From positions 34,267 through 98,266 of the forward strand of contig ML977037.1 of the NCBI GenBank assembly GCA_010015675.1: DNA of 64,000 nucleotides. Direction: 5' to 3'. The notes below the pieces were generated by a model. It was not told the origin of the DNA. It saw nothing but the letters and a program-made list of their open reading frames with translations, and did not search any database. This DNA is from Byssothecium circinans (lineage: Eukaryota; Ascomycota; Dothideomycetes; Pleosporales; Massarinaceae). Position 1 is the stretch's first letter, and each line of letters opens with the position of its first letter. Positions 1 through 64,000 of this stretch are shown here, in pieces. A program made the translations under genes and the position numbers.

Positions 1-2337
1 AAGGAAGCCAAGAGCATTCGGAACAAGGAGAAAGCCGCGTCGAAGCGCAAGCCAAAGATCGAGAGCGACAGTGAGGATGACGTGCCACTGGCGAAGAAAA
101 AGCCGGCGCCGAAGAAGGCGAATGGTGTCAAGAAAGCTCCCGCCTCCGACTCCGATGCGCCTCTGGCAAAGAAGGCCCCAGCGAAAAAGACAAAGGTGAA
201 AGCGCAAGCTGCAACGCCTGCAAAGAAGGCCAAAGGCAAAGCCAAGGCCGTGGAGAAGACCGAGCAAGATGACGAAGCTCAGGAGGAAGAGGAGGAGTAC
301 CGGTGGTGGGAGGATCCGGGCAAGAGCGACGGCACGAAGAAGTGGACCACGTTGGAGCACAACGGCGTTGTCTTTCCGCCAGAGTACGAGCCCCTGCCGA
401 AGCATGTCAAGCTCATCTACGACGGTGTACCAGTCACACTGCAGAAAGACGCGGAAGAAGTGGCTACCTTCTACGGCAGCATGCTCAACTCTACTGTCAA
501 CGTGGAGAACCCCACTTTCAACAAGAACTTCTTTGAAGACTTTGTCGCCATACTGGACAAGACTGGCCACGCCAAGGACAAGGACGGCAACACTATCAAG
601 ATCAAGAAGTTCGAGAAGTGCGATTTCAAGCCCATCTTCGAGTGGTTTGACTCCGAGCGTCAGAAGAAGAAGGCGCTACCTGCGGCCGAGAAGAAGGCAC
701 TCAAGGCCGAGAAAGATGCAGCTGAGGCAGACTACATGTACTGCATGTGGGATGGGCGCAAACAAAAGGTCGGCAACTTTCGAGTCGAACCTCCAGGCCT
801 CTTCCGTGGCCGTGGCGAGCACCCCAAGACTGGCCGAGTGAAGAAGCGGGTCGCGCCCGAGCAAATCACCATCAACATCGGGAAAGAGGCAAAGGTCCCG
901 GTGCCACCGGCAGGACATAGCTGGAAGGAGGTCAAGCATGACCAAGAGGGTACATGGCTGGCAATGTGGCAAGAAAACATCAACGGCGCCTACAAGTACG
1001 TCATGCTGGCCGCCAACTCCGACATCAAAGGCCAGAGCGACTTCAAGAAGTTCGAGAAGGCTCGTGAGCTGAAGAAGCACATCGACCGTATCCGAAATGA
1101 TTATCGCCGCGACCTCAAGTCGGAGAAGATGGCTGATCGCCAGCGTGCCACGGCCATCTACTTGATCGACCAGTTCGCTCTTCGTGCGGGTAACGAGAAG
1201 GGAGAGGATGAGGCCGACACAGTCGGCTGCTGCTCTCTCAAGTTCGAACACGTTACACTCAAGCCTCCCCACTTTGTCATCTTCGACTTCTTGGGTAAAG
1301 ACAGTATCCGCTTCTACGACGAGGTTACAGTCGATCCACAGGTCTTCAAGAACCTGAAGATTTTCAAGAAATCTCCCAAGACCACTGGTGACGACATCTT
1401 TGATCGACTGACTACATCCGCCCTCAACAAGCATCTGACGAACTACATGCCCGGTTTGACCGCAAAGGTCTTCCGTACGTACAACGCCTCATGGACCATG
1501 GCTAGGCTCCTGAAGGACATGAAGGTGACGGGCTCGATTCCGGAGAAGGTCAAGGAGTACAACGATGCCAACCGACAAGTTGCCATCCTCTGTAATCACA
1601 AACGTACCGTTGCCGCCGGTCATGCTGGGTCCATGGAAAAGATGCACGAGAAGGTGAGAGAAGACCAGTTGTTTTTCCATCATCATACTAACCAAGCGAC
1701 AGATCAACGGACTCCGATATCAAGTCTGGCGGACGAAGCAGATGATGATCGGCATCGACCCCAAGATCAAGAAGAAGAAGGGCGCTGAATACTTCGAGCG
1801 CCCCGAAGATCTAGACGATGATTGGGTAAGGCAGCACATCGAGGCGCTCGTTGAAGAGCAGCGTCAGAAGATCACGAAGAAGTTCGAAAAGGACAATGAG
1901 AAGCTCAAAGCCGAGGGCGAGAAGGAGATGAAGCCCAAGGAACTCAAGGAGAAGCTTGAGGTAGCCGATGAGCTTGACAAGAAGATGCGCAAGGAGCATA
2001 AGACCGGCAAGGTTGAAGCGGAGGGCAAGGGTCCTACGGTCGAGAAGATGGCTGCGAACATCGAGAAACTTGAGCAGCGCATCGAGACGATGAAGGTGCA
2101 GATGGAGGACAAGGAGGGCAATAAGGAGGTTGCCCTGGGTACATCCAAGATTGTATGTCTGCTTTTGACTACCTGCAGAGATCAGGCTAACCGACGACGC
2201 AGAACTACATCGACCCCCGTCTCACCGTTGTCTTCTCCAAGAAATTCAACGTCCCGATTGAGCGATTCTTCTCCAAGACGCTGCGCGAGAAGTTTGATTG
2301 GGCGATCAAATCGGTTGATGAGGACTGGGAATTCTAG
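1..2337 (+). CDS. TOP1: DNA topoisomerase I (type IB), 5'-truncated by the window edge
   Basis: Type IB topoisomerase: nicks one DNA strand through a 3'-phosphotyrosine and relaxes supercoils in the nucleus. The frame is open from base 1, so the true start lies upstream. Exons are 1-1653, 1703-2152 and 2203-2337, giving 745 visible residues; introns are 49 and 50 nt. The N-terminal part is Lys/Ala/Asp/Glu-rich with SDSxxxPLAKK repeats, a disordered nuclear tail. The core carries the expected catalytic blocks: [19 protein letters not shown] (active Arg), [12 protein letters not shown] (Lys), FRTYNAS (Arg) and CNHKRT (His). The coiled-coil linker occupies about 1800-2110. The second splice joins ATT to AAC and restores SKINYIDPRL, which contains the nucleophilic Tyr. 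The protein ends in [14 protein letters not shown]. An antisense open frame here is a coding shadow. Confidence 0.97.
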
Positions 2338-4507
2338 ATGCGGCAAAGGTCTCCGGACTGTTTTCGTGGGGCTGCATTGCATTGCACCCACATGATGCCG
2401 GGATGGTGTCAGGGGTGTGCTTTCTTTCAACTGAGATATAAAGGGGGCGTTCAGTTCGGGCATGCGCCAAAGTCTGGAATCGCTTGCTCAAGTTTAGGCT
2501 GGATGAAGTGCAGTCGGAATTCTGACCCGGGGCTGTGCGTAGCTTGTATAGTACGGGCGTCTAGCACATTGCGGTGGAATGTCTTAACCAGGGGTATTTT
2601 TCTCTGCATAGCGGTCGGGTCTTTCGATTCGTGCTTGGTAGCTAGCATACTCCCGTGCAACCAATATATATAGAAACTTGTACTTGATTAAACCAGCGTC
2701 CATGATCCAGAGGACCTCAGGAATGAAGTGACTCAATGCTGACTATAATGTATTTCGCAATAAATAGGTGCGTGCAGGTAGCCGCCAGGCCTGTCCTGAT
2801 ATGTATGCGAGTGCGGGATGATCCTCAGCGACGGGACCAGTGCATGAACATCACACGCACTGGCAGACATTTTCCTTGGATCGGATCGCTTAACGAGGCG
2901 TTTAGTGGAGGTCATGTTGAAAGGATGTCCTATCGGACCATGGGCGGAAAGGTATTTCTCCAGGCATGAGGCACACGTTTTACCGAGCCCTGGAATAGCG
3001 TTAGGATACTGAGTAGCGGTCAAACTTCAACACGACGGATGACTTCATTTGCCTGGCTCGCTCTGCGTAGGCTTGTACTTTGTAGGCGTTTGCAGGTGCC
3101 CAATAGACGGTGCTTCATGTGCGTGTCCGTTTCTTCTCCGATGCGGGTGTGCCTGCAGCTGCCACTGTACCACAAAGATGGCGAACCTACCCTCAACCAC
3201 CGCCTTCTGCAGCGTTCCTACGCTACTCACCGTAGAACATTCTACGGGCAACATGGAGAAGAGAAAAAGTAAAGGCGGTCAGCCACAATAGTTGCATTCC
3301 CAGTCACTAGTCTTCGTCTGGCTTCTCCGCAAAGCTACAAATGCACGAGCGTTTCTTGGGTGATCGACGATGCGGGAAGTTTTGCTTTGCTTATATTTGT
3401 CGGCCACGGACGACGTCTGTCGAACCATGGGCGATGCAGATGGCAGCGAGACGTGGACGTTCGGCAAAGCTGCGAGACGTGGGTTGAGTCGGGTCGAGAT
3501 GAGTTGGCCTGCAGGCCAGCAGTGTGTCGTCCTGTCCTTTCCTTTCTATCAACGACAATATGAGCGAAATGACCAAACTGCCCCTGATCCAGAACTGTCC
3601 TGCGACGTCGAAGGATCTCCAGGGAGTGCGGGAACGCGCCGGCATCCGCTTGGCGACAGACACTCTAGCCAGTCACCCGTGTTGGAGCATCAGGCCAGGA
3701 CGCTTGCGTAGGAGGGGAACGCGCAGGCGTTGGGTGCCTTACTGCCTGTGCCTGTTGTGTATGGCACGTCATCCCCATCTTGGTGATGCAGGGGTCAGAT
3801 GCAGACGGTGCCTTTGGGCTGCCCAGAGGGTGCAGAGGGTGCAGAGGGTGCGGTGTAGCCACGGCGATGTGTGCATGGATAGCTGCCAGTGCCTGCGTTC
3901 TTGTAGCCACCCAAGCTCACTGACTGTTGACAGACAGGGCATGGCATCCTCTCAGGTTTTCTCAGGCTCTCTTAGATACCAAATATCTACTAGATAGCCA
4001 TTTCTTCTCCCGCGCTCGCGCTGCTTCCGCCGTCCGCCCCTGACTCCTGTCCATCTCCTCCCTCGTACTCTCCTCCCCGTACTCGATGCTTTGATGAATT
4101 AAACCACTGCCATTCCGTCTACCTTGTCCACCTCGTGCCCACCGTCCCGCATCCATTCGCATCCTGCAGCACTTGCTGAAACTTTCCCTCTCCCCAATCT
4201 TGCGCATCCCCACACCCCCTGCAATTGCTTGCCGTACGCATACACTACAAAGCCAGGCCCCCGCCGCACCTAACCTAAGCAAAAGGCGAGTCGGTCCCCT
4301 GCTGCTGGCTCTCTGGCCGTATCATTTCGACAACTCCATCGTGAGCGACGCCAGCCTGCACGCCCTTCCTCGCCATACCGTCTTCTGCCCCGTGCAGCAG
4401 ATCGATTGATTGCGGTCATCACACAGCGACGCCCATCCAGACAGAATTCGAACCCTCTGGTTTCTCCGCACATCTAGAGAATATCACACACTCTTGCGCT
4501 GGCGACC
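2338..4507. other. Intergenic: TOP1 3' region and promoter of the SDR gene
   Basis: No frame here has a recognisable domain or a credible exon structure. The last 500 bases before the next ATG are pyrimidine-rich (CT runs about 4000-4240), as often seen in fungal promoters and 5' leaders. A short tandem repeat lies at 3824-3852. Nothing else could be supported. Confidence 0.6.
3824..3852. repeat. Short tandem repeat, 9-nt unit
   Basis: The unit CAGAGGGTG occurs three times in a row, followed by CGGTG. It is a small minisatellite in non-coding DNA with no evident function. Confidence 0.8.
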
Positions 4508-5867
4508 ATGGAGGATGCGAAGGCGGGCAACCCCGCGACAGGCGAGAAGCCCGCCGTCTTGATCATTGGCGGTCTGGGTGCGTCACACACCAAGCATCAG
4601 GGGGCACATTGGGCGGAATCGAGGTACTGACGACTCTGCGCAGGCTACACCGGCCAGTTCCTCGCCAAGTACATACACGACAACGACCTCGCATCCGAGC
4701 TGCGCGTCGTCGACAAACATCTCCCGGAGCTTGCCTGGCTTGCATCCGAGGTTAAGGAGGTCATCACCAAGGAGCGCTTCGTGCAGGCCGACGCATCGAG
4801 ACAACGTGCGTCTTACATTCTCCACATGTCTACGCTTTTACCCCGGGGGCAGACATAATGTATGGGGTAGCTGGGGCCGGCCATAAGCTGACGCTGAACA
4901 GAGTCCTTCCCGCGAATATTCAACCGCGCAAACGGCAAAGAGTTCGACTATGTTTTCAACTGCGGCGGCGAGACGCGCTACTCGCAGGATGATGAGGTGT
5001 ACAAGATGCGCTCGTACGGCCTCTCCATGGCCATGGGCAAGGAGTCGGCAAAGCGCAAGGTCAAGTGCTACGTCGAGTGCAGCACCGGCATGGTCTACAA
5101 GCCCGATGCGAACCCGCGCAAGGAAACAGACAAGCTGAAACCGTGGTGCAAGCTGGCAAAGTGGAAACTACAAGCTGAAGACGACCTTGCCAAGGTCGAG
5201 GGCCTGAATCTGATGGTGATGAGGATGGCGCATGTCTACGGCCCGTACACGAGGAAGTTCCTGAGCACGATGCTGTGCATGGCGCGGGTATACCAGTATT
5301 TGGGCAAGGAGATGAGATATCTATGGAAGGAGGATCTCAGGACGAACACGGTGCATGTGGACGATGTGGTGATGGCGCTGTGGACGGGCGCCGAGTGGTA
5401 TGTCCAGGGAACGCAACTACCCAGGAAGCCGACGCCCATCTTCAACATCGTGGATCACGGTAATACATGTACGCCACTCCTCTCCTCTTCCTCCCTGTAG
5501 AATGCTGACTGGTTTCATAGCACAGGGAGTCACCTCTCGCCTTATGAAGGAAACCTTCAACATCCCCACCGGCTTCTACGGCACGCTTATCTCCGCCTTC
5601 GCCCGATTGAACCTCAACCACGTAGTCGACGAAGTCAACGACGAGACGCTAGACCCGTGGGCCGACTTGCAGGCAAAGGCAGGAATCAGCAAGAGCACGC
5701 CACTGAGTCCATTCATGGAGTCGGAATTATTGAGGGACACAGATCTCAGTTTAAATGGAAGTCTGTTTGAAAAAGAGACGGGATTCAAGTACAAGCACGA
5801 GAAGCTTACCAAAGAGGGGGTGGAGGAGGTGATAGAGAGCTACAAGAGGATGGGATGGTGGCCGTAG
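4508..5867 (+). CDS. NAD(P)-dependent epimerase/dehydratase-like protein (extended SDR)
   Basis: Exons 4508-4577, 4644-4805, 4902-5468 and 5521-5867 give 381 residues. The N-terminus has the Rossmann dinucleotide motif VLIIGGLGYTGQFLAKYI, rebuilt exactly across the first splice. Next come an NCGGETRY strand, VECSTGMVY (the Ser/Thr region of the active site), VMRMAHVYGP and VHVDDVV, all typical of extended SDRs. The third donor is placed at 5469 rather than 5460 because this restores the family block DHGNTSQG. The canonical YxxxK pair is not evident: the matching stretch reads PWCKLAKWKLQAED, with Cys or Leu where Tyr is expected. The protein may therefore bind NAD(P) without standard SDR chemistry. 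Substrate unknown. Confidence 0.85.
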
Positions 5868-6577
5868 CCAGTTGCTTGCTCGACTTGGATTCGCTCCTTC
5901 TACTTCCGCTCCAGCATCAGCATCACCACATCTATTTCGACATCTCGTATCTCGCATCTCCACGACCTGACGGCCGCCTCTGCATAAGACGCATTGTCTG
6001 GAGCGTTCCTACATAGTCCGATCCTTTTCCACTTGAGCACCACTTCCCGCCAGCCATCAACAAAGCCCGAAATGGCAGCAGATTTTCGGTACCGATTTTT
6101 TCTTCAATTTGAACGATGAGATCCCTGGCGGGGAAGGATTTTTTTGGCGATGGGGTTTTTATCTGCATTTGATGGTTGAGCTGAAGATTGCATCAATGGC
6201 TACCTACGCTTTTCTCGTATCTTTTAATTTGTGTTACATACCCCCGAAATTCATATTGTTATCGAGTATTTTGTTGATGTTGAACTCTGCGATGATTCAG
6301 AAGTGCATGATTGCTGCCTTGGGGGTGTGAATCGCCCGTCACCCTTCTAGGATTACATAATAAAGACAGCGATGTAACGCTTTCTATTCGGGCTTTCTTG
6401 GAGTGTCCGTGACTTGAACTAGAACCCTCCACCTACCAGCGCTCGGTAGACAGGTCCGGTCCTCATCTGAGTATACTGTCAAGTATACTCGCTCCTTCGG
6501 CACCATCTCAACCCCACGAGCAGAAGTGACCACCTATCCGCAACCTCATCAGCGCCCATTACACGCTTTTTCCTTTT
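5868..6577. other. Intergenic between SDR and 2EXR genes (convergent 3' ends)
   Basis: Two converging genes end on either side. There are T-rich stretches around 6100-6170. No open frame here has a recognisable product. Confidence 0.6.
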
Positions 6578-7687
6578 TCAAAACACAGCCTCTACATGCT
6601 CACCCTCCTGCTCCCTCACCCTCTCCGCAATCTCCCTCCTCGCCCTCTGCCTGTATATCTTCCTTAGCGGATCCCCATGCTGCGCCCACGTCGCCACCTT
6701 ACTCAACGCCCTCTTAGCCACCACAATCCGCTTCAAGCAGGGATAATACTGCCTAAACGCCTGCATATTATTCTTCTCGAGATAGTCGCCAAAGTCCCTC
6801 CAGTGCGGGCGGATCGTTGTGATAGCTTTCAACTGCGCGGGGATACGGTTGGTGGCCCAACCTTCGAGTGCTCCGTCTGGACCATCTTGACGGCCAAACG
6901 ACGGGATCTCGCCGGGGAAGATGAAGGTGTTGAGCGAGTAGGTGAGCGTGGCGGTCTCGAGGTAGATCTTGCGGCATACAGCAGGGAGGTGGAAGGCCGT
7001 GCGGATCTTCTTGCGGCTGGGACCTGGCGTGGCAATGGTGGCGTAGTATGGGGATTCGGTGCGTAGAGTAGGCGTGCTGGCCGTGGGGCAGCTTTTTGCT
7101 AATGGTGGGACCTCCTTGGATTGATCCTTGGATTGATCGAAAGTGGTTGCTGAGTCGACCTTTGTTGTAAGCGTATCATCGGATTTGGCGTCAGTCTCAT
7201 TGTTGTCAGAAGGTCGAAGACGCATCTCGATAGCCATGCCGCCCATAGCGTAAGCCCATATCTTCTTCCTTATCTTCTCCGGGAGGCGAAGGAGGGGTGA
7301 CTCGTTGAAGTTACGGTTGACACTGTAGCCGCATTAGTTAGTGAACATGAGTGGGAATTCGTGAACTTACGCATCAACTAGATAGTCTGGAATCGGATCC
7401 ATACTCACTAACCCGTCCGCATTGATGTTGACTGGGTACAGGCGGTTAGGAGGCGTTGGCCGTTGAAGTGCCTGTAGATACTTCTTGCCAACGGCTGTTC
7501 TGCGCTTCCGGGTATTTGGCTTGGTGACCTTGAACGGGATCTTGCTCTGTGTTTCCTTCTCTTTGAGAGGCTCTGCAGGAGACATGACCATGATCCAAGG
7601 ATAGATGCAGTGAATCTTAACCTTTTTTGTGGTCTTCTCCGACTCGAAGGGAGCTGTTTTTGGTGTTGTTGGTTTGACGCGAGCCAT
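6578..7687 (-). CDS. 2EXR-domain-like fungal protein (paralogue A)
   Basis: Two exons (7371-7687, 6578-7322; 48-nt intron) encode 353 residues. The splice creates NESPLLRLPEKIRKKIWAYA, the LRLPxEIRxxIWxYA signature of the fungal 2EXR/DUF7730 family. A middle block FHLPAVCRKIYLETATLTY matches the second conserved element (LPxVCRQIYxETATLxY). The N-terminal 105 residues are basic and Lys/Thr/Pro-rich; the C-terminus is Arg/Glu-rich. Function is not established for the family; F-box-like or structural roles have been guessed. A related gene lies at 12250-13061 on the other strand, on the far side of a pseudogene. Confidence 0.8.
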
Positions 7688-8592
7688 GATGAAAATATGG
7701 ATTTAAACTATCCTTAAAAAAGATGACGATGAAGATGACGATGAAGATGAACGTGAGAGTGGGAGCAGGTCGAGGACTTGCTTTCCCACTCTGATGATGT
7801 CGAAAGGCGACCTGGTCTGTGCGTCAGTGAAGATGAGCGGAGACAATAAAGATAAGAAGTGGAGGATAATAAGACATTCTCCTACCAGATTATACAATCA
7901 TGGAAGAACGTTCTTGAGAGACAGGAGAATATGATTTGTATTGCATGCGATGCACTGCTTTTAGGCAGGTTTGGACGTCTAGTTATGGTGTTGTAGGACG
8001 AAAGAGCGGAAGGTGCGCCTTCTGGTATGCGGTGTGCGGTCAGTAGGGCATGTGTTTCGAAAGTTACACCAGAAATGCCTGTACTTGAAATGAAGGCTGA
8101 TGATCGTATCGTTGTCAAAGAGAGGCCATTCTTTGGAGCGTGTAAAAACGAATACATCCCTGTTCAGGTGAGTGTGGCTTTCATGGAGTAATGAAATTTG
8201 GCACTGGGGTAGAAATGAGATGATAGCTTATCAAATCAGTAACCTGCGTAGCTTTGCCAGAGTTTTGAATGGGATCTGAATACGATCGCTACTGCCGGTT
8301 TTCACGGCTTCGCGAGAGGGCAGATCTAGTATAGCAGTAAGCCATGCGCGATGTAGAGAAGAGAAGGAGAAGAGCTTTGAGGCGCTTTTTTGTCCACTTC
8401 ATATACGCCGGGCGCCCCACTGTCACGTGAATGCTGTGAAGCTGTAGACTGTGTCAGGTAAAGGTGAGTATGCTGGCGCACGTACTCACCTGTTGGTATG
8501 AAATTTCAAGGTCCCTCATCCCAATGATTAGGTGAGGTCTTTTCGGCAGAAAAAGGATGTATCCCACTAATCTATAGTTCTCATCCGTGCTT
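7688..8592. other. Intergenic between 2EXR gene A and the DUR3 pseudogene
   Basis: No supportable gene. A GAT/GAC/GAA trinucleotide-like repeat lies at about 7720-7752 and produces a spurious poly-Ser frame on the minus strand. Confidence 0.6.
7720..7752. repeat. Imperfect 12-nt tandem repeat (GATGACGATGAA)
   Basis: The 12-base unit is repeated about two and a half times just upstream of the 2EXR gene's start codon on the minus strand. It lies in the promoter or 5' leader and is probably a simple-sequence expansion. Confidence 0.75.
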
Positions 8593-10215
8593 TTAACGCG
8601 TCCTCCGGAAAGCGTCCCTACCAATCCTTCCCACCAGCTCCCCAAAGAAGCTTCTTGTTTCCCAAATCGGCAGGAAGCAACTCACGAAAGTCGATCCAAA
8701 AACCCAGAGAAATGAAATGACTACCCAAGCTGTAAAGAAGCCCTTGCTGAATATATACTGGGAGAAGAACATCGGCATCGGTATGAGACAGTCCATAATG
8801 AAGGTTAAAACGAAAGAAGCTATGCAGGCAAGCTTGAAAGCGGAGCGGAGCTTAGAGGGCTCATTTTCAGCGCCGAACTCGATACGCAAAGCTTGCTCGG
8901 TTTCGGATGTGATAGCGGGAGTCGGCGTCAATGTAGGCTTAGGGCTTTCCGATGATGGCGCGCTTTTTCTTCCTCCATCGTCTTTGCCGTTGTTGCCTCT
9001 TCATTTGGTTTAACTACACCTTCTGCCATGGTACCCTGCGTGACTAGAATGGCATTGATGCTTCTAGTCACCTCCCAGTCAAACTTATCAGGTCTGATGA
9101 GCGACACAGCGACTGTGACAATCAGCACAGTCATGATCGCTGCGAGATTGCCAGCAAGCTTTAGGTACTCTTGGCCTGTAGTAGCTACAGTGACCACATC
9201 GTAGTACTGTTTCGTCACCGTGAGCCAGGCAATAATACCAGCAGCAAGGCCAACGACACATCCGGAGACGGCACCAAGTCGCGACTGCTTCATCCAAGTG
9301 ATGCTAAAAGCAGCTGAGAAAACAGCTCCACCAATGGATGGCCCCATGACCCTGCGTCATGTTATCATCAAGTTTCGGCTCTGCCAGTAGGTACTACTCA
9401 CAGGAATAGCCACCCTAGGTCGATGCTTGCTGCAATCCGAATACATGCGAAGACTGCCATCGTCAAGCCAAAAAACGCAGATCATGATATGGCTCACAAA
9501 GATGAGCTACTTGGGTGTGGCTTTGGGCTGAATGTAGGTCTTGTATACATCAAAGGTTAGTAGACTCGACACTGCGATCAGCTCGGCCGATGCACAGGAT
9601 GTCGCAGCCATAAACAACATGATTAGTAGCGCAACAGCGCCACTTTGTCCAAGAAGTGTGCTCGCCGCCTATGCTGCAGCAAGACCTGACTATATCTCTG
9701 TGGATGTTGGCTTGTTGGGATACGTTGGGAAGCGCAGGTTCTCTGCCAAAGCAGCGGCAGCTAGGCCCAACGTAGTCGGAAATAAAATTGGAATAGCGAA
9801 CCAGGCAAGCCCGCTCACGATGTATGCTCGTACCGCTGTTGTTGGGCGCGAAGCAATGGCACGTTGCCAGTAGGCTTGATCGAGGAAGACGGTACCCGAG
9901 CCTGAACAAAGCTGGATAACACCAAATATTGGACCAGTATTCGATTTAAGGTTGAGGTAGGAGCCATTATTGCTGCCATCGATTGGTCTTGTTGTCGCAG
10001 CTTGCTTCAAAAGGTCGTACATGGCTCCAGGTGAGCCTATAAGCGGACTTGTAGCGGAGGCGTGAAACATGAAGTATAGAATAATGATCATGATAATTAG
10101 CGTACGCAAACCACCGAGGATCACATATGTGCAAACACCTGAAGTTTTCAGTCTTATTGCTGGCTAATAGGCAGGCTCATTCACCAGTCGGAATCAAGAA
10201 GATGGCGGCGTAGAC

Positions 10216-10363
10216 CTAATAGGGGCTATAAAGTTAGCAAAACCCAACAAAGCTCACCTAAGAGTGTTTCAGTGTGTATTCTATTAGATGGGTTGTCTTG
10301 ATTAGGGAAGGCCAAAGTCTCAAAGATCAGTGAGCGGAATTTGTACTTGGGGGTTTTACTGAC
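10216..10363 (-). repeat. Introner-like intron, copy C (148 nt)
   Basis: This lies in the DUR3 pseudogene between TGMN and VYAAIFLIPTG, an exact phase-0 join. The donor is GTCAGT and the acceptor ATTAG. It shares with copies A and B an AGTACAAA-like block near the donor, AGACTTTGG followed by TTCCCT in the middle, and TTTGCTAACTT (branch site) about 20 nt from the 3' end. It is the most diverged of the three copies. Confidence 0.75.
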
Positions 10364-11039
10364 GTTCATCCCGGTAAGCGCTGTGAGAACCGCTGAGCCA
10401 CCTAGAAGTAGCTGGAGTTGCGGCCATCGCGAGTTGGATGGAGGGTCATGAGGGCCAAGTTTATAGCGGTTATTACTAATATCTACTTGCTTCACACGGG
10501 ATGAATCCTCTAGGCATGTGCTTTTCACATGCTCGCTTGGTTAAGGTCGCACCGTATAAATTCGAGCCTTACTGTTTCTCTCACCCATCTTCCTTTCTTC
10601 ATCCACGCCTCGCATACATGGCTTCCCCTTTCAATATGAAGAATCCTTCGGCTGTCCCCATCCCTGGGGCACCCAGAAGTAGTTGGCTGTCAACTAAGAT
10701 ATTCGTAACGAAGGTGAAAAGCGTGAAGACAAGGTGTGCACACATCCATATCGTGCGTAGATGATCTCGAGATAAGCATGACAGCGAGACGCGTTCTGTT
10801 TGACTTTACAAGCCAAAATGCTGAACATGAGAATCTGGACAGTAGCACCAGCGGCATACCAGAAAGGGCCCGGCAACACTATAGGTATACGCGACCTGTT
10901 ACTGATTAGGGTTGAGCTTCTCCACGAATCCTTGCTACTTACGGTTGAACTCTGGAGCATTGTCGCGGCCCATGTCCACGCCAAAACAATGCCGGATGCA
11001 ATGAGGCCTGGCTTGACTGATCGGGAAGCGGTGTTGGAC

Positions 11040-11170
11040 CTGGGGTGAAAAGTTAGCAAAGCTCCTCCAAGGGGATGTCGGTGCGCTTCGTGTGAATTGT
11101 TAGACAGGGAGATCCAAAGTCTTAGAGCCACGCAGTGTTCAGCGCACTTTGTACCCAGAAGATGACCAAC
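11040..11170 (-). repeat. Introner-like intron, copy B (131 nt)
   Basis: This lies in the DUR3 pseudogene just before SNTASRSVKPG. Aligned to copies A and C, the donor is GTTGGT, off consensus; the acceptor is CCCCAG. It shares TGGGTACAAAGTGC, GACATCCC and TTTGCTAACTT with copy A, and AGACTTTGG with copy C. It is about three times longer than ordinary introns in the window. Confidence 0.8.
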
Positions 11171-11363
11171 TCTTCAGACTGTTTGTCCGAATACATGGTG
11201 TATCGATTTTGCAGCTATGTTATGCCTATCATTAGGAAGGCGAAGAAAAAACCAATCCCAACGACGACGGCTACTCCCCATCAGTGTTGCTCACTAGGTC
11301 CCGGAATACGCACTCACCATATCCGACGCCGACTGGGAGCGTTGTAGTTGCAGAGACCGCCAT

Positions 11364-12249
11364 TCTAGATACGTACAACACTTGTAAAATGTCACAATTC
11401 CCGTCTTTCCATTGACGTCCTAAAACGCGCCGAACGTTAGAAAGAAAGATGGTTCGACATCATCCGCAGGGAGTGATAACGGCTGGGAAGACATTCCCCT
11501 GCCTCACGATCCATTCTGTATGGCTATGGAACCCTAGCGGGACATAAATCGACAATAATGCTCCTGAGGCGAGAGCATTTTGGGATTAGGAAGGTGATAA
11601 GAGTGAATAGCAGCCGTTGAGATGCATGGTCTTATCTCACCAATGATGTCAACACGCTAGAGCAAAAGTGCACTAGCCCGATATCTGATTTATGGATCGC
11701 AACATCAATCTTCTACGCATGTACTTCCAGTGTCTTCATCATGGAATGTCACCAATGACGGCACAAGCCTCCACTGTGGGGAAGAATCTTGGTTGTTGAG
11801 GGTCGAGTTGGCGACTTGTGATAGAAAGATTACTAATAGCGGAGTACTAGTTTCATACGGGAAATGCTACCACATCTGCAGTGAAGGGCTACTCAATCAA
11901 ACGGTGTAGAAGGGTAATATGGCTCGCGATACCGCACCGTACTCTTTTCTCCGCTGGTACACATGATGTTTTCATCTGGAGGCTATTTCTCAAACCTCGC
12001 CGCTGCCTCTTGTTGGCATTTCGCTCTTGCTGTAGCTATTCACGCAGTTCACTTAAAATAAACGCCTCTCCGCCTCATTTAGCTGCCCCCGGCACCTCAT
12101 TCGGGACACGCATTGGCTTCCTTCATTCAATCTTCCCCATTCATTCCCCAATACAACCATTTCACTCTCTCGGATCTACCTCACCAGCGCAAGGTAGTAC
12201 CGCAGAGCCACAGCAACCTGCACTCGTGGGCACCAAAACAGCCACCCAC
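11364..12249. other. Intergenic, divergent promoter of the DUR3 pseudogene and 2EXR gene B
   Basis: No recognisable product in any frame. An open frame in phase with 2EXR gene B extends upstream to 11881, but its first ATG is at 12250, so the extension is probably 5' leader. Confidence 0.55.
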
Positions 12250-13061
12250 ATGGAGCATTCGAGGGTTGAAGAGACGAAGAAGGACGCGCCCAACACTGTT
12301 CTGGACAGTGGTCTAGTCAGGATGGGCGAGCACAAGGTCACGACCCTTCCGAATGGCCTGGTCAGCTTGGAGAAAACACCGACACACCTTGTAGGAACGT
12401 AAGTCTTCGAAATCCTTCTAGCTTCCCAGGTTGAAGCTAATCCTGATTGCATACAAGTGTCAAGCGCAACAGCCTCGCGTCGCCCTTACTCCGCCTTCCG
12501 ACGGAGATCCGAGAGGTGATATGGCAATATGCGACAAGTCATCGTGTGTCAATCGCCCAGGTGGAAAATCAGAAAACGCTGAGAGTATATGAAGTACAAG
12601 GACATGGAAAGCCAGCGGAGCGAAACTACGAACCTAGATCGTGTTTCCGTCTACCAGAAGTCAGCCGGCAAATCTACTCCGAGACAGCAACCCTCGTCTA
12701 TTCCAACACCATCTTTGGTTTCGGACTGGGCCTCCACAAGAATTTCGAACTTGTGAGGACCTGGGCCGATGGCCTCGTACAAGCCCAGCGTAACGCCATC
12801 ACTGATGTGTCTGTCAACGCTATTGAGTTCTTCGTCATACGGAAAGCACTTTTTTCTCAGAAAGATCTGGTGCCGATGCGCAGAATTTTCCCGGCTCTTC
12901 AGCGTATCCACGTTTCCGACGAGCTCTTCGAAATAGGGATTAACGTCTTAGCGATGCATGATCCGCGGTATGTTACGTTGGAAGGGAAAGCTGAGCACTA
13001 CCGGAGGTGGATCAAAGGGATGTTTGGGGGGAGCGTTGAGCTCATCTTCACAAGAGGTTAA
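12250..13061 (+). CDS. 2EXR-domain-like fungal protein (paralogue B)
   Basis: Exons 12250-12398 and 12458-13061 (59-nt intron) encode 250 residues. The first in-frame ATG is used as the start. The splice restores SLASPLLRLPTEIREVIWQYA, the 2EXR/DUF7730 signature; FRLPEVSRQIYSETATLVY is the second block. Sequence and block order match the gene at 6578-7687 (compare LPAVCRKIYLETATLTY). The later FPALQRIHV also parallels YPCLKRIVV. The two genes are related and in opposite orientation around the DUR3 pseudogene. Function unknown. Confidence 0.8.
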
Positions 13062-13571
13062 GGCGCGCATGACAAGGTTGCGAGATTCTTGTGTTGAGGA
13101 TCAAACGGTGTGGAGGAAAGCAGCCGACTGGTATTCACGGTCGAGTATGGCGACAACCTACTAACCGACTGCAGCAAAAGATATCTTCAACTGCGTCACT
13201 GGCATGGGCCGGCTTCAACTTGAATGGTTTAATTCCTTGCCTAAGGTATGCTCTCCCCAAAGCATTGCGCATCAAAAACCCATGGAATGTATGATGGAAA
13301 AAGGGGGTCTGCAGGCGGGCGTCAATCAAGTCTTCTTAAACCAACAAGGATAATAATCTTGAATTACCTACATGTAATGAGTGATGGATGGATGCTACTT
13401 ATTTTTGTAAACAATTGTTTCTCTGTCGGCACCTAGGCGTCTATATGTACTTTGTATAGCCGATGTGTTCCCGCTTTCAAACCATGTATTAACCAACCAG
13501 GGGATATCTAGCCCATATCGAAAGCAAAGCCCATAAACACCATATATGCGTATGCATCACCTCACAGCCTT
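13062..13571. other. Intergenic, convergent 3' ends of 2EXR gene B and the lipase
   Basis: No gene seen. Several AT-rich runs at 13320-13560 are compatible with 3' untranslated and polyadenylation sequence. Confidence 0.55.
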
Positions 13572-16005
13572 CTACTCCTCCTTTCTAAGCTCGCCCTCTG
13601 AGTTCCGATCACCCTCTCCGCCTCCTCCGCTCACCTGGCCCCTTGCCATCTCACTCCACTCACCAGCTGTAGCATCTATACCTCTCTTCTGCACAACATG
13701 CCCATCCTCTCTCCTCTTGTAGAAATCCCCCTCCTCGATGCCCTCGCATCCTTTAGGTACGCGGCACACTTTCCTCGCTTCTTCGCCCGCTGTCTTCCAC
13801 AATACCTCACGGACCTCCTTGCCTACTTTTTCAATTGAATCCATGGCCCATATCACATCAAGATGCTCGTATCCTTCGATAATCTTGGAGTGAACGACGT
13901 CGACATACGGTTCGCGGTTTCTTTCAAATCGGCGGAGAAGACGTCTACCATCGACTAATGCATCGGAGCCGCAGACCCAGAGGGCAAATGGCGGCGTTTT
14001 AGGACCGTACCAAGCGTACTTTGAGCGATCCGAACCAGTTCGGCTCTTGCGAGCTTGTGTTGGCTCAGACCCCGGCTTGTCGTCATCGCTGCTATCAGAC
14101 GACGACTGTGCAGACTTTTGATCTTCTCGCTCATCTTCTTTATCCTCGATGGTCTTTTCTTCGCGTGTAGCAAGGATACATTTCTGCTTCGCGAAACACT
14201 CTCGCCCAAGCCACCATCGCATGCTCTCGGCACTGACATAGACCGGCGCAAATTGAAACATACGGTCCCTTAGATCGCGTTCCCAGCGCTCATCCGTCCA
14301 GTCGAAGAGGAAGGAGAAGACCTGGTATCCCATGGCGCCATAGAACTTTGGCGGGAGGACAGAGTGCATGATCATCATGAAGGGAATAAAGGCGTGGATG
14401 CCGAACATTGCGCGGAACATTCCTGGGCTGATCACGCGCATGAACTTGAGGTACATCTTGCCGATGAGCGGGCCTGCGTACGCAGCGGGAGCAAGCGCAC
14501 AAAAGACGCTGATCTTCTCGCCGATGTCGGGGCGTTGCTCTTTTGCGAGTGCTACCAGAGTCTGCGTTGTCCCTTGGCTGTGGGCGATGAGACCGAGCTT
14601 CTCAAAGCCAGTTTCAGAAAGTACGCGTGAAATGAGTGCTGGCAAGTCAAATAGACCCATTTGCCGTATGTTCCACGACCACATTCTGGGGTCGTTGTAC
14701 TTCAGCATGCTGTGTCGAGGTTTGAAACCGCAGCGATTGTTTCCTAGCCAGACGTCATAGCCTGACTTTACCAAAAAGAAGGCAAGACTATCATCGTCGT
14801 TCGTGCAGTAAGCGCCTGCAGATTGAAGAAGGCCATGGATCATGAGAATAGGATATTTCTTGTCTCCAGGTTTGTGTTGAGAAGCATCGCTGGAGTTGCT
14901 GTTGTCGGGAAATGTCTCTGGAGAGTGAGGTGTACGCTGTGAGTCCTTTGTCCGTCTGTACTCTCGCGGGTTGTAGATGTGCCACAGCTCTATTATGAAG
15001 CCATCTTCCGTCTGCACTTCGAAGACTTCGCAGTCGAGCCCAACGCGCCGAGCGTAGTAGCGTACATCGCAGGGAATCCTGTCCTAAGTAGAGGGTATGA
15101 AGTTAGCAAATCTCATCCAGAGGGATGTCAATATGCTCCGTCTCAACTCCTAGATAGGAAGATCTGAACTCTAAGAGCTACGTCAAGTGTTTAGTGCACT
15201 TTGTACCCAAGAGGTTACGTACGGGTCCGCCTTCGAGAGGGATGAACTCTTCTTTTTCGTCTCCTTCCTCGCCATCGTTGGTGCGTTTCTGAATTTCGTT
15301 CTCCTTCCCCTTCTGCCAAGATCTTTCTTCTATTCTTCGCGCTTTTCGTCTTCTCTCCTCCTCATGGAAGAATGGTCTCTTCTTATTTGGATCTCTGAAC
15401 GTGAGTCGCATCCATACTCGTCCAGCTAAGACTGGTATGCTTGTGAATAGCGCTCCTAGAATGATGACCAAAAGAAAGCATAGTGAGAGTATCGACGAGG
15501 ATAGTCGGAACAGCCAACATTGAACTCGTCGCATCAACGTCGGCGGTCCGTACATGGGTAGCGGCGGGAACAAAGGATTTGTTTTCGACGGCGGCTTTTG
15601 TTGTATTAACGGGGCGTCTGTCTCTCCTTCTCCTCCTGGTTTCTGAGGGGTATGAGCGCCGTGGACGGTTCCATCTTTAGATACCCGCGCTTTTATCTGC
15701 TTAGGTACACCTTCTGAGGGATGGGCTTCGTCGATGGCATCTCGAAGCTCATTGAGTTTCTTTGCTTCTTCTAAAGGTACTGCGGGCAATCTTTCCCCGT
15801 CAGCTGTTTGAATGACCGGGTCCTGGGTGGTAACAAATTTCGCCTCGATGGCCTGGGTTGAGCCTGTTGCGTCGCTCTCTTGGTTCGGAGCATATTGGCC
15901 TAGCCGTTCCGCTTGTTGTGCGAACTCGATCGCAGCCTTCGTCTTTGATTTTGTCTTCTCGTGCGCGTTCGCAACCTTCTCTTTGACCGTAGTGACGGTG
16001 GGCAT
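13572..16005 (-). CDS. Membrane-anchored alpha/beta-hydrolase lipase, steryl ester hydrolase (TGL1/YEH) type
   Basis: Exons 15223-16005 and 13572-15083 encode 764 residues. A 160-residue polar N-terminus is followed by a hydrophobic anchor at about 165-193. After the splice comes the lipase-associated region (VGLDCEVFEVQTEDGF), the oxyanion-type PILMIHGLLQSAGAY, and the nucleophile elbow AHSQGTT with Ser about 430. The probable acid is in SDALVDGRR and the His in GYEHLDVIW. This layout matches yeast Tgl1/Yeh1/Yeh2, which hydrolyse steryl esters at lipid droplets or membranes; that activity is inferred. A Ser/Asp/Glu-rich insert (about 14040-14170) lies before the acid residue. The single intron (139 nt) is an introner-like element. 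Confidence 0.88.
15084..15222 (-). repeat. Introner-like intron, copy A (139 nt), in the lipase gene
   Basis: This intron interrupts the intact lipase gene in phase 0 between EGGP and DRIPCDV. The donor is GTACGT, the acceptor CTTAG and the branch site TTTGCTAACTT. It shares TGGGTACAAAGTGC near the donor and GACATCCC near the branch site with copy B. The same block order occurs in copy C. Most other introns here are 44-60 nt and share none of these blocks. Confidence 0.85.
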
Positions 16006-16703
16006 GGTAGCCAGATAAAATCCACGAGATTAACAATAAATTGGAGCTCAAGGGGAGAGAGGCATGGAAGCAGAAGAAAAGAAGTTCGAAATCCATGGAT
16101 TGGATCGCAGCACTTGCATATGTGGCTGACGACCGTCTGTTTGATTCACGGTTGCTGTGGCACTCATATTGGTCGATGATGTCAGGTTGGACATAGCGCC
16201 ACAGCCTAGTGTCAATCTGGAGACGTTAAGAGCACGTGCTCCAAGTGAAGTACTAGATGTTGTATCCCCCTTGAATAGGTTTTATGGGATTCTTTGATAC
16301 CATTGATTCTACAACCCCTTTACATCCGACTCCTACACACAAGAGCCTGCGTGGCTAGTGGGGACAGAGGACCCGGGTGGACAAGTTGCAAGTTGTACCA
16401 CTAACTGCGACCATGTCGACGCGATCGGCTTGGCGCATACTTGCTCGAGAGCTTTCATGTGAAAGCAGAAATGAAGCGCGCAAGAGGTCTTGTAGCAGTA
16501 ACAAGAAGGAGAAGAAGAAGCCCGTATTGAATTGACGTGGAGTTTCACGCGTAAAGAACACTCGGCTGCCCAAGTATAAGTCCAGTCTGCCGAGGCATGA
16601 TTTCTCTTGGCACTATCGGAACCGCAATGCGATGCTGAGATGCTGATGAGCAGCTCCACTCTCTGCATACCGCTCTTCTGAGCTATTTGTTCTGGTATAG
16701 ACG
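16006..16703. other. Divergent promoter region, lipase (-) / PEX6 (+)
   Basis: A 698-bp gene-free stretch lies between two divergent start codons. No RNA gene or repeat seen. Confidence 0.6.
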
Positions 16704-19700
16704 ATGGAGGTGCAGAATGGAGCCCCCCATCCGCGCAAGAGGAGGCGGAGAAGGCGTCTCGACCGGCCCCCCATATCAGCGCGACTGCTGCTCGACGACC
16801 GCATGAAGGGGGAAGAGGGCGTGCTGTCTGAAGATCTCTTTGCCGACCTCTTTCCTTGGGCGAGAGGCGCAGGTATGTACTCCAAAGGTATTAGCATTCC
16901 GAATTTAATCGAGGTGTTGTAGGTGCAAATGGCCATTTCGAGTCAACCCCCGTCCACTACGTTGCCATCACGCCCTGGCTCCCGAGCTCCATCGTTGCTT
17001 CCCAGAACGTTCCGTGGACTATCCTGCCTGTGAGATCTACTGCAAAGGACGTCAACACCGCTGCGCGGCCGCATTCATCTCTCCAAGTCCCGGCGTCCTC
17101 CCTCGCGCTCCAATCTTTCTCTCACACACTTCACACGCTCGCGCCAAACAAAATTCAGAGACGGGACACGCCCATTGAGATCCGCATATACGATGTGGTA
17201 CCGCTTGGTCTAGACACCGCATACGTAAACTTGGACACAGAAGCACTGAGAAAGCTGGACGAGGTGCATGCAAAGTTCGGCGGCGGCTTCAGCGGCACAC
17301 GATCTAATGGCGGGGCGAAAGGCCCCAAGGACAGATTCTTGAAGGCGAACGGCTATGCTGGGAAGAACGCGACCGGTGTGGATCAGGCTGCTCAAGAGCA
17401 AGTGTGGAAGAATGCCGTGCGAGAAGCGCTTCAAGCTCCTACCGTTGTTCACTCAGGAGACCTGCTTCCCTTGCCTCTGCCTGCGCATCCCATTACCCAC
17501 GTCCCGCCACCTCCCGCCAAGATTACCGCATGCGAACCGCTTTCGCAAGGTCTTCTACTGCCCAGCACGCGAATTGTTGTACTGCAGTCACATCGCGCCT
17601 CGAAAAACGTGCAGATTCTGCCTCCCGCGAAACCAGCACCGATAGCAAATGGATTCGGAGACGATGAATCGGAAGACACATCGAACGAGCAGTTCTATTC
17701 AGCAGCAGAGGATCGGACTCCATCGCAGAACAACAGCCCGCCAGACGAAGAGTCTGCGGACCAGCTGGACTCTGAACTTTCAGGGTCCGATGCCGGCGAT
17801 CTCTCGGACGATTCTGAAGACATCATCTCTTTGAATGCCCCTCTACTACCACCACAGTCATCTGGGGTGCTTTCCGCGTTCAGTTCTGCGACTCCACGAC
17901 CTGGCAACTTTCACACCAACGGAATTGCCACACCTGGCTCAGTCTTCTCCAGCTTTACAGCAACAACTGCACGAGGCGGTCCTTCATCCAAGAGCAAAGT
18001 ATTCAAAGCGCATGGGCTTTTGCAGACTATACCGGATGAGTTGGTTCACCCTAAGCCAGGTGCTGATGATGATGAAGAGACGCGCGTCTTCGTCGATACC
18101 AATACCTTGGTCAAGGTGGGCTGTTTCTCGGGCGACTGGGTAAAGATTGAGGTGACACCAGAACCCTCGAACCACCCGCTCTTTGGCCTGGGTGCCTTTG
18201 GCGCCGAGCACGACGACAATCCTGAGTGGCGTCCAGTGCGGATATACGGGCTGCCAGAGGGCATGACGAAGAAAGTTGCGCGTTATGCTGTCAATAAGTC
18301 CGATGACTGGGATATCCGATCCAGTTTTTCAGGGTTCCAACCATCCAGCACTTCCCTGCAGGCTTACCTTTCACCTATTCTACTCGCAAATATGGGGAGT
18401 CCTTCTCATCTTCGTATCACGACTCTGGCCCCACATCAGCCTCCGCATCTGTCACGAGGTGCCATTCAGAAGACGCGGCTGACTAGTTCTTCGCTGCCAC
18501 CCTCTGCGAAAGAAGTCACACTGTTGAAGCTCTCTACACCTCTTTCGTCAGAACGACTCTTACAACCTAGCTTGTTTGCCGCACTCAAAGATTACTTTGA
18601 GCAGAAGCGACGGATAGTGAAGACAGGTGATCTGATCGGCGTTGCCATTGATGAATATCTCGGCCGTGCAGTGTTCCAAAATGCGAACGAAGACGAACCG
18701 ACAAGTGATGAACTTTTGTCAAGACCGAGAACGGGAGAAGGCGAAAAGTATGCGACTGCTGAAAGCCACAGCCCGAAGGTCGTCACCTGGTTCAAGATCG
18801 GCAACGTCACATCATCGTCAACCGAACCTAGGGAAGGTGACGAGCTTGATATGTGGGGCGGTGTTGTGCGCGTCGACGCGGCAAGCACAAAGATGGAGAT
18901 GAACGGTAGTGAGCAGGGTAAAACGCCCGCTCCTCTGAACAGCACCTGGCAGTACTACCTAGGAGCAAAGCGACCACCAGCTGGGGCAAGCCATAAACCT
19001 TTGGCAATCGAGGAGCTGCCTAGACCCTACATTTCCTCTCTTCGAAGAAGACTGAGAGAACTAATCTCGGCTGCTACAAGCCCCAGAGCGATACATCTAG
19101 GGCTTCCACCCGTTGCAGTTCTCATCACATCAACCCAGCGTGGAATTGGGAAGGCGACCGTAGCTACAAAGGCTTGTGAAGATCTTGGACTGCATACTTT
19201 CTCCATCGATGCGTTCGACATACTCAGTGAAGGAGGCGCAGGTGATGTCAAGACCGAAGGTTTCCTCAAAGCAAGAGCAGAGCGCGCTTTAACATGCGGT
19301 GCCGAATTCACTGCACTTTTAGTCAGGCATGTTGATGCCCTCAATGCTGACCGAATGAATACCGCTCTCAAAGAGATTCTGGCAGACTCGCGGGTGCTCG
19401 TCGCAACTACTACAGATATCGACAAAGTCCCAGAAGGCATACGCGGTCTCTTCACTCATGAGATCGAAATGTCCGCTCCAGATGAAGGTGAAAGACAAGG
19501 AATCTTGCGAAGCATTATCGAAGACTCCGGAATTCGACTGTCGCCAGACGTTGATCTTTCTAGCGTCGCCGTCAAGACTGCAGCCCTTGTCGCTGGTGAC
19601 CTCGTTGATGTGGTTGACCGAGCCCTAGTAGCCAAGCGAAACCGCATTGAAGCGCTTGCAAAGACTGCCTCACAAGACGCATCCCCTACAGAGGCAGTTA

Positions 19701-21084
19701 CCACAAGAGACATCGAGCTTGCAGGTGGTTACTTTAGCAACAGCTTGACTAAAGCCGACTTTGATGGTGCGGTGGACGCAGCACGCAAGAACTTCGCGGA
19801 CGCCATCGGAGCACCCAAGATACCGAATGTAGGCTGGTCAGACGTTGGTGGTCTCTCGCATGTTAAGGACGCCGTCATGGAAACGATCCAACTACCACTC
19901 GCACGTCCAGAACTGTTTGCCAAGGGCATGAAGAAGCGCAGCGGTATCTTGTTCTACGGGCCACCCGGAACAGGAAAGACGTTGCTCGCCAAAGCCATAG
20001 CCACCGAGTTCTCCCTCAACTTCTTCAGCGTCAAGGGACCCGAATTGCTCAACATGTACATTGGTGAGTCTGAAGCCAACGTACGGCGTGTGTTCCAGCG
20101 AGCTCGCGACGCACGGCCTTGTGTTGTGTTCTTCGACGAACTGGACTCTGTTGCACCAAAACGTGGAAACCAGGGTGACAGTGGTGGCGTCATGGATCGC
20201 ATTGTCAGTCAATTGCTCGCCGAGCTCGACGGCATGAGCGATGGCGGAGAAGGCGTCTTCGTCATCGGCGCGACGAACAGACCAGACTTGCTGGACCAAG
20301 CTCTGCTGCGTCCAGGTCGTTTCGACAAGATGCTGTATCTCGGAGTCTCAGATACGCACGAGAAGCAGCAAACCATCCTCGAAGCGCTTTCTCGCAAGTA
20401 CGTATCTTCTCATTCCCATCTCCTTTCATTACCACATGCTCACATGCTTGTTCTAGGTTCATACTCCACCCAGACCTCTCCCTCCAGCGCGTCGCCTCAA
20501 ACTTGCCCTTCACCTACACCGGTGCTGACATGTACGCCCTCTGCTCCGACGCTATGCTCAAAGCCATTACACGACAAGCCCGCGCTGTCGACGAAAAAGT
20601 CAAAATATATAACGCTTCCCACACACCCCAAATCACTATCGCATACTTCTTCGACCATTTGGCTACAGACGAAGACACCGCTGTCATGGTCACTGAGCAA
20701 GACTTTATCGATGCGCATAGAGAGCTCGTGCCGAGTGTTAGCGCGGATGAGCTGCGGCATTATGATCGTGTGAGACGGACGTTTGAGGGTGCGGGAAAGA
20801 AGGAGGACAAGAAAACGGAAGAGGGCCAGAACGGTGGAGGTGGGGGTTCGTGGAAAGGGAAGGGGAAGGCGGCTGTGAGGGATGCTGATGAGGCGGGCAG
20901 TGTTGTCATTCATACGGAGAATATTGATATGAATGGCGATATAGGTAGCAGCGGAAGTGGAGGTTCAAGTGGTAAAGGAAAGGGAAAGGCACCGGTTGGG
21001 AACCATGCGGGTAAAACTAGTGTTGATATCGCCGAGGGAGGGTTTGGCGATGCAGCGCAAGATGATGGCGATCTTTATTCTTGA
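16704..21084 (+). CDS. PEX6: Peroxin-6, AAA+ ATPase of peroxisome biogenesis
   Basis: Pex6 partners Pex1 in the ATP-driven motor that extracts ubiquitinated Pex5 from the peroxisomal membrane. Exons 16704-16872, 16923-20397 and 20457-21084 encode 1423 residues. The start gives an Arg-rich N-terminus followed by DRPPISARLLLDD, as in fungal Pex6. The first AAA domain (about 750-960) has a degenerate P-loop STQRGIGKAT. The second (about 1030-1290) is canonical: Walker A GPPGTGKT, Walker B VVFFDELD, and ATNRPDLLDQALLRPGRFD. Between them and the N-domain lies a Ser/Asp/Glu-rich low-complexity stretch (17640-17830). The C-terminus is long, with Gly/Ser/Lys-rich repeats (GKGKGKA). An uninterrupted read past 20397 would add a nonsense tail; the 59-nt intron restores FILHPDLSLQRVA. 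Confidence 0.96.
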
Positions 21085-21322
21085 TAGTCTGCGTAGGCAT
21101 TATGTCAAAGGCTGTAGATATTGTATTTGTAGAGCATATCATTATGTGTACTGTACTTGCTTCTCGACCCTCATAAATATATGTCAAAATTCCGAAACCG
21201 CTTTCCTGAGCTCAGGTCGTGGAAATATAGCATTACAAGAGTTCTGCTCAGCATAATTTCCAATCCATCCCATCCCACACACCACATCTTCTCACCACTC
21301 ACAACCTCCCCTTCTCCGTGCG

Positions 21323-22037
21323 TCAAGCCACATTCTTCTCCAACCACTCCTCCCACTGCTCTCTAGTCCAACTACTCGAAATCTCCCCCGCCACGACGCC
21401 ATCAAACACCACCGTAGGCGTAACATGCACGCCCACCAACCGATTCGCCTTAACCTGCACCTTGACATCGGCCGTAACCCCATTCCCCGTATTCAAGCTG
21501 CCATCCGCCGCAGGCTCGTCCGAAATCCTCAACAACCCCAGCACCTTGTCCTCATCCACGCCGACACTCCCCGCGATCCTGGCGAGCCGCTTGTACGTAT
21601 TATTCCGCGTCTCGTTGACGACGTTGACGTCGAAGAAGTCGGCCTGCTGCGCGAACAGCTTCTCGGAGAAGGGGAAAAAGGCGTCAGGCGAGAGTTTGAG
21701 GACTGCGAGGCCGGCTTCGTGGACGAGTGTCGAGGACGGGTGCCAGGGCTGGATCTGCTGGCGGAAGATTGTGATGACGCGGTCGCTGTATTTGGTGAGC
21801 AGCGTGTCGCGCAGGGGGGTTGTGTAGATGGTGTTGAAGAGTTTGGCGCTGAAGGGGCAGACGTAGTCGAGGTCTGGGGGGTTCCGTTGGCTTGGGTTAG
21901 CTTCTTGTTCTTGTTCTCTGAAGAGGGACTGGATTGGAATTTGATGGGAACGTACAGAGCTCTAGTGTGTGCACGGCTTTGGGTGTGATGGAAGAGGAGG
22001 CTAGTTTCTGGCCGGCGAACTTGGGTGCGAGGGCCAT
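21323..22037 (-). CDS. Thioredoxin-fold (DsbA-like) protein
   Basis: Exons 21956-22037 and 21323-21873 (82-nt intron) encode 210 residues. The splice builds HTLELYLDYVCPFSAKLF, a DsbA/thioredoxin-like first strand with a single Cys (CPFS) instead of CxxC. The cis-Pro region is VGVHVTPTVVFDG. The last part, SSSWTREQWEEWLEKNV, is a C-terminal helix. No signal peptide is visible. The CxxS form suggests a non-oxidase role, such as glutathione-dependent or binding; this is inference. It converges with PEX6, stops 238 bp apart. A longer overlapping frame in the same region (about 21529-22200) is a shadow rich in Ser/Pro. Confidence 0.82.
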
Positions 22038-22674
22038 GGCTGCGGTTGTGTTTGGGTATATGCTCTTTTTCAATCTGTAATGATTGGGACGACTGTGTGC
22101 GAGGAGAGGAGTTCGAGGGGTACTCGCGTTCTAATGACGAATATAAGACGTCGGACAGGGGCGGGAGCACGTAATTGCTGTTTTTTGGAGCATTCCCCAA
22201 AAGCAGGAGCTATCGTGGGGATGTATGACGACAGCGGGGTACAATTCCACGTGCTCTAGCTTTCCCCTCCTCCCTCACCCAAACACACGCCACAGCGACA
22301 CGCTCAAATCAACAATCTTGCGCATGTTGGAGAAAAGCTGCATTCATAATGAGAAGAACCAAGGATATATAGTGATAGGAGAGGGTGTATCGACGCGAGA
22401 CGCCCAAAGCCAGCCGAACCCGTAACAAATGTACAAATCCGTCGTCCTACGCCAACCCCTATCTCGGATATCCTCGTGCAAAATACCTGACATTCAAAAC
22501 ATACCACGGCAGATACCGCCCACCAAAACCCTTGCGAAAGGGTAGATGTCCGTAACGAAACATCTTGATATGGCGTGATGAACCAAACGCCACCATCCGC
22601 GAGAACGGATATCAAAACACAAACAAGAGAGTGCAATACATCAAGGGAACGTGCAAGGACCGCTCGGAAGGTGT
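22038..22674. other. Intergenic, upstream of the thioredoxin-fold gene and downstream of SIN3
   Basis: No supported gene. It holds the promoter of the minus-strand thioredoxin-fold gene and the 3' end of SIN3. Confidence 0.55.
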
Positions 22675-25600
22675 TCACGAGTCAGCCATGTCCACGTCAT
22701 CCTCGCCGTCATTCTCGACCGGTCGTGGCTGCCTCATCAGATCCTGGAACGCGACCTTGCGAACCTCCACGTCTTCTCGACTGACGTCCTTCATCCACAC
22801 ATTGTTGTGAATGAAGAGTTCCTTGGCACGCTGTGATCTCGACTGCGCATGAGAGGCCGAACCCTCATCCGTCACGTTGTTGTTGGTACCTGCATCCGGC
22901 TGAGAGAAGTACTGAACACCGCCGGTACCATAAGGCTCAGTCGCAATGAACTTCATCGTGTACATCTGCGGATGCACCTGCACAGTAATCCTGTCAACGC
23001 TCTTGACTTGTTCAAAGTGATCATCCTCGCTCAGATCCTCAATCTTGGCGAGGCGGTTCTTGAGATAGGGGTAACGGAGGCGAGCGTTGTCGAGTTCTTC
23101 GGTAGGTTCCACAGCCATGTAGGAGGCAACATAGGCTCGCCAGCGCTTGATCTTGTCGAGTTGGTTAAACTCAAACGTAGGATCATCTTTCTTGAACAAT
23201 CGCACGGAGGCCTCCATCTTGGCAGGATTCTGTATTTCGTTAGCATGGATCAATTGTCGAGGGCAATGGTTACTTACGTAGGTGATCCTGTACGTATCAG
23301 CGTCCTTGGCGTACTTCTCAACGGCTTTCCTGTACGTGAGCTCGCTCTTGTGCGTAGTCGTCTCGTTCACTCGGTCCTTCTTGAACAAGTTGTAGATATC
23401 AAGCGTCTTATCCTTGTTATCGCTGCTGACCACACCGAGACTGAACCGGACTAGAGACCCCAGGAGCCTATCGAACGAGTACAGTTGCCAGCCAACTTGC
23501 AGGTAGTAGCGACGCATCGTCTCTTCGATCTGATTCATGTCGGTCTCTCCAAGAATTTGATCCTCAAGAAGATCTAGTATCTGCTTGTAGTAGTTGGCGG
23601 TGTCGGATGTGTCCTTGAAGAAGTCCGACGGCAGTTTGTCAATCATCTTTAGTTCATGCGCAGGCTTGGGTGCCTTGGCTCGTGACACAATCCTCCGCAC
23701 GTCTTCTTCGTTTTGCTTAAGTTTCAACAGCCTCTCGTAGAGGATGGCAAACATGCGGAAGAAACAGTAGATGGAGGAGTTCGTGTACATGTTGTACTCG
23801 CTGCGGCGGTATGGCTCCTCATGCTCGTACTCGCGATCCTCGAAAGCAGTCGGCTGGGTGGCATACTCAACCCACTGGGCTTGCGTGCGTCCATCGCGCG
23901 GGTTAGAATTCGAGCTGTCGGCAGCTGCTTCATCGTCGACGGCTGACGTGATACCTGGTGAGCTGTCTCGGCTCACTGAGGCATTGCTGTCTTCCTTGTC
24001 TTTGCGTGACTTTCCGCGCGGGTCCAAGACGTTGCGACGAAGATCTCCACCCTTCTTTTGCAACCGGTGAGAAGGATCTTCATCAGCGCTTGGTGTGTCC
24101 TCGCCCGATCCGTTCGTAGAAGAGTCGCGGGTTATGGTCTGAACTTTCTCATCGAACTTGGTGGCATCAATCCCGAAGAATAGCGGAATGAACTCTTTGA
24201 TGAAGGGTACAACCTTTGCAAAGTCCACCACAGTGCTGTTGTCCGCAAAGGTGATGATGAGACGAGCCACATCAAAAAGAACGTCCTCATCTTCAAAAGA
24301 GAACTTGAACTGATAGTCGGGTTGGGGAACTTCCTGTATCTCTTGGAGGCGCTTTTGCTCTTCATAGCGGACCTGAATCTCGTTCTGCAGTGACTTGGGC
24401 TGGAATTGGCGCTTGTCGTTCTGTTTGACCGACAGGCTCTGATGATCAAGAGACTTCCAGAAAATCTTCTGGGTCTGGTCACGCCAAACCTTCTCCCACT
24501 CACGCTGAGCAGCTTTCCAGTCCTCCAACTTGGCTTTGAGGCGGTGAAGTAGCACCGGCACAACGCTCCAAGGCATTGCAAAAAGCTCCTGGATGACGTC
24601 CTTGCCCTTCTCGCGTCCGTAAATCTTCATGATGACACGCTTGTAGATGGTCTCGCTCTGTCCGCCGAGGCCAGCTGGAAGGTGGAAGTTGGGTCTATCT
24701 TCCGTTCGCATGGTAAGAAGCTGAGTGGCGATGGGCTCAAGCTGCTGGATGGTCCTGTCACAAGCTTCGATGTTGAACGAGTAGTCGTGGCGTTCCTCCT
24801 CGATTCGGTGAAGGCCCTCCTCGTACTGGTTCTTGCGGTGAGCTACAAAACCAGAGTCCTCAGACGCCCATGTGGGGTGAGATGCCCACTCGTCGTTCAG
24901 CACTGAACGACAAAGCTCGTCCCGCCCACTGCAAAGGCGCTCTTGCTCGCGTTTAGGAAGGAGTCGATAGCTTGGGCCGAGACTGCGGCAGTTGGAGAGC
25001 GAAACTCGCGAGTTGACCGTCTTGGGACGCGTCGACTGTTGTTCATCGTCTTCTCCAAGGAACTTCTTGAACCAGGCAAAGAGCTCCTGGTTGGCACCGA
25101 TGAATGACTGGGCGCGGTAAAGCAGCAAGTTCTTGTCAATAAGATCTTGAGAAAATAAGTTGCAAAGCTTCAGGAACTCGTTCATGGTGCCCTTGTTCCC
25201 AATGCATTTTTTAACGCGGTCGAAAAATGCGAGTTCTTCATGGCTCGGGGTTGTAGTCGTGCTGGGCGGCATCGGTTCAGGTTGGGCAGGGGTTAGTGTG
25301 GGCGAGACTGGAGAACCATCTGCCAGAATAGGCTGCTTTGCATGACTTGTTTTGGTACGCTTGTTGTTTCCCTGACCATAGTTACCTCGCACATTCGATG
25401 TCGGTGGCTCTTGGGTCATGGTAGTAGGCGCGGAGACTGCTGTAGCATTAGCACCGCTGCGTTCGCCACGTTTTCTCTTGTTCTCCCGATTGGCTGTAGG
25501 CGTGGGTGCAAAATTGCCCATGGGAGGCAGTCGTGAGCTATCTGCGCGCGGGGTCTGTTGATGGTTTGGAGCCTGGCTGTAGGCAGCCTCGCCCCTTACG

Positions 25601-27683
25601 TTGCTCATCATGGCAGCCTCCTCCGTGTGTCTAGCGGCTTGCTGTGCTCTATGTTGGGCAGCAGATTCGGGCAGGAATTGTTTGAAGTCCTCCAATAGAT
25701 CCGGCGCGGAGCTGAACAGGCCAGTGACTTGCGCATAAACGTCCTGAATTGGCTTCGACTCTCGTTGATACGTTTGTAAGATTTCCAGGAACTGCTTGTA
25801 GATGTCTGGCTGGGAGGCAAAACGATTCTTGATCTTGTTTACGTAGCTGATGGCATGATTGAACTCGACAGGACCTCGCTTTTCAGCTCCAGCGCCGCCC
25901 ATTTGAGCGCCAGCGACAATGCCGTTCAAGCCCGGACCGGGCAAGGCAGCCGCAGCTTCACCACTAGGCGACATGATAGCGCGCGCAGTAGCAGCGGAGA
26001 CCGCATTTTGAAGCTGGGAAACACCGCGCTGCTCTTGCTGGTGAGCGATGGCGGCGGCAGAAACAACGACTTCTGGGTGCGAGCGACTGAGAACCTCTGG
26101 GGACAAGGGTGTCGGACCCGGCTGGCCTTGTTGGGGACCGAAGAGGGGCAGTCCAAGGTCGCGGTTGTTTGGGCTGAAAGCAACTTCTTGAGTCTCAGGT
26201 GCTTGGGGAGCCCTAAGATCCCTCAAGTTTTGCGCCCATCGCGTCTGCCCGGAGTCGTAATAGGCGGACGACTCATTTTGAGGAGCGGTATTACCGTTCA
26301 CACGCGCTGGAGAAAGTGGCCTGGGGGCGGGCATGGTGGAGACCATTGTGCCCATGGGAGTAGTGACCCTGATGGCATTTGGATCGCCGTTTGTACCGCA
26401 CTCAATCTTATATCCTGGGGGCAAAAATGTGTTAAATCCTTGAATCAGGTTCGGGTGACCAGCGAAGAGTCCAGAGACCCTCGCGATGACGCCCGGAGTA
26501 TCGATCGCGCCGCTCTTAAAGTCCTTCATGATGTCTAGAAACTTGTTGTAAACGTCAGGGTGTTCGGCAAACTGGACTTTGACTTGGTCCAGGTAGCTCA
26601 GCGCGTCGTTGAGTATAGGTTGCTGGCCCTGTCCCATAGCCATCTGTCCTTGCGGTCCGGGGAATTGCATGAGCATTGAAGCTTGCGATGGTGGCTGCAC
26701 TGCGTGTTGCATCCTGGGCGTAGTCTCTCCCTGCTGCTGGGTGGGCGGTCCTGACGCACCATTGAACATGGAGTTGGGGGCAGTTGGACCAGCTATCGAC
26801 GGTCCGTTGAGGGGTCCGGACTGTCCAAGCAGGCCGTTGGGGCCGTGGATCGTTCGCGTCGAGGGAGCCACTGCCACAGGCTGGTGAATCTGGATGGGCG
26901 CAGAGTGATTCTCGTGGGCGGCTTGCTCGTGCTGCAATCGCTCACGCAGCTCGCGATCGCGCTGATCGGCTTCCCTCTTGATTTCGTCCTGGTGTGCGGC
27001 AGCACTCTGTGCAGCATGCGCTTGGATTATCTCTCGCTCTCTCGTCTCCTGCTCTCTCAACTCCCGTTCACGATCGACACTGGCTTGGCTCTGCGCTGGG
27101 CCATGTGATTGCTGGAGCGTTTGCGAAATGCCTGGCAACGAGTACTGAGGCCCTTGTGGTGCGGACTGTACGTTCTGGGGCGGGGGTCCTGACTCAGACG
27201 AAGGTGGCCGTTGCGCAGACTGGTGAGGGGATGACTGTGGGCCTTGTGCAGATAGTCCAGGCAGTGCGGGGAGGTTCTGGTTGTGCTGAGCGGCGGTATT
27301 TGAAGAGTAGAAGGGCGCTCCTGTGGGGTCGTCAACTGCGTTTGTCCAGATTGTTTGCGAGGGATACGTACCTGAGGGCGGTGGGAGAACTGTGCCTGAG
27401 CCCTGAGCTGGTGATGCGTGAGACGGCGGCTGCTGTGTCGGATTGCTAGGCCTGTCATCATTAGCGTCGTGAATACCTGGCCGTCGAAAGGGAGGGTTGT
27501 AGAGAAGCTCCAACGCGGCTGGCACCGGTGTGTGTGATGCGCGGGAGGGAGGAATGGCAGTACGTACCCAAATGCGCCCAGTGGCCGCGAGGTCTGTCCT
27601 TGGCCCTGGTCTGTTTGCTGTTGACCTGTTCCAGGGACGGCCGCCTGTGTCGGCGGCCACCCGTCGCGATGCGCTGGGTTCAT
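22675..27683 (-). CDS. SIN3: SIN3 transcriptional corepressor, histone deacetylase scaffold
   Basis: Sin3 scaffolds the Rpd3 histone deacetylase complex in the nucleus. Exons 27568-27683, 23278-27451 and 22675-23229 encode about 1614 residues. The start MNPAHRDGWPPTQ is typical of fungal Sin3. The first intron (116 nt) has a CTAAT branch near its end. The 48-nt second intron (23230-23277) has a length divisible by three and no in-frame stop, but it carries GTAAGT and GCTAAC. The Gln/Pro-rich N-terminus is followed by PAH1 (about 318-385, LSYLDQVKVQF), PAH2 (about 570-640, ISYVNKIKNRF) and PAH3 (about 775-840, LAFFDRVKKC). Next is the HDAC-interaction region (about 860-960, GPSYRLLPKRE) and the conserved C-terminal Sin3 domain. 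A further 51-nt intron-like stretch in the N-terminus (about 27321-27371) is possible but lacks a clear branch site. Confidence 0.94.
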
Positions 27684-28513
27684 CCCGAACGGCGTTACAG
27701 CTCTTCGTCGGCGTTAAGGTGAAGGCGAAGGCGACGATAGCAGCGATGGGTTGGACGACGCGTTGGCGAAATCTGCAATGGGCCTAGAGCTCAAGGAAGC
27801 TCATCTACAGCTTCGTTCTGGGCGGCGACGGGCTGCGAGGCGTGGACAGGCCTTCAAGCCGTTGGAAAAGGCAAGTCGCGGCGATAGGAGGACTATGCAG
27901 CTCGGGCTGGAAGAGTGGGCAACTGTGCGTGCAGGTGCCGTCGAAGAAAATGGTTGAAGGTCGCAATTCTTGCGAGAGCCGAGTGCGCCTCGGGGAAGAA
28001 TGTGCCGCAGTCGTGGCCTCGTGGAGTGATGCTGGTGACGGAGCAGGTACGACGCAGGTGTGTTGCGATTTGGGAAGGCGCGGAATAACACTTTGGCCGG
28101 CGCCGGGCAGGACAAGGATCTGGGCTGGCGCGTTCGCGTGCCCCGTGCCCACTGCCCACATGCACCAAGTTTGGAACCGTCTCCACGTTTAGACATCTTC
28201 ACGTCCGTACAACATGCTGTCGAAACTTGGACCCCGTGTACCGAATTTGTTTTCCATACAGAGCGCCTGTACTCCTCACGAAGCTCTTGTGGTGGTTAAA
28301 AGAATGGTCGCATAATGGATTGTATTCGCAGATGTGACCAGATGAATAACTCACGCCAATCACGTTACACATCAAAGCCCTACGTACCATAAGACTACCG
28401 AATTCACCTGGAACTAATCTCGCCCACCAGCACTGCACGAACGCCAAACGCCACTCGCAAGCCGTCCACCAAAATCACATAACACAACCCGCCAACCCAT
28501 CTCAATCACGGTT
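27684..28513. other. SIN3 promoter region
   Basis: 830 bp between the beta-glucosidase stop and the SIN3 start. Several overlapping open frames of about 80-130 codons exist on both strands, but none shows a domain or compositional sign of coding. Confidence 0.55.
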
Positions 28514-31500
28514 TTAAAAGATCCACGTGAAAGACTCCTTCACCTCGAAGCCCAGCCTTGTCCTACAAACCATGTCAGTGCGTGATCATCAGTCGATGGA
28601 GAGGAGAATAGCCTACCTGATATCCGCACTGCTCGAACCAATCAACACCTCAAACGCGCCTTCCTCCGCGATCCACGCACCCGACTGCCCCAGCGACGTG
28701 TCAAAGTAACCCACAGAGTACTTGTCCAGCTTCAACGTGACATCCTTGGTCTCTCCCGGCTGCAGCAACACCTTGCCGAAAGCCTGGAGTTCCTTCTCTG
28801 GCCGCGGCAAAGTGGACTTGATGTCTTTGACGTATGCCTGCACGATCTCGTGCGCGGCAACCGAGCCAGTGTTGGTGACCGGGACAGCGATTGTGAGGCT
28901 TTGTGCTTCTGAGAGGATTGTGCTGCTGGCAGTAGGTGTTCCGTACTCAAAGGTTGTGTATGTCAAACCGTGGCCGAAGGGGAAAAGAGGTGCAATCTTC
29001 GAGCGCTCGTAATGCCTGTAGCCAATGTAGATACCCTCTCCGTACAGCGTCTTCAGGTTCTCGCCTGGCCAGTTGTGGTATGACGGGTTATCCTCGATGC
29101 GGACCGGGAACGTCGTGGGAAGCTTTCCACTCGGGCTTGCATTGCCAAATAGCACATCTGCGAGCGCATGGCCCGCCTCCTGGCCTTGATACCAAGCTTG
29201 GATGATGGCTGGCGCGCGGCTGACCCACGGCATGGTGACTGGCGTTCCCGACTGGTTGACTACAATGGTGCGCGGGTTGGCTGCGATTACAGCTTCAACA
29301 AGACTGTCCTGAGAGCCGTCCTTGGGTAAATCCATCGTCTGCCTGTCGTAGCCTTCCGACTCCCATTCTGCATCTAGGCCGACCACCACAACAGCGACAT
29401 CAGCATCTCTTGCCACGTCTGCAGCTTCTTGCAGTCGGTCAACCCTGTCTTCCTCCTGGTAACCGATACGACATCCACCATAGTCGTGTCGGCGGCCAAT
29501 AATGGAAACCTTTGATGCTGGTCGAACCTCGTTGGTGCTTTCTACGAGAAGTTCTATGGGCTTCCCCTCTTCCAAGCGAATTGACTTGAGCACATCTTCC
29601 GAAGCGGAGAACATGGCCTCTCCCTCCTGCGTCCAGTCCCAGATATCGATGAAGAGCTCTCCATTCAGGAATAGCCTGCCAGGGCCGACAGAGGCGAAAC
29701 TGAACGTATGATTACCTGTCGTTTTCGGGGTCAGGGTAGCCTTGACCTTGAACGAGTACGCGGGTAGTACACTCTTCGGCGCTGAATCCCACAGCCAGAG
29801 ATTGGTACCGGCTTTGTGCTGAACAACGCGGGGCTCTCCTTTGAACCTGTCGCCGTTGTAGTATTCTAACCGCACACCTGGTTCGCCCTCTGGCGTTACG
29901 CAGTAGGGCGATGCGAGTGGCATCCACTTTGAACTGTCGCATCCAAGTGCAAATGTGAGTTCACCATCAAATCGGTCGCGGATGCCGTCCCACGGAGTAG
30001 TTTTGTAGTATGCGTTCAAGCCAGCACTACCTCCTCCACTGGCGATCGCTCTCTTGACGTTCGGTCCGATCAATGCAATCTTCTTCACGTTCTTGACAGG
30101 CAAGACGCCATTTTCATTTTTGAGCAGCACCAGTCCCTCGATACCAGCTTGAAGGATCAAGTTGCGCGTTGCTTCATTGTCATTCGACTGTTCGATGGGC
30201 TCCGGGGTTCGGTTGTCCAAGCCTTTTGTCCTCTCCACCAGGTAGAGGACGTTACCGGCCGCTTTCTCGATCTCCTCGCGGGTGATTTCACCCTTCTCCA
30301 ATGACTCCATAACTTGGTCCAGTTTTCGCCATTTCGAAGGCCCGGGCATCTCGATATCTACACCGGCTTTGATCGAAGGTCCGGTGGCGTATGTTCCAGT
30401 CCAATCAGAGATTACGGCACCATTCCAGTTCCACTCTCCTCGCAATATCGTCTTGAGTGAGTGGATGTACTCATCAGCATGCACTCCGTTAACCATGTTG
30501 TACGAACTCATAAGAGCCCACGGTGAAGCGTCCCGTACAGCGATTTCGAAGGGCTTGAGATAGATTTCCCGGAGCGGTCGCTCGGCAATGACTGCATCAT
30601 AAGCCTGTCGTTCCGTCTCTTGCTCGTTTCCAACAAAGTGCTTGATACAGGCAGCGACACCCTTGCTCTGAAGACCGCGGACATATGATGCAGCCAACTT
30701 TCCAGTGAGTATTGGATCTTCTGAGTAGGATTCGAAATTCCTTCCACCAAGAGGTGATCGGTGCATGCAAATGGTTGGTGCAAGCAGCACGTTGGCTCCT
30801 CGTGCTTTAGCCTCATCTCCGAGATGGCGGCCAATCTCTTCCATCAAATCTACACTCCATGCAGATGCCATCGAGATACCGCAGGGGAATAGTGCCGCCT
30901 GATACCGTAAGTCAAAGAATTAGGAGATAGACTGAAATACATACAGGAGTCCCATTGGTGAAAAACTCTCCTCGAGCGCCATTAGGCCCGTCCGTAGTTT
31001 TGATAGATGGAATACCCTTGTTTGGTATGGGCATAGATCTCCAGAAATCTGATCCGGCCAGTAATGAGATCTACCAAACTTAGCAAAAATTATCACAAGC
31101 ATTCCCTCCAGAAGTAACTGTGCGATAAGGAGATATGGAAAAGCAAGGCGGTGAGTCTTGCTGGTGTGTGCGGGAAAATCGGTTCATGCATTTTGACCAT
31201 TCCGCAGCCACAATGGTTAGATGTCGAAGAATCAACGTCGTGCCCGCTTTTCTGTTGACTCTCTGGCTTCATTCATACTTGATACTGTCCAATCCAGTGC
31301 ATTTCCATTCGATGCCCTCACAAAGTTGGAATTTTAAATGAACGTACCTGCTCCTCCAAAGTCAACTTCTTCGCCAACTCCCTCGCCCTATCATCTGGCT
31401 TCTCAGCGCCAAAAACTTTTTTCCCGGCCATAGCAAGCGCGTCTTCCTGATTCGGGCTCGTTTCTTCCGGGGTAGGCGCGGGCGTCAATTCCGCGGTAGT

Positions 31501-31596
31501 GACAGTCTGCACCTGGACATGTGGTGCCTTTAAGTCCAAGTCATGGATATCTCCACCCACTTTAGAAGTAGGGGTCACGAGTTCGATAACGGTCAT
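28514..31596 (-). CDS. GH3 beta-glucosidase with PA14 insert, intracellular type
   Basis: Glycoside hydrolase family 3, a retaining enzyme expected to cleave terminal beta-glucosides. Exons 31348-31596, 30945-31070, 28617-30898 and 28514-28562 encode 901 residues. Splices restore LTLEEQ+ISLLAGSDFW, FFTNGTP+AALFPCGI and SADIR+LGFEVKESFTWIF. The nucleophile Asp (about 290) is in VISDWTGTY. A PA14-type beta-domain (TTGNHTFSFASVGPGRLFLNG) interrupts the C-terminal half. A fibronectin-III-like end carries the EVKESFTW motif. There is no signal peptide, so the enzyme is probably cytosolic. The first intron is 277 nt, far longer than its neighbours. An upstream in-frame ATG at 31674 is possible, but MTVIELVTP at 31596 is preferred. 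Confidence 0.92.
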
Positions 31597-33919
31597 GATA
31601 AAGGCAAGGTCGACTGTAAGGACGTTCCGGTAGAGACTGGGGTCTAGACGACAGGATCCGCGGTCTCGCCACAATCGACTGAAGCTTGGGAGCGAGGGGT
31701 GTAACTGATTTTGAACTTGTCGACCACCGTTGAATAATATCGTACCATCCGCAAGGAATGGTAAAACGAAAGCAAGAATAACGATCGGGAAGTGATTGTA
31801 GATAATGTGTTCTAAATTATCAATCTTTAGTACCTGGTGATAGACTGTTCTCGCGGCGAGACTATCGAAACATGCAGAAAGCTTGTAGGGTGGAGGAGGC
31901 TCGAATACCCGGAAGTTATTGCATACAAGCCTTGAACCTAGTGACGGGTCATAGGCACGTTACAGGCCGGTTACGCTAGATGCCATTGGTCGGTGGCACG
32001 GCTGTGTACCAAAGTAGACGCCATCTGCTGCCGAGAGGCTCCCGGGTAGAATTAACATCGATCTGCGTGATCGGGCTGCGAATGCCTCGCAGATATGATG
32101 AATCTTGGTCTTCGTATAATTTCATTTGTATTGGCTTCTTGTCGACATGCATATCTACACCCTAACTGCATACTGGAGGCATAGAAGACCATTGCCGCGT
32201 GAGGTCTGCGAGATTGTGATTGATCCAGCCAGTCTAGACGTCCTCGAACGTCTATCTGGCTCTGCCATTGTGTCTGCCGAAGCTGATCAGGCGGCCGAGG
32301 GGCGATGGGAAACGGTGATAGCGGTCCTACACTGCGCGAACGGGTACAGACAGGCTCGCATAGTGACCGGATGGCCCCAACCACATCAGCCGAGGAGCGG
32401 ATTGGTCGGTATGCGCGTGCGCTCGTGGAAATGGCAAGCATCGTGTGGGCGGATAAATTTTCAAAGAGTATTGCACTGGTAGTGCTGGCGGCGGGAGTTC
32501 GGGATCGAAGCGGCTCGTGCGGGCCTCGACTCCGTGGCGGTGGAACATGGGCATGACCTGCACTGCTCGCCAAGAATAGCTGATTACCGTCTCCCAGAGA
32601 GTTGTCCATGTACAAGGGCGCGGTACCTAGTGGATGATCTCTGCTTGCATGTGCAGATGCAAGAATGGTCGAGGCTGCTTGTTTCGACAGATGACATGAT
32701 CATCCTTCCTTCCGAAAACTCCCCTCCATCCGCGAGAACATCCCACATCATGTCGACCTCCAAATGTGAATGTTTAGCAAGGCTTCATTCTTCACAGTCA
32801 CTGCCGGCGCTTGATAGAGCCCGAAGTGGATCACGGCGTTGTCTTTCCAACAACTTACTAGTCGATAGCCGGTCATCTGTAGATGAGTGGTCATAAAGCC
32901 AATTGTTCAATTTTTGTGCATCCTACCAAGTACACATTCTCTTCTAGCTAATTGTAATCCCCTCCGGATACACAAACCGATCTTCCGTCAACTATTCGAA
33001 CCTAGCTCTTGTGTCTAGCAACTCATGGAAGAATCCTCCCAAGTCCAATTCGAATTTAGTAAAGTATATCATAGCAGCAATGCTGCACATGCGGGTAGTC
33101 CTGAAGATTGCACGAAGCGGCTTCTTAGCCTGACTCTCCTTTCCCGATAGAAGGTATTACCATATCTTTTCTAACATACCGACATTTAAGGTAAAGATGT
33201 GAGTGATGATAAAACCATCACCATCATGCTGAAAGGATCTCATTCGTGGAACTTCTACTCCCTTGGTTTCATATCTCTGGTCGGAGATTTTAGACTTCAG
33301 AGTATACCATCGATTCATGTATGCATATGTAAAGTAAGATTGTGACAGGGGTTATTAGAATGCCGCGATGGCAATTGTTTACATGGAGTTTTCTGTACAC
33401 AATTCATTTAGCAACGCAGCAGAGGGTTCCCCAATCAGTTCCTAGATAGATGAATCTTCATCTTCACACTGCTACCTAAAGCCCAGATCTACGGTTGAGT
33501 AATCCATATCGAGGAACCTCAAATGTTTAGCTTAAAGTACTTGCCGCTACTGTACAACACTGTTGATCGACAAAGTCAAATGTGCATCTGTAGCACTGGT
33601 ACTCGTGTCACAAGAAGCGAAGAACAGTTTCCTCTCTAACAAATCTAACCAAGCGCTCAAACAAATCATCTTTTAGCCCACCCAAGAATGACGATGGAAC
33701 ATACCACGCTCAAGACCCAGGAAAAAACCCTCGCCCACCCCCATAAACATACAAAATGTCAGGGCCACACAAAAAGATCCACAATCACAAGAAGAACAGC
33801 AGCATATCATCGTCATAGTCGTTCAGCCCACTCCTTGTTCACCGTGTTCTTTTTAATGGAACACACTTCCCATACCCTCGACGGATTTCATCATAATAAT
33901 TCACACACTCTCCGTGCAC
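31597..33919. other. Gene-free region between beta-glucosidase and myosin
   Basis: About 2.3 kb without a recognisable gene. The longest open frame (minus strand, 32052-32615, 187 codons) has no recognisable motif and is Arg/Ser/Pro-rich like other shadow frames. From about 33,000 the sequence becomes more AT-rich. No repeat, tRNA or transposon terminus was seen. Confidence 0.55.
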
Positions 33920-36900
33920 TTACCAATCATCCTCATCCGCCTTCTTGCCTTGCATAGCAGCCTGCCGCTGCCTTAATGCTTCCGCCAGTCCTCCCGCAAT
34001 GCTGCCCCCGCTATCTCTAGCACCAACATCGGAGTTACTGGCTCCGCTCCCACTATATCCGCTATCTCTCGCGGCGCTTGCAGCCGCAGGTCTATTCTTT
34101 GCGGCTGGACGTTTGGCTGGCGGTGCAGGTGGTGCAGGCTTACCGCGGATGCCATTTGCTGGACGAGCTGGCGGTGCTGGAGGTGGCGCTGCAGGTGCTT
34201 CTTCGAGATAGGCAGAAGGAGCCCAGCCGGAGGCTGACTTGTCGAGGCGAGATGCTAGCCACCATCCTGATGATTATTGTTAGAAACTCGTCTATGTCCA
34301 TGTGGGTCATATAGTGCGGAGAAATACATACCGTTGCCTTCTTTCTGTGTGATCAGGATAACCTCACCCTTTGAAATGCTGAGCTCACCACTGGACTGGC
34401 CCGCAAAGTCATACATGGCGCGATACCGGGGTTCCTTCGGAGCGGGAGGAGCTGCAGGAGGCGCCGGAGGCGGGGGTGGGGGCGCTCGGTTGGATGATGT
34501 GGATGTATTGCGTCCATGAGCAGATCCATTCGACAGAGCAGCAACGGGCTGCGGGACAGGCTTTGGTTGGGCAACGGCGGCAGGCGTGGGTCGAGGGCGA
34601 CTGGCCAGTTTTGAGGGACCACCGCCCGGCCCACCGGGACGCAACAGTTTGCCTTTCGTGATTGGTTTCGCGGCAACCTGTTTTCCCTTGGGAGTTGGTT
34701 TTGATACTGAGTTGGGTGGTTCTCCCGGGCCGGTATGGATGGTGCCACTTTTGTAGATGTCGTCTCGGGGTACAGCGGGATCTTTTATAGTCTTAATTTG
34801 GGCGGGCTTGCCGGGTTTCTTGTTATACTCGATGCTGTGCAAGGTAAGCATTGATCCATAAGGTTAGTAGCAAAACAACTTACGTATCTCCAATCTTTAA
34901 GTTCAATGAACCGCGAAGCACGGTCTTCAGCTGGGTAAAGAACTCGGTCTTGAAGACACAGTTCACCAGAGGATCAGGCTCCTGGGGTGAGCCCACGCCG
35001 ATGGAAAACCAGTCGTCCTTGAGCTTCGAACAGCTGATGAACTTGATAGCGCCAACAGGTATAGTCCTCTCAGCTTGGATTTGGACCTGCCGGTTGACCA
35101 AGGCCTGCTTCACGAGATACACGTTCTTCGTCGTTAGGATGAGTTGTCGAGCCTCCGGCTTAGACGATCGTCCGAGCTTAGAGACCAGCACCTCGGCTCT
35201 ACATGAGAAAGGTACCTCCTCGTTACTGATACCTATCGCGTTCGCGATCACTTCGCCATAGCCACCCTTGTTACCCACACCTAGGTAGTCGCCCAGGAAT
35301 CTACGAGACCCAACTAAACTGAACCTTCGCCTCTCCTTCTGGCCACCAAGAATCTTGTGGCCTGCGTCACGAATCACAATGAATTCCATTCCACCATTAA
35401 CTCGCCTCCAGAACCGTTGGATTCGCGTTGCACATTCGGCTCGATAGCGTAGGTAGTTTCTCCAGGCACGTTGTATACGGATTGCCATATTGTGCCAGTA
35501 TTTGTCTCGCATGGTTTCCAGCGCGAACAAGGTCTCTGGTGTCTTGATGAACACTTTGGTAGTGCCCATTTGGAATTCCTCGGCGGGTATGTTGGTATCT
35601 CGCAAGATCTGTTTTGCACCAGTCTTGTAGTCTCCAGTCCAGGTGTACTCTCCAGCGTAGCCAGTTTGAGGCGACAGGAGGAAGAAGCGTTCGACGAATT
35701 TCTCGAAGGTCTGACGGGACGCAAATCCAGCACGCCTAATGCGAACATTTTCCTGCAACCCAAGGTACTTGATCTGATGAAGAACATTGGGTTCGTTGTA
35801 CTCGGTAGGAGACTTGTTCTCGTTCGGCTTGATTGTTCGGATGTACGAAGGCTGCGCTTTCATAAGGGTCGCTACAAGATCGTTGGCTGAAGCCTTGATC
35901 TTGTCGCCTGCCGTAGGAGGTCGTCTTTTGTTGTCAGTGTCAACCTGATTCGGGAATAGATTGTGGACGAATGTATTCGTGCTGTTGCCTAGAAGCAGCA
36001 GCAGGTCCTTCAGCAATTGATCTTTGTTCTTGTCCGTCATGCCCTCGACGACGTAGTCCACGTCACCGGCGTAATGCTTGATAACGAACCGTCCCTGGCG
36101 GGGCTGAAAGTTGGGATTAGAAGAGAGAGCCCCAAGTCTCTGGACAAAAGTCTGGTCAGCGGCCGCTGGATCTGCGTTGGCAATCGCGCAAGCATCGTTG
36201 AGAGCGGAAAACACCCCGGGCGGCCTTTTCTCTTCAATAAGCTCGCACACCACCTTGTTGTCGAAGTACTTGATGGGAGTCCATTGGATCTGTTCTCGGG
36301 CATACTCTTCTTGTTCAGCTTTCAGTGTCAACTGGATGAAAATTTGCTGCAGCTTTTCGTTGACGTAGTTGATACACAATTGTTCGAAGCTGTTTTTCTC
36401 GAAGATTTCAAAACCATAGATATCCAGGATACCGATAGAGTAGGCCATTACGCCTCGGGCCTGCAAGGAAACATTTACACGCTCCACGATCCAGTCGAAA
36501 AGATTGAAGTAGATGCCCTTCGCGAGCGCATCACGCACTGAGACCGCCTGCGTAGGATTGAGCGGCACATCGTAAACGGACCCTCTTCGTCCTCCACGGC
36601 TCGTCTCCATGACACGGATTGTAAGTGCTTTGTTGACATGGGCAGCATCTACCTCGAGAAGATATGCCACGAAATCGATGACTGATTGGTCCATAACGGC
36701 GGCATTGCCGGAGTCGTCCTCTTGAAACTGTACATTCCCGAGCCATAATATCGCTGCAAGCATGCGGAATATATTGTCTTGCTCACCTTGCGATAGACCG
36801 ATGATCTTCATCGCGTTCAAAGTGTCCTTGAATTCGGCGTGGTCGTCGATGCCCTGGACATCGTGACATTTCGACTTGTTCGTGTAGACGTAGGCCTGGG

Positions 36901-37926
36901 GTTGCTGAATGCCAAATGTTTCTATCAAAGTTAGCTACCGTCTTCTAGGTGTTCGCGGTGCGCATACGTCTCTGGCTCTCCGATGCCGCCTTTGTGAATT
37001 GATAGAATATGTGGAAGTTGCGCTCGTTCGTGATCTGTCCAACCACTCTTGACTTCTCCAACAAGTAGTTGTTGATGTTCGCTCCCACCGGCTCGCCCTG
37101 AGCATTGAACTGGATCTCTAGATATTTTCCGAATCGCGACGAATTGTTGTTCCTGAGCGTCTTTGCGTTTCCAAAGGACTCGAGCAAAGGATTTGTGGCC
37201 AGCACCATGTCCTTTATCTCCTGAATCGACGAATTACTGCCGCCCGATACATTCGCAATGTACTGCATTATCCGCTTGGCCGCTTCTGTCTTCCCTGCTC
37301 CCGATTCTCCTGAAATGATGACACACTGATTGTCTTTGTATGCGTTCATGTTGTAGTATGAGGACTCGGCGATGGCGAAAACGTGGGGAGGCATCTGGTT
37401 GTGTCAGCTATAGCTCATATTGCCATCGAACTCCATACCTCCAACCTGTTCTTGCCCTTGTAGCTCTCCAACACCTCTTCTGTGTATATCCCCACTGCGT
37501 GCTGTTAGCTCCTGTCGCAACAGCTTAGATACTTTCACATACGGTCGCGAAAAGGGTTGACGGACACCAGCACATGTCCAATGTATGTCTGCCATCAATA
37601 TCAGCCCACATTCTCAGTCGCGCTCTCATCGATGCGCCGCGGTCTACGCACATAGATCTCTGCATTTTCGAACCGCTTCTTGAGATTTTCGTTGATTGCC
37701 TCGTTCGATATCTTGCTGATAAGTGTAAGGTCTGATACGCCGATCTCCTTCTTCTTGGTACTTTCGAAGACGGCTTTCTTCGCAAACTGTGCTTTCTGGC
37801 CGCCGCCGCCGCCGGCACCGCCAGCGTCTTTCTTTCGCCCGGCGCGCCTCGATACTGCCTTCGGCTGCAAAAAGGTCAGCGCTGCAGGTTCTTCGTATGA
37901 CAAGAATGGGGTCGACTTACAGCCAT
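33920..37926 (-). CDS. Class I myosin (MYOA/Myo3-Myo5 type)
   Basis: Actin motor of endocytic patches that also promotes Arp2/3 nucleation. Eight exons: 37921-37926, 37652-37864, 37543-37588, 37439-37494, 36968-37394, 34884-36921, 34332-34834 and 33920-34266, giving 1211 residues. The first exon holds only Met-Ala. Motor: P-loop [13 protein letters not shown], switch [11 protein letters not shown], switch [11 protein letters not shown], and a Ser at the TEDS position (GRRGSVYDV), as in Aspergillus MYOA. Two IQ motifs follow ([23 protein letters not shown]), then the TH1 lipid-binding tail, a Pro/Ala-rich stretch, an SH3 domain split by a 65-nt intron ([13 protein letters not shown]...WWLAS), a second Pro-rich stretch and the acidic C-terminus ADEDDW that binds Arp2/3. 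Introns are 44-65 nt. Confidence 0.97.
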
Positions 37927-38767
37927 CGTTGCTGCCCAACCCTACGCTCACTCTTTGATGTTATGTCGATAGAGCGGAGCTTCGCAGGAATGAAGAATAT
38001 GTACAATTAGAGGGGTGCGTGAGTTGGCGCTAGAGGGGGAGTCGTGGATGTCGGGCGCTGCGGGTTGTCGAATGTGAAGATGTTGTGTCCCACACTGTTC
38101 CGAGCGTCGTCACAGGGCAGGAGCGCGGGTGGATCGTTCAGCCACATCAGCCACATCAGCCACGCATGCCGCGCAATGCCTTTTTTTATTTAGACCGAGT
38201 CTAGGACAAGCCAAGTGAGTAGTCCTGTCACAGCGGCTTTTAAAGGAAACAATACAATTGTGTAATATCAGGACCATCATCAAGCTTGGATGTCTGCAAA
38301 TAAAGTCATGGCTTTCGACACCGCGCGTCTTCCACATTGGAGAACTAGACACCCACGCTGACAGCCGCGTGTGAAAGCGCTAAAAAGGTACAGGCAGAGC
38401 TTAGTTGCCATGCTTGGTGAAAAGGGGCCAGTGATGGCGAGGCCAGAGTAGAAGGCGCGTCATAATGCTGACTCGTTGGCGACACTTCACGCAGTTGTTT
38501 CTCGGCGAGATGGGAATGAATATCTGCCGTACGGCCATCCATTAGTAAACCCCCTGTACCTCTCTTTGCCTGTATAGACGGACGCGCCAAAGCGGATATG
38601 CAAAGTTCGTAAAGTAAGAGCGAGCGCTCGAAGAAGAGGCTAATAGTGACAGAAGACGCCTATGCTTATGCAATGCAACAAGTAGCAATAAACGCTCATC
38701 CAGAACGCCGTCGCTTGCCAAAAGAGCCAACCAATCAGTAACATCATGACATCTCAATGTCCAACTC
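37927..38767. other. Myosin promoter and 3' region of polo kinase
   Basis: No gene is supported. An AGCCACATC tandem repeat lies at about 38139-38163. Confidence 0.6.
38139..38163. repeat. Short tandem repeat (CAGCCACAT unit)
   Basis: A 9-base unit is repeated about two and a half to three times in non-coding DNA upstream of the myosin gene. No function is suggested. Confidence 0.7.
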
Positions 38768-41525
38768 TCACAAAACATCACCACCAAAACGGCCGACACT
38801 TGACCAGTCGTGCCTCTTGCGATCTGACGCGAGTTGCGGCCCTGTCCATTCCCAGTCCGTGGGCTTGCGGAGACAGCCTATACCGCCTCCTTCGATCCAT
38901 TCGGTGAACACACCTGAGATGAATTCGATCTTTGCCCGCAGCATATTGCTTTCCGTGAGCTCCTTGTAAGAATCTGCCCTGTCGATGGAGCCGTACATGA
39001 GCTGTTGGAGCGAGCCGTACAAGGTTTCACGCATCTTAACGTAATGCCATGGGACCTCGCTTGTTTCCCTCAGAATATCCTGCGCCTTTGCCGGAAGACA
39101 GATGAATTTTCCATACCCGGCGTCCGATGATAGCACCAGCTTGGTGTGGTCTGGGAAGTTGAACTGAATCTCGGATTAGCAATGTCACAATCAATCGACT
39201 CATAGAACCTACTTGGAAGGAACCATCTTCAAACCCCCACATCCCCAGGTTGCCCAGGCGTTGGTAAAACTTGACAAAGTTAGGCCTGTCAATATCCCTC
39301 CTCCTCAGATCTTCTTCGCCCAGCTGCATACACATGTATTTCGCGAACTTCTGCCAGTAGCATCGTATGTCTTCCTGGCGGCGTGAATCCGTGATTTGTA
39401 TGCGACATAAGCCCTTCGACTTCCTCGTGGCCGCATATAACTGTATCGGGATCTCTTTGGAGTATTCCTGGTTCTTGGAGAGCTCCTTGAGATGGTGGAC
39501 ACCGTTCGTTACAAAGGCGACAGTGACTGGGAAGCTCTCTGTAGCTGTCATCATGCAGCCTACACAGCCGTCATCAAGGACGTAACCGACTCCATATTTT
39601 CGGGAATAGTCCACCCATTTCGAGACGAATGGTAGTTGCGGAGGCTTATCGCGCCTTGAGTAAGACGGCTTCCTCTCAAGTGCGCGCGTCAAGTTGTCTC
39701 GGAATGTGATCAGTCGTGCCAATGTCGCTACGGGGTCCGTTGCTGGTAGTTCCGAGCTCAATGCACGGAGAAGCGGAGGAGGATGGCTGACAGTCGATTG
39801 GGAAGCTACTGGTCTTGGAGCCGGGAGCTCCGATTTCTGCGTCGTTCTAGAAGATGCCTTGGACACACGCAACTGAGGGCCCTCGGAAAGCGGCTGCTCT
39901 TGCTCTTTGTCCTTCGATATCTCCCTTGTTGGCTTTGCACGCTGCGACGAGCGAGTTTCTTTTGGTACCCGCAAAGGCACTGCAGCAGGTGCCGTGGCCG
40001 CCGTTACCCTTCCGGGATTTGATATCTTGCGAACGGTCCTCATCCGCGTAGGTTGTTTATCGACCACTCTCCGCGTAGCAACAATTTCCGGTGACGGCTC
40101 CTTGTTCTCCTTCAACGTTGGCATCGGCTCTTCCCTCCTTATCCGTGGCAGACGTCCTTTCATCCGATCGTTTCCCGTCGTCTCTAGGAGTGCTAGGCCC
40201 TCTGAGGAAGATTCCTTCTCTTCTGTAATGTCGCTGAGTCCGCCAGCTCCCTGAAACGGCCATTGGACGCGTGCTGGAAATGGAAGATACACAATATCCT
40301 TTGCAAATGGGATATTAGGCTGTTTCCTAGATTCAATCTCTTTCTGACAATCTCTCGCGACTGTCTTGTTTCTCCGGCTGCCATACGCCCCAAACGACTT
40401 CCCCGGCTCGTAATTGCCAACAGCAGATGCTTTGCACATCGTCCACCATTCCTCCGTGTATCCTCGTTTGATGGTCGCTGCGGAGGGTGGGCGTATCTTG
40501 GGCCATTTCGGGACGCGCGAGGTGCAGCCACTGTCGAGCTGTAGTGGTATGTGGCCTAGCTTGAAGAATGGGTGGGCGACGATCTGGTCTGGGGTTGGGC
40601 GTTCGTCTTCATGTACGAGGAGGAGCGAGACAATATCTCGTAGATCGTCGGTGATCTCGTTCGACGTCTTGGCCAGATCGGGCCAGGTATATTCGCGTGC
40701 CTTGAGCTTTCGATAGATGTCTTCGCGTTTCGCAGCGTGGAAAGGTGCCCTGCCAACGGCGAGAGTATACCTGATCAAGTAAGCATTTCTCTCTCAGAGG
40801 GCAGTCCACAGTGCACATACATCATGATACCAATGGCCCACAGATCCACCTTCTCATCGTGACCCTTACCGGTCTTCTCGAGTACCTCTGGCGCAAGGTA
40901 GTTCGGCGTGCCGCACATTGTGGTCCGGCGAATAGCGCCGTAGTCGCTCTGCGAAACAAGCAATGCCGCCAGCCCAAAGTCGCCCACCTTGACATTCATG
41001 TCCTTGTCTAGGAACAGATTTCCTGTCTTGAGGTCTCTATGTACAATATTTCGTTGATGTAGGTATTTGATCGCACCGCATGTCTGGATCATGAACCGCC
41101 GAATCTCCGGCATGGTAAAATATTTGCGCTTTTTGATGGCATCGGCGAGGGAGCCGTTTTCGCAGAGCTCTAGCACGACGTATGTGCTTGGTGAGAATGA
41201 GAAGGCGCGATAAAACTCGACAATGTTTGGATGCGATAGCTTAGAATGTATCTGCAGCTCGGTGACAAACTACGGCGCGTGAGCAGGATATTGATCATGA
41301 TAAAATCGAGCGCACCTTTTGCGCCAGCTTGGGCGGTTCCATCTTCGACTTGACAATCTTCAAAGCGACTGTGGTGTTCCCTAGGTGCTCGTGACCCAGC
41401 AGCTTCGCGCGATGGCAGATGGCAAAGCCGCCTTTGCCCAGTTGCGGTCCTGTTTCATACTGCAAGCCCTCTGGGTCGCGCACCACGTCGGGAGGTGCAT
41501 CGGCGTGAACAGAGGAGGCAGACAT
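38768..41525 (-). CDS. Polo-like kinase (Cdc5/Plo1/PLKA type)
   Basis: Mitotic Ser/Thr kinase. Exons 41316-41525, 40821-41269, 39213-40770 and 38768-39163 encode 870 residues. Kinase domain (about 25-300): Gly loop GKGGFA, VALKIVKSK (Lys), catalytic loop IVHRDLKTGNLFL, DFG in KVGDFGLAA, activation loop RRTTMCGTPNYLAPEVL with the Thr typical of PLKs. A disordered basic/Ser-rich linker (about 400-580) follows. Two polo boxes form the C-terminus: WVDYSRKYGVGYVL starts the first, and FNFPDHTKLVLSS, joined by the last splice, lies in the second. The first intron (46 nt) joins AQK to FVTELQIH. It is divergent from the OPA3-like gene with a 366-bp shared promoter. Confidence 0.95.
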
Positions 41526-41891
41526 TGGGTGGTTGTGTAGCTTGGAGAAGCGATGCGAGAAGAGTGTTCCAAGGTTGTGATGTAAACAAACCGTGGATCG
41601 GCCCCGTTGCTGGGCAGACCTCGGGAGAAATTATTCCGAAATAGGGCTAGTCACCAGCTTGTGGTTATCATCCTAGACGGAAACGACGTCTTTCACCCAC
41701 GCCTTGCTCAAATGTTCAGTTGTCGGTTGGATCGGTGAAAATGCTACGTTGAATCTTCTTCTCAACGGACGCACGCCTGCTATGACCGCCGCGCGATTCC
41801 ACTCTGCACCACCACTTCCTCAGGCTTCCGAAGCTCCCGACTCCCACCTCTCGTCCGTCTAGGAACCCGAAATCACACTCCTTTCACCATC
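41526..41891. promoter_or_regulatory. Shared divergent promoter, polo kinase (-) / OPA3-like (+)
   Basis: 366 bp separate the two start codons. It must contain both core promoters. No specific operator could be identified by eye. Confidence 0.6.
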
Positions 41892-42760
41892 ATGTCTTTG
41901 ACGCTGAAGGTCACATCTCTCGCCATAAGGACACTGGCCAAACCCATTGCCGTACAACCCCCCACTTTGCTCGTCTGAAACAAAGCTCACGGCATGCTCA
42001 GAACCGAATCAAAAGCAGCGCCCACGAGCATGAACGATTCCGGAGACTTTGCGTCCGTTTTGCGCAGGGCCTACATCGTGTCGATATGCGCATGCGACTT
42101 GGCTTGCTTCAAGACCCTGCGGTGATCGATCGACAGATCGCGAAAGAGGTCAAGGCGGCGGAAGCTGCTCGGAGGCAGTCACAGGCGCCGACAGTCAAAA
42201 ACGAGGCGGAAACAAAAGCAGAGGAAAATATGACAAAGCAGGAGAGGGAAGCAGCAAAGAAGAAGGTCGAGGCGGCTAATCGGCCACGCATACGCCCTTT
42301 GTCGGAAGCGAAAGCGATTGAAACGGGAGCGAATTTCATCTCAGAGACGTTCATCTTCGCTGTTGCGGTAGGAGTTATTGTATTCGAGCAGTGGCGACAA
42401 AGACGGAAGGCTCAGAATCAGCGGGACGATATTCGAGAAGATATGGAGGAGCTGCGGGTTGAACTGAAGAGGGTTGAGGCCGAATTGGCAGACATGAAAG
42501 CACCTCCAGAGCACAACGGAGGACTGATCGGTATTCTAAAGGGAAAATCGGGCACCCAGAAAGCAGAGGAGAAACCAGGAGCGCAACAACCCGACCGTGG
42601 CGGGAGTTGGCTGAGCCTTATCAGAGGGAAGAGTGGTGCTCAGATGGTGGAAGAGAGCACGAAAAGAGAAAATGATACCACACCAAAAAGGGAGACACCA
42701 TATGAACAGCAACCACCGTCGAAGCCGCCCACGACGGTGCTGCCAGCAGAGAAGCAGTAG
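41892..42760 (+). CDS. OPA3-like protein
   Basis: Exons 41892-41951 and 42002-42760 (50-nt intron, donor GTACAA) encode 272 residues. The N-terminus SLTLKVTSLAIRTLAKPIANRIK and the downstream RFRRLCVRFAQG resemble the conserved start of OPA3 proteins, which associate with mitochondrial membranes; that location is inferred. A hydrophobic segment FIFAVAVGVIVFEQW precedes a coiled coil (about 42400-42510, EELRVELKRVEAELADMK). The C-terminal third is Lys/Gly/Pro-rich and poorly conserved, with a KGKSGTQKAEE/RGKSGAQMVEE near-repeat. A tidy frame starting at 42086 alone would lose the conserved N-terminus. Confidence 0.85.
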
Positions 42761-43235
42761 GGAAGATTCGAGCCTATGCTGGCTCTACGATTTCAGGCGC
42801 TTGTTCATACTCGTTAGTCGCTGTGTAGATTTTCACTCCTCTCATGATACCCCAGCATACCCTTTTGCCAAAAGGGTATTGCATAGATCCCCACTTATCT
42901 GTAGACATGAGATTTGTACGATACAGCGCGTTTCCAGCGATGGTGGAACATTCATTTAGATTGCAATTATTTGAGCAAATATGAAGGACCAGTTAGAACA
43001 ACAGCATTCTGGTCAAAGGTCTTGAAAGTGGCAACGCACCTTCCTCCCGGATGAGTGCCATTAGGTCCACAGTTATGCTAGGCAAGCGCGACCAACGGCG
43101 GCTTCCCCAACCATATGCGCTATTAGATTCAATGTTCAATGTTTCCACTCTCAGTGCTTCACAGTTTCTTTCAACTTACTTCTAAATCCTGCCTCATCTT
43201 TCCAACGGATAGCTAATCGCATTGCGACTCGAATC
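42761..43235. other. Intergenic between OPA3-like and the unknown gene
   Basis: No gene, RNA or repeat seen. Confidence 0.55.
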
Positions 43236-43949
43236 ATGCAGCGACCCTCAGGTGATGAACGTGGTTGCTGTGGAGGACAGTTAAATCACAGCACTGGCCG
43301 TTCCGGTACCTTGTCAGAATTGATTGGAGAGGTTTGTTCGAGTGTAGATCGATCATTAAGAGCAATGACTGACCATTGTCAACAGGTCAAAATTGTGGGC
43401 GAAGCCAGCAGCGGCACCCAATCTTCGAACGCTGCAGCATCGACCATGACATCGTCAGGCCCTGCGACATTCCCGTATAGCAGCTCCACTACGTCCAAAA
43501 CTGCAATTCCTGACATGAAAGATGTTCCCCAGCTTGATGGGCCGTACGACCAACGTCGTCGCCATTCTCAGACTGTTCCATCCGCCTACCGCGCTCAAAA
43601 GCCCCGGCGCCATCATTCCCAAATCATCCAGTCTGGCACCGACCACCAACTCCCAGCACAGGTATTCGACCCTTCGTCTCACCAGCTAGCCCCGAAGCCG
43701 CAACCTACAGTCCCTAATTCTCGAATCAACATCTTCACAGACATCCTACCTTACTGCATACTCGAGGGCCAACTTACAGAAGATCAAGTCATCAACCTCA
43801 GCGACCTGGCTGGGAGCTTGAAAGAGGTCATGTTGCTGGCGCTGCAGGCTCGCGAAGATCCGCACGTAAAGGGTGCATTGATTCAGGCTGTGGGTGAGAA
43901 TGCTGCGAATGGGATTGTGGAGTTCTTTGAGGGTGAGTTCGGGGTGTGA
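43236..43949 (+). CDS. Unknown fungal protein with a conserved-looking C-terminal helical domain
   Basis: The open frame from ATG 43236 gives 237 residues. A 54-nt segment at 43332-43385 has donor GTTTGT, a CTGAC branch and a CAACAG acceptor, is divisible by three and stop-free. It is probably an intron, leaving 219 residues. The N-terminal half is Ser/Thr/Gln/Pro-rich with basic patches (RRRHSQ, KPRRHHSQ) and is likely disordered. The C-terminal about 75 residues (FTDILPYCILEGQLTEDQV...) look like a compact helical domain with an acidic end. I do not recognise the family. The minus-strand gene next to it is convergent. Confidence 0.6.
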   Translation: MQRPSGDERGCCGGQLNHSTGRSGTLSELIGEVCSSVDRSLRAMTDHCQQVKIVGEASSGTQSSNAAASTMTSSGPATFPYSSSTTSKTAIPDMKDVPQLDGPYDQRRRHSQTVPSAYRAQKPRRHHSQIIQSGTDHQLPAQVFDPSSHQLAPKPQPTVPNSRINIFTDILPYCILEGQLTEDQVINLSDLAGSLKEVMLLALQAREDPHVKGALIQAVGENAANGIVEFFEGEFGV

Positions 43950-44305
43950 AGCGGAAGCGTGGCGTTGTTGGATCGAGCAATATTATGATGTGCAAAAGAG
44001 CAGCATATTTGATGCGGGGACTCACTGTGTACGATTCGAGGGAGGAAGAAACGCAGTTATTTGGTGAGAGAAAGATATTTAAAAGCGTCACGCCTTCCAC
44101 AACTTTATGTTGTTATACAGCCGCACCCACAAAGCAAGGTATTATCCTGTCCGCCAACAGCTTCATCTCCATTTTGATGTTCCATCAAATGAGGGATCTA
44201 AAACAGACCGCAGCAACGCCAATTCTGTTCTCCAATCCAACGAGTGCGTCAAGCCATGCACCTGAGTGAACCATAAAAACGTCTGCAGCCGACCCATCAT
44301 TACAC
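43950..44305. other. Intergenic, convergent 3' ends
   Basis: Between the unknown gene and the DUF3712 gene. Nothing but 3' flanks seen. Confidence 0.5.
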
Positions 44306-45506
44306 TCACGCACTCTTCGTCGCATTGTACACTCCAATAGCCGCCAGTGCAGGCCCAACATCCAAATCCACGCGAACAGTATTGCTCTTAATCGACTCCT
44401 CAAAGTACGAGAGGTGTTGCCCGTTCGAAATACTGCTGTTGCCCACAATGTCAACCGGCAGGACAGCGTTCTTGTACTTTGAATTAACGAGCTGGAAGAC
44501 GGCGATTTGCTCGACGGTGCTCTGCATCGAGATGTTGTTGAAGCCAGGCTTGAGCACCATGTTGGGAATGAAGGAGTAGCCGATGCCTGTACCGTCGATG
44601 GCGAGGTTCATAGTTACGTTGCCTAGGTCGATGGTCATTACGCCGGGATTGGTGATGAGGACGTTGCCAATCATGTTGGAGCCATCTGGGAGCTTTTCGT
44701 TGAGGCCGGAGAGGATTTTCATGTTGGTTATGTTCAAGCCTTTGAGCTTGTTGAGGCCTAGTCTTGTTAATATTATGTCTCCGGAGGGGAGACAAGGGAT
44801 GGGATAAGGTGGGCGGCATACCCTTCATGGTGACTCTCTTGTTGTAGTCAACCGATATGGCTCTCAGGCCTGATTGATGTACCTTTGTCTTTCCAGAGAA
44901 GAGAAGATCGAAACTCTCAGTGCCGATGACGACTTTGTTGTACTCCTTGAATGCTTCCATGTTTGCGATCTGGACATCTTGATCGATGGTGATTTGAGTC
45001 TCGGCCTCAGCCTTGGTCTCCGGGACATCCGCGTAGAAAAAGGGTTCTTTTCCTTCAAGATAGAAGGCCGCCCTGAATCCGTCGAGTGTGGGATGGAAAC
45101 TGCTGCTGCTCTTTGCTGTGCCCAGGATCTTGAGATGGAAACCGTTCTCTGTCGGTCGAGAGAGGTCCAGAGAGTTGACCTCCAAAGTTGAAGCGTTGAT
45201 GTCGCGTTGTGCTTTCTTGGGGATCGCTACGAAGATAATGGGAAGAACGATTACAAGAACGATAATGATCAAAATGAGGCAGTCTGAATGGGTTGGTCAG
45301 TGTCAGTTGCAACTGCATACGAATTGCGAAGTCGGTCACTCACCACACCACCAAAACTTCCTGCAGTGATTCTTTACGCGAGGACCAGCACCTGGCCTGG
45401 GTCCCGGCGGATACAGTGTGTTGAGAACACCGCCCTTCTTTTGATGAGTCGTTCCGTCTTCATGGGAGACCTCATCCATGGTCGCATTCTCCCTCTTGTG
45501 GTCCAT
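44306..45506 (-). CDS. DUF3712/LEA2-like single-pass membrane protein
   Basis: Exons 45344-45506, 44822-45283 and 44306-44757 (introns 60 and 64 nt) encode 358 residues. The polar N-terminus with GGVLNTLYPPGPRPG precedes a strong transmembrane segment at about 56-75 (LILIIIVLVIVLPIIFVAI). The remainder is extracytoplasmic or lumenal beta-rich sequence. Alternating strands (NITNMKILSGLNEKLPDGSN, NVLITNPGVMTIDLGNV) match the fungal DUF3712 family, related to LEA2 domains. The molecular role is unknown; tonoplast or ER localisation has been suggested for relatives. Several N-x-S/T sequons lie after the membrane segment. Confidence 0.82.
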
Positions 45507-47145
45507 GCTGATGATATTGTGTCGCGCAATTGAGTAGAAAAGATCGAAGAAATATACTCGTCAAGTGGCCACCATAAATGAACAGGCCACAACTCCAGGG
45601 TCAGGAACAGATTTATGGAGAGTTTGCGGGGAGGGAGGCTTATAATCCCCAACGACAAGTCTTGACTTTGGAAAGGAGGCACATGCGCACCTTAGGATGA
45701 GAATGCTCACCTGAATGCAGGCATTCCATGAACAAGCTTGGGCACTCTCTACCGACAGATTGGCAGATCGTTCGGAGCGCCGAAAGAAGAGAGCGGTGGC
45801 AACAACGTTCGTGATGGACGATGGCGAATGGGAGCATTTGGGCGTAACCCCATAAGGCAGACCGCCGAAATGATTTTCATACATCCCAGGACGTAATGGC
45901 GATGCCGAGGTAGCTTTATTTCAAACCGTATGAGCACATGCTTCTCTATCGCCCCATGTTTGTGTTTGACGTGGTGGCTGATACTTGTGTGTAGCATTAT
46001 ATCATTGTTTATAATCATTGACTGGCTGCGAGCTCGACGTCTAAATTGAAACGACCGCAAATGCTAGACTCGGAGGCTCCGAGCGGAAGAGCGACGGAAG
46101 GTGATAGCTGCGTGAGGGCGAGCTGCCGTGGCTGGCATTGCGTTCGTGGTTGGCAGGGGTAAGATGAGGGTTCGCAAATCCCGAGCAAATGGCGGGTTAG
46201 CGAGCTTCCCCAGGTCGAAACTAGAAGTGTTTAAAGCTTAGTCCCATATTGCGTGGGGTTAGCCGGAGCCAATGTGGACGTTGATGCAGCTCATTATTGA
46301 CGGATCTGAACCTCCTTTAGGGAGCTCCACCCTGTCCCTTTCGCGCCCGCTCATGTATCAATGTATCATGAGGAAACTCACAAATTGACTACCTTGGTGC
46401 ATATTGCTCCGCATTCACATGCCACAAGGCCGAGGGAAGCATATACTACAGTCACCCCGTTACCTTTGCGTGCGAGACATCGTCGTGGATCAGTGACTCT
46501 TCGTGCTGTCAGACCATAGCCGGACGTCAGCCAATGTCGCGTGATGGGTGCTCTCTTAGGTGTGGAGGCTTGCTAAGAACACCTCGAACATTCCATCGAC
46601 GCCTTCGATATTTCGTTACAGGCTGTCAGTGAAATCTTCGTGGAGTGGCAGAGAAGTACTGTGGTTATGATAGGACTGCGCCGCAGATTGCATCCCTAAG
46701 CTGCATCTGCAGGAAAACTCGGCAATATCCGAGCATGCAGGTTAGAAGCAGTGCAACATCGACACCAGAGGCTTTGACCTCCTCTCATGAAATAGCCTGG
46801 GATCCGCGGTATCGGTTCATTGAAGAGCATCGAGCTGGTGTGTCCGAGGGCCAATTTACGGCGTGCAGGCATGCCAAGGTATATCAAAGTCTCGCAACGC
46901 TTTTCAAAGTTTCGCTTCAGTAAACTTTTGCAAAACTTCTGTCCAAAAACCAAAGCTGATATGTGCTGGAGAAGAATAGAGGAAGCAGTTAGTGGTATTC
47001 GGCCAGTGTAAAGTAAGTGTGCGTCGGCCCCGTACCTTAGGGCCCAGGCTAGAAAAAGCCAAGCCGCTACGAAGCTGGTCGCTTCTTCAAATTAACTTCA
47101 CTACACTATACCCGCACAGCAAAGACAACCACAACATCGACAGTC
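45507..47145. other. Gene-free region, divergent DUF3712 gene and GPATCH11-like gene
   Basis: About 1.6 kb with no supported coding sequence. Open frames of about 60-107 codons exist on both strands but lack recognisable features. It must contain two promoters. Confidence 0.55.
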
Positions 47146-48134
47146 ATGGCGCAACCAGACGAAGAAGATGACTACATGAACATGGTATTTGAGGATGCAC
47201 CAAAAGCATCAAAGTACGAGACGTCCATGCAACGGGCAGCGCGCAAACGGAAAGAGGTGTGTACCACGGTTAGACTCATACACGGAGCCCCAGAGTTGAC
47301 AATGCTGGACAGGGTGAAGCAAGAGCGAAACAGAAGACAAAGGCCGAACGCGAAGCTGAATTGGAAGCAATACGGGAAGCATCATTGGCGACCGCCTTGC
47401 CAGAAACCAACAAGGGCTTCAAAATGATGGCTAAATACGGGTTCAAGCAGGGCGACTCTCTAGGCAAATCCGAGGGCGCGCGAAAGGAGCCGATTAAAGT
47501 CGAGATCAAGAAAGGCAAAGAGGGCATTGGGTTGGAGTCTGAGAGGAAGCGCAAGAATAGAGAGGCCTTCGAGGAAGCTGCGCGCGCCGCAAAGAAGATG
47601 AAGGAAGAGGAGGGAGATTTCCTTGAGGAGCGCAGACAACTAGACAAGGAGAGAAAGGCCGAACGCGATCTGGACAATGCGCAGCGAACGGCTGAGCGGT
47701 TGTTCGACAAGGATGCCGAAGAGAAAGGCACTGCGACAGCTGAGAAGACGCCTTTGACAGATATCAATGTCTTGTGGAGGATCCGGCTGCGGCGCCGTTC
47801 TGAGAAGCAGCGCGACCGTCAGCAATGGCGCGAACTCAATAACAGCATCTCATCGCGACTCCCGCGGTATGCTGATGAGGACGAGGAGAACGATAACGAC
47901 ACCAAAACAGCTATGGGTCACGATGTGACACCATTCTACACCTCACTCGAGAACGAGCTTGAGGAAGAAGATCCAGAGCTGGCTGAACTCGAGGCTCTAC
48001 CTGTAGTCGACCGTCTGCACAAACTTCTTGAATTCCTCCGCGAGAAGTACAAGTACTGCCTCTACTGCGGTTACCAGTACCCAGATACAGCTATGGAAGG
48101 CTGCCCTGGAGTGACCGAAGAGGATCATGACTAA
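47146..48134 (+). CDS. G-patch domain protein 11-like (DUF4187)
   Basis: Exons 47146-47256 and 47313-48134 (56-nt intron) encode 310 residues. The start EEDDYMNMVF and the following Lys/Arg/Glu coiled coil match GPATCH11. The G-patch core is NKGFKMMAKYGFKQGDSLGK...EPIKVEIKKGKEGIG. The C-terminus FLREKYKYCLYCGYQYPD...CPGVTEEDHD is the DUF4187 zinc-knuckle-like end. G-patch proteins usually activate DEAH helicases in RNA processing or act in chromatin; the partner here is unknown. The intron is placed to keep the frame EGEARAKQKTKAERE. Confidence 0.9.
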
Positions 48135-48589
48135 GCTATTTCTCACTGGGAATCGTCCTGGCCTGCCTGAACACGCTACTGTAAGCTTGGATAATGATAG
48201 TTTGGCCAACCCTTTGATGATTCGTTACTAACATCACCATATGAAGTGCCGTAGAAGTCAGCAACCGTGGTCACGATATGATTTGTGTATCATGGTTATC
48301 CTAGTGAGTTGCTTTGTGTGGGTGGTCTTCAAGTGTTGAGGCCACTCTGTGGATGAGGAAGACGGCGAGTTGGGGTTTTCCGTGCCTCTTAAATAGATTA
48401 AAACAATTCGAATGAGATGCGTATTGCCACCTGTGTCTGGTTCTGCTCTATGGTGAACTTAATGCTCGTCGTGATTGTTCGCACGGACCCGTCACGTGCC
48501 AACGCGCTCGCCATTGCCAGTTAATTCTGCGTCGCGTCCAAACACGAGTTCCATTCATCACTCCAAGCCTCCTTCATCTCACTTCAACA
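48135..48589. other. Intergenic, ORC3 promoter
   Basis: 455 bp between tandem genes. No other feature seen. Confidence 0.55.
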
Positions 48590-50786
48590 ATGGAACATGA
48601 AAGATGCTACTTGTACACGCCACCTGAAGAAGACGATGAGAGGCCGTCGAAACGGCAACGGACAGGCAATATCGATCCTCAGCCACAGCGCACGGAGCGA
48701 TTGTTAACGTACCGAGCGATATGGGAACAGCAAGAACAGCGCATACAGGCAGGTATTTCAGATACGTGCTTCTTGCCTGTACTGATCAGACCAGGCAACA
48801 CTCAAAGAGGCAGACAGCGCAACACAGGAGAAGATTGTCAACTTTGTCACAGCATCAGCACCATCAAAAGATGAGCCTCAACCCTCAATACCGACCGGCC
48901 TGGTTGTCGCAGGACCCAGCATTGCCTCCCATGGACCTTTCTTTACGCGGCTTGGTTGGAGAATCCGAGATGAGACTGATAGCACCTATGTTGTTTTGAC
49001 GTCCGCCGAAAGTCCGAATCTGAAGACGTTACTCAAGAATCTCATCAAGAAAATAACTTCACGCGTTGATGATGACGATGAAGATGACAACCTCCTCCGC
49101 CCCTCTACTTCTTCTAGAAAGGGACCCAGGTTGCTCGACTTTGATCTCGGCCATGTGCAGGAATGGCAAAAGAAGAACAGGGCCCAAAGTATTGTTGTGG
49201 CTATCCAAGATAGCGAGGCGTTTGACACATGGATAATGATTGAGCTGGTTGATCTGTTTTAGTAGGTCTTTCCACACATCACGGATGGTTTCGCTAATAG
49301 CGGTAGCTCCTGGCTCGATCGTCTCCCCTTCGTCTTGCTGTTTGGTATCGCAACCTCTGCAGAGAGTTTTGAGGACAGGCTATCCGGAAAATCGCTTCGT
49401 TATTTGGAGGGCCAGAAGTTTGATGTCACACAGTCAGATGTGATTATCGAGAAGCTCTTCAACGCAACGGTCGTCAATGCTAATGTTTCTGTCCGCATCG
49501 GGCCTGGTCTGAGTCGACGCCTTCTTGACAGGCAAAAAGACCATGTACAGAACGTTCAGGATTTTGTAGATGGTTTGAAGTACGCGTACATGTCTCACTT
49601 TTACGCCAGCTACCCCACAATATTTTTGAGAAACGAAGTAGCCTTCAAAGACTCGCCGAACGACGCTTTCGAAGCAGTGCGCAATCTACCGTCTTTTAGA
49701 AGGTGAGAGGACAACAATTTTGGGATGCCGATAACCACTGACACTTATAGATGGGTTGAAGAACTCCTGGAAAATGGCAATGCCCGCGACGTTCGCAAAT
49801 TGCTCGATTCCAACCAATTCCTGTACCAAAAAGTCATCGAGCATATTGAGTCAGGCCATAGTGCCCTCACTTCCCTTGGACAGGCCGCCACGCTCATCGC
49901 TCGTATCCGCGAATCACTTGAAATGACGCCGTCGGTCCGCCTCTCTACCATTTGGACTCGAGCAGCGGCTGGCGAGCTACTGGGTGCTCCATTGCTACGT
50001 GAGACCATGCTTTCAATCAAGAAGGCCCGCTCTGACAAGCTCTCTCAGCTTTTCGCAGCATTGGAAGATCTGGACATTGGGCAGTCTTACATCGATTTGA
50101 ACGACTTCCAACAGGAGTTGGACCAACTGACTAAAGATAATGCAAGCTCAGGGCCGTTACGAAGCCAGGATGACGTACGCAACGATAGTCTCCGCACCAC
50201 GGTCATCGCACAGAAGGTCCTACTTAGCAAACATAAGGCTGCCCTGTCTGAACAAGACAAGGCATATTCTGACCTGGTCGCACGATTCCACGATGAGCTC
50301 GAGGCGTACTTCTCCTCAGTTTTGATCGACCCACGAAGACTGTTCCTCTCCGAAGTTTTGATGTACGACCTGAAGTCGCCACATACAGAGGTCTTCCAGC
50401 CCAAGCCTCGGTTTGCAATTGAGCGCGCTCTTGCTTGTCCGCACGATTATCTGGGATGCGATTGTTGCGGCAGCGAGCAAGAAGGGGAGGGCATTTTGTC
50501 GGCCAGTCAGCCAGCAACTGCGATTCTTTATCAACTCTACCTTGAGTCCGGAACGTTGATCAATGTCAGTGATCTGCGGTCTGCTTTCAATGCTATTGCT
50601 GGGGAAGGAGAGGATGACGAATCAAAGACCATGTAAGTATCATTGCTCTCTTTGGCTTCTATGACACTGACCATATACAGGGCTCTCATGCAACGCGCTC
50701 TCGCCGAGCTCAAATACCTCGGACTCGTCAAACCAAGCAGGAAGAAGACCGATCACATTGCGAAGATGATGTGGAAGGGTTTGTAG
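48590..50786 (+). CDS. ORC3: Origin recognition complex subunit 3
   Basis: Subunit of ORC, which marks replication origins and loads Cdc6/MCM. Preferred exons are 48590-48748, 48795-49261, 49307-49702, 49751-50632 and 50681-50786, giving 669 residues. ORC3 signatures: WRIRDETDSTYVVLTS, IVVAIQDSEAFD, SWLDRLPFVLLFGIATSAE and a C-terminal winged helix ALMQRALAELKYLGLVKPS ending KTDHIAKMMWKGL. The first intron is difficult: a GT donor (48753) with an in-frame acceptor would leave only 37 nt, while a GC-AG intron (48749-48794, 46 nt) gives a normal length. The second acceptor may be 49300 or 49306; both keep frame. The gene is convergent with the dioxygenase gene. Confidence 0.9.
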
Positions 50787-50840
50787 ACACATGCAGCCCA
50801 TCCCTTTGTATTCTACAATATGCATAAACACTACTGTGTC

Positions 50841-51542
50841 CTATCGGCTCGACTTCGGCGCCGTATCACACAGCGTTCCACAACTCTTACACGTCCTTGC
50901 CTCCTTGTTCGCCTTGAAAGCCTCTACAGCCTCCTTGATCTGGCTCCCCAAATCCGTGCAATGAAACGCCTTCTCATGCACCTTTTCGCCGCACTCCTGG
51001 CAATACCATCGCAGTCTATCTAAACTCTCCTTCGGTCGCGGTTGCTCCATAACTATACCCACAGTGTCCGCGAACCGCACGGGATTATGTGGTGTGTTCG
51101 CTGGCAGCAGGAACATGTCTCCTTCGTTTATGTGGATATCGCGGAACTGCCCGTCATCGACTATCTTGAGGAGCATGGAGCCTTTGTATTGGTAGAACCA
51201 CTCGGGAGTCTCGTTGATGTGGTAGTCTGTTCGCGCGTTGGGACCGCCAACGATCATGATAGTGAGGGGGTCATTGTAGACGCAGTAGTTGTTGACGGGG
51301 GGTTGGAGGAGGTGCGAGTTTTCGGATACCCTGGGGTAGTCAGTGTTTGTACGACCATAGATGGTGAAGGAACCATTGTACCATTTTGGGATGTTTAGCG
51401 GCGGCGCTAGAAGTCGTGCTGGTCTTGTATGGGAGAAGAAGCGCTGGAAAGGACGTTGGGGGACGAACACAGGAGTTCGCGGCGAAGCTCGAGGGAGTAG
51501 GGTGGCATGGAGGAGGCGCGTGGCGGGACGGATGGAATTCAT
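50841..51542 (-). CDS. BNA1: 3-hydroxyanthranilate 3,4-dioxygenase (kynurenine pathway, NAD synthesis)
   Basis: Non-haem iron dioxygenase that opens 3-hydroxyanthranilate towards quinolinate. Exons 51382-51542 and 50841-51330 encode 216 residues. The 51-nt intron is divisible by three and stop-free but has GTACAA, a CTGAC branch and CCCCAG, and its removal gives [14 protein letters not shown] as in the family. Iron ligands are in [16 protein letters not shown] (His, Glu) and LPANTPHNP (His). The C-terminal CxxC pairs (CQECGE, CKSCGT) form a rubredoxin-like site. About 47 Arg/Ser-rich residues precede the usual start region (APPLNIPKW), with no internal Met there. This looks like a mitochondrial presequence on a normally cytosolic enzyme. 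Confidence 0.94.
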
Positions 51543-51978
51543 GATATGCGAGAGTATGAGTGCGAGTATTGCATCCTAAGCTTTCAAGTGAAAGCAAGGG
51601 CCTTTTGCAGTTGATCAATTCGTGCAAGGTAAGCACTGGGTAGTCGTGTGGTCGTCATGCAAAAGTTACTGAACCGCGGCCGAGATGCACTCTTCCTGTC
51701 GTGAAGTCAGGGATGCTGACAATTGCGAAAGATATTGTGTTAAAGGAGGCAAAAGTTTAACAATGAAGGTAACGACGATAGAAGGCGACAATTGACAATT
51801 GAGCTTGCCCGGAGCTCCTTGCCCCGCCACGTGCGCCCCGCGATGGGATGAGCTCAGGCCATATATTCGATCTGCGACGTGAGGAATGCGATGAGACGCG
51901 ACGACACAAGAACACGCCACGAAGCCTCAAGAACCTCGGACCACACTCATCTCTTCAATACCTCCGAAATCTTCCACA
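51543..51978. promoter_or_regulatory. Shared divergent promoter, HAAO (-) / CTR copper transporter (+)
   Basis: 436 bp between the two start codons. No convincing copper-responsive element was recognised. Confidence 0.5.
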
Positions 51979-52794
51979 ATGGACCACTCACATATGGATC
52001 ACGGCCACATGGATCACGGAGGGCACGATATGCCCGGCATGAGCAAGTGCAACATGAACGTACGTATTCCTTGCTCCAAGCCGTCTGATCCCCTTTCTTC
52101 CATGTCCTGTGAGATGATAGTAGAGTCGAAGCTAATCTGTGTTCGTATCGCAGATGCTCTTCACCTGGTCCACCAAAAACCTCTGCATCGTTTTCGAAGG
52201 CTGGCATATCACCGGCACCACCTCGCTCATCTTCTCGCTTTTCGCTATAATCCTGCTTACGGCGGGCTACGAGGCCGTGCGCGAGGCGTCGAGGCGGTAT
52301 GATGATTATGCTAGGAAGATGCTAGAGGGACGTAGGGGCGGCGATGATTTGTCGAGTAAGCATACCCGTTTTCTATACCCGTAGACATGGAAGGGTGAGC
52401 GAATCCGAGGAAGAGCAGGGCATGGATAGGGTTCTTTCCTTCAGTGTGACATCAAGTCAGTGCACATGCTGAGAGGCGAATGGCTGGCGCAGACGCAGAC
52501 GCGGTTGCAGATGAATCGAGCTCATTACTTCGGCCAGGGAGACATGCGGGGAGGGTCAGCGAGCAGCAGACGAAGATCGTCAAGGCGATTTTCTATGCTG
52601 TGCAGGTGTTTTACTCGTTCTTTATCATGTAAGTCTTCATTTGTGGTTTGAGAGCATGTCGGTGTTGATGGAGACGCAGGCTACTGTTCATGACTTACAA
52701 TGGTTGGATTATGCTTGCGGTAGCCGTCGGAGCTTTTGTTGGATACCTGCTCTTTAGCACTTCGCCACCTATGAAGTCGGCTGCGTGCCATTGA
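51979..52794 (+). CDS. CTR-family copper transporter
   Basis: Trimeric Cu(I) channel of the plasma or vacuolar membrane. Exons 51979-52059, 52154-52355, 52457-52628 and 52680-52794 encode 189 residues. The N-terminus is a His/Met-rich copper-binding tail (MDHSHMDHGHMDHGGHDMPGM). TM1 follows at MLFTWSTKNLCIVFEGW. After the loop, TM2 carries MxxxM (MLLFM) and TM3 carries GxxxG (GAFVG), the CTR hallmarks. Introns are 94, 101 and 51 nt. The third exon's acceptor (CATCAAG at 52456) is chosen because it is the only one keeping the TM2 frame. The third exon's loop is poorly conserved, so its start is less certain. Confidence 0.92.
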
Positions 52795-53919
52795 TGGAGA
52801 TGTGGAAGCATCGAGCGAATGGATTTGGCATGATTGCATACCGGGAATCTATGAACATTGAAAGAAGACTACTGGGTGGGTTATAGATGCATGGGTGCAA
52901 GCAGCGGTAGTTCTGTAACACGTAGCAAATGATAACTAGAGTGCTCGATTGTGAGCAATGTCAATTGATATACACGGTTTGCGCGTCCACGTGCTTTTCC
53001 CCCATGCCGGATCACCGGTCGTAGGGAATGTACTACCATTGCTCGCCCTTCTCTCCACGCATGTCCGATATGTCGGCGGTTCCACCGAGCCTTTAGTATC
53101 CGGAGATGCTAGTTCGCACCTCGGGGTAGAATGGCCCGAACGATTGATGGCTTTTTCCTGGGTTGAACAAAAGAAAATAAGCAACTCCACTGTTTTGTCA
53201 GACCTTGTTACCCAGATCCAATAATAATAGTCCGCCATCGTCTTGCTTAAGCTCGGAGCAAACACCGCGGACTTCGAACGAGCATGGGTGGTGCGAAAGG
53301 CGAGAATTACCAAGTTTGGACAAGAATTAGATATGGTTTGAAGAACTTCGAAATGTATCTCTAAAAACTAGCAGTCAAGATATTGACGTTCGGCAAACCT
53401 GAACCTCGAATACTCTGTTTAATACCTAGTTCGATTCACATGCCAGAAGCAGAAAGCTGACGCATGAGAGCATGATTCCCCGGATTCTCTCGGCGCTCCA
53501 CCCAAAACTGTGCGTCCAGTGACCATCGGCTCGCTGGACGGCGCAGTGCCAGTGTTCAGCGCCGCCATGTCCACATGACAGGTGCAAAGGGGTCTTCACA
53601 TGCTTGAACGGCGCGCTCTGGCTATAAGACGTCCGGTGCGTCGAACCTCCGCACTGCTTGACTTTCAAATGCGCGTCGGTGTACAAACTCCTGGCTTCTG
53701 ATTCGTTGTTCCCATTTCACTCCGGGTTTAGCTCTCTCCAACTCTACCGAGGCAAATCCTATGCTAGTGTGAAGCAGCCGGCGGCGTGCATCGAACCGTC
53801 ATCATTCCCCCATAACTACAAAGCCCCGGCTCTGCGCTTTTCTCTCCGCGATATACCCACGCATTTCGATTTTCCCTTCCTTCCCTTCCCATACCTTCGG
53901 TTGCTAGAAGACGCCCATC
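52795..53919. other. Intergenic between CTR and fumarate reductase genes
   Basis: 1.1 kb without a supported gene. The last 250 bases are pyrimidine-rich leader-like sequence. Confidence 0.55.
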
Positions 53920-55989
53920 ATGCCTCAGCGGGTCATTGTTGTCGGTGCTGGCTGTAAGTTTCTCTTTCAAGGCATTGCGCGAAATAGCAGCAGTAACTAA
54001 TTCAAATCCAGTGTCCGGCTTGAGTGCTGCTCACACCATCTATCTGTCCGGTGGCAATGTGGTGCTGCTTGATAAGAATAGTGAGTTTGCCTCGACTGAC
54101 CCCTCCTGCAAGAACAAAGCTGATGCGCGCAGACTTCATGGGAGGCAACTCCACCAAGGCCACCTCCGGAATCAACGGCGCCCTCACGAGGACCCAAGTC
54201 GACCACAAGATCGCCGACTCGGTCAAGCAGTTCTACGATGACACGCTCAAATCTGCACGAGACAAGGCGCGACCGGATCTCATCAAGGTCTTGACGTACA
54301 AGTCAGCTGCTGCCGTCGAATGGCTGATGGATGTGTTCAACCTGGACCTGACTCTGGTTTCACGATTAGGCGGTCATTCCCAACCGCGAACCCACCGTGG
54401 CCACGATGCCAAGTTCCCCGGTATGGCCATCACATACGCTCTGATGCAGCGCTTCGAGGAGCTCGCCGAGGCCGAGCCAGAGCGTGTCCAGCTTGTCAAG
54501 AAAGCGAAGGTGGTCAAGGTCAACACAGAGGGCAACACTGCCACTGGTGTCACGTACCTCTTCAACGGCGAGGAGACGACCGTAGATGGACCCGTCATTC
54601 TCGCCACCGGTGGATACGCTGCCGACTTTACACCAGATTCGCTGTTGAAGAAGCATAGGCCCGACACCTTCGACCTATCAACCACCAACGGTGCCCACGC
54701 TACCGGTGATGGTCACAAGATGCTCATGAAAATTGGCGCCAACGGCATTGATATGGACAAGGTTCAGGTGCATCCTACTGGTCTGGTGGATCCCAAGGAC
54801 CCCAAGGCGAAGACCAAGTTCTTGGCCGCCGAAGGTATGCTACTTCGCTCAATTCAAAGAATGCTTTTGCTGACACCGACTAGCTCTCCGTGGCGAGGGC
54901 GGTATCCTACTCAACAGCAAGGGCAAGCGTTTCTGCGACGATCTCGGCCACCGCGACTACGTCTCCGGCATGATGTGGGAGGAGAAGAAGAAGGACCAAT
55001 GGCCCATTCGCCTGGTCCTCAACTCCAAAGCTTCCAACGTCCTCGACTTTCACACCAGGCATTACTCCGGCCGCGGCCTGATGAAGAAGATGACTGGAAA
55101 GGAGCTCGCCAAGGAGATTGGCTGCGGTGAGAAGGCGCTCCAGGAGGAGTTCCAGAGCTACAATGCCATCGCCAAGGGAGAGAAGAAGGACACATGGGGC
55201 AAGAAGTACTTCCACAACCTGCCCTTCGACATTAACGACACTTTCCACGTCGCTCTCATGGAGCCTGTGCTCCACTTCACCATGGGTGGTATCGAGATCA
55301 ACGACCAGGCACAATGTCTCAACGCAGAGGGCAAGCCTTTTGACGGTCTTTTTGTCTGTGGCGAGTTGGCTGGTGGTGTCCATGGTGCCAACCGCCTCGG
55401 TGGTTCATCACTGCTCGGCTGCGTAGTGTACGGTCGTGTGGCCGGTGACTCCGCATCCAAGTACCTCTTCCAGCAGGCACTCAACAATGCTGGCGGCTCT
55501 GCCGTCTCCCGTCTGGGTCAAATCTCCCTTCACATCGACCCGTCAACACCTGGCAAGTTCTCGGTAGAATGGGCCAACGGCTCAAGCGCCTCTGCCTCAA
55601 CATCGTCCGGTTCCTCCTCCATCGACCAGCAAAAGCAACTTTCCGCTGGCCCCGTCCTAAAGGGCGACGCCGACTCCAAAGACCCCGGCAAAGTCTCCAA
55701 GCCCAAGCAGCCCGCCAAGTTCGAGATTCCCGACAAGGAGTTCTCGCTCGAGGAGGTAGCCAAGCACAACAAGAAGGACGACCTGTGGATCGCTGTCAAG
55801 GGTATCGTTATGGATGTGACGAACTGGACAGACGAGCATCCCGGAGGCCCGCAGGCGCTGTTCAGCCACATGGGCAAGGATGCGTCGGAGGAGTTTGAGA
55901 TGTTGCATGATGATGAGGTTATTCCCAAGTATGCGCCTGAGATTGTGATAGGGAGGGTCAAGGGGCAGAAAGTTACGCTAGAGTATTAG
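53920..55989 (+). CDS. FAD-dependent fumarate reductase fused to cytochrome b5 (OSM1/FRD1 type)
   Basis: Soluble fumarate reductase; yeast Osm1/Frd1 reoxidise FADH2 by reducing fumarate. Exons 53920-53953, 54012-54080, 54133-54834 and 54884-55989 encode 636 residues. The N-terminal FAD motif VIVVGAGLSGLSAAHTIYLSGG is rebuilt across the first splice. Next come KNNFMGGNSTKATSGING, LATGGYAAD, and the catalytic-type blocks HPTG and RFCDDLGHRDYVSG, then CGELAGGVHGANRLGG. After a Ser-rich linker (about 55580-55640), a cytochrome b5 domain (about residues 550-636) carries the haem ligands in DEHPGG (His about 586) and MLHDDE (His about 609). The fusion suggests electrons pass from a b5 reductase or other donor to flavin; that is inference. 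No signal peptide is evident. Confidence 0.94.
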
Positions 55990-56853
55990 ATGAAGAGGAT
56001 GAGGGAGGGAGAGAGGCGTTGAGATATTTTTTGGTTCTGTGTACTTCTAGCTTGTCGGGCTCCCACAAAATCTTTGAATTGTGTTGGTTACATGACAATG
56101 TCTTTCGCTCTTTGTCGAGGTTTCCTTTTCTAGGTCGAATGACACTTGCTTGCATTTTCTATCCTGAGCGAAACGCTGTCTCGACCAATGGGAAGCTTTG
56201 CGTTGGACGGGATACGCACTAGCGCCAGGCGTGGATGCAAAATAGATGCGAAATTGGTAAAAGTTGGGCGACTGCTTTTCGCAACTATCCGAGGACATTT
56301 TCGGCCTGGGCTAGGGCTTCTATAAGAACAGGTGATGATTTTTGGTGTTCTGTTAAAGAGGGCGAGGGAGTGGGCGGCGGTCTTGCTTTTGCAGTAGCAA
56401 AATCTCGAAAATGAAAAAAATACGCTGGAAACTGAACTCTGCGGAACGTAGCGAAGGGGGATTCAGTACCCAATACTCTACCTAATCCTTACGCTTTGAT
56501 GGTAACGCAGGTTTTGACAGCTTGCTTCCCCGAGGTTGTCTCCCCGCGAGAGGCGTTGATGGTCGTTGCTGTTTCATATATAAGGTGAGTGTTATGTGCA
56601 CGGCACGATGGGTAATGGCTAGGCGTGCAAGCACAAGTCCTTTTGAGACTTGTGACTATCATTTCGTGTGCTTATGGACGTAAGACTTTGGAAGTCTACC
56701 GTGTCTGTGTGGGCTATTTTACAAAAACCAGCTTAGTACTGGCGTGCATGTCGACAGAGTCGCGTGTAGTATAAGACTTTGAAGCTGGTTTAGCAAGCAG
56801 AAAAGTGCTATCACAGCCTCACCTTGATCTGCAGAGCTTCCAACAGTCATCCT
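55990..56853. other. Intergenic, convergent 3' ends
   Basis: 864 bp between two converging genes. No gene seen. Confidence 0.55.
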
Positions 56854-58690
56854 TTAAAGCCTTTTCCAGGTAACTACGACCTCAAAGTGCCCCTCTTTCT
56901 CACACCTCGGCGAAACCTCATCAACCGCCCACTTGAACTTCACGACATCCTCCGCCTTGACATCTTCGATGACTTCGATACCCACCCACGGCGCGAAAAT
57001 GGGTGTCAGCTTCATTTGTTCGGTTGAGTCCTTCGTCAGTGCGAGTAAATCGAGCCCAAACAGACGTCGAAACTGGTCATTCTTGACGGACGTGAACTCC
57101 TACCATCTGTCAGTGTCTTCGATGATGGAACTGGCTGTGTATGCTCACGTACCTCGAAAGATGTGGAACGGCGGGCAAAGTCGTCGAACAGCGTGACAAA
57201 CTCAATGGCTTCGTCCCAACCACGTACTTTGGCGCCCCCAGGTGCGATGTGAGCGTCCAGCCGCGGCCCATACGTCCTCCAAGACGACCAAATGATTGTG
57301 CCCTCGGGGCCTACACCAAGTACGAACCAGTGGTTGAAATTGAAGAACTGTTTATGATCTATACCCGAATCTTTGCCATGGTCTGCAATATCAGCGTATG
57401 TGACATCGACAAGACTGACATGAAGTAGAGAGGTGCTTTTGCCAGGTCCCAGAGCAAGAGCCTTTGCGCGCTGGAATGCCTGCTTGAGCGAGGCAGATGG
57501 TACGAACCTCGTTCCCATATCTGGAACGAAGTGGCCACCCAAGCCCCACGTTTGATACTTGGCAAAGGTCGAGAATGATTTTGCGGGAACTGCAAGTGCG
57601 ATAATGCAGGTAGTCAGGACTTCACATGACCACCAGGGCTTCTGACATGCTTCGACATGTTTCGCATCGTGACCATAGGTAGAGTGAAGCGCGATGGTGA
57701 TAGGCGACTCAGTTGACTTTGCTGCTGCCGATGAAACGGTCTTGCGGATATGTTCGAAGGCGTACGAAATTATGTCGAAATCTTGACTGATCAAGGCTTG
57801 CAGGTACGTTTGGATGCAAGTTAAAGGCGAGGAATTGGCCGTGATACCATTGAGCTTGTCCACGAGGGCCTGTACCCTTACATCTTGTGTGTCGACATCA
57901 GAGAAGAACGTGAATGGCTCGATGCGAGGCCTGACTTGGCCTAATCGTCCATATAGTGCCTCGAATTTCATGGGAAGTGCCGTGCTCGTGTGAATGGAAG
58001 CCACTTTGTACGGTGGTTTGTCTTTTGCCGCAACGATCGATTTTACCTCACAACTGCTGTCAGCATTGACGCGCACTTTCTCATGGGATGAGCCCGAGAA
58101 CCATTTTCGGATCGCATACTTCGGGAAGAGATCGCCTGTTGCATCCCGTTTTGGCTGCTTTTGGAAAACTGGAGGTGGATTCGCGACGGTGACTTTCTCA
58201 GCTGTATTGCTGCTATGGAGTTCTAGATTGTCGAGAGCTTGGCTGATCGTAGTCTCGTCGAAGGAGGGTCCGGCGGGCTTGCAGTAGATACGATTGACAG
58301 CGTGGATGATCCAGAGCATGTTCCGAATGCCGCAACCGTGATCTGGCGTGGCAATCGCAGCCAACTGTTTTAGGACGTAGGTTTGGTCAATGTGTAGATC
58401 GGAGACCCACTGCTTGACTGTCTCTTTGCTCAAAGGCGTAACCTGAGGGTGGTTGTGGGCCAAACGGCAGACGCTCTCGTATAGCTATTCCACGAGTTTG
58501 GCGTCTTCCATTATGGATGCTAGCATCTGCAACAGAGTGCGAGACTACTAGCCAGTGTCAGTAAGCGATATGTACTCGTAATCTGCTCTGTACTTACCAA
58601 TAGCTGTTGTGGCGGAGAAGATGTGTGGAACAAAGGTGAGAGGTAAACAGTGACAGTGAGTGAGTTTGAGGGTTTGCGTGGCTGGGTCAT
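56854..58690 (-). CDS. Unknown fungal protein, 5' structure uncertain
   Basis: The main frame (57153-58484) and a second exon (56854-57099, after a 53-nt intron at 57100-57152) are well supported: the splice joins STSFE to EFTSVKNDQF and ends EVVVTWKRL. The 5' end is a puzzle. No ATG lies in frame between the TAG at 58485-58487 and 58319. An upstream exon 58598-58690 (MTQPRKPSNS...QQLL, followed by GTAAGT) is in phase either with a splice ending at that TAG (113-nt intron) or with an acceptor at 58527, which then reads MLASIMEDAKLVE into the TAG. Blocks such as NFNHWFVLGVGPEGTIIWSSW look globular. Family not recognised. Confidence 0.65.
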
Positions 58691-58777
58691 CCCGCTGGCC
58701 CAGCAACAGCAGTCCTTCGACGGGCGACAGCGCGTCACTCACACAAACTTTCTAGTACTTTCTTCCAGTCCAACCAT

Positions 58778-59953
58778 TCAGGCAGCAGCTTGTTTCTTCT
58801 TCTTCGAATACAACACCGCCTTATGCTGCCGCTCCTCCCACCCAGCCGATTCGCCCTTATGCCCCTCCATCCAACAATTCTGGCAGTACAAATCGCCATC
58901 GCAGCCCAGACACCTCAGCGTAGCATCATCGGTACAAATAACACACCAAGTGTCAACCTCATCGTCTAATCCTTTCGCTAGGCTTGACTGGACTTTTGGG
59001 GGCTTCTTTGCTGGCGAGAAAGAGGGGGCGGAGGGAAGGCCAAGGGAATCAGTTTGGGAGGCTGAATGGGAAGAGAGAGCGGCTAGACGGGCGGCGAGGA
59101 CGTCTTCTATGGCTTGTGTGTGGTCGAGGGAGCTTTCGGGGAGGGAGGTTGGCGCTGAAGGGAGAGAGAAGCCGTTATCATCGCCGCCGTCTGGCTGTTG
59201 CGTCTTGCTTTCCTCCTCCTCTTTTCGGTCCCCCGAGGCTGAGCCTTCTTCCGAGGGTGGAGAAGGCGGATCATACTTCCTGCTTATCTCAAGCTCAGCC
59301 ATGACTCTGGCAATGATGTCATCCGTCTCCTCATCCTCCGTCTTCTTCTTCTCAGTATCCTCACCTTCACCACTCTCCGCGTTTCCAACTTCTATACTCT
59401 CGCTTCCAATATCAACTTTCACATTTTCCCAGTCCGTCAGCCCCTCTCCCTTCTTCTCTGTGTCTGCTTGTCTTCTGTCCTCTTCCATCCCCTTCTGCAC
59501 GTCAGGCAATATCGTCCTAATATCCTTCAATAGCTTTCCAATGTCTTCCCGCTCATCCTTATTCACATCCCACCCCTCTCGCTTGTCGAGACCAAGCTCC
59601 CCTATCAACTCTTCCAGACTCTTCTCATCTTCTGGATTTCCCTCGGCACCGCCACTACCAATGCCCTCCGCTATACCTTCTAGATAACTCGGAGCACCGG
59701 GTGCTATCACCGGGGCGCTGGGTCTCTGTGTATCGGCTAAAGAAGCGGTTCGTGAGGGCTTGGGTGAACCCGAAGGAGAGGCGGAACCCAGGCGTGCGAA
59801 GCGTGTTGCGAGGTCGTTTAATGGGTCTGCAGCTGATTTTGGGTTTGAGGAGGATATGGAAGCATTGTATGAGGTGTCAAGGCTGACAGTAGATTTTTTG
59901 AGTGCGTTGAGGCGGGCGAGGAGCGCGTCGTCTGGCGGTGTTGTGGATGGCAT
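58778..59953 (-). CDS. B-box zinc-finger protein similar to ANCHR/ZFYVE19 (abscission checkpoint type)
   Basis: Single exon from ATG 59953, 391 residues. The N-terminal DDALLARLNALKKS resembles the short motif at the start of ANCHR-like proteins. The middle is a long acidic, disordered stretch (59280-59600 region, EDEETDDIIARVMAELEISRKYDPPSPP). The C-terminus has a compact zinc finger: WCVICTDDATLRCLGCDGDLYCQNCWMEGH, then a basic end KKKKQAAA. Human ANCHR delays abscission through ESCRT/VPS4; the same role here is only an inference. The frame extends upstream to an ATG at 60076, but 59953 gives the family-like start. The antisense frame at 58650-59687 is a Ser-rich shadow. Confidence 0.82.
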   Translation of the reverse strand: MPSTTPPDDALLARLNALKKSTVSLDTSYNASISSSNPKSAADPLNDLATRFARLGSASPSGSPKPSRTASLADTQRPSAPVIAPGAPSYLEGIAEGIGSGGAEGNPEDEKSLEELIGELGLDKREGWDVNKDEREDIGKLLKDIRTILPDVQKGMEEDRRQADTEKKGEGLTDWENVKVDIGSESIEVGNAESGEGEDTEKKKTEDEETDDIIARVMAELEISRKYDPPSPPSEEGSASGDRKEEEESKTQQPDGGDDNGFSLPSAPTSLPESSLDHTQAIEDVLAARLAALSSHSASQTDSLGLPSAPSFSPAKKPPKVQSSLAKGLDDEVDTWCVICTDDATLRCLGCDGDLYCQNCWMEGHKGESAGWEERQHKAVLYSKKKKQAAA

Positions 59954-60354
59954 GGGCGGTGCACGACGTTGCTGAGTAAGCTTTTGAGCGAGTTCTCTTA
60001 CTTGGTTCCTGTGATGTAGAGGAGTGAGTGAAGAGGGCAGGATAACGAAAGAGACTGTATGGAGGAGGAAACTCAATCGCGTAGTGGAAAGTTGGAAGTT
60101 GGTAGCTCGGGGGTGTGCGGAGACCAGCTTCGCGTACGGCTGCTGAAGATCGCGGTGGGGTGTGGGGTGGGTAGCTCACGCATCAAGTACATCTCCAAAT
60201 GCACTGCATGTGCACTCAGAGTTGCAGGTTTGCTCGCGGTTCTTAAAAGTAATGTGTATACTTTTTTCTTGTAGGCTATTGCTACAGAGCAATGCGAACG
60301 CCGACCATGCTTAGCAACAGACTCCATACCCAATGCAATCATCTCTCGACTCTC
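59954..60354. other. Intergenic between the ANCHR-like gene and the Cdc1-like gene
   Basis: About 400 bp of promoter and 3' flank between tandem minus-strand genes. No other feature seen. Confidence 0.5.
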
Positions 60355-62443
60355 TCACCACCGCCATAGCAGCCAAAAGTACCACGCAAAGACCAATAAC
60401 GCAACCCTTCCTAAACTTCCCCTGAACTCGTCCCACCACAAAGCCCGTCCCCTCTTCTTCGCCCTACTTTTCCTCGTGTCCAAGGTACCCCAAGCCTTGG
60501 CTTCTTTTCGCCCTCCTCTATCGTCGTCCGGTGATCCGTAGTATCCTGCATGCTGAACCAGGGGAGCCGTGTACTTGTGGTCTTGCCTTGGTAGAGCATA
60601 CCCGTACCCGTTTGCTGGAGAGACGCTACGTGTGCGTGCCTGAGCGTTGCGGACCTGAAGGTTTCCGCGCTCCGACGAAGATGACGAGTTGGACGAGTGC
60701 GGTGTGTTTGTTGACTCAGGAGGTTGCTGTGAGAAATGTCGAGATTCTTTTTCGTGTTCAGCCGAGGAGGATGTAGTAGGCAGGACGGGAGAATCGGAGC
60801 TCGGTGTCGAACCCTTGAGGACACCAACTGTCACGAGGCCAGCTCTAATCGCTAGAGCGAGTAGGGTGATTCCTAAGAGAGCGGCGTAGCGGATGAAAAT
60901 ACCCAGCTGATCAGGCATCAGGCAGAGATGCGTCTGCAAAGTAGGTTTTCCATCACGGTTCAGCGGTTCACCATGCTCATTGACGGGATTCCACATGCTG
61001 ACCAAGACCACACCTGGATGGCGCACTCCCATACACCAAGATATCGACTTGACCGTAATCTCTTTGATGCCACCGCCAGCTGAAGCATACCCCCGGTGGA
61101 CTAACTCGCAGTAGTCGTGATCATCGCCTGAGAAGGCATACTGTATGTCGCCCACTTTGTTCGCAATGTCGGTCGTGATCTCTGGGTTGAGAACGTTCTG
61201 GTATTGATATCCTCTCCTGACTGGAATCGAGTTCCGATCGTCCTTCTCCAACGGCTCTTGACCCTTTCCAACTGGGGTCGGCGGCCAATGCTCCCTCATC
61301 GGCCCACAAGGCGTTCCTTGGGCGCGATAGAGTGGTACATGGCTGAGTAGTATCGTAGGAAACTCGGCGACGTCGTCATCCGCATGTTTTATCGCCGCGT
61401 TTGGGAGCTCTTCGCTCTCGATAGGCCTATGTTGGAATCCGGGGTAGGGCGACAGTCCTTTCCGAGCCCTCAGTTCTCTCTGCACTAGCCTCTTCTTCTG
61501 TTCCTTTGCCTTGTCCAGGAATTCCACTGTGGGCTTCCAGATCTCTTCGACCGTGTTTGGACTCTCTTGGCCCAGTGCACTCAGCGATACGCTGTCGATG
61601 GAGACGAACGTATGGTTTCCCAGTATGTCAATCCTGTTTCCATCGCCAAAGTAGGCATTGAATCTCTTCCTCACGCCAATCTGCACGCCCCTTGCAAAAC
61701 CCAGATCGTGATTTCCAGGAAGGCTGGTGATCATCTTCCTTCCTGGTTGTCCTAGCCTGGCTTCCATTCCTGCGTCGCGCCAATGCTCGAAGAAGATACC
61801 GCCAAACCTCCGGTACTCATTCAGCCAGAAATCCTCTCCATATTTCTGGTAACGTTTTTCTGGGCTATGCGTCGTGCGCGTGGACCATTCGCGGCCACCG
61901 TCGAACAGGTCACCGAGGAAGACTACGCTATCGGGGTACAGAACATGTTGGAAGTGGGAAAACGTGCGACGGAGGTATTGATCGACATAGATCATGGTGA
62001 GTCTATCGAGGGGCCATGGCCGGTCAGGGTATGTATGGGGGTCTATGAGCTGCGGGTCGGCGACGAAGATGAGTCTGTGAGGGTTGGCGGTGCTGTCCTG
62101 CGAAATGTGAGCCCTTCCCTTCTCTTATAGATATTGATAAATGCATAAATCATACCCAACTCTCCCAGTTCTCCCATCTACATTCATCCACACTGTTCCG
62201 TATGGCGCTCCTCTCCCCCCAGTACACCACTACCCACCAAACGAGCACGCAAACATTCACCAGCGTGAACCACCCTTTCCACCCTCCATTTCTCCCTCTT
62301 CTAAACTTCTTCCACCTCTTCTCCACCTCCGGCCTCATCCTGTGTATCGCAAAGGCTCTTGCGACTCTCCAGGCTTGGTGCGTGAAACTCTCTGTCTCGT
62401 ATGCGACGCCGACGGGCATGCCATAGTCGTCGTACTTCGTCAT
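60355..62443 (-). CDS. Cdc1/Ted1 (PGAP5)-type ER metallophosphoesterase
   Basis: Yeast Cdc1/Ted1 remodel the ethanolamine phosphate of GPI anchors in the ER, using two metal ions. Exons 62156-62443 and 60355-62097 (58-nt intron) encode 676 residues. The N-terminal membrane segment is LVNVCVLVWWVVVYW. The splice leads into RLIFVADPQLIDP, the first metal motif; then VVFLGDLFDGG, SLPGNHDLG, LLSHVPLYR and FSGDDHDYCE complete the metallophosphoesterase set. C-terminal hydrophobic segments follow at IFIRYAALLGITLLALAI and VALLVFAWYFWLLW. Between them lies a Ser-rich disordered loop (about 60600-60790). The protein ends in WRW. Confidence 0.93.
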
Positions 62444-64000
62444 CGTTGGATATGGAGGAGCTGCAGTCGTGGGCGCAGCATCTTCCCTGGGTCAAAAGAC
62501 AGGTGGAGCTGTGTCTGCGCGTCGTCTTGCGGGCCATGGCTAGGGGTTGATCTGATCGTCCGGGGTACTTGCGATTCACGCTAACGCGGCGAGAAGAGCA
62601 GGGATGCTCGGTGCCATCGATTAATCCACTGTTGAACCTCAACTTAACCTCCTCTATTGCATTACATCCTACATGAGCCCAAAAATCGACTTTATACACA
62701 GCAAGGCTGTAACGTCCAGTGGTACCTTTCCACAAATGTCTGCTCAACCTAAACCGCGCCAGCTGAACCCTTAGTTAATCATAGCCCAATGCCACGCTGA
62801 CAACCTCAGAATGAGAAGCAGGTAAAGAAACGCCTGAACTCAATCTATAACCAATAGATCCTTTTCATCGAAACCCCAAATCTTCGGGATGCGGTCGTTC
62901 AATCGCGTTCTAGCAGTTTGATAAGGCCATCTGGTCGGCATCATTCTACCAATGTTGCCCATAATTTCACAGCCACTTGCCACACAAGGCAGAGGATTGC
63001 CTGAAATGCTGTAGATCAAACATAGCTTTTCTTACTCGTCGAACAGTATGTCGCCCCCGATAAGACTGAGATGTGAATACCGAGGCGCCACCCAGATTGT
63101 TCCTCGTTTTGTTCTAGTTACTAACCCTCCGCTCACCTGGTCGAAATTGGAACGCTCCCCTCTCTGGCTTCAACAGCATTGAGCCAAGTCCAAGACTGCG
63201 GTCATCCTTTTAGTGTATTCCGACAGCTCCTACAATCTCCAAGCTCTCACTTCCTTCTACAAGACCAACACCTGGAACAAAACGTATTGCAAATTTCACT
63301 CCCACAAACTAGCAAGCCTGCTCGCGCTCATGAGTAGCCATATCAAGAAAACTAAAGACACGCTGCTCAGACTCTTCAACTTCGACGACTATGACAAATA
63401 CAGGAATGGGACCGGAAAGTGAGGAGCTCATGGGATACACGAAGGACAAGAATCAAGAGCATCACATTCTACTCGGGGATGAAACCCAGGTAAGAAGCTA
63501 TAAGATGGAGGCTTGAGCAGATGTGATGGGTTTGAAAGCGAAGGTACTGGGTGATAAAGGGACAACTGTGCTTTGGTGCGAGCATTAGAAGTTCCACAAG
63601 CCGATCACTGTCTGCATATGTGTGTAACAGAACGTCACGAGCCTTGACCCACTTGATGAGTATCTCCGAATCTATGACTGGCTTTATGATTCCTTCATCA
63701 GCTCTCAAGTATCTAAACTCGCAGGTTGACGTTCCAATGTCAAACACACTTTCACTTCCACACACCAATCAACGACTTCTCGAGAAAGCAGCGCAATCAT
63801 CGCCGATATGAAAACATGAACACCTACAAAGAAACCCCACGAAGCCCCCCGCAAAAGGATCAGCTTTACAATTCTTCTATAACTTTAGTTAAGGAAGCTT
63901 TTAAAAAGAAAAAGTAATTAAAAAGTTATATAGCTTTAAAGTTACTTATTTTCTTTAATTTTCCTAGTAAAAGGCGGGCGTTACGCGCACGGACACGGTA
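62444..64000. other. Gene-poor right end of the window
   Basis: 1.56 kb without a supportable gene. Two small frames (63213-63422 on +; 63469-63768 on -, the latter without an ATG) show no recognisable domain. Bases 63860-63960 are extremely AT-rich (runs of TTTAAAG, TAACTTTAG), then switch sharply to a GC-rich end. Confidence 0.55.
63860..63965. other. AT-rich patch, possible edge of a degenerate repeat or transposon
   Basis: About 100 bases are made almost entirely of A/T words such as AGTTATATAGCTTTAAAG, unlike anything else in the window. The composition resembles DNA mutated by repeat-induced point mutation at TE margins in ascomycetes. Too little is visible to identify an element. Confidence 0.4.

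Follow-up and report, generated by a model that had tools for sequence, protein, structure and literature searches.

A decayed introner-like element family with two subfamilies in Byssothecium circinans

Three long introns, A, B and C, lie in a window of 64,000 nucleotides of Byssothecium circinans DNA, the whole stretch analysed here (Table 1). We put at roughly 0.87 the probability that they are aged copies from a dispersed family of introner-like elements, which was copied as whole introns into unrelated genes. On this evidence the family is new, comprises two subfamilies, has decayed and is not active now. The origin of new spliceosomal introns is an open question, and the fungal-introner literature consulted reports no target duplication. 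With about 80 copies, decayed but sharply bounded, the family provides a test bed for intron origin: a structured ancestor set against mostly unstructured copies helps to separate the needs of moving from those of splicing, and non-random target sites differ between reverse-splicing, transposon and break-repair models.

Three introns of the window and their family in the genome

The positions, donors and acceptors that the initial annotation had assigned to A, B and C were confirmed by reading the minus strand, and the block TTTGCTAACTT that it placed in all three is indeed present in each, compared with one of the 39 short introns that a script selected as controls. The CTAAC of intron A is presumably its branch site, going by the fungal branch consensus. 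Of the mutual homology that had been claimed, the A-B part is far above chance (76% identity over 110 nt; local alignment score 91, maximum of 2000 shuffles 28) and the A-C part is clear (score 32, maximum of 2000 shuffles 27), whereas B-C is weak when taken alone (score 25, reached in 3 of 2000 shuffles). A genome search with C as query retrieved neither A nor B, and C is linked to them because of other copies and the profile. Intron A matches the family profile at E 9.7e-36, with A itself among the profile sequences; the first profile was built from 27 of 30 seed copies (L008, L033 and L035 omitted), and as A, B and C are among those 27, their profile matches are partly by construction. No fourth family place was found in the window by profile search at E 0.01. 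The contrast drawn earlier with normal introns of 44-60 nt is right in kind, at 131-148 nt against a mean of 53 nt, but the 39 short control introns were restricted by script to about 43-77 nt and so give no independent estimate of length.

Table 1. Features of the window discussed in the text.
Feature	Position	Strand	Description
Intron A	15084..15222	-	139 nt, type I, phase 0; donor GTACGT, acceptor TTAG; host is the lipase (Abhydro_lipase/Abhydrolase_1) gene; followed by exon GAC
Intron B	11040..11170	-	131 nt, type I, phase 2 by reading; donor GTTGGT, acceptor CCAG; on the 5' side of the degraded DUR3-like gene
Intron C	10216..10363	-	148 nt, type II; donor GTCAGT, acceptor TTAG; inside the degraded DUR3-like gene; followed by exon GTC
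Branch site of intron A, predicted CTAAC	15102..15106	-	from sequence; in the block common to A, B and C
Inverted repeat 5' arm, intron A	15198..15207	-	GGTACAAAGT; from sequence
Inverted repeat 3' arm, intron A	15094..15103	-	consensus ACTTTGTACC, two differences here; overlaps the branch-site region
Lipase gene, first coding exon	15223..16005	-	start codon to intron A donor, 261 codons; from reading frame
Lipase gene, second coding exon	13572..15083	-	503 codons and stop
Degraded DUR3-like urea transporter gene	8596..11035	-	contains C, B adjoins its 5' end; tblastn pieces 37-48% identical to the C19 paralogue

The spliced lipase of 764 aa is 100% identical to a predicted protein of B. circinans (Pleosporales) and is aligned by homologues over its length. 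Its junction, PLEGGP/DRIPCD, is ungapped in 18 aligned proteins (18 of 120 listed homologues, the B. circinans protein included), and the aspartate of the GAC codon 3' of intron A is invariant in these 18, so that A did not enter at a GT site. The DUR3-like gene has in-frame stops in its largest tblastn piece and changes of frame between pieces. At the position of B, reading continues without an intron in the C19 DUR3 paralogue (E 3e-13) and in the C37 paralogous place (weak alignment, E 0.058), and at the position of C there is no intron in two DUR3 paralogous places (weak alignments, E 0.008 each). A family intron of one amidase gene is absent from 13 of 14 other amidase places; for subtilase paralogues the genome search matched only the gene itself. 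Judged from these paralogues, some of them weakly aligned, it is supported that the introns at the tested sites would have been gained rather than lost.

Further copies elsewhere in the genome, as foreseen in the initial annotation, were found at 80 distinct places at profile E<=1e-3 in a search of the 48.4 Mb genome. Near full length, with at least 100 model positions spanned, are 58 of the 80, and the boundary tables omit the other 22, which span fewer than 100. Own-genome DNA searches gave 8 matches for A, 23 for B and 5 for C, the query itself included, while the type I consensus gave at least 42 (40 of 63 first-look candidates scored) and the type II consensus, 78% identical to C (one of its three sources), gave 22. 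A 25-nt pattern of the 3' end had 52 genome matches, against 0 for the reversed control. An Rfam search with the best copy returned no match. Ordinary ancient introns, alike through splice motifs common to long fungal introns, would account for a branch site that is part of the common block (GCTAAC is found in 7 of the 39 short control introns) and for the weak direct similarity of C and B. The similarity extends along the whole intron, however, the type I consensus reaching E-values of 2e-48 and the single copies A and B retrieving others at 1e-20 or better; together with the empty 3'-end control and the absence of tested introns from paralogues, the genome copy searches already contradict this explanation, to which next to no probability is given.

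Copying of chromosome segments or genes as the source, with no intron mobility, might be suggested by the 4 kb between A and B and by the single gene that holds B and C. Against it, the host genes are varied (subtilase, amidase, GH71, GH20, MFS, terpene synthase and others), the A-B identity of 0.74 is rank 380 of 903 type I pairs and thus no closer than many dispersed pairs, and exon flanks unshared by related copies already contradict such duplication, making it extremely improbable. Adjoining copies occur as two tandem pairs, one head-to-head and one tail-to-tail pair; a recent tandem duplication was considered for the C48 pair and is unsupported (identity 0.716, rank 551 of 903).

Of the single expanding intron family proposed earlier, the family and its many further copies stand, but the expansion is past only. 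The best type I pair has an identity of 0.919 (92%), which is why no current activity is assigned, and the 43 type I copies, chosen at >=77%, have a mean identity of 83% to their own consensus. Splicing of the copies is predicted from frames, domains and one predicted protein. A Pfam match runs across the junction in 12 of 17 spliced products, in 2 the domain does not cross it and in 3 there is none, the input being 17 of 32 products of predicted splicing, several of them trimmed. Both flanks are open for >=90 nt in 32 of 58 copies in sense and 19 in antisense, a weak test since 400 of 1046 random GT..AG cuts pass too.

Donor bases and landing sites

The donor third base tracks the relatedness of the elements among 55 copies (88 nearest-three matches against 51.5 when shuffled, 0/2000), and so does the fourth (96 against 65.0, 1/2000); for type I alone the two signals were reached in 2 and 0 of 2000 shuffles. 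The fourth-base signal is weaker (264/2000 shuffles) when the 28 copies that have GT donors and are anchored at both ends are taken alone. The three upstream and four downstream exon bases showed no signal of relatedness between type I copies. Since flanking exon bases are unshared by related copies, the intron is the unit that multiplied.

The landing sites are not random. Of the 34 copies with clean ends, a set that omits 24 of the 58, 21 are followed by an exon that begins with GT, against 4 of 39 short introns, and no preference for AG before the GT target is seen in clean copies. In 14 of these 34, against 4.7 expected (0/10000 shuffles), the first three exon bases are identical to those of the copy's donor, and the third base alone matches in 27 of all 58 against 17.4 (21/5000), with no excess at the fourth base of clean copies (11/34 against 12.0). 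There was no excess of third-base matches in copies with a non-GT left flank (9/20 against 7.8; the C17 pair excluded, three copies read by hand included) or in worn-ended copies (5/19 against 4.7; 5 of 24 omitted, having no AG near the aligned end). Held-out partial copies match at the third base in 11 of 19 against 6.9 (607/20000) and at all three bases in 4 of 19 against 2.8 (5444/20000), in a test that skipped 3 of 22 partial places by name and used donors chosen by script, some of which may be wrong. In the 28 anchored GT-donor copies the exon base differs from the clade donor base in 13, and of these the donor agrees with the clade in 4 cases, with the exon in another 4 and with neither in 5, leaving no winner.

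A strict 3-bp target-site duplication was abandoned as the main reading after lengths of 2 to 8 had been tried, a scan in which the sole register to stand out was the four bases before GTAAAC (79/136 against 65.3, 3/10000). It fails on the inheritance of donor bases within subfamilies; well-preserved copies also have mismatched flanks (C63 GTG/GGA; C26 CCG/GAG), and non-GT copies lack the excess.

A near-terminal inverted repeat and the mode of insertion

The type I consensus contains an inverted repeat of 10 nt, perfect and confined to the outer 32 nt on either side, which 71 of 200000 single-base shuffles equal; its arms lie 15 and 10 nt in from the two ends. The consensus folds at z -4.57 (0/200 shuffles). 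A shared RNA hairpin, for which folding had been proposed as a check, is accordingly strong in this consensus, whereas A, B and C fold no better than shuffles (z -1.06, -0.34 and -0.41). Among the type I copies 4 of 43 fold at z -2 or lower. Covariation in the near-terminal stem was not detected in the copies (335 of 430 paired cells against 338.3 with shuffled arms), and RNAalifold gave no pairs for a mixed 27-row alignment.

Introners were reportedly described by Huff et al. in 2016 as non-autonomous DNA transposons. A MITE-like element of this type would have its AGTAAAC...CTTAG unit moved by a transposase, the donor GT being supplied by a 3-bp GTN target duplication and the message restored by splicing. 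It would explain why the first three bases are the same on both sides in those 14 clean copies, and the inverted repeat, the abutting copies in opposite orientations and the four copies whose donor base follows the exon and not the clade are consistent with it. A target-derived donor would, however, not be inherited in subfamilies at its third and fourth bases, and the mismatched flanks of C63 and C26 and the non-GT copies without match excess speak against it as well. A 20-nt pattern of the 5' end was found at 39 genome places (reversed control 1), and the search revealed no longer element sharing these ends, C14, C28 and C45 having been read among the new places, of which there were nine others. 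The transposon explanation is considered improbable.

In reverse splicing the spliceosome would reinsert an excised intron RNA into a transcript or single-stranded DNA, followed by DNA copying. A repeated unit that is the intron with its own donor inherited, inserted in an apparently seamless manner, is what this would give, and it is the interpretation offered for fungal introners in the accessible text of PMC9860276. It predicts neither the third-base match of donor and exon nor abutting copies of opposite orientation, and it leaves the inverted repeat of the ancestor without a role; we regard it as unlikely, though less so than transposition.

Insertion of whole introns at matching GTN sites in break repair is the mechanism that we tentatively put forward, at somewhat below even odds. 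The elements themselves are very probably spliceosomal introns, about 130-148 nt long and each equipped with a donor, a branch site and an acceptor of its own, that were copied whole into new positions in unrelated genes. The founder may have been either a structured RNA or a DNA hairpin, the near-terminal 10-bp stem closing it. Its insertion would have been seamless, with a preference for sites that start with GT and agree with the element's donor at the third base, and would probably have taken place while a chromosome break was being repaired, the terminal GTN serving to anneal to the target. The folded stem in the ancestor would have placed the donor near the branch site, and a long intron could thereby have appeared short to the spliceosome, a suggestion made with similar reserve. 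It is a little more doubtful that the introner selects its landing site by sequence, the exon GTN being equal to its own donor GTN, and that a 3-nt direct repeat is left, one copy serving as the new 5' splice site. If true, fungal introners would be joined to break-repair or staggered-cut insertion with the splice site as annealing point, and copying, unlike later splicing, would depend on the near-terminal hairpin.

Comparison with known systems

Introner-like elements were reportedly found in Dothideomycetes by van der Burgt et al. in 2012. The comparisons made here draw on the accessible parts of the cited papers. Dothideomycetes introner-like elements are described as exceeding regular introns in length and recurring in unrelated genes; they form families, and their sequences decay after insertion (Collemare et al. 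2015, PMC4457414). The Byssothecium family is likewise long, repeated in unrelated genes, grouped and decayed; it differs in belonging to Massarinaceae (Pleosporales) and in occupying about 80 places and not hundreds. A literature search gave no earlier report of an introner family in Massarinaceae, where an introner-like family is now placed. Copies in Zymoseptoria and Fulvia are 98-99% identical (PMC4457414), whereas the best Byssothecium type I pair is 92% identical and none are near-identical. Because D. septosporum has a less identical, possibly inactive set too (PMC4457414), the lack of near-identical copies bears on activity and not on kind. PMC8469720 credits van der Burgt et al. with reporting a stable predicted structure and a preference for AG/GY sites; the Byssothecium target is in contrast GT without preceding AG, with a third-base match to the element's own donor.

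Ascomycete introner families are given as lacking TIRs and TSDs in the accessible text of Gozashti et al. 2022 (PMC9860276), from whose main text Byssothecium is absent. With DNA-transposon introners the Byssothecium copies share a seamless intron in which one splice site has sequence in common with the flanking exon. They differ in a donor inherited with the element, for which reason strict splice-site co-option fails.

For the NTIRE-10 stwintrons of Xylariales, the accessible text of PMC12403724 reports no target duplication, and introns followed by GU at close to the 1 in 16 expected at random. They share with the Byssothecium consensus a perfect 10-nt inverted repeat near both ends that would join donor and acceptor in RNA, whereas each Byssothecium copy reads as one canonical intron and GT follows 21 of the 34 clean copies. 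The internally symmetrical stwintrons of Hypoxylon and their cropped sister introns have inverted repeats of 45-55 nt, against 10 nt in the Byssothecium consensus, and, in the accessible text, no flanking short duplications (PMC8469720). Both systems show a loss of symmetry as copies diverge and seamless entry into coding sequence, and for both break repair has been proposed.

An intron family in the window and in the genome

The positions initially annotated for introns A, B and C were found to be exact, and from the sequence reading all three lie on the minus strand (table below). Their supposed mutual homology was borne out for A and B, which align over most of their length (76% identity, E = 6.9e-15 in the own-genome DNA search with A), and for A and C, whose score exceeded every one of 2000 shuffles, while the B–C likeness is weaker, its alignment score being reached by 3 of 2000 shuffles. 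C is a more distant relative of A and B. With a kinship rank of 380 among 903 pairs of the type I subfamily, A and B are neighbours yet not mutual closest kin. No fourth family place was found within the window at E 0.01 with the profile, which itself includes A, B and C.

Coordinates of the introns and loci discussed (C-numbers are contigs of the same genome)
Feature	Position	Strand	Context
Intron A (type I)	window 15084-15222	minus	lipase gene
Intron B (type I)	window 11040-11170	minus	5' side of the degraded DUR3-like gene
Intron C (type II)	window 10216-10363	minus	degraded DUR3-like gene
DUR3-like urea transporter gene	window 8596-11035		fragmented; interrupted by in-frame stops and changes of frame
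L111	G000:C46:9571-9802		tandem pair
L025	G000:C48:23264-23511		tandem pair
L088	G000:C5:1486834-1487098		head-to-head pair
L016	G000:C17:718241-718524		tail-to-tail pair
L094	G000:C5:210137-210194		3'-end match near amidase paralogue
20-mer GAAAACTCCTAGGAACTAAG	G000:C4:235028		
20-mer GAAAACTCCTAGGAACTAAG	C42:31708		
20-mer GAAAACTCCTAGGAACTAAG	C75:13285		

DNA searches of the source genome (48.4 Mb in 109 contigs, with the window at C61:34267-98266), along the lines suggested in the initial annotation, did yield further copies. Once merged by profile, the 111 loci retrieved contain 80 distinct places, and in 58 the match spans 100 model positions or more; later patterns added three places (on C14, C28 and C45), and all copy totals are lower bounds. 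Own-genome DNA matches numbered 8 for A, 23 for B and 5 for C, the query itself counted. The type I consensus, derived from the alignment of 27 copies, matched 42 places with identity up to 91% (40 of 63 first-look candidates scored), and the type II consensus, made from C together with two relatives and then corrected by eye, matched 22, of which 9 reach well past the common 3' end. A 25-nt pattern taken from the 3' end occurred in 52 places and its reversal in none.

The 22 shorter profile matches consist mostly of the 3' part alone, and most look like older family members. At the intron-like loci L086, L087, L090, L092-L094, L096-L100, L102 and L105-L108 the match is confined to the last 30-71 positions, around GGATGAGCTTTGCTRACTTTGTACC; these may be either older subfamilies or a 3' end spreading alone. 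An identical 20-mer with three mismatches to the family 5' end, GAAAACTCCTAGGAACTAAG, was seen at three places, which may belong to a different repeat whose end resembles that of the family.

Predicted splicing and probable gain of the introns

As judged from predicted products, the family copies appear to be introns. With A spliced out, the lipase gene would encode 764 residues that match a protein assigned to Byssothecium circinans (Massarinaceae, Pleosporales) with 100% identity from end to end, and none of 18 aligned proteins, the B. circinans one included, has a gap at the junction. Pfam was scanned with 17 of 32 candidate spliced products, lipase included, and in 12 of the 17 a match spans the junction (subtilase, GH20 domain 2, amidase, FMO-like, GH71, three MFS transporters, short-chain dehydrogenase, AAA_12, NPHP3_N and terpene synthase). 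The FMO-like match extends about 5 residues past the junction and one MFS match begins seven residues ahead of it. Two products matched without crossing, the lipase, whose domain starts just 3' of the junction, and a TPR protein; three gave no Pfam match. Phases 0, 1 and 2 were represented by 13, 9 and 10 of the 32 candidates, with frames picked by the longest open flanks, and a plain count of open frames separated copies from random cuts weakly.

Judging by paralogues, the copies appear to have been gained. The position of B is intron-free in the DUR3 paralogue on C19 (L116, a 517-aa open frame; E 3e-13) and in a place on C37 (weak alignment, E 0.058). That of C is likewise intron-free in the C37 place (E 0.008) and in the C19 gene (E 0.008), whose short intron lies some five codons upstream. 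For the family intron of the C43 amidase, 14 other amidase places were compared, and in 13 a single match with no room for such an intron spans codons 69/70. One of these paralogues, on C5, has a 3'-end family match (L094) some 46 bases past the end of its alignment. The C43 intron is at a different position from this match, and the two amidase copies are possibly independent gains within one gene family.

The copied unit and its landing sites

A nearest-neighbour test with 2000 shuffles assessed whether single bases track kinship over the remainder of the element. Among 55 copies, donor base 3 (88 vs 51.5 expected, 0/2000) and donor base 4 (96 vs 65.0, 1/2000) follow relatedness, and the third downstream exon base gave no signal (55 vs 53.7). 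In type I alone the signal was present in donor bases 3 (75 vs 52.8, 2/2000) and 4 (77 vs 48.0, 0/2000) and absent from the exons, in three bases upstream and four downstream. Among 28 GT-donor copies anchored at both ends it held for base 3 (6/2000) and was weaker for base 4 (264/2000). Since donor bases follow relatedness and flanking exon bases do not, the copied segment reaches at least donor base 3 and stops at the acceptor; the moving unit is the intron.

The exon following the intron starts with GT in 21 of 34 clean-ended copies vs 4 of 39 short introns drawn from those loci and from the window. Its first three bases equal the copy's own in 14 of the 34 (4.7 by shuffling, 0/10000), and the third base matches in 21 (vs 11.2, 1/10000; 7/20000 on repeat), in 27 of all 58 near-full copies (vs 17.4, 21/5000) and in 18 of the 28 anchored GT-donor copies (vs 9.9, 24/20000); several registers and positions were tested, and these nominal figures overstate the case. 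Held-out partial members gave 11/19 for the third base (vs 6.9, 607/20000) and 4/19 for all three (vs 2.8, 5444/20000). No third-base excess was found in worn-ended copies (5/19 vs 4.7) or where the left flank is not GT (9/20 vs 7.8), the fourth base matched at chance level (11/34 vs 12.0), and short introns gave 9/39 (vs 6.6, 481/3000).

Plain target-site duplication was rejected as the source of this match, which it leaves unexplained because the donor is inherited. Exon base and clade donor base coincide in 15 of the 28 anchored copies, 14 of which have that base in their own donor too. Where the two differ, in 13 copies, the donor sides with the clade in 4 and with the exon in 4, and matches neither in 5. 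A lies just ahead of a GAC codon, the aspartate of which all 18 aligned proteins share, and so it carried in its own GT.

Age, mechanism and related families

In 43 type I copies chosen at 77% identity or more, identity to the consensus averages 83% and reaches 92%, the closest pair is 92% identical, and transitions make up 640 of 918 differences. RNA folding, suggested in the initial annotation as a check for a shared hairpin, gave a strong structure for the type I consensus (-44.8 kcal/mol, z -4.57, 0/200 shuffles), but none of A, B and C folds better than its own shuffles. The consensus carries a perfect 10-nt inverted repeat with an arm close to each end, found in 71 of 200000 single-base shuffles. 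Against such shuffles, z was -2 or lower in 4 of the 43 copies; stem pairs were no better kept than with arms dealt randomly (335 cells vs 338.3), and copies have a mean folding energy of -30.7, near the -33.1 that the consensus gives once 20% changed at random. With pairing and energy near the level of random decay, the structure appears ancestral and not visibly maintained in resident copies; we infer that it served copying.

The four pairs of adjoining family copies in the table all abut within a few bases. The two tandem pairs have no exon between their members, and each could act as a single compound intron; the C48 pair is not especially similar (identity 0.716, rank 551/903). In the head-to-head and tail-to-tail pairs a few bases are missing at the join. 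Opposite orientations that share an end fit poorly with reverse splicing into message and more easily with break repair or insertion of DNA. As the mechanism, break repair that inserts the whole intron at matching sites is tentatively preferred, with a probability of about 0.4; reverse splicing is somewhat less likely, and a DNA transposon with duplication is improbable. The identification of the intron family is independent of this choice.

Comparison was made with Collemare et al. 2015 (PMC4457414), PMC8469720, PMC12403724 and PMC11889510, and with van der Burgt et al. 2012 and Huff et al. 2016 as cited by others. Byssothecium is absent from the main text of Gozashti et al. 2022 (PMC9860276), whose supplementary tables may list the family; ascomycete introner families are stated in that paper to be without TIRs or TSDs.
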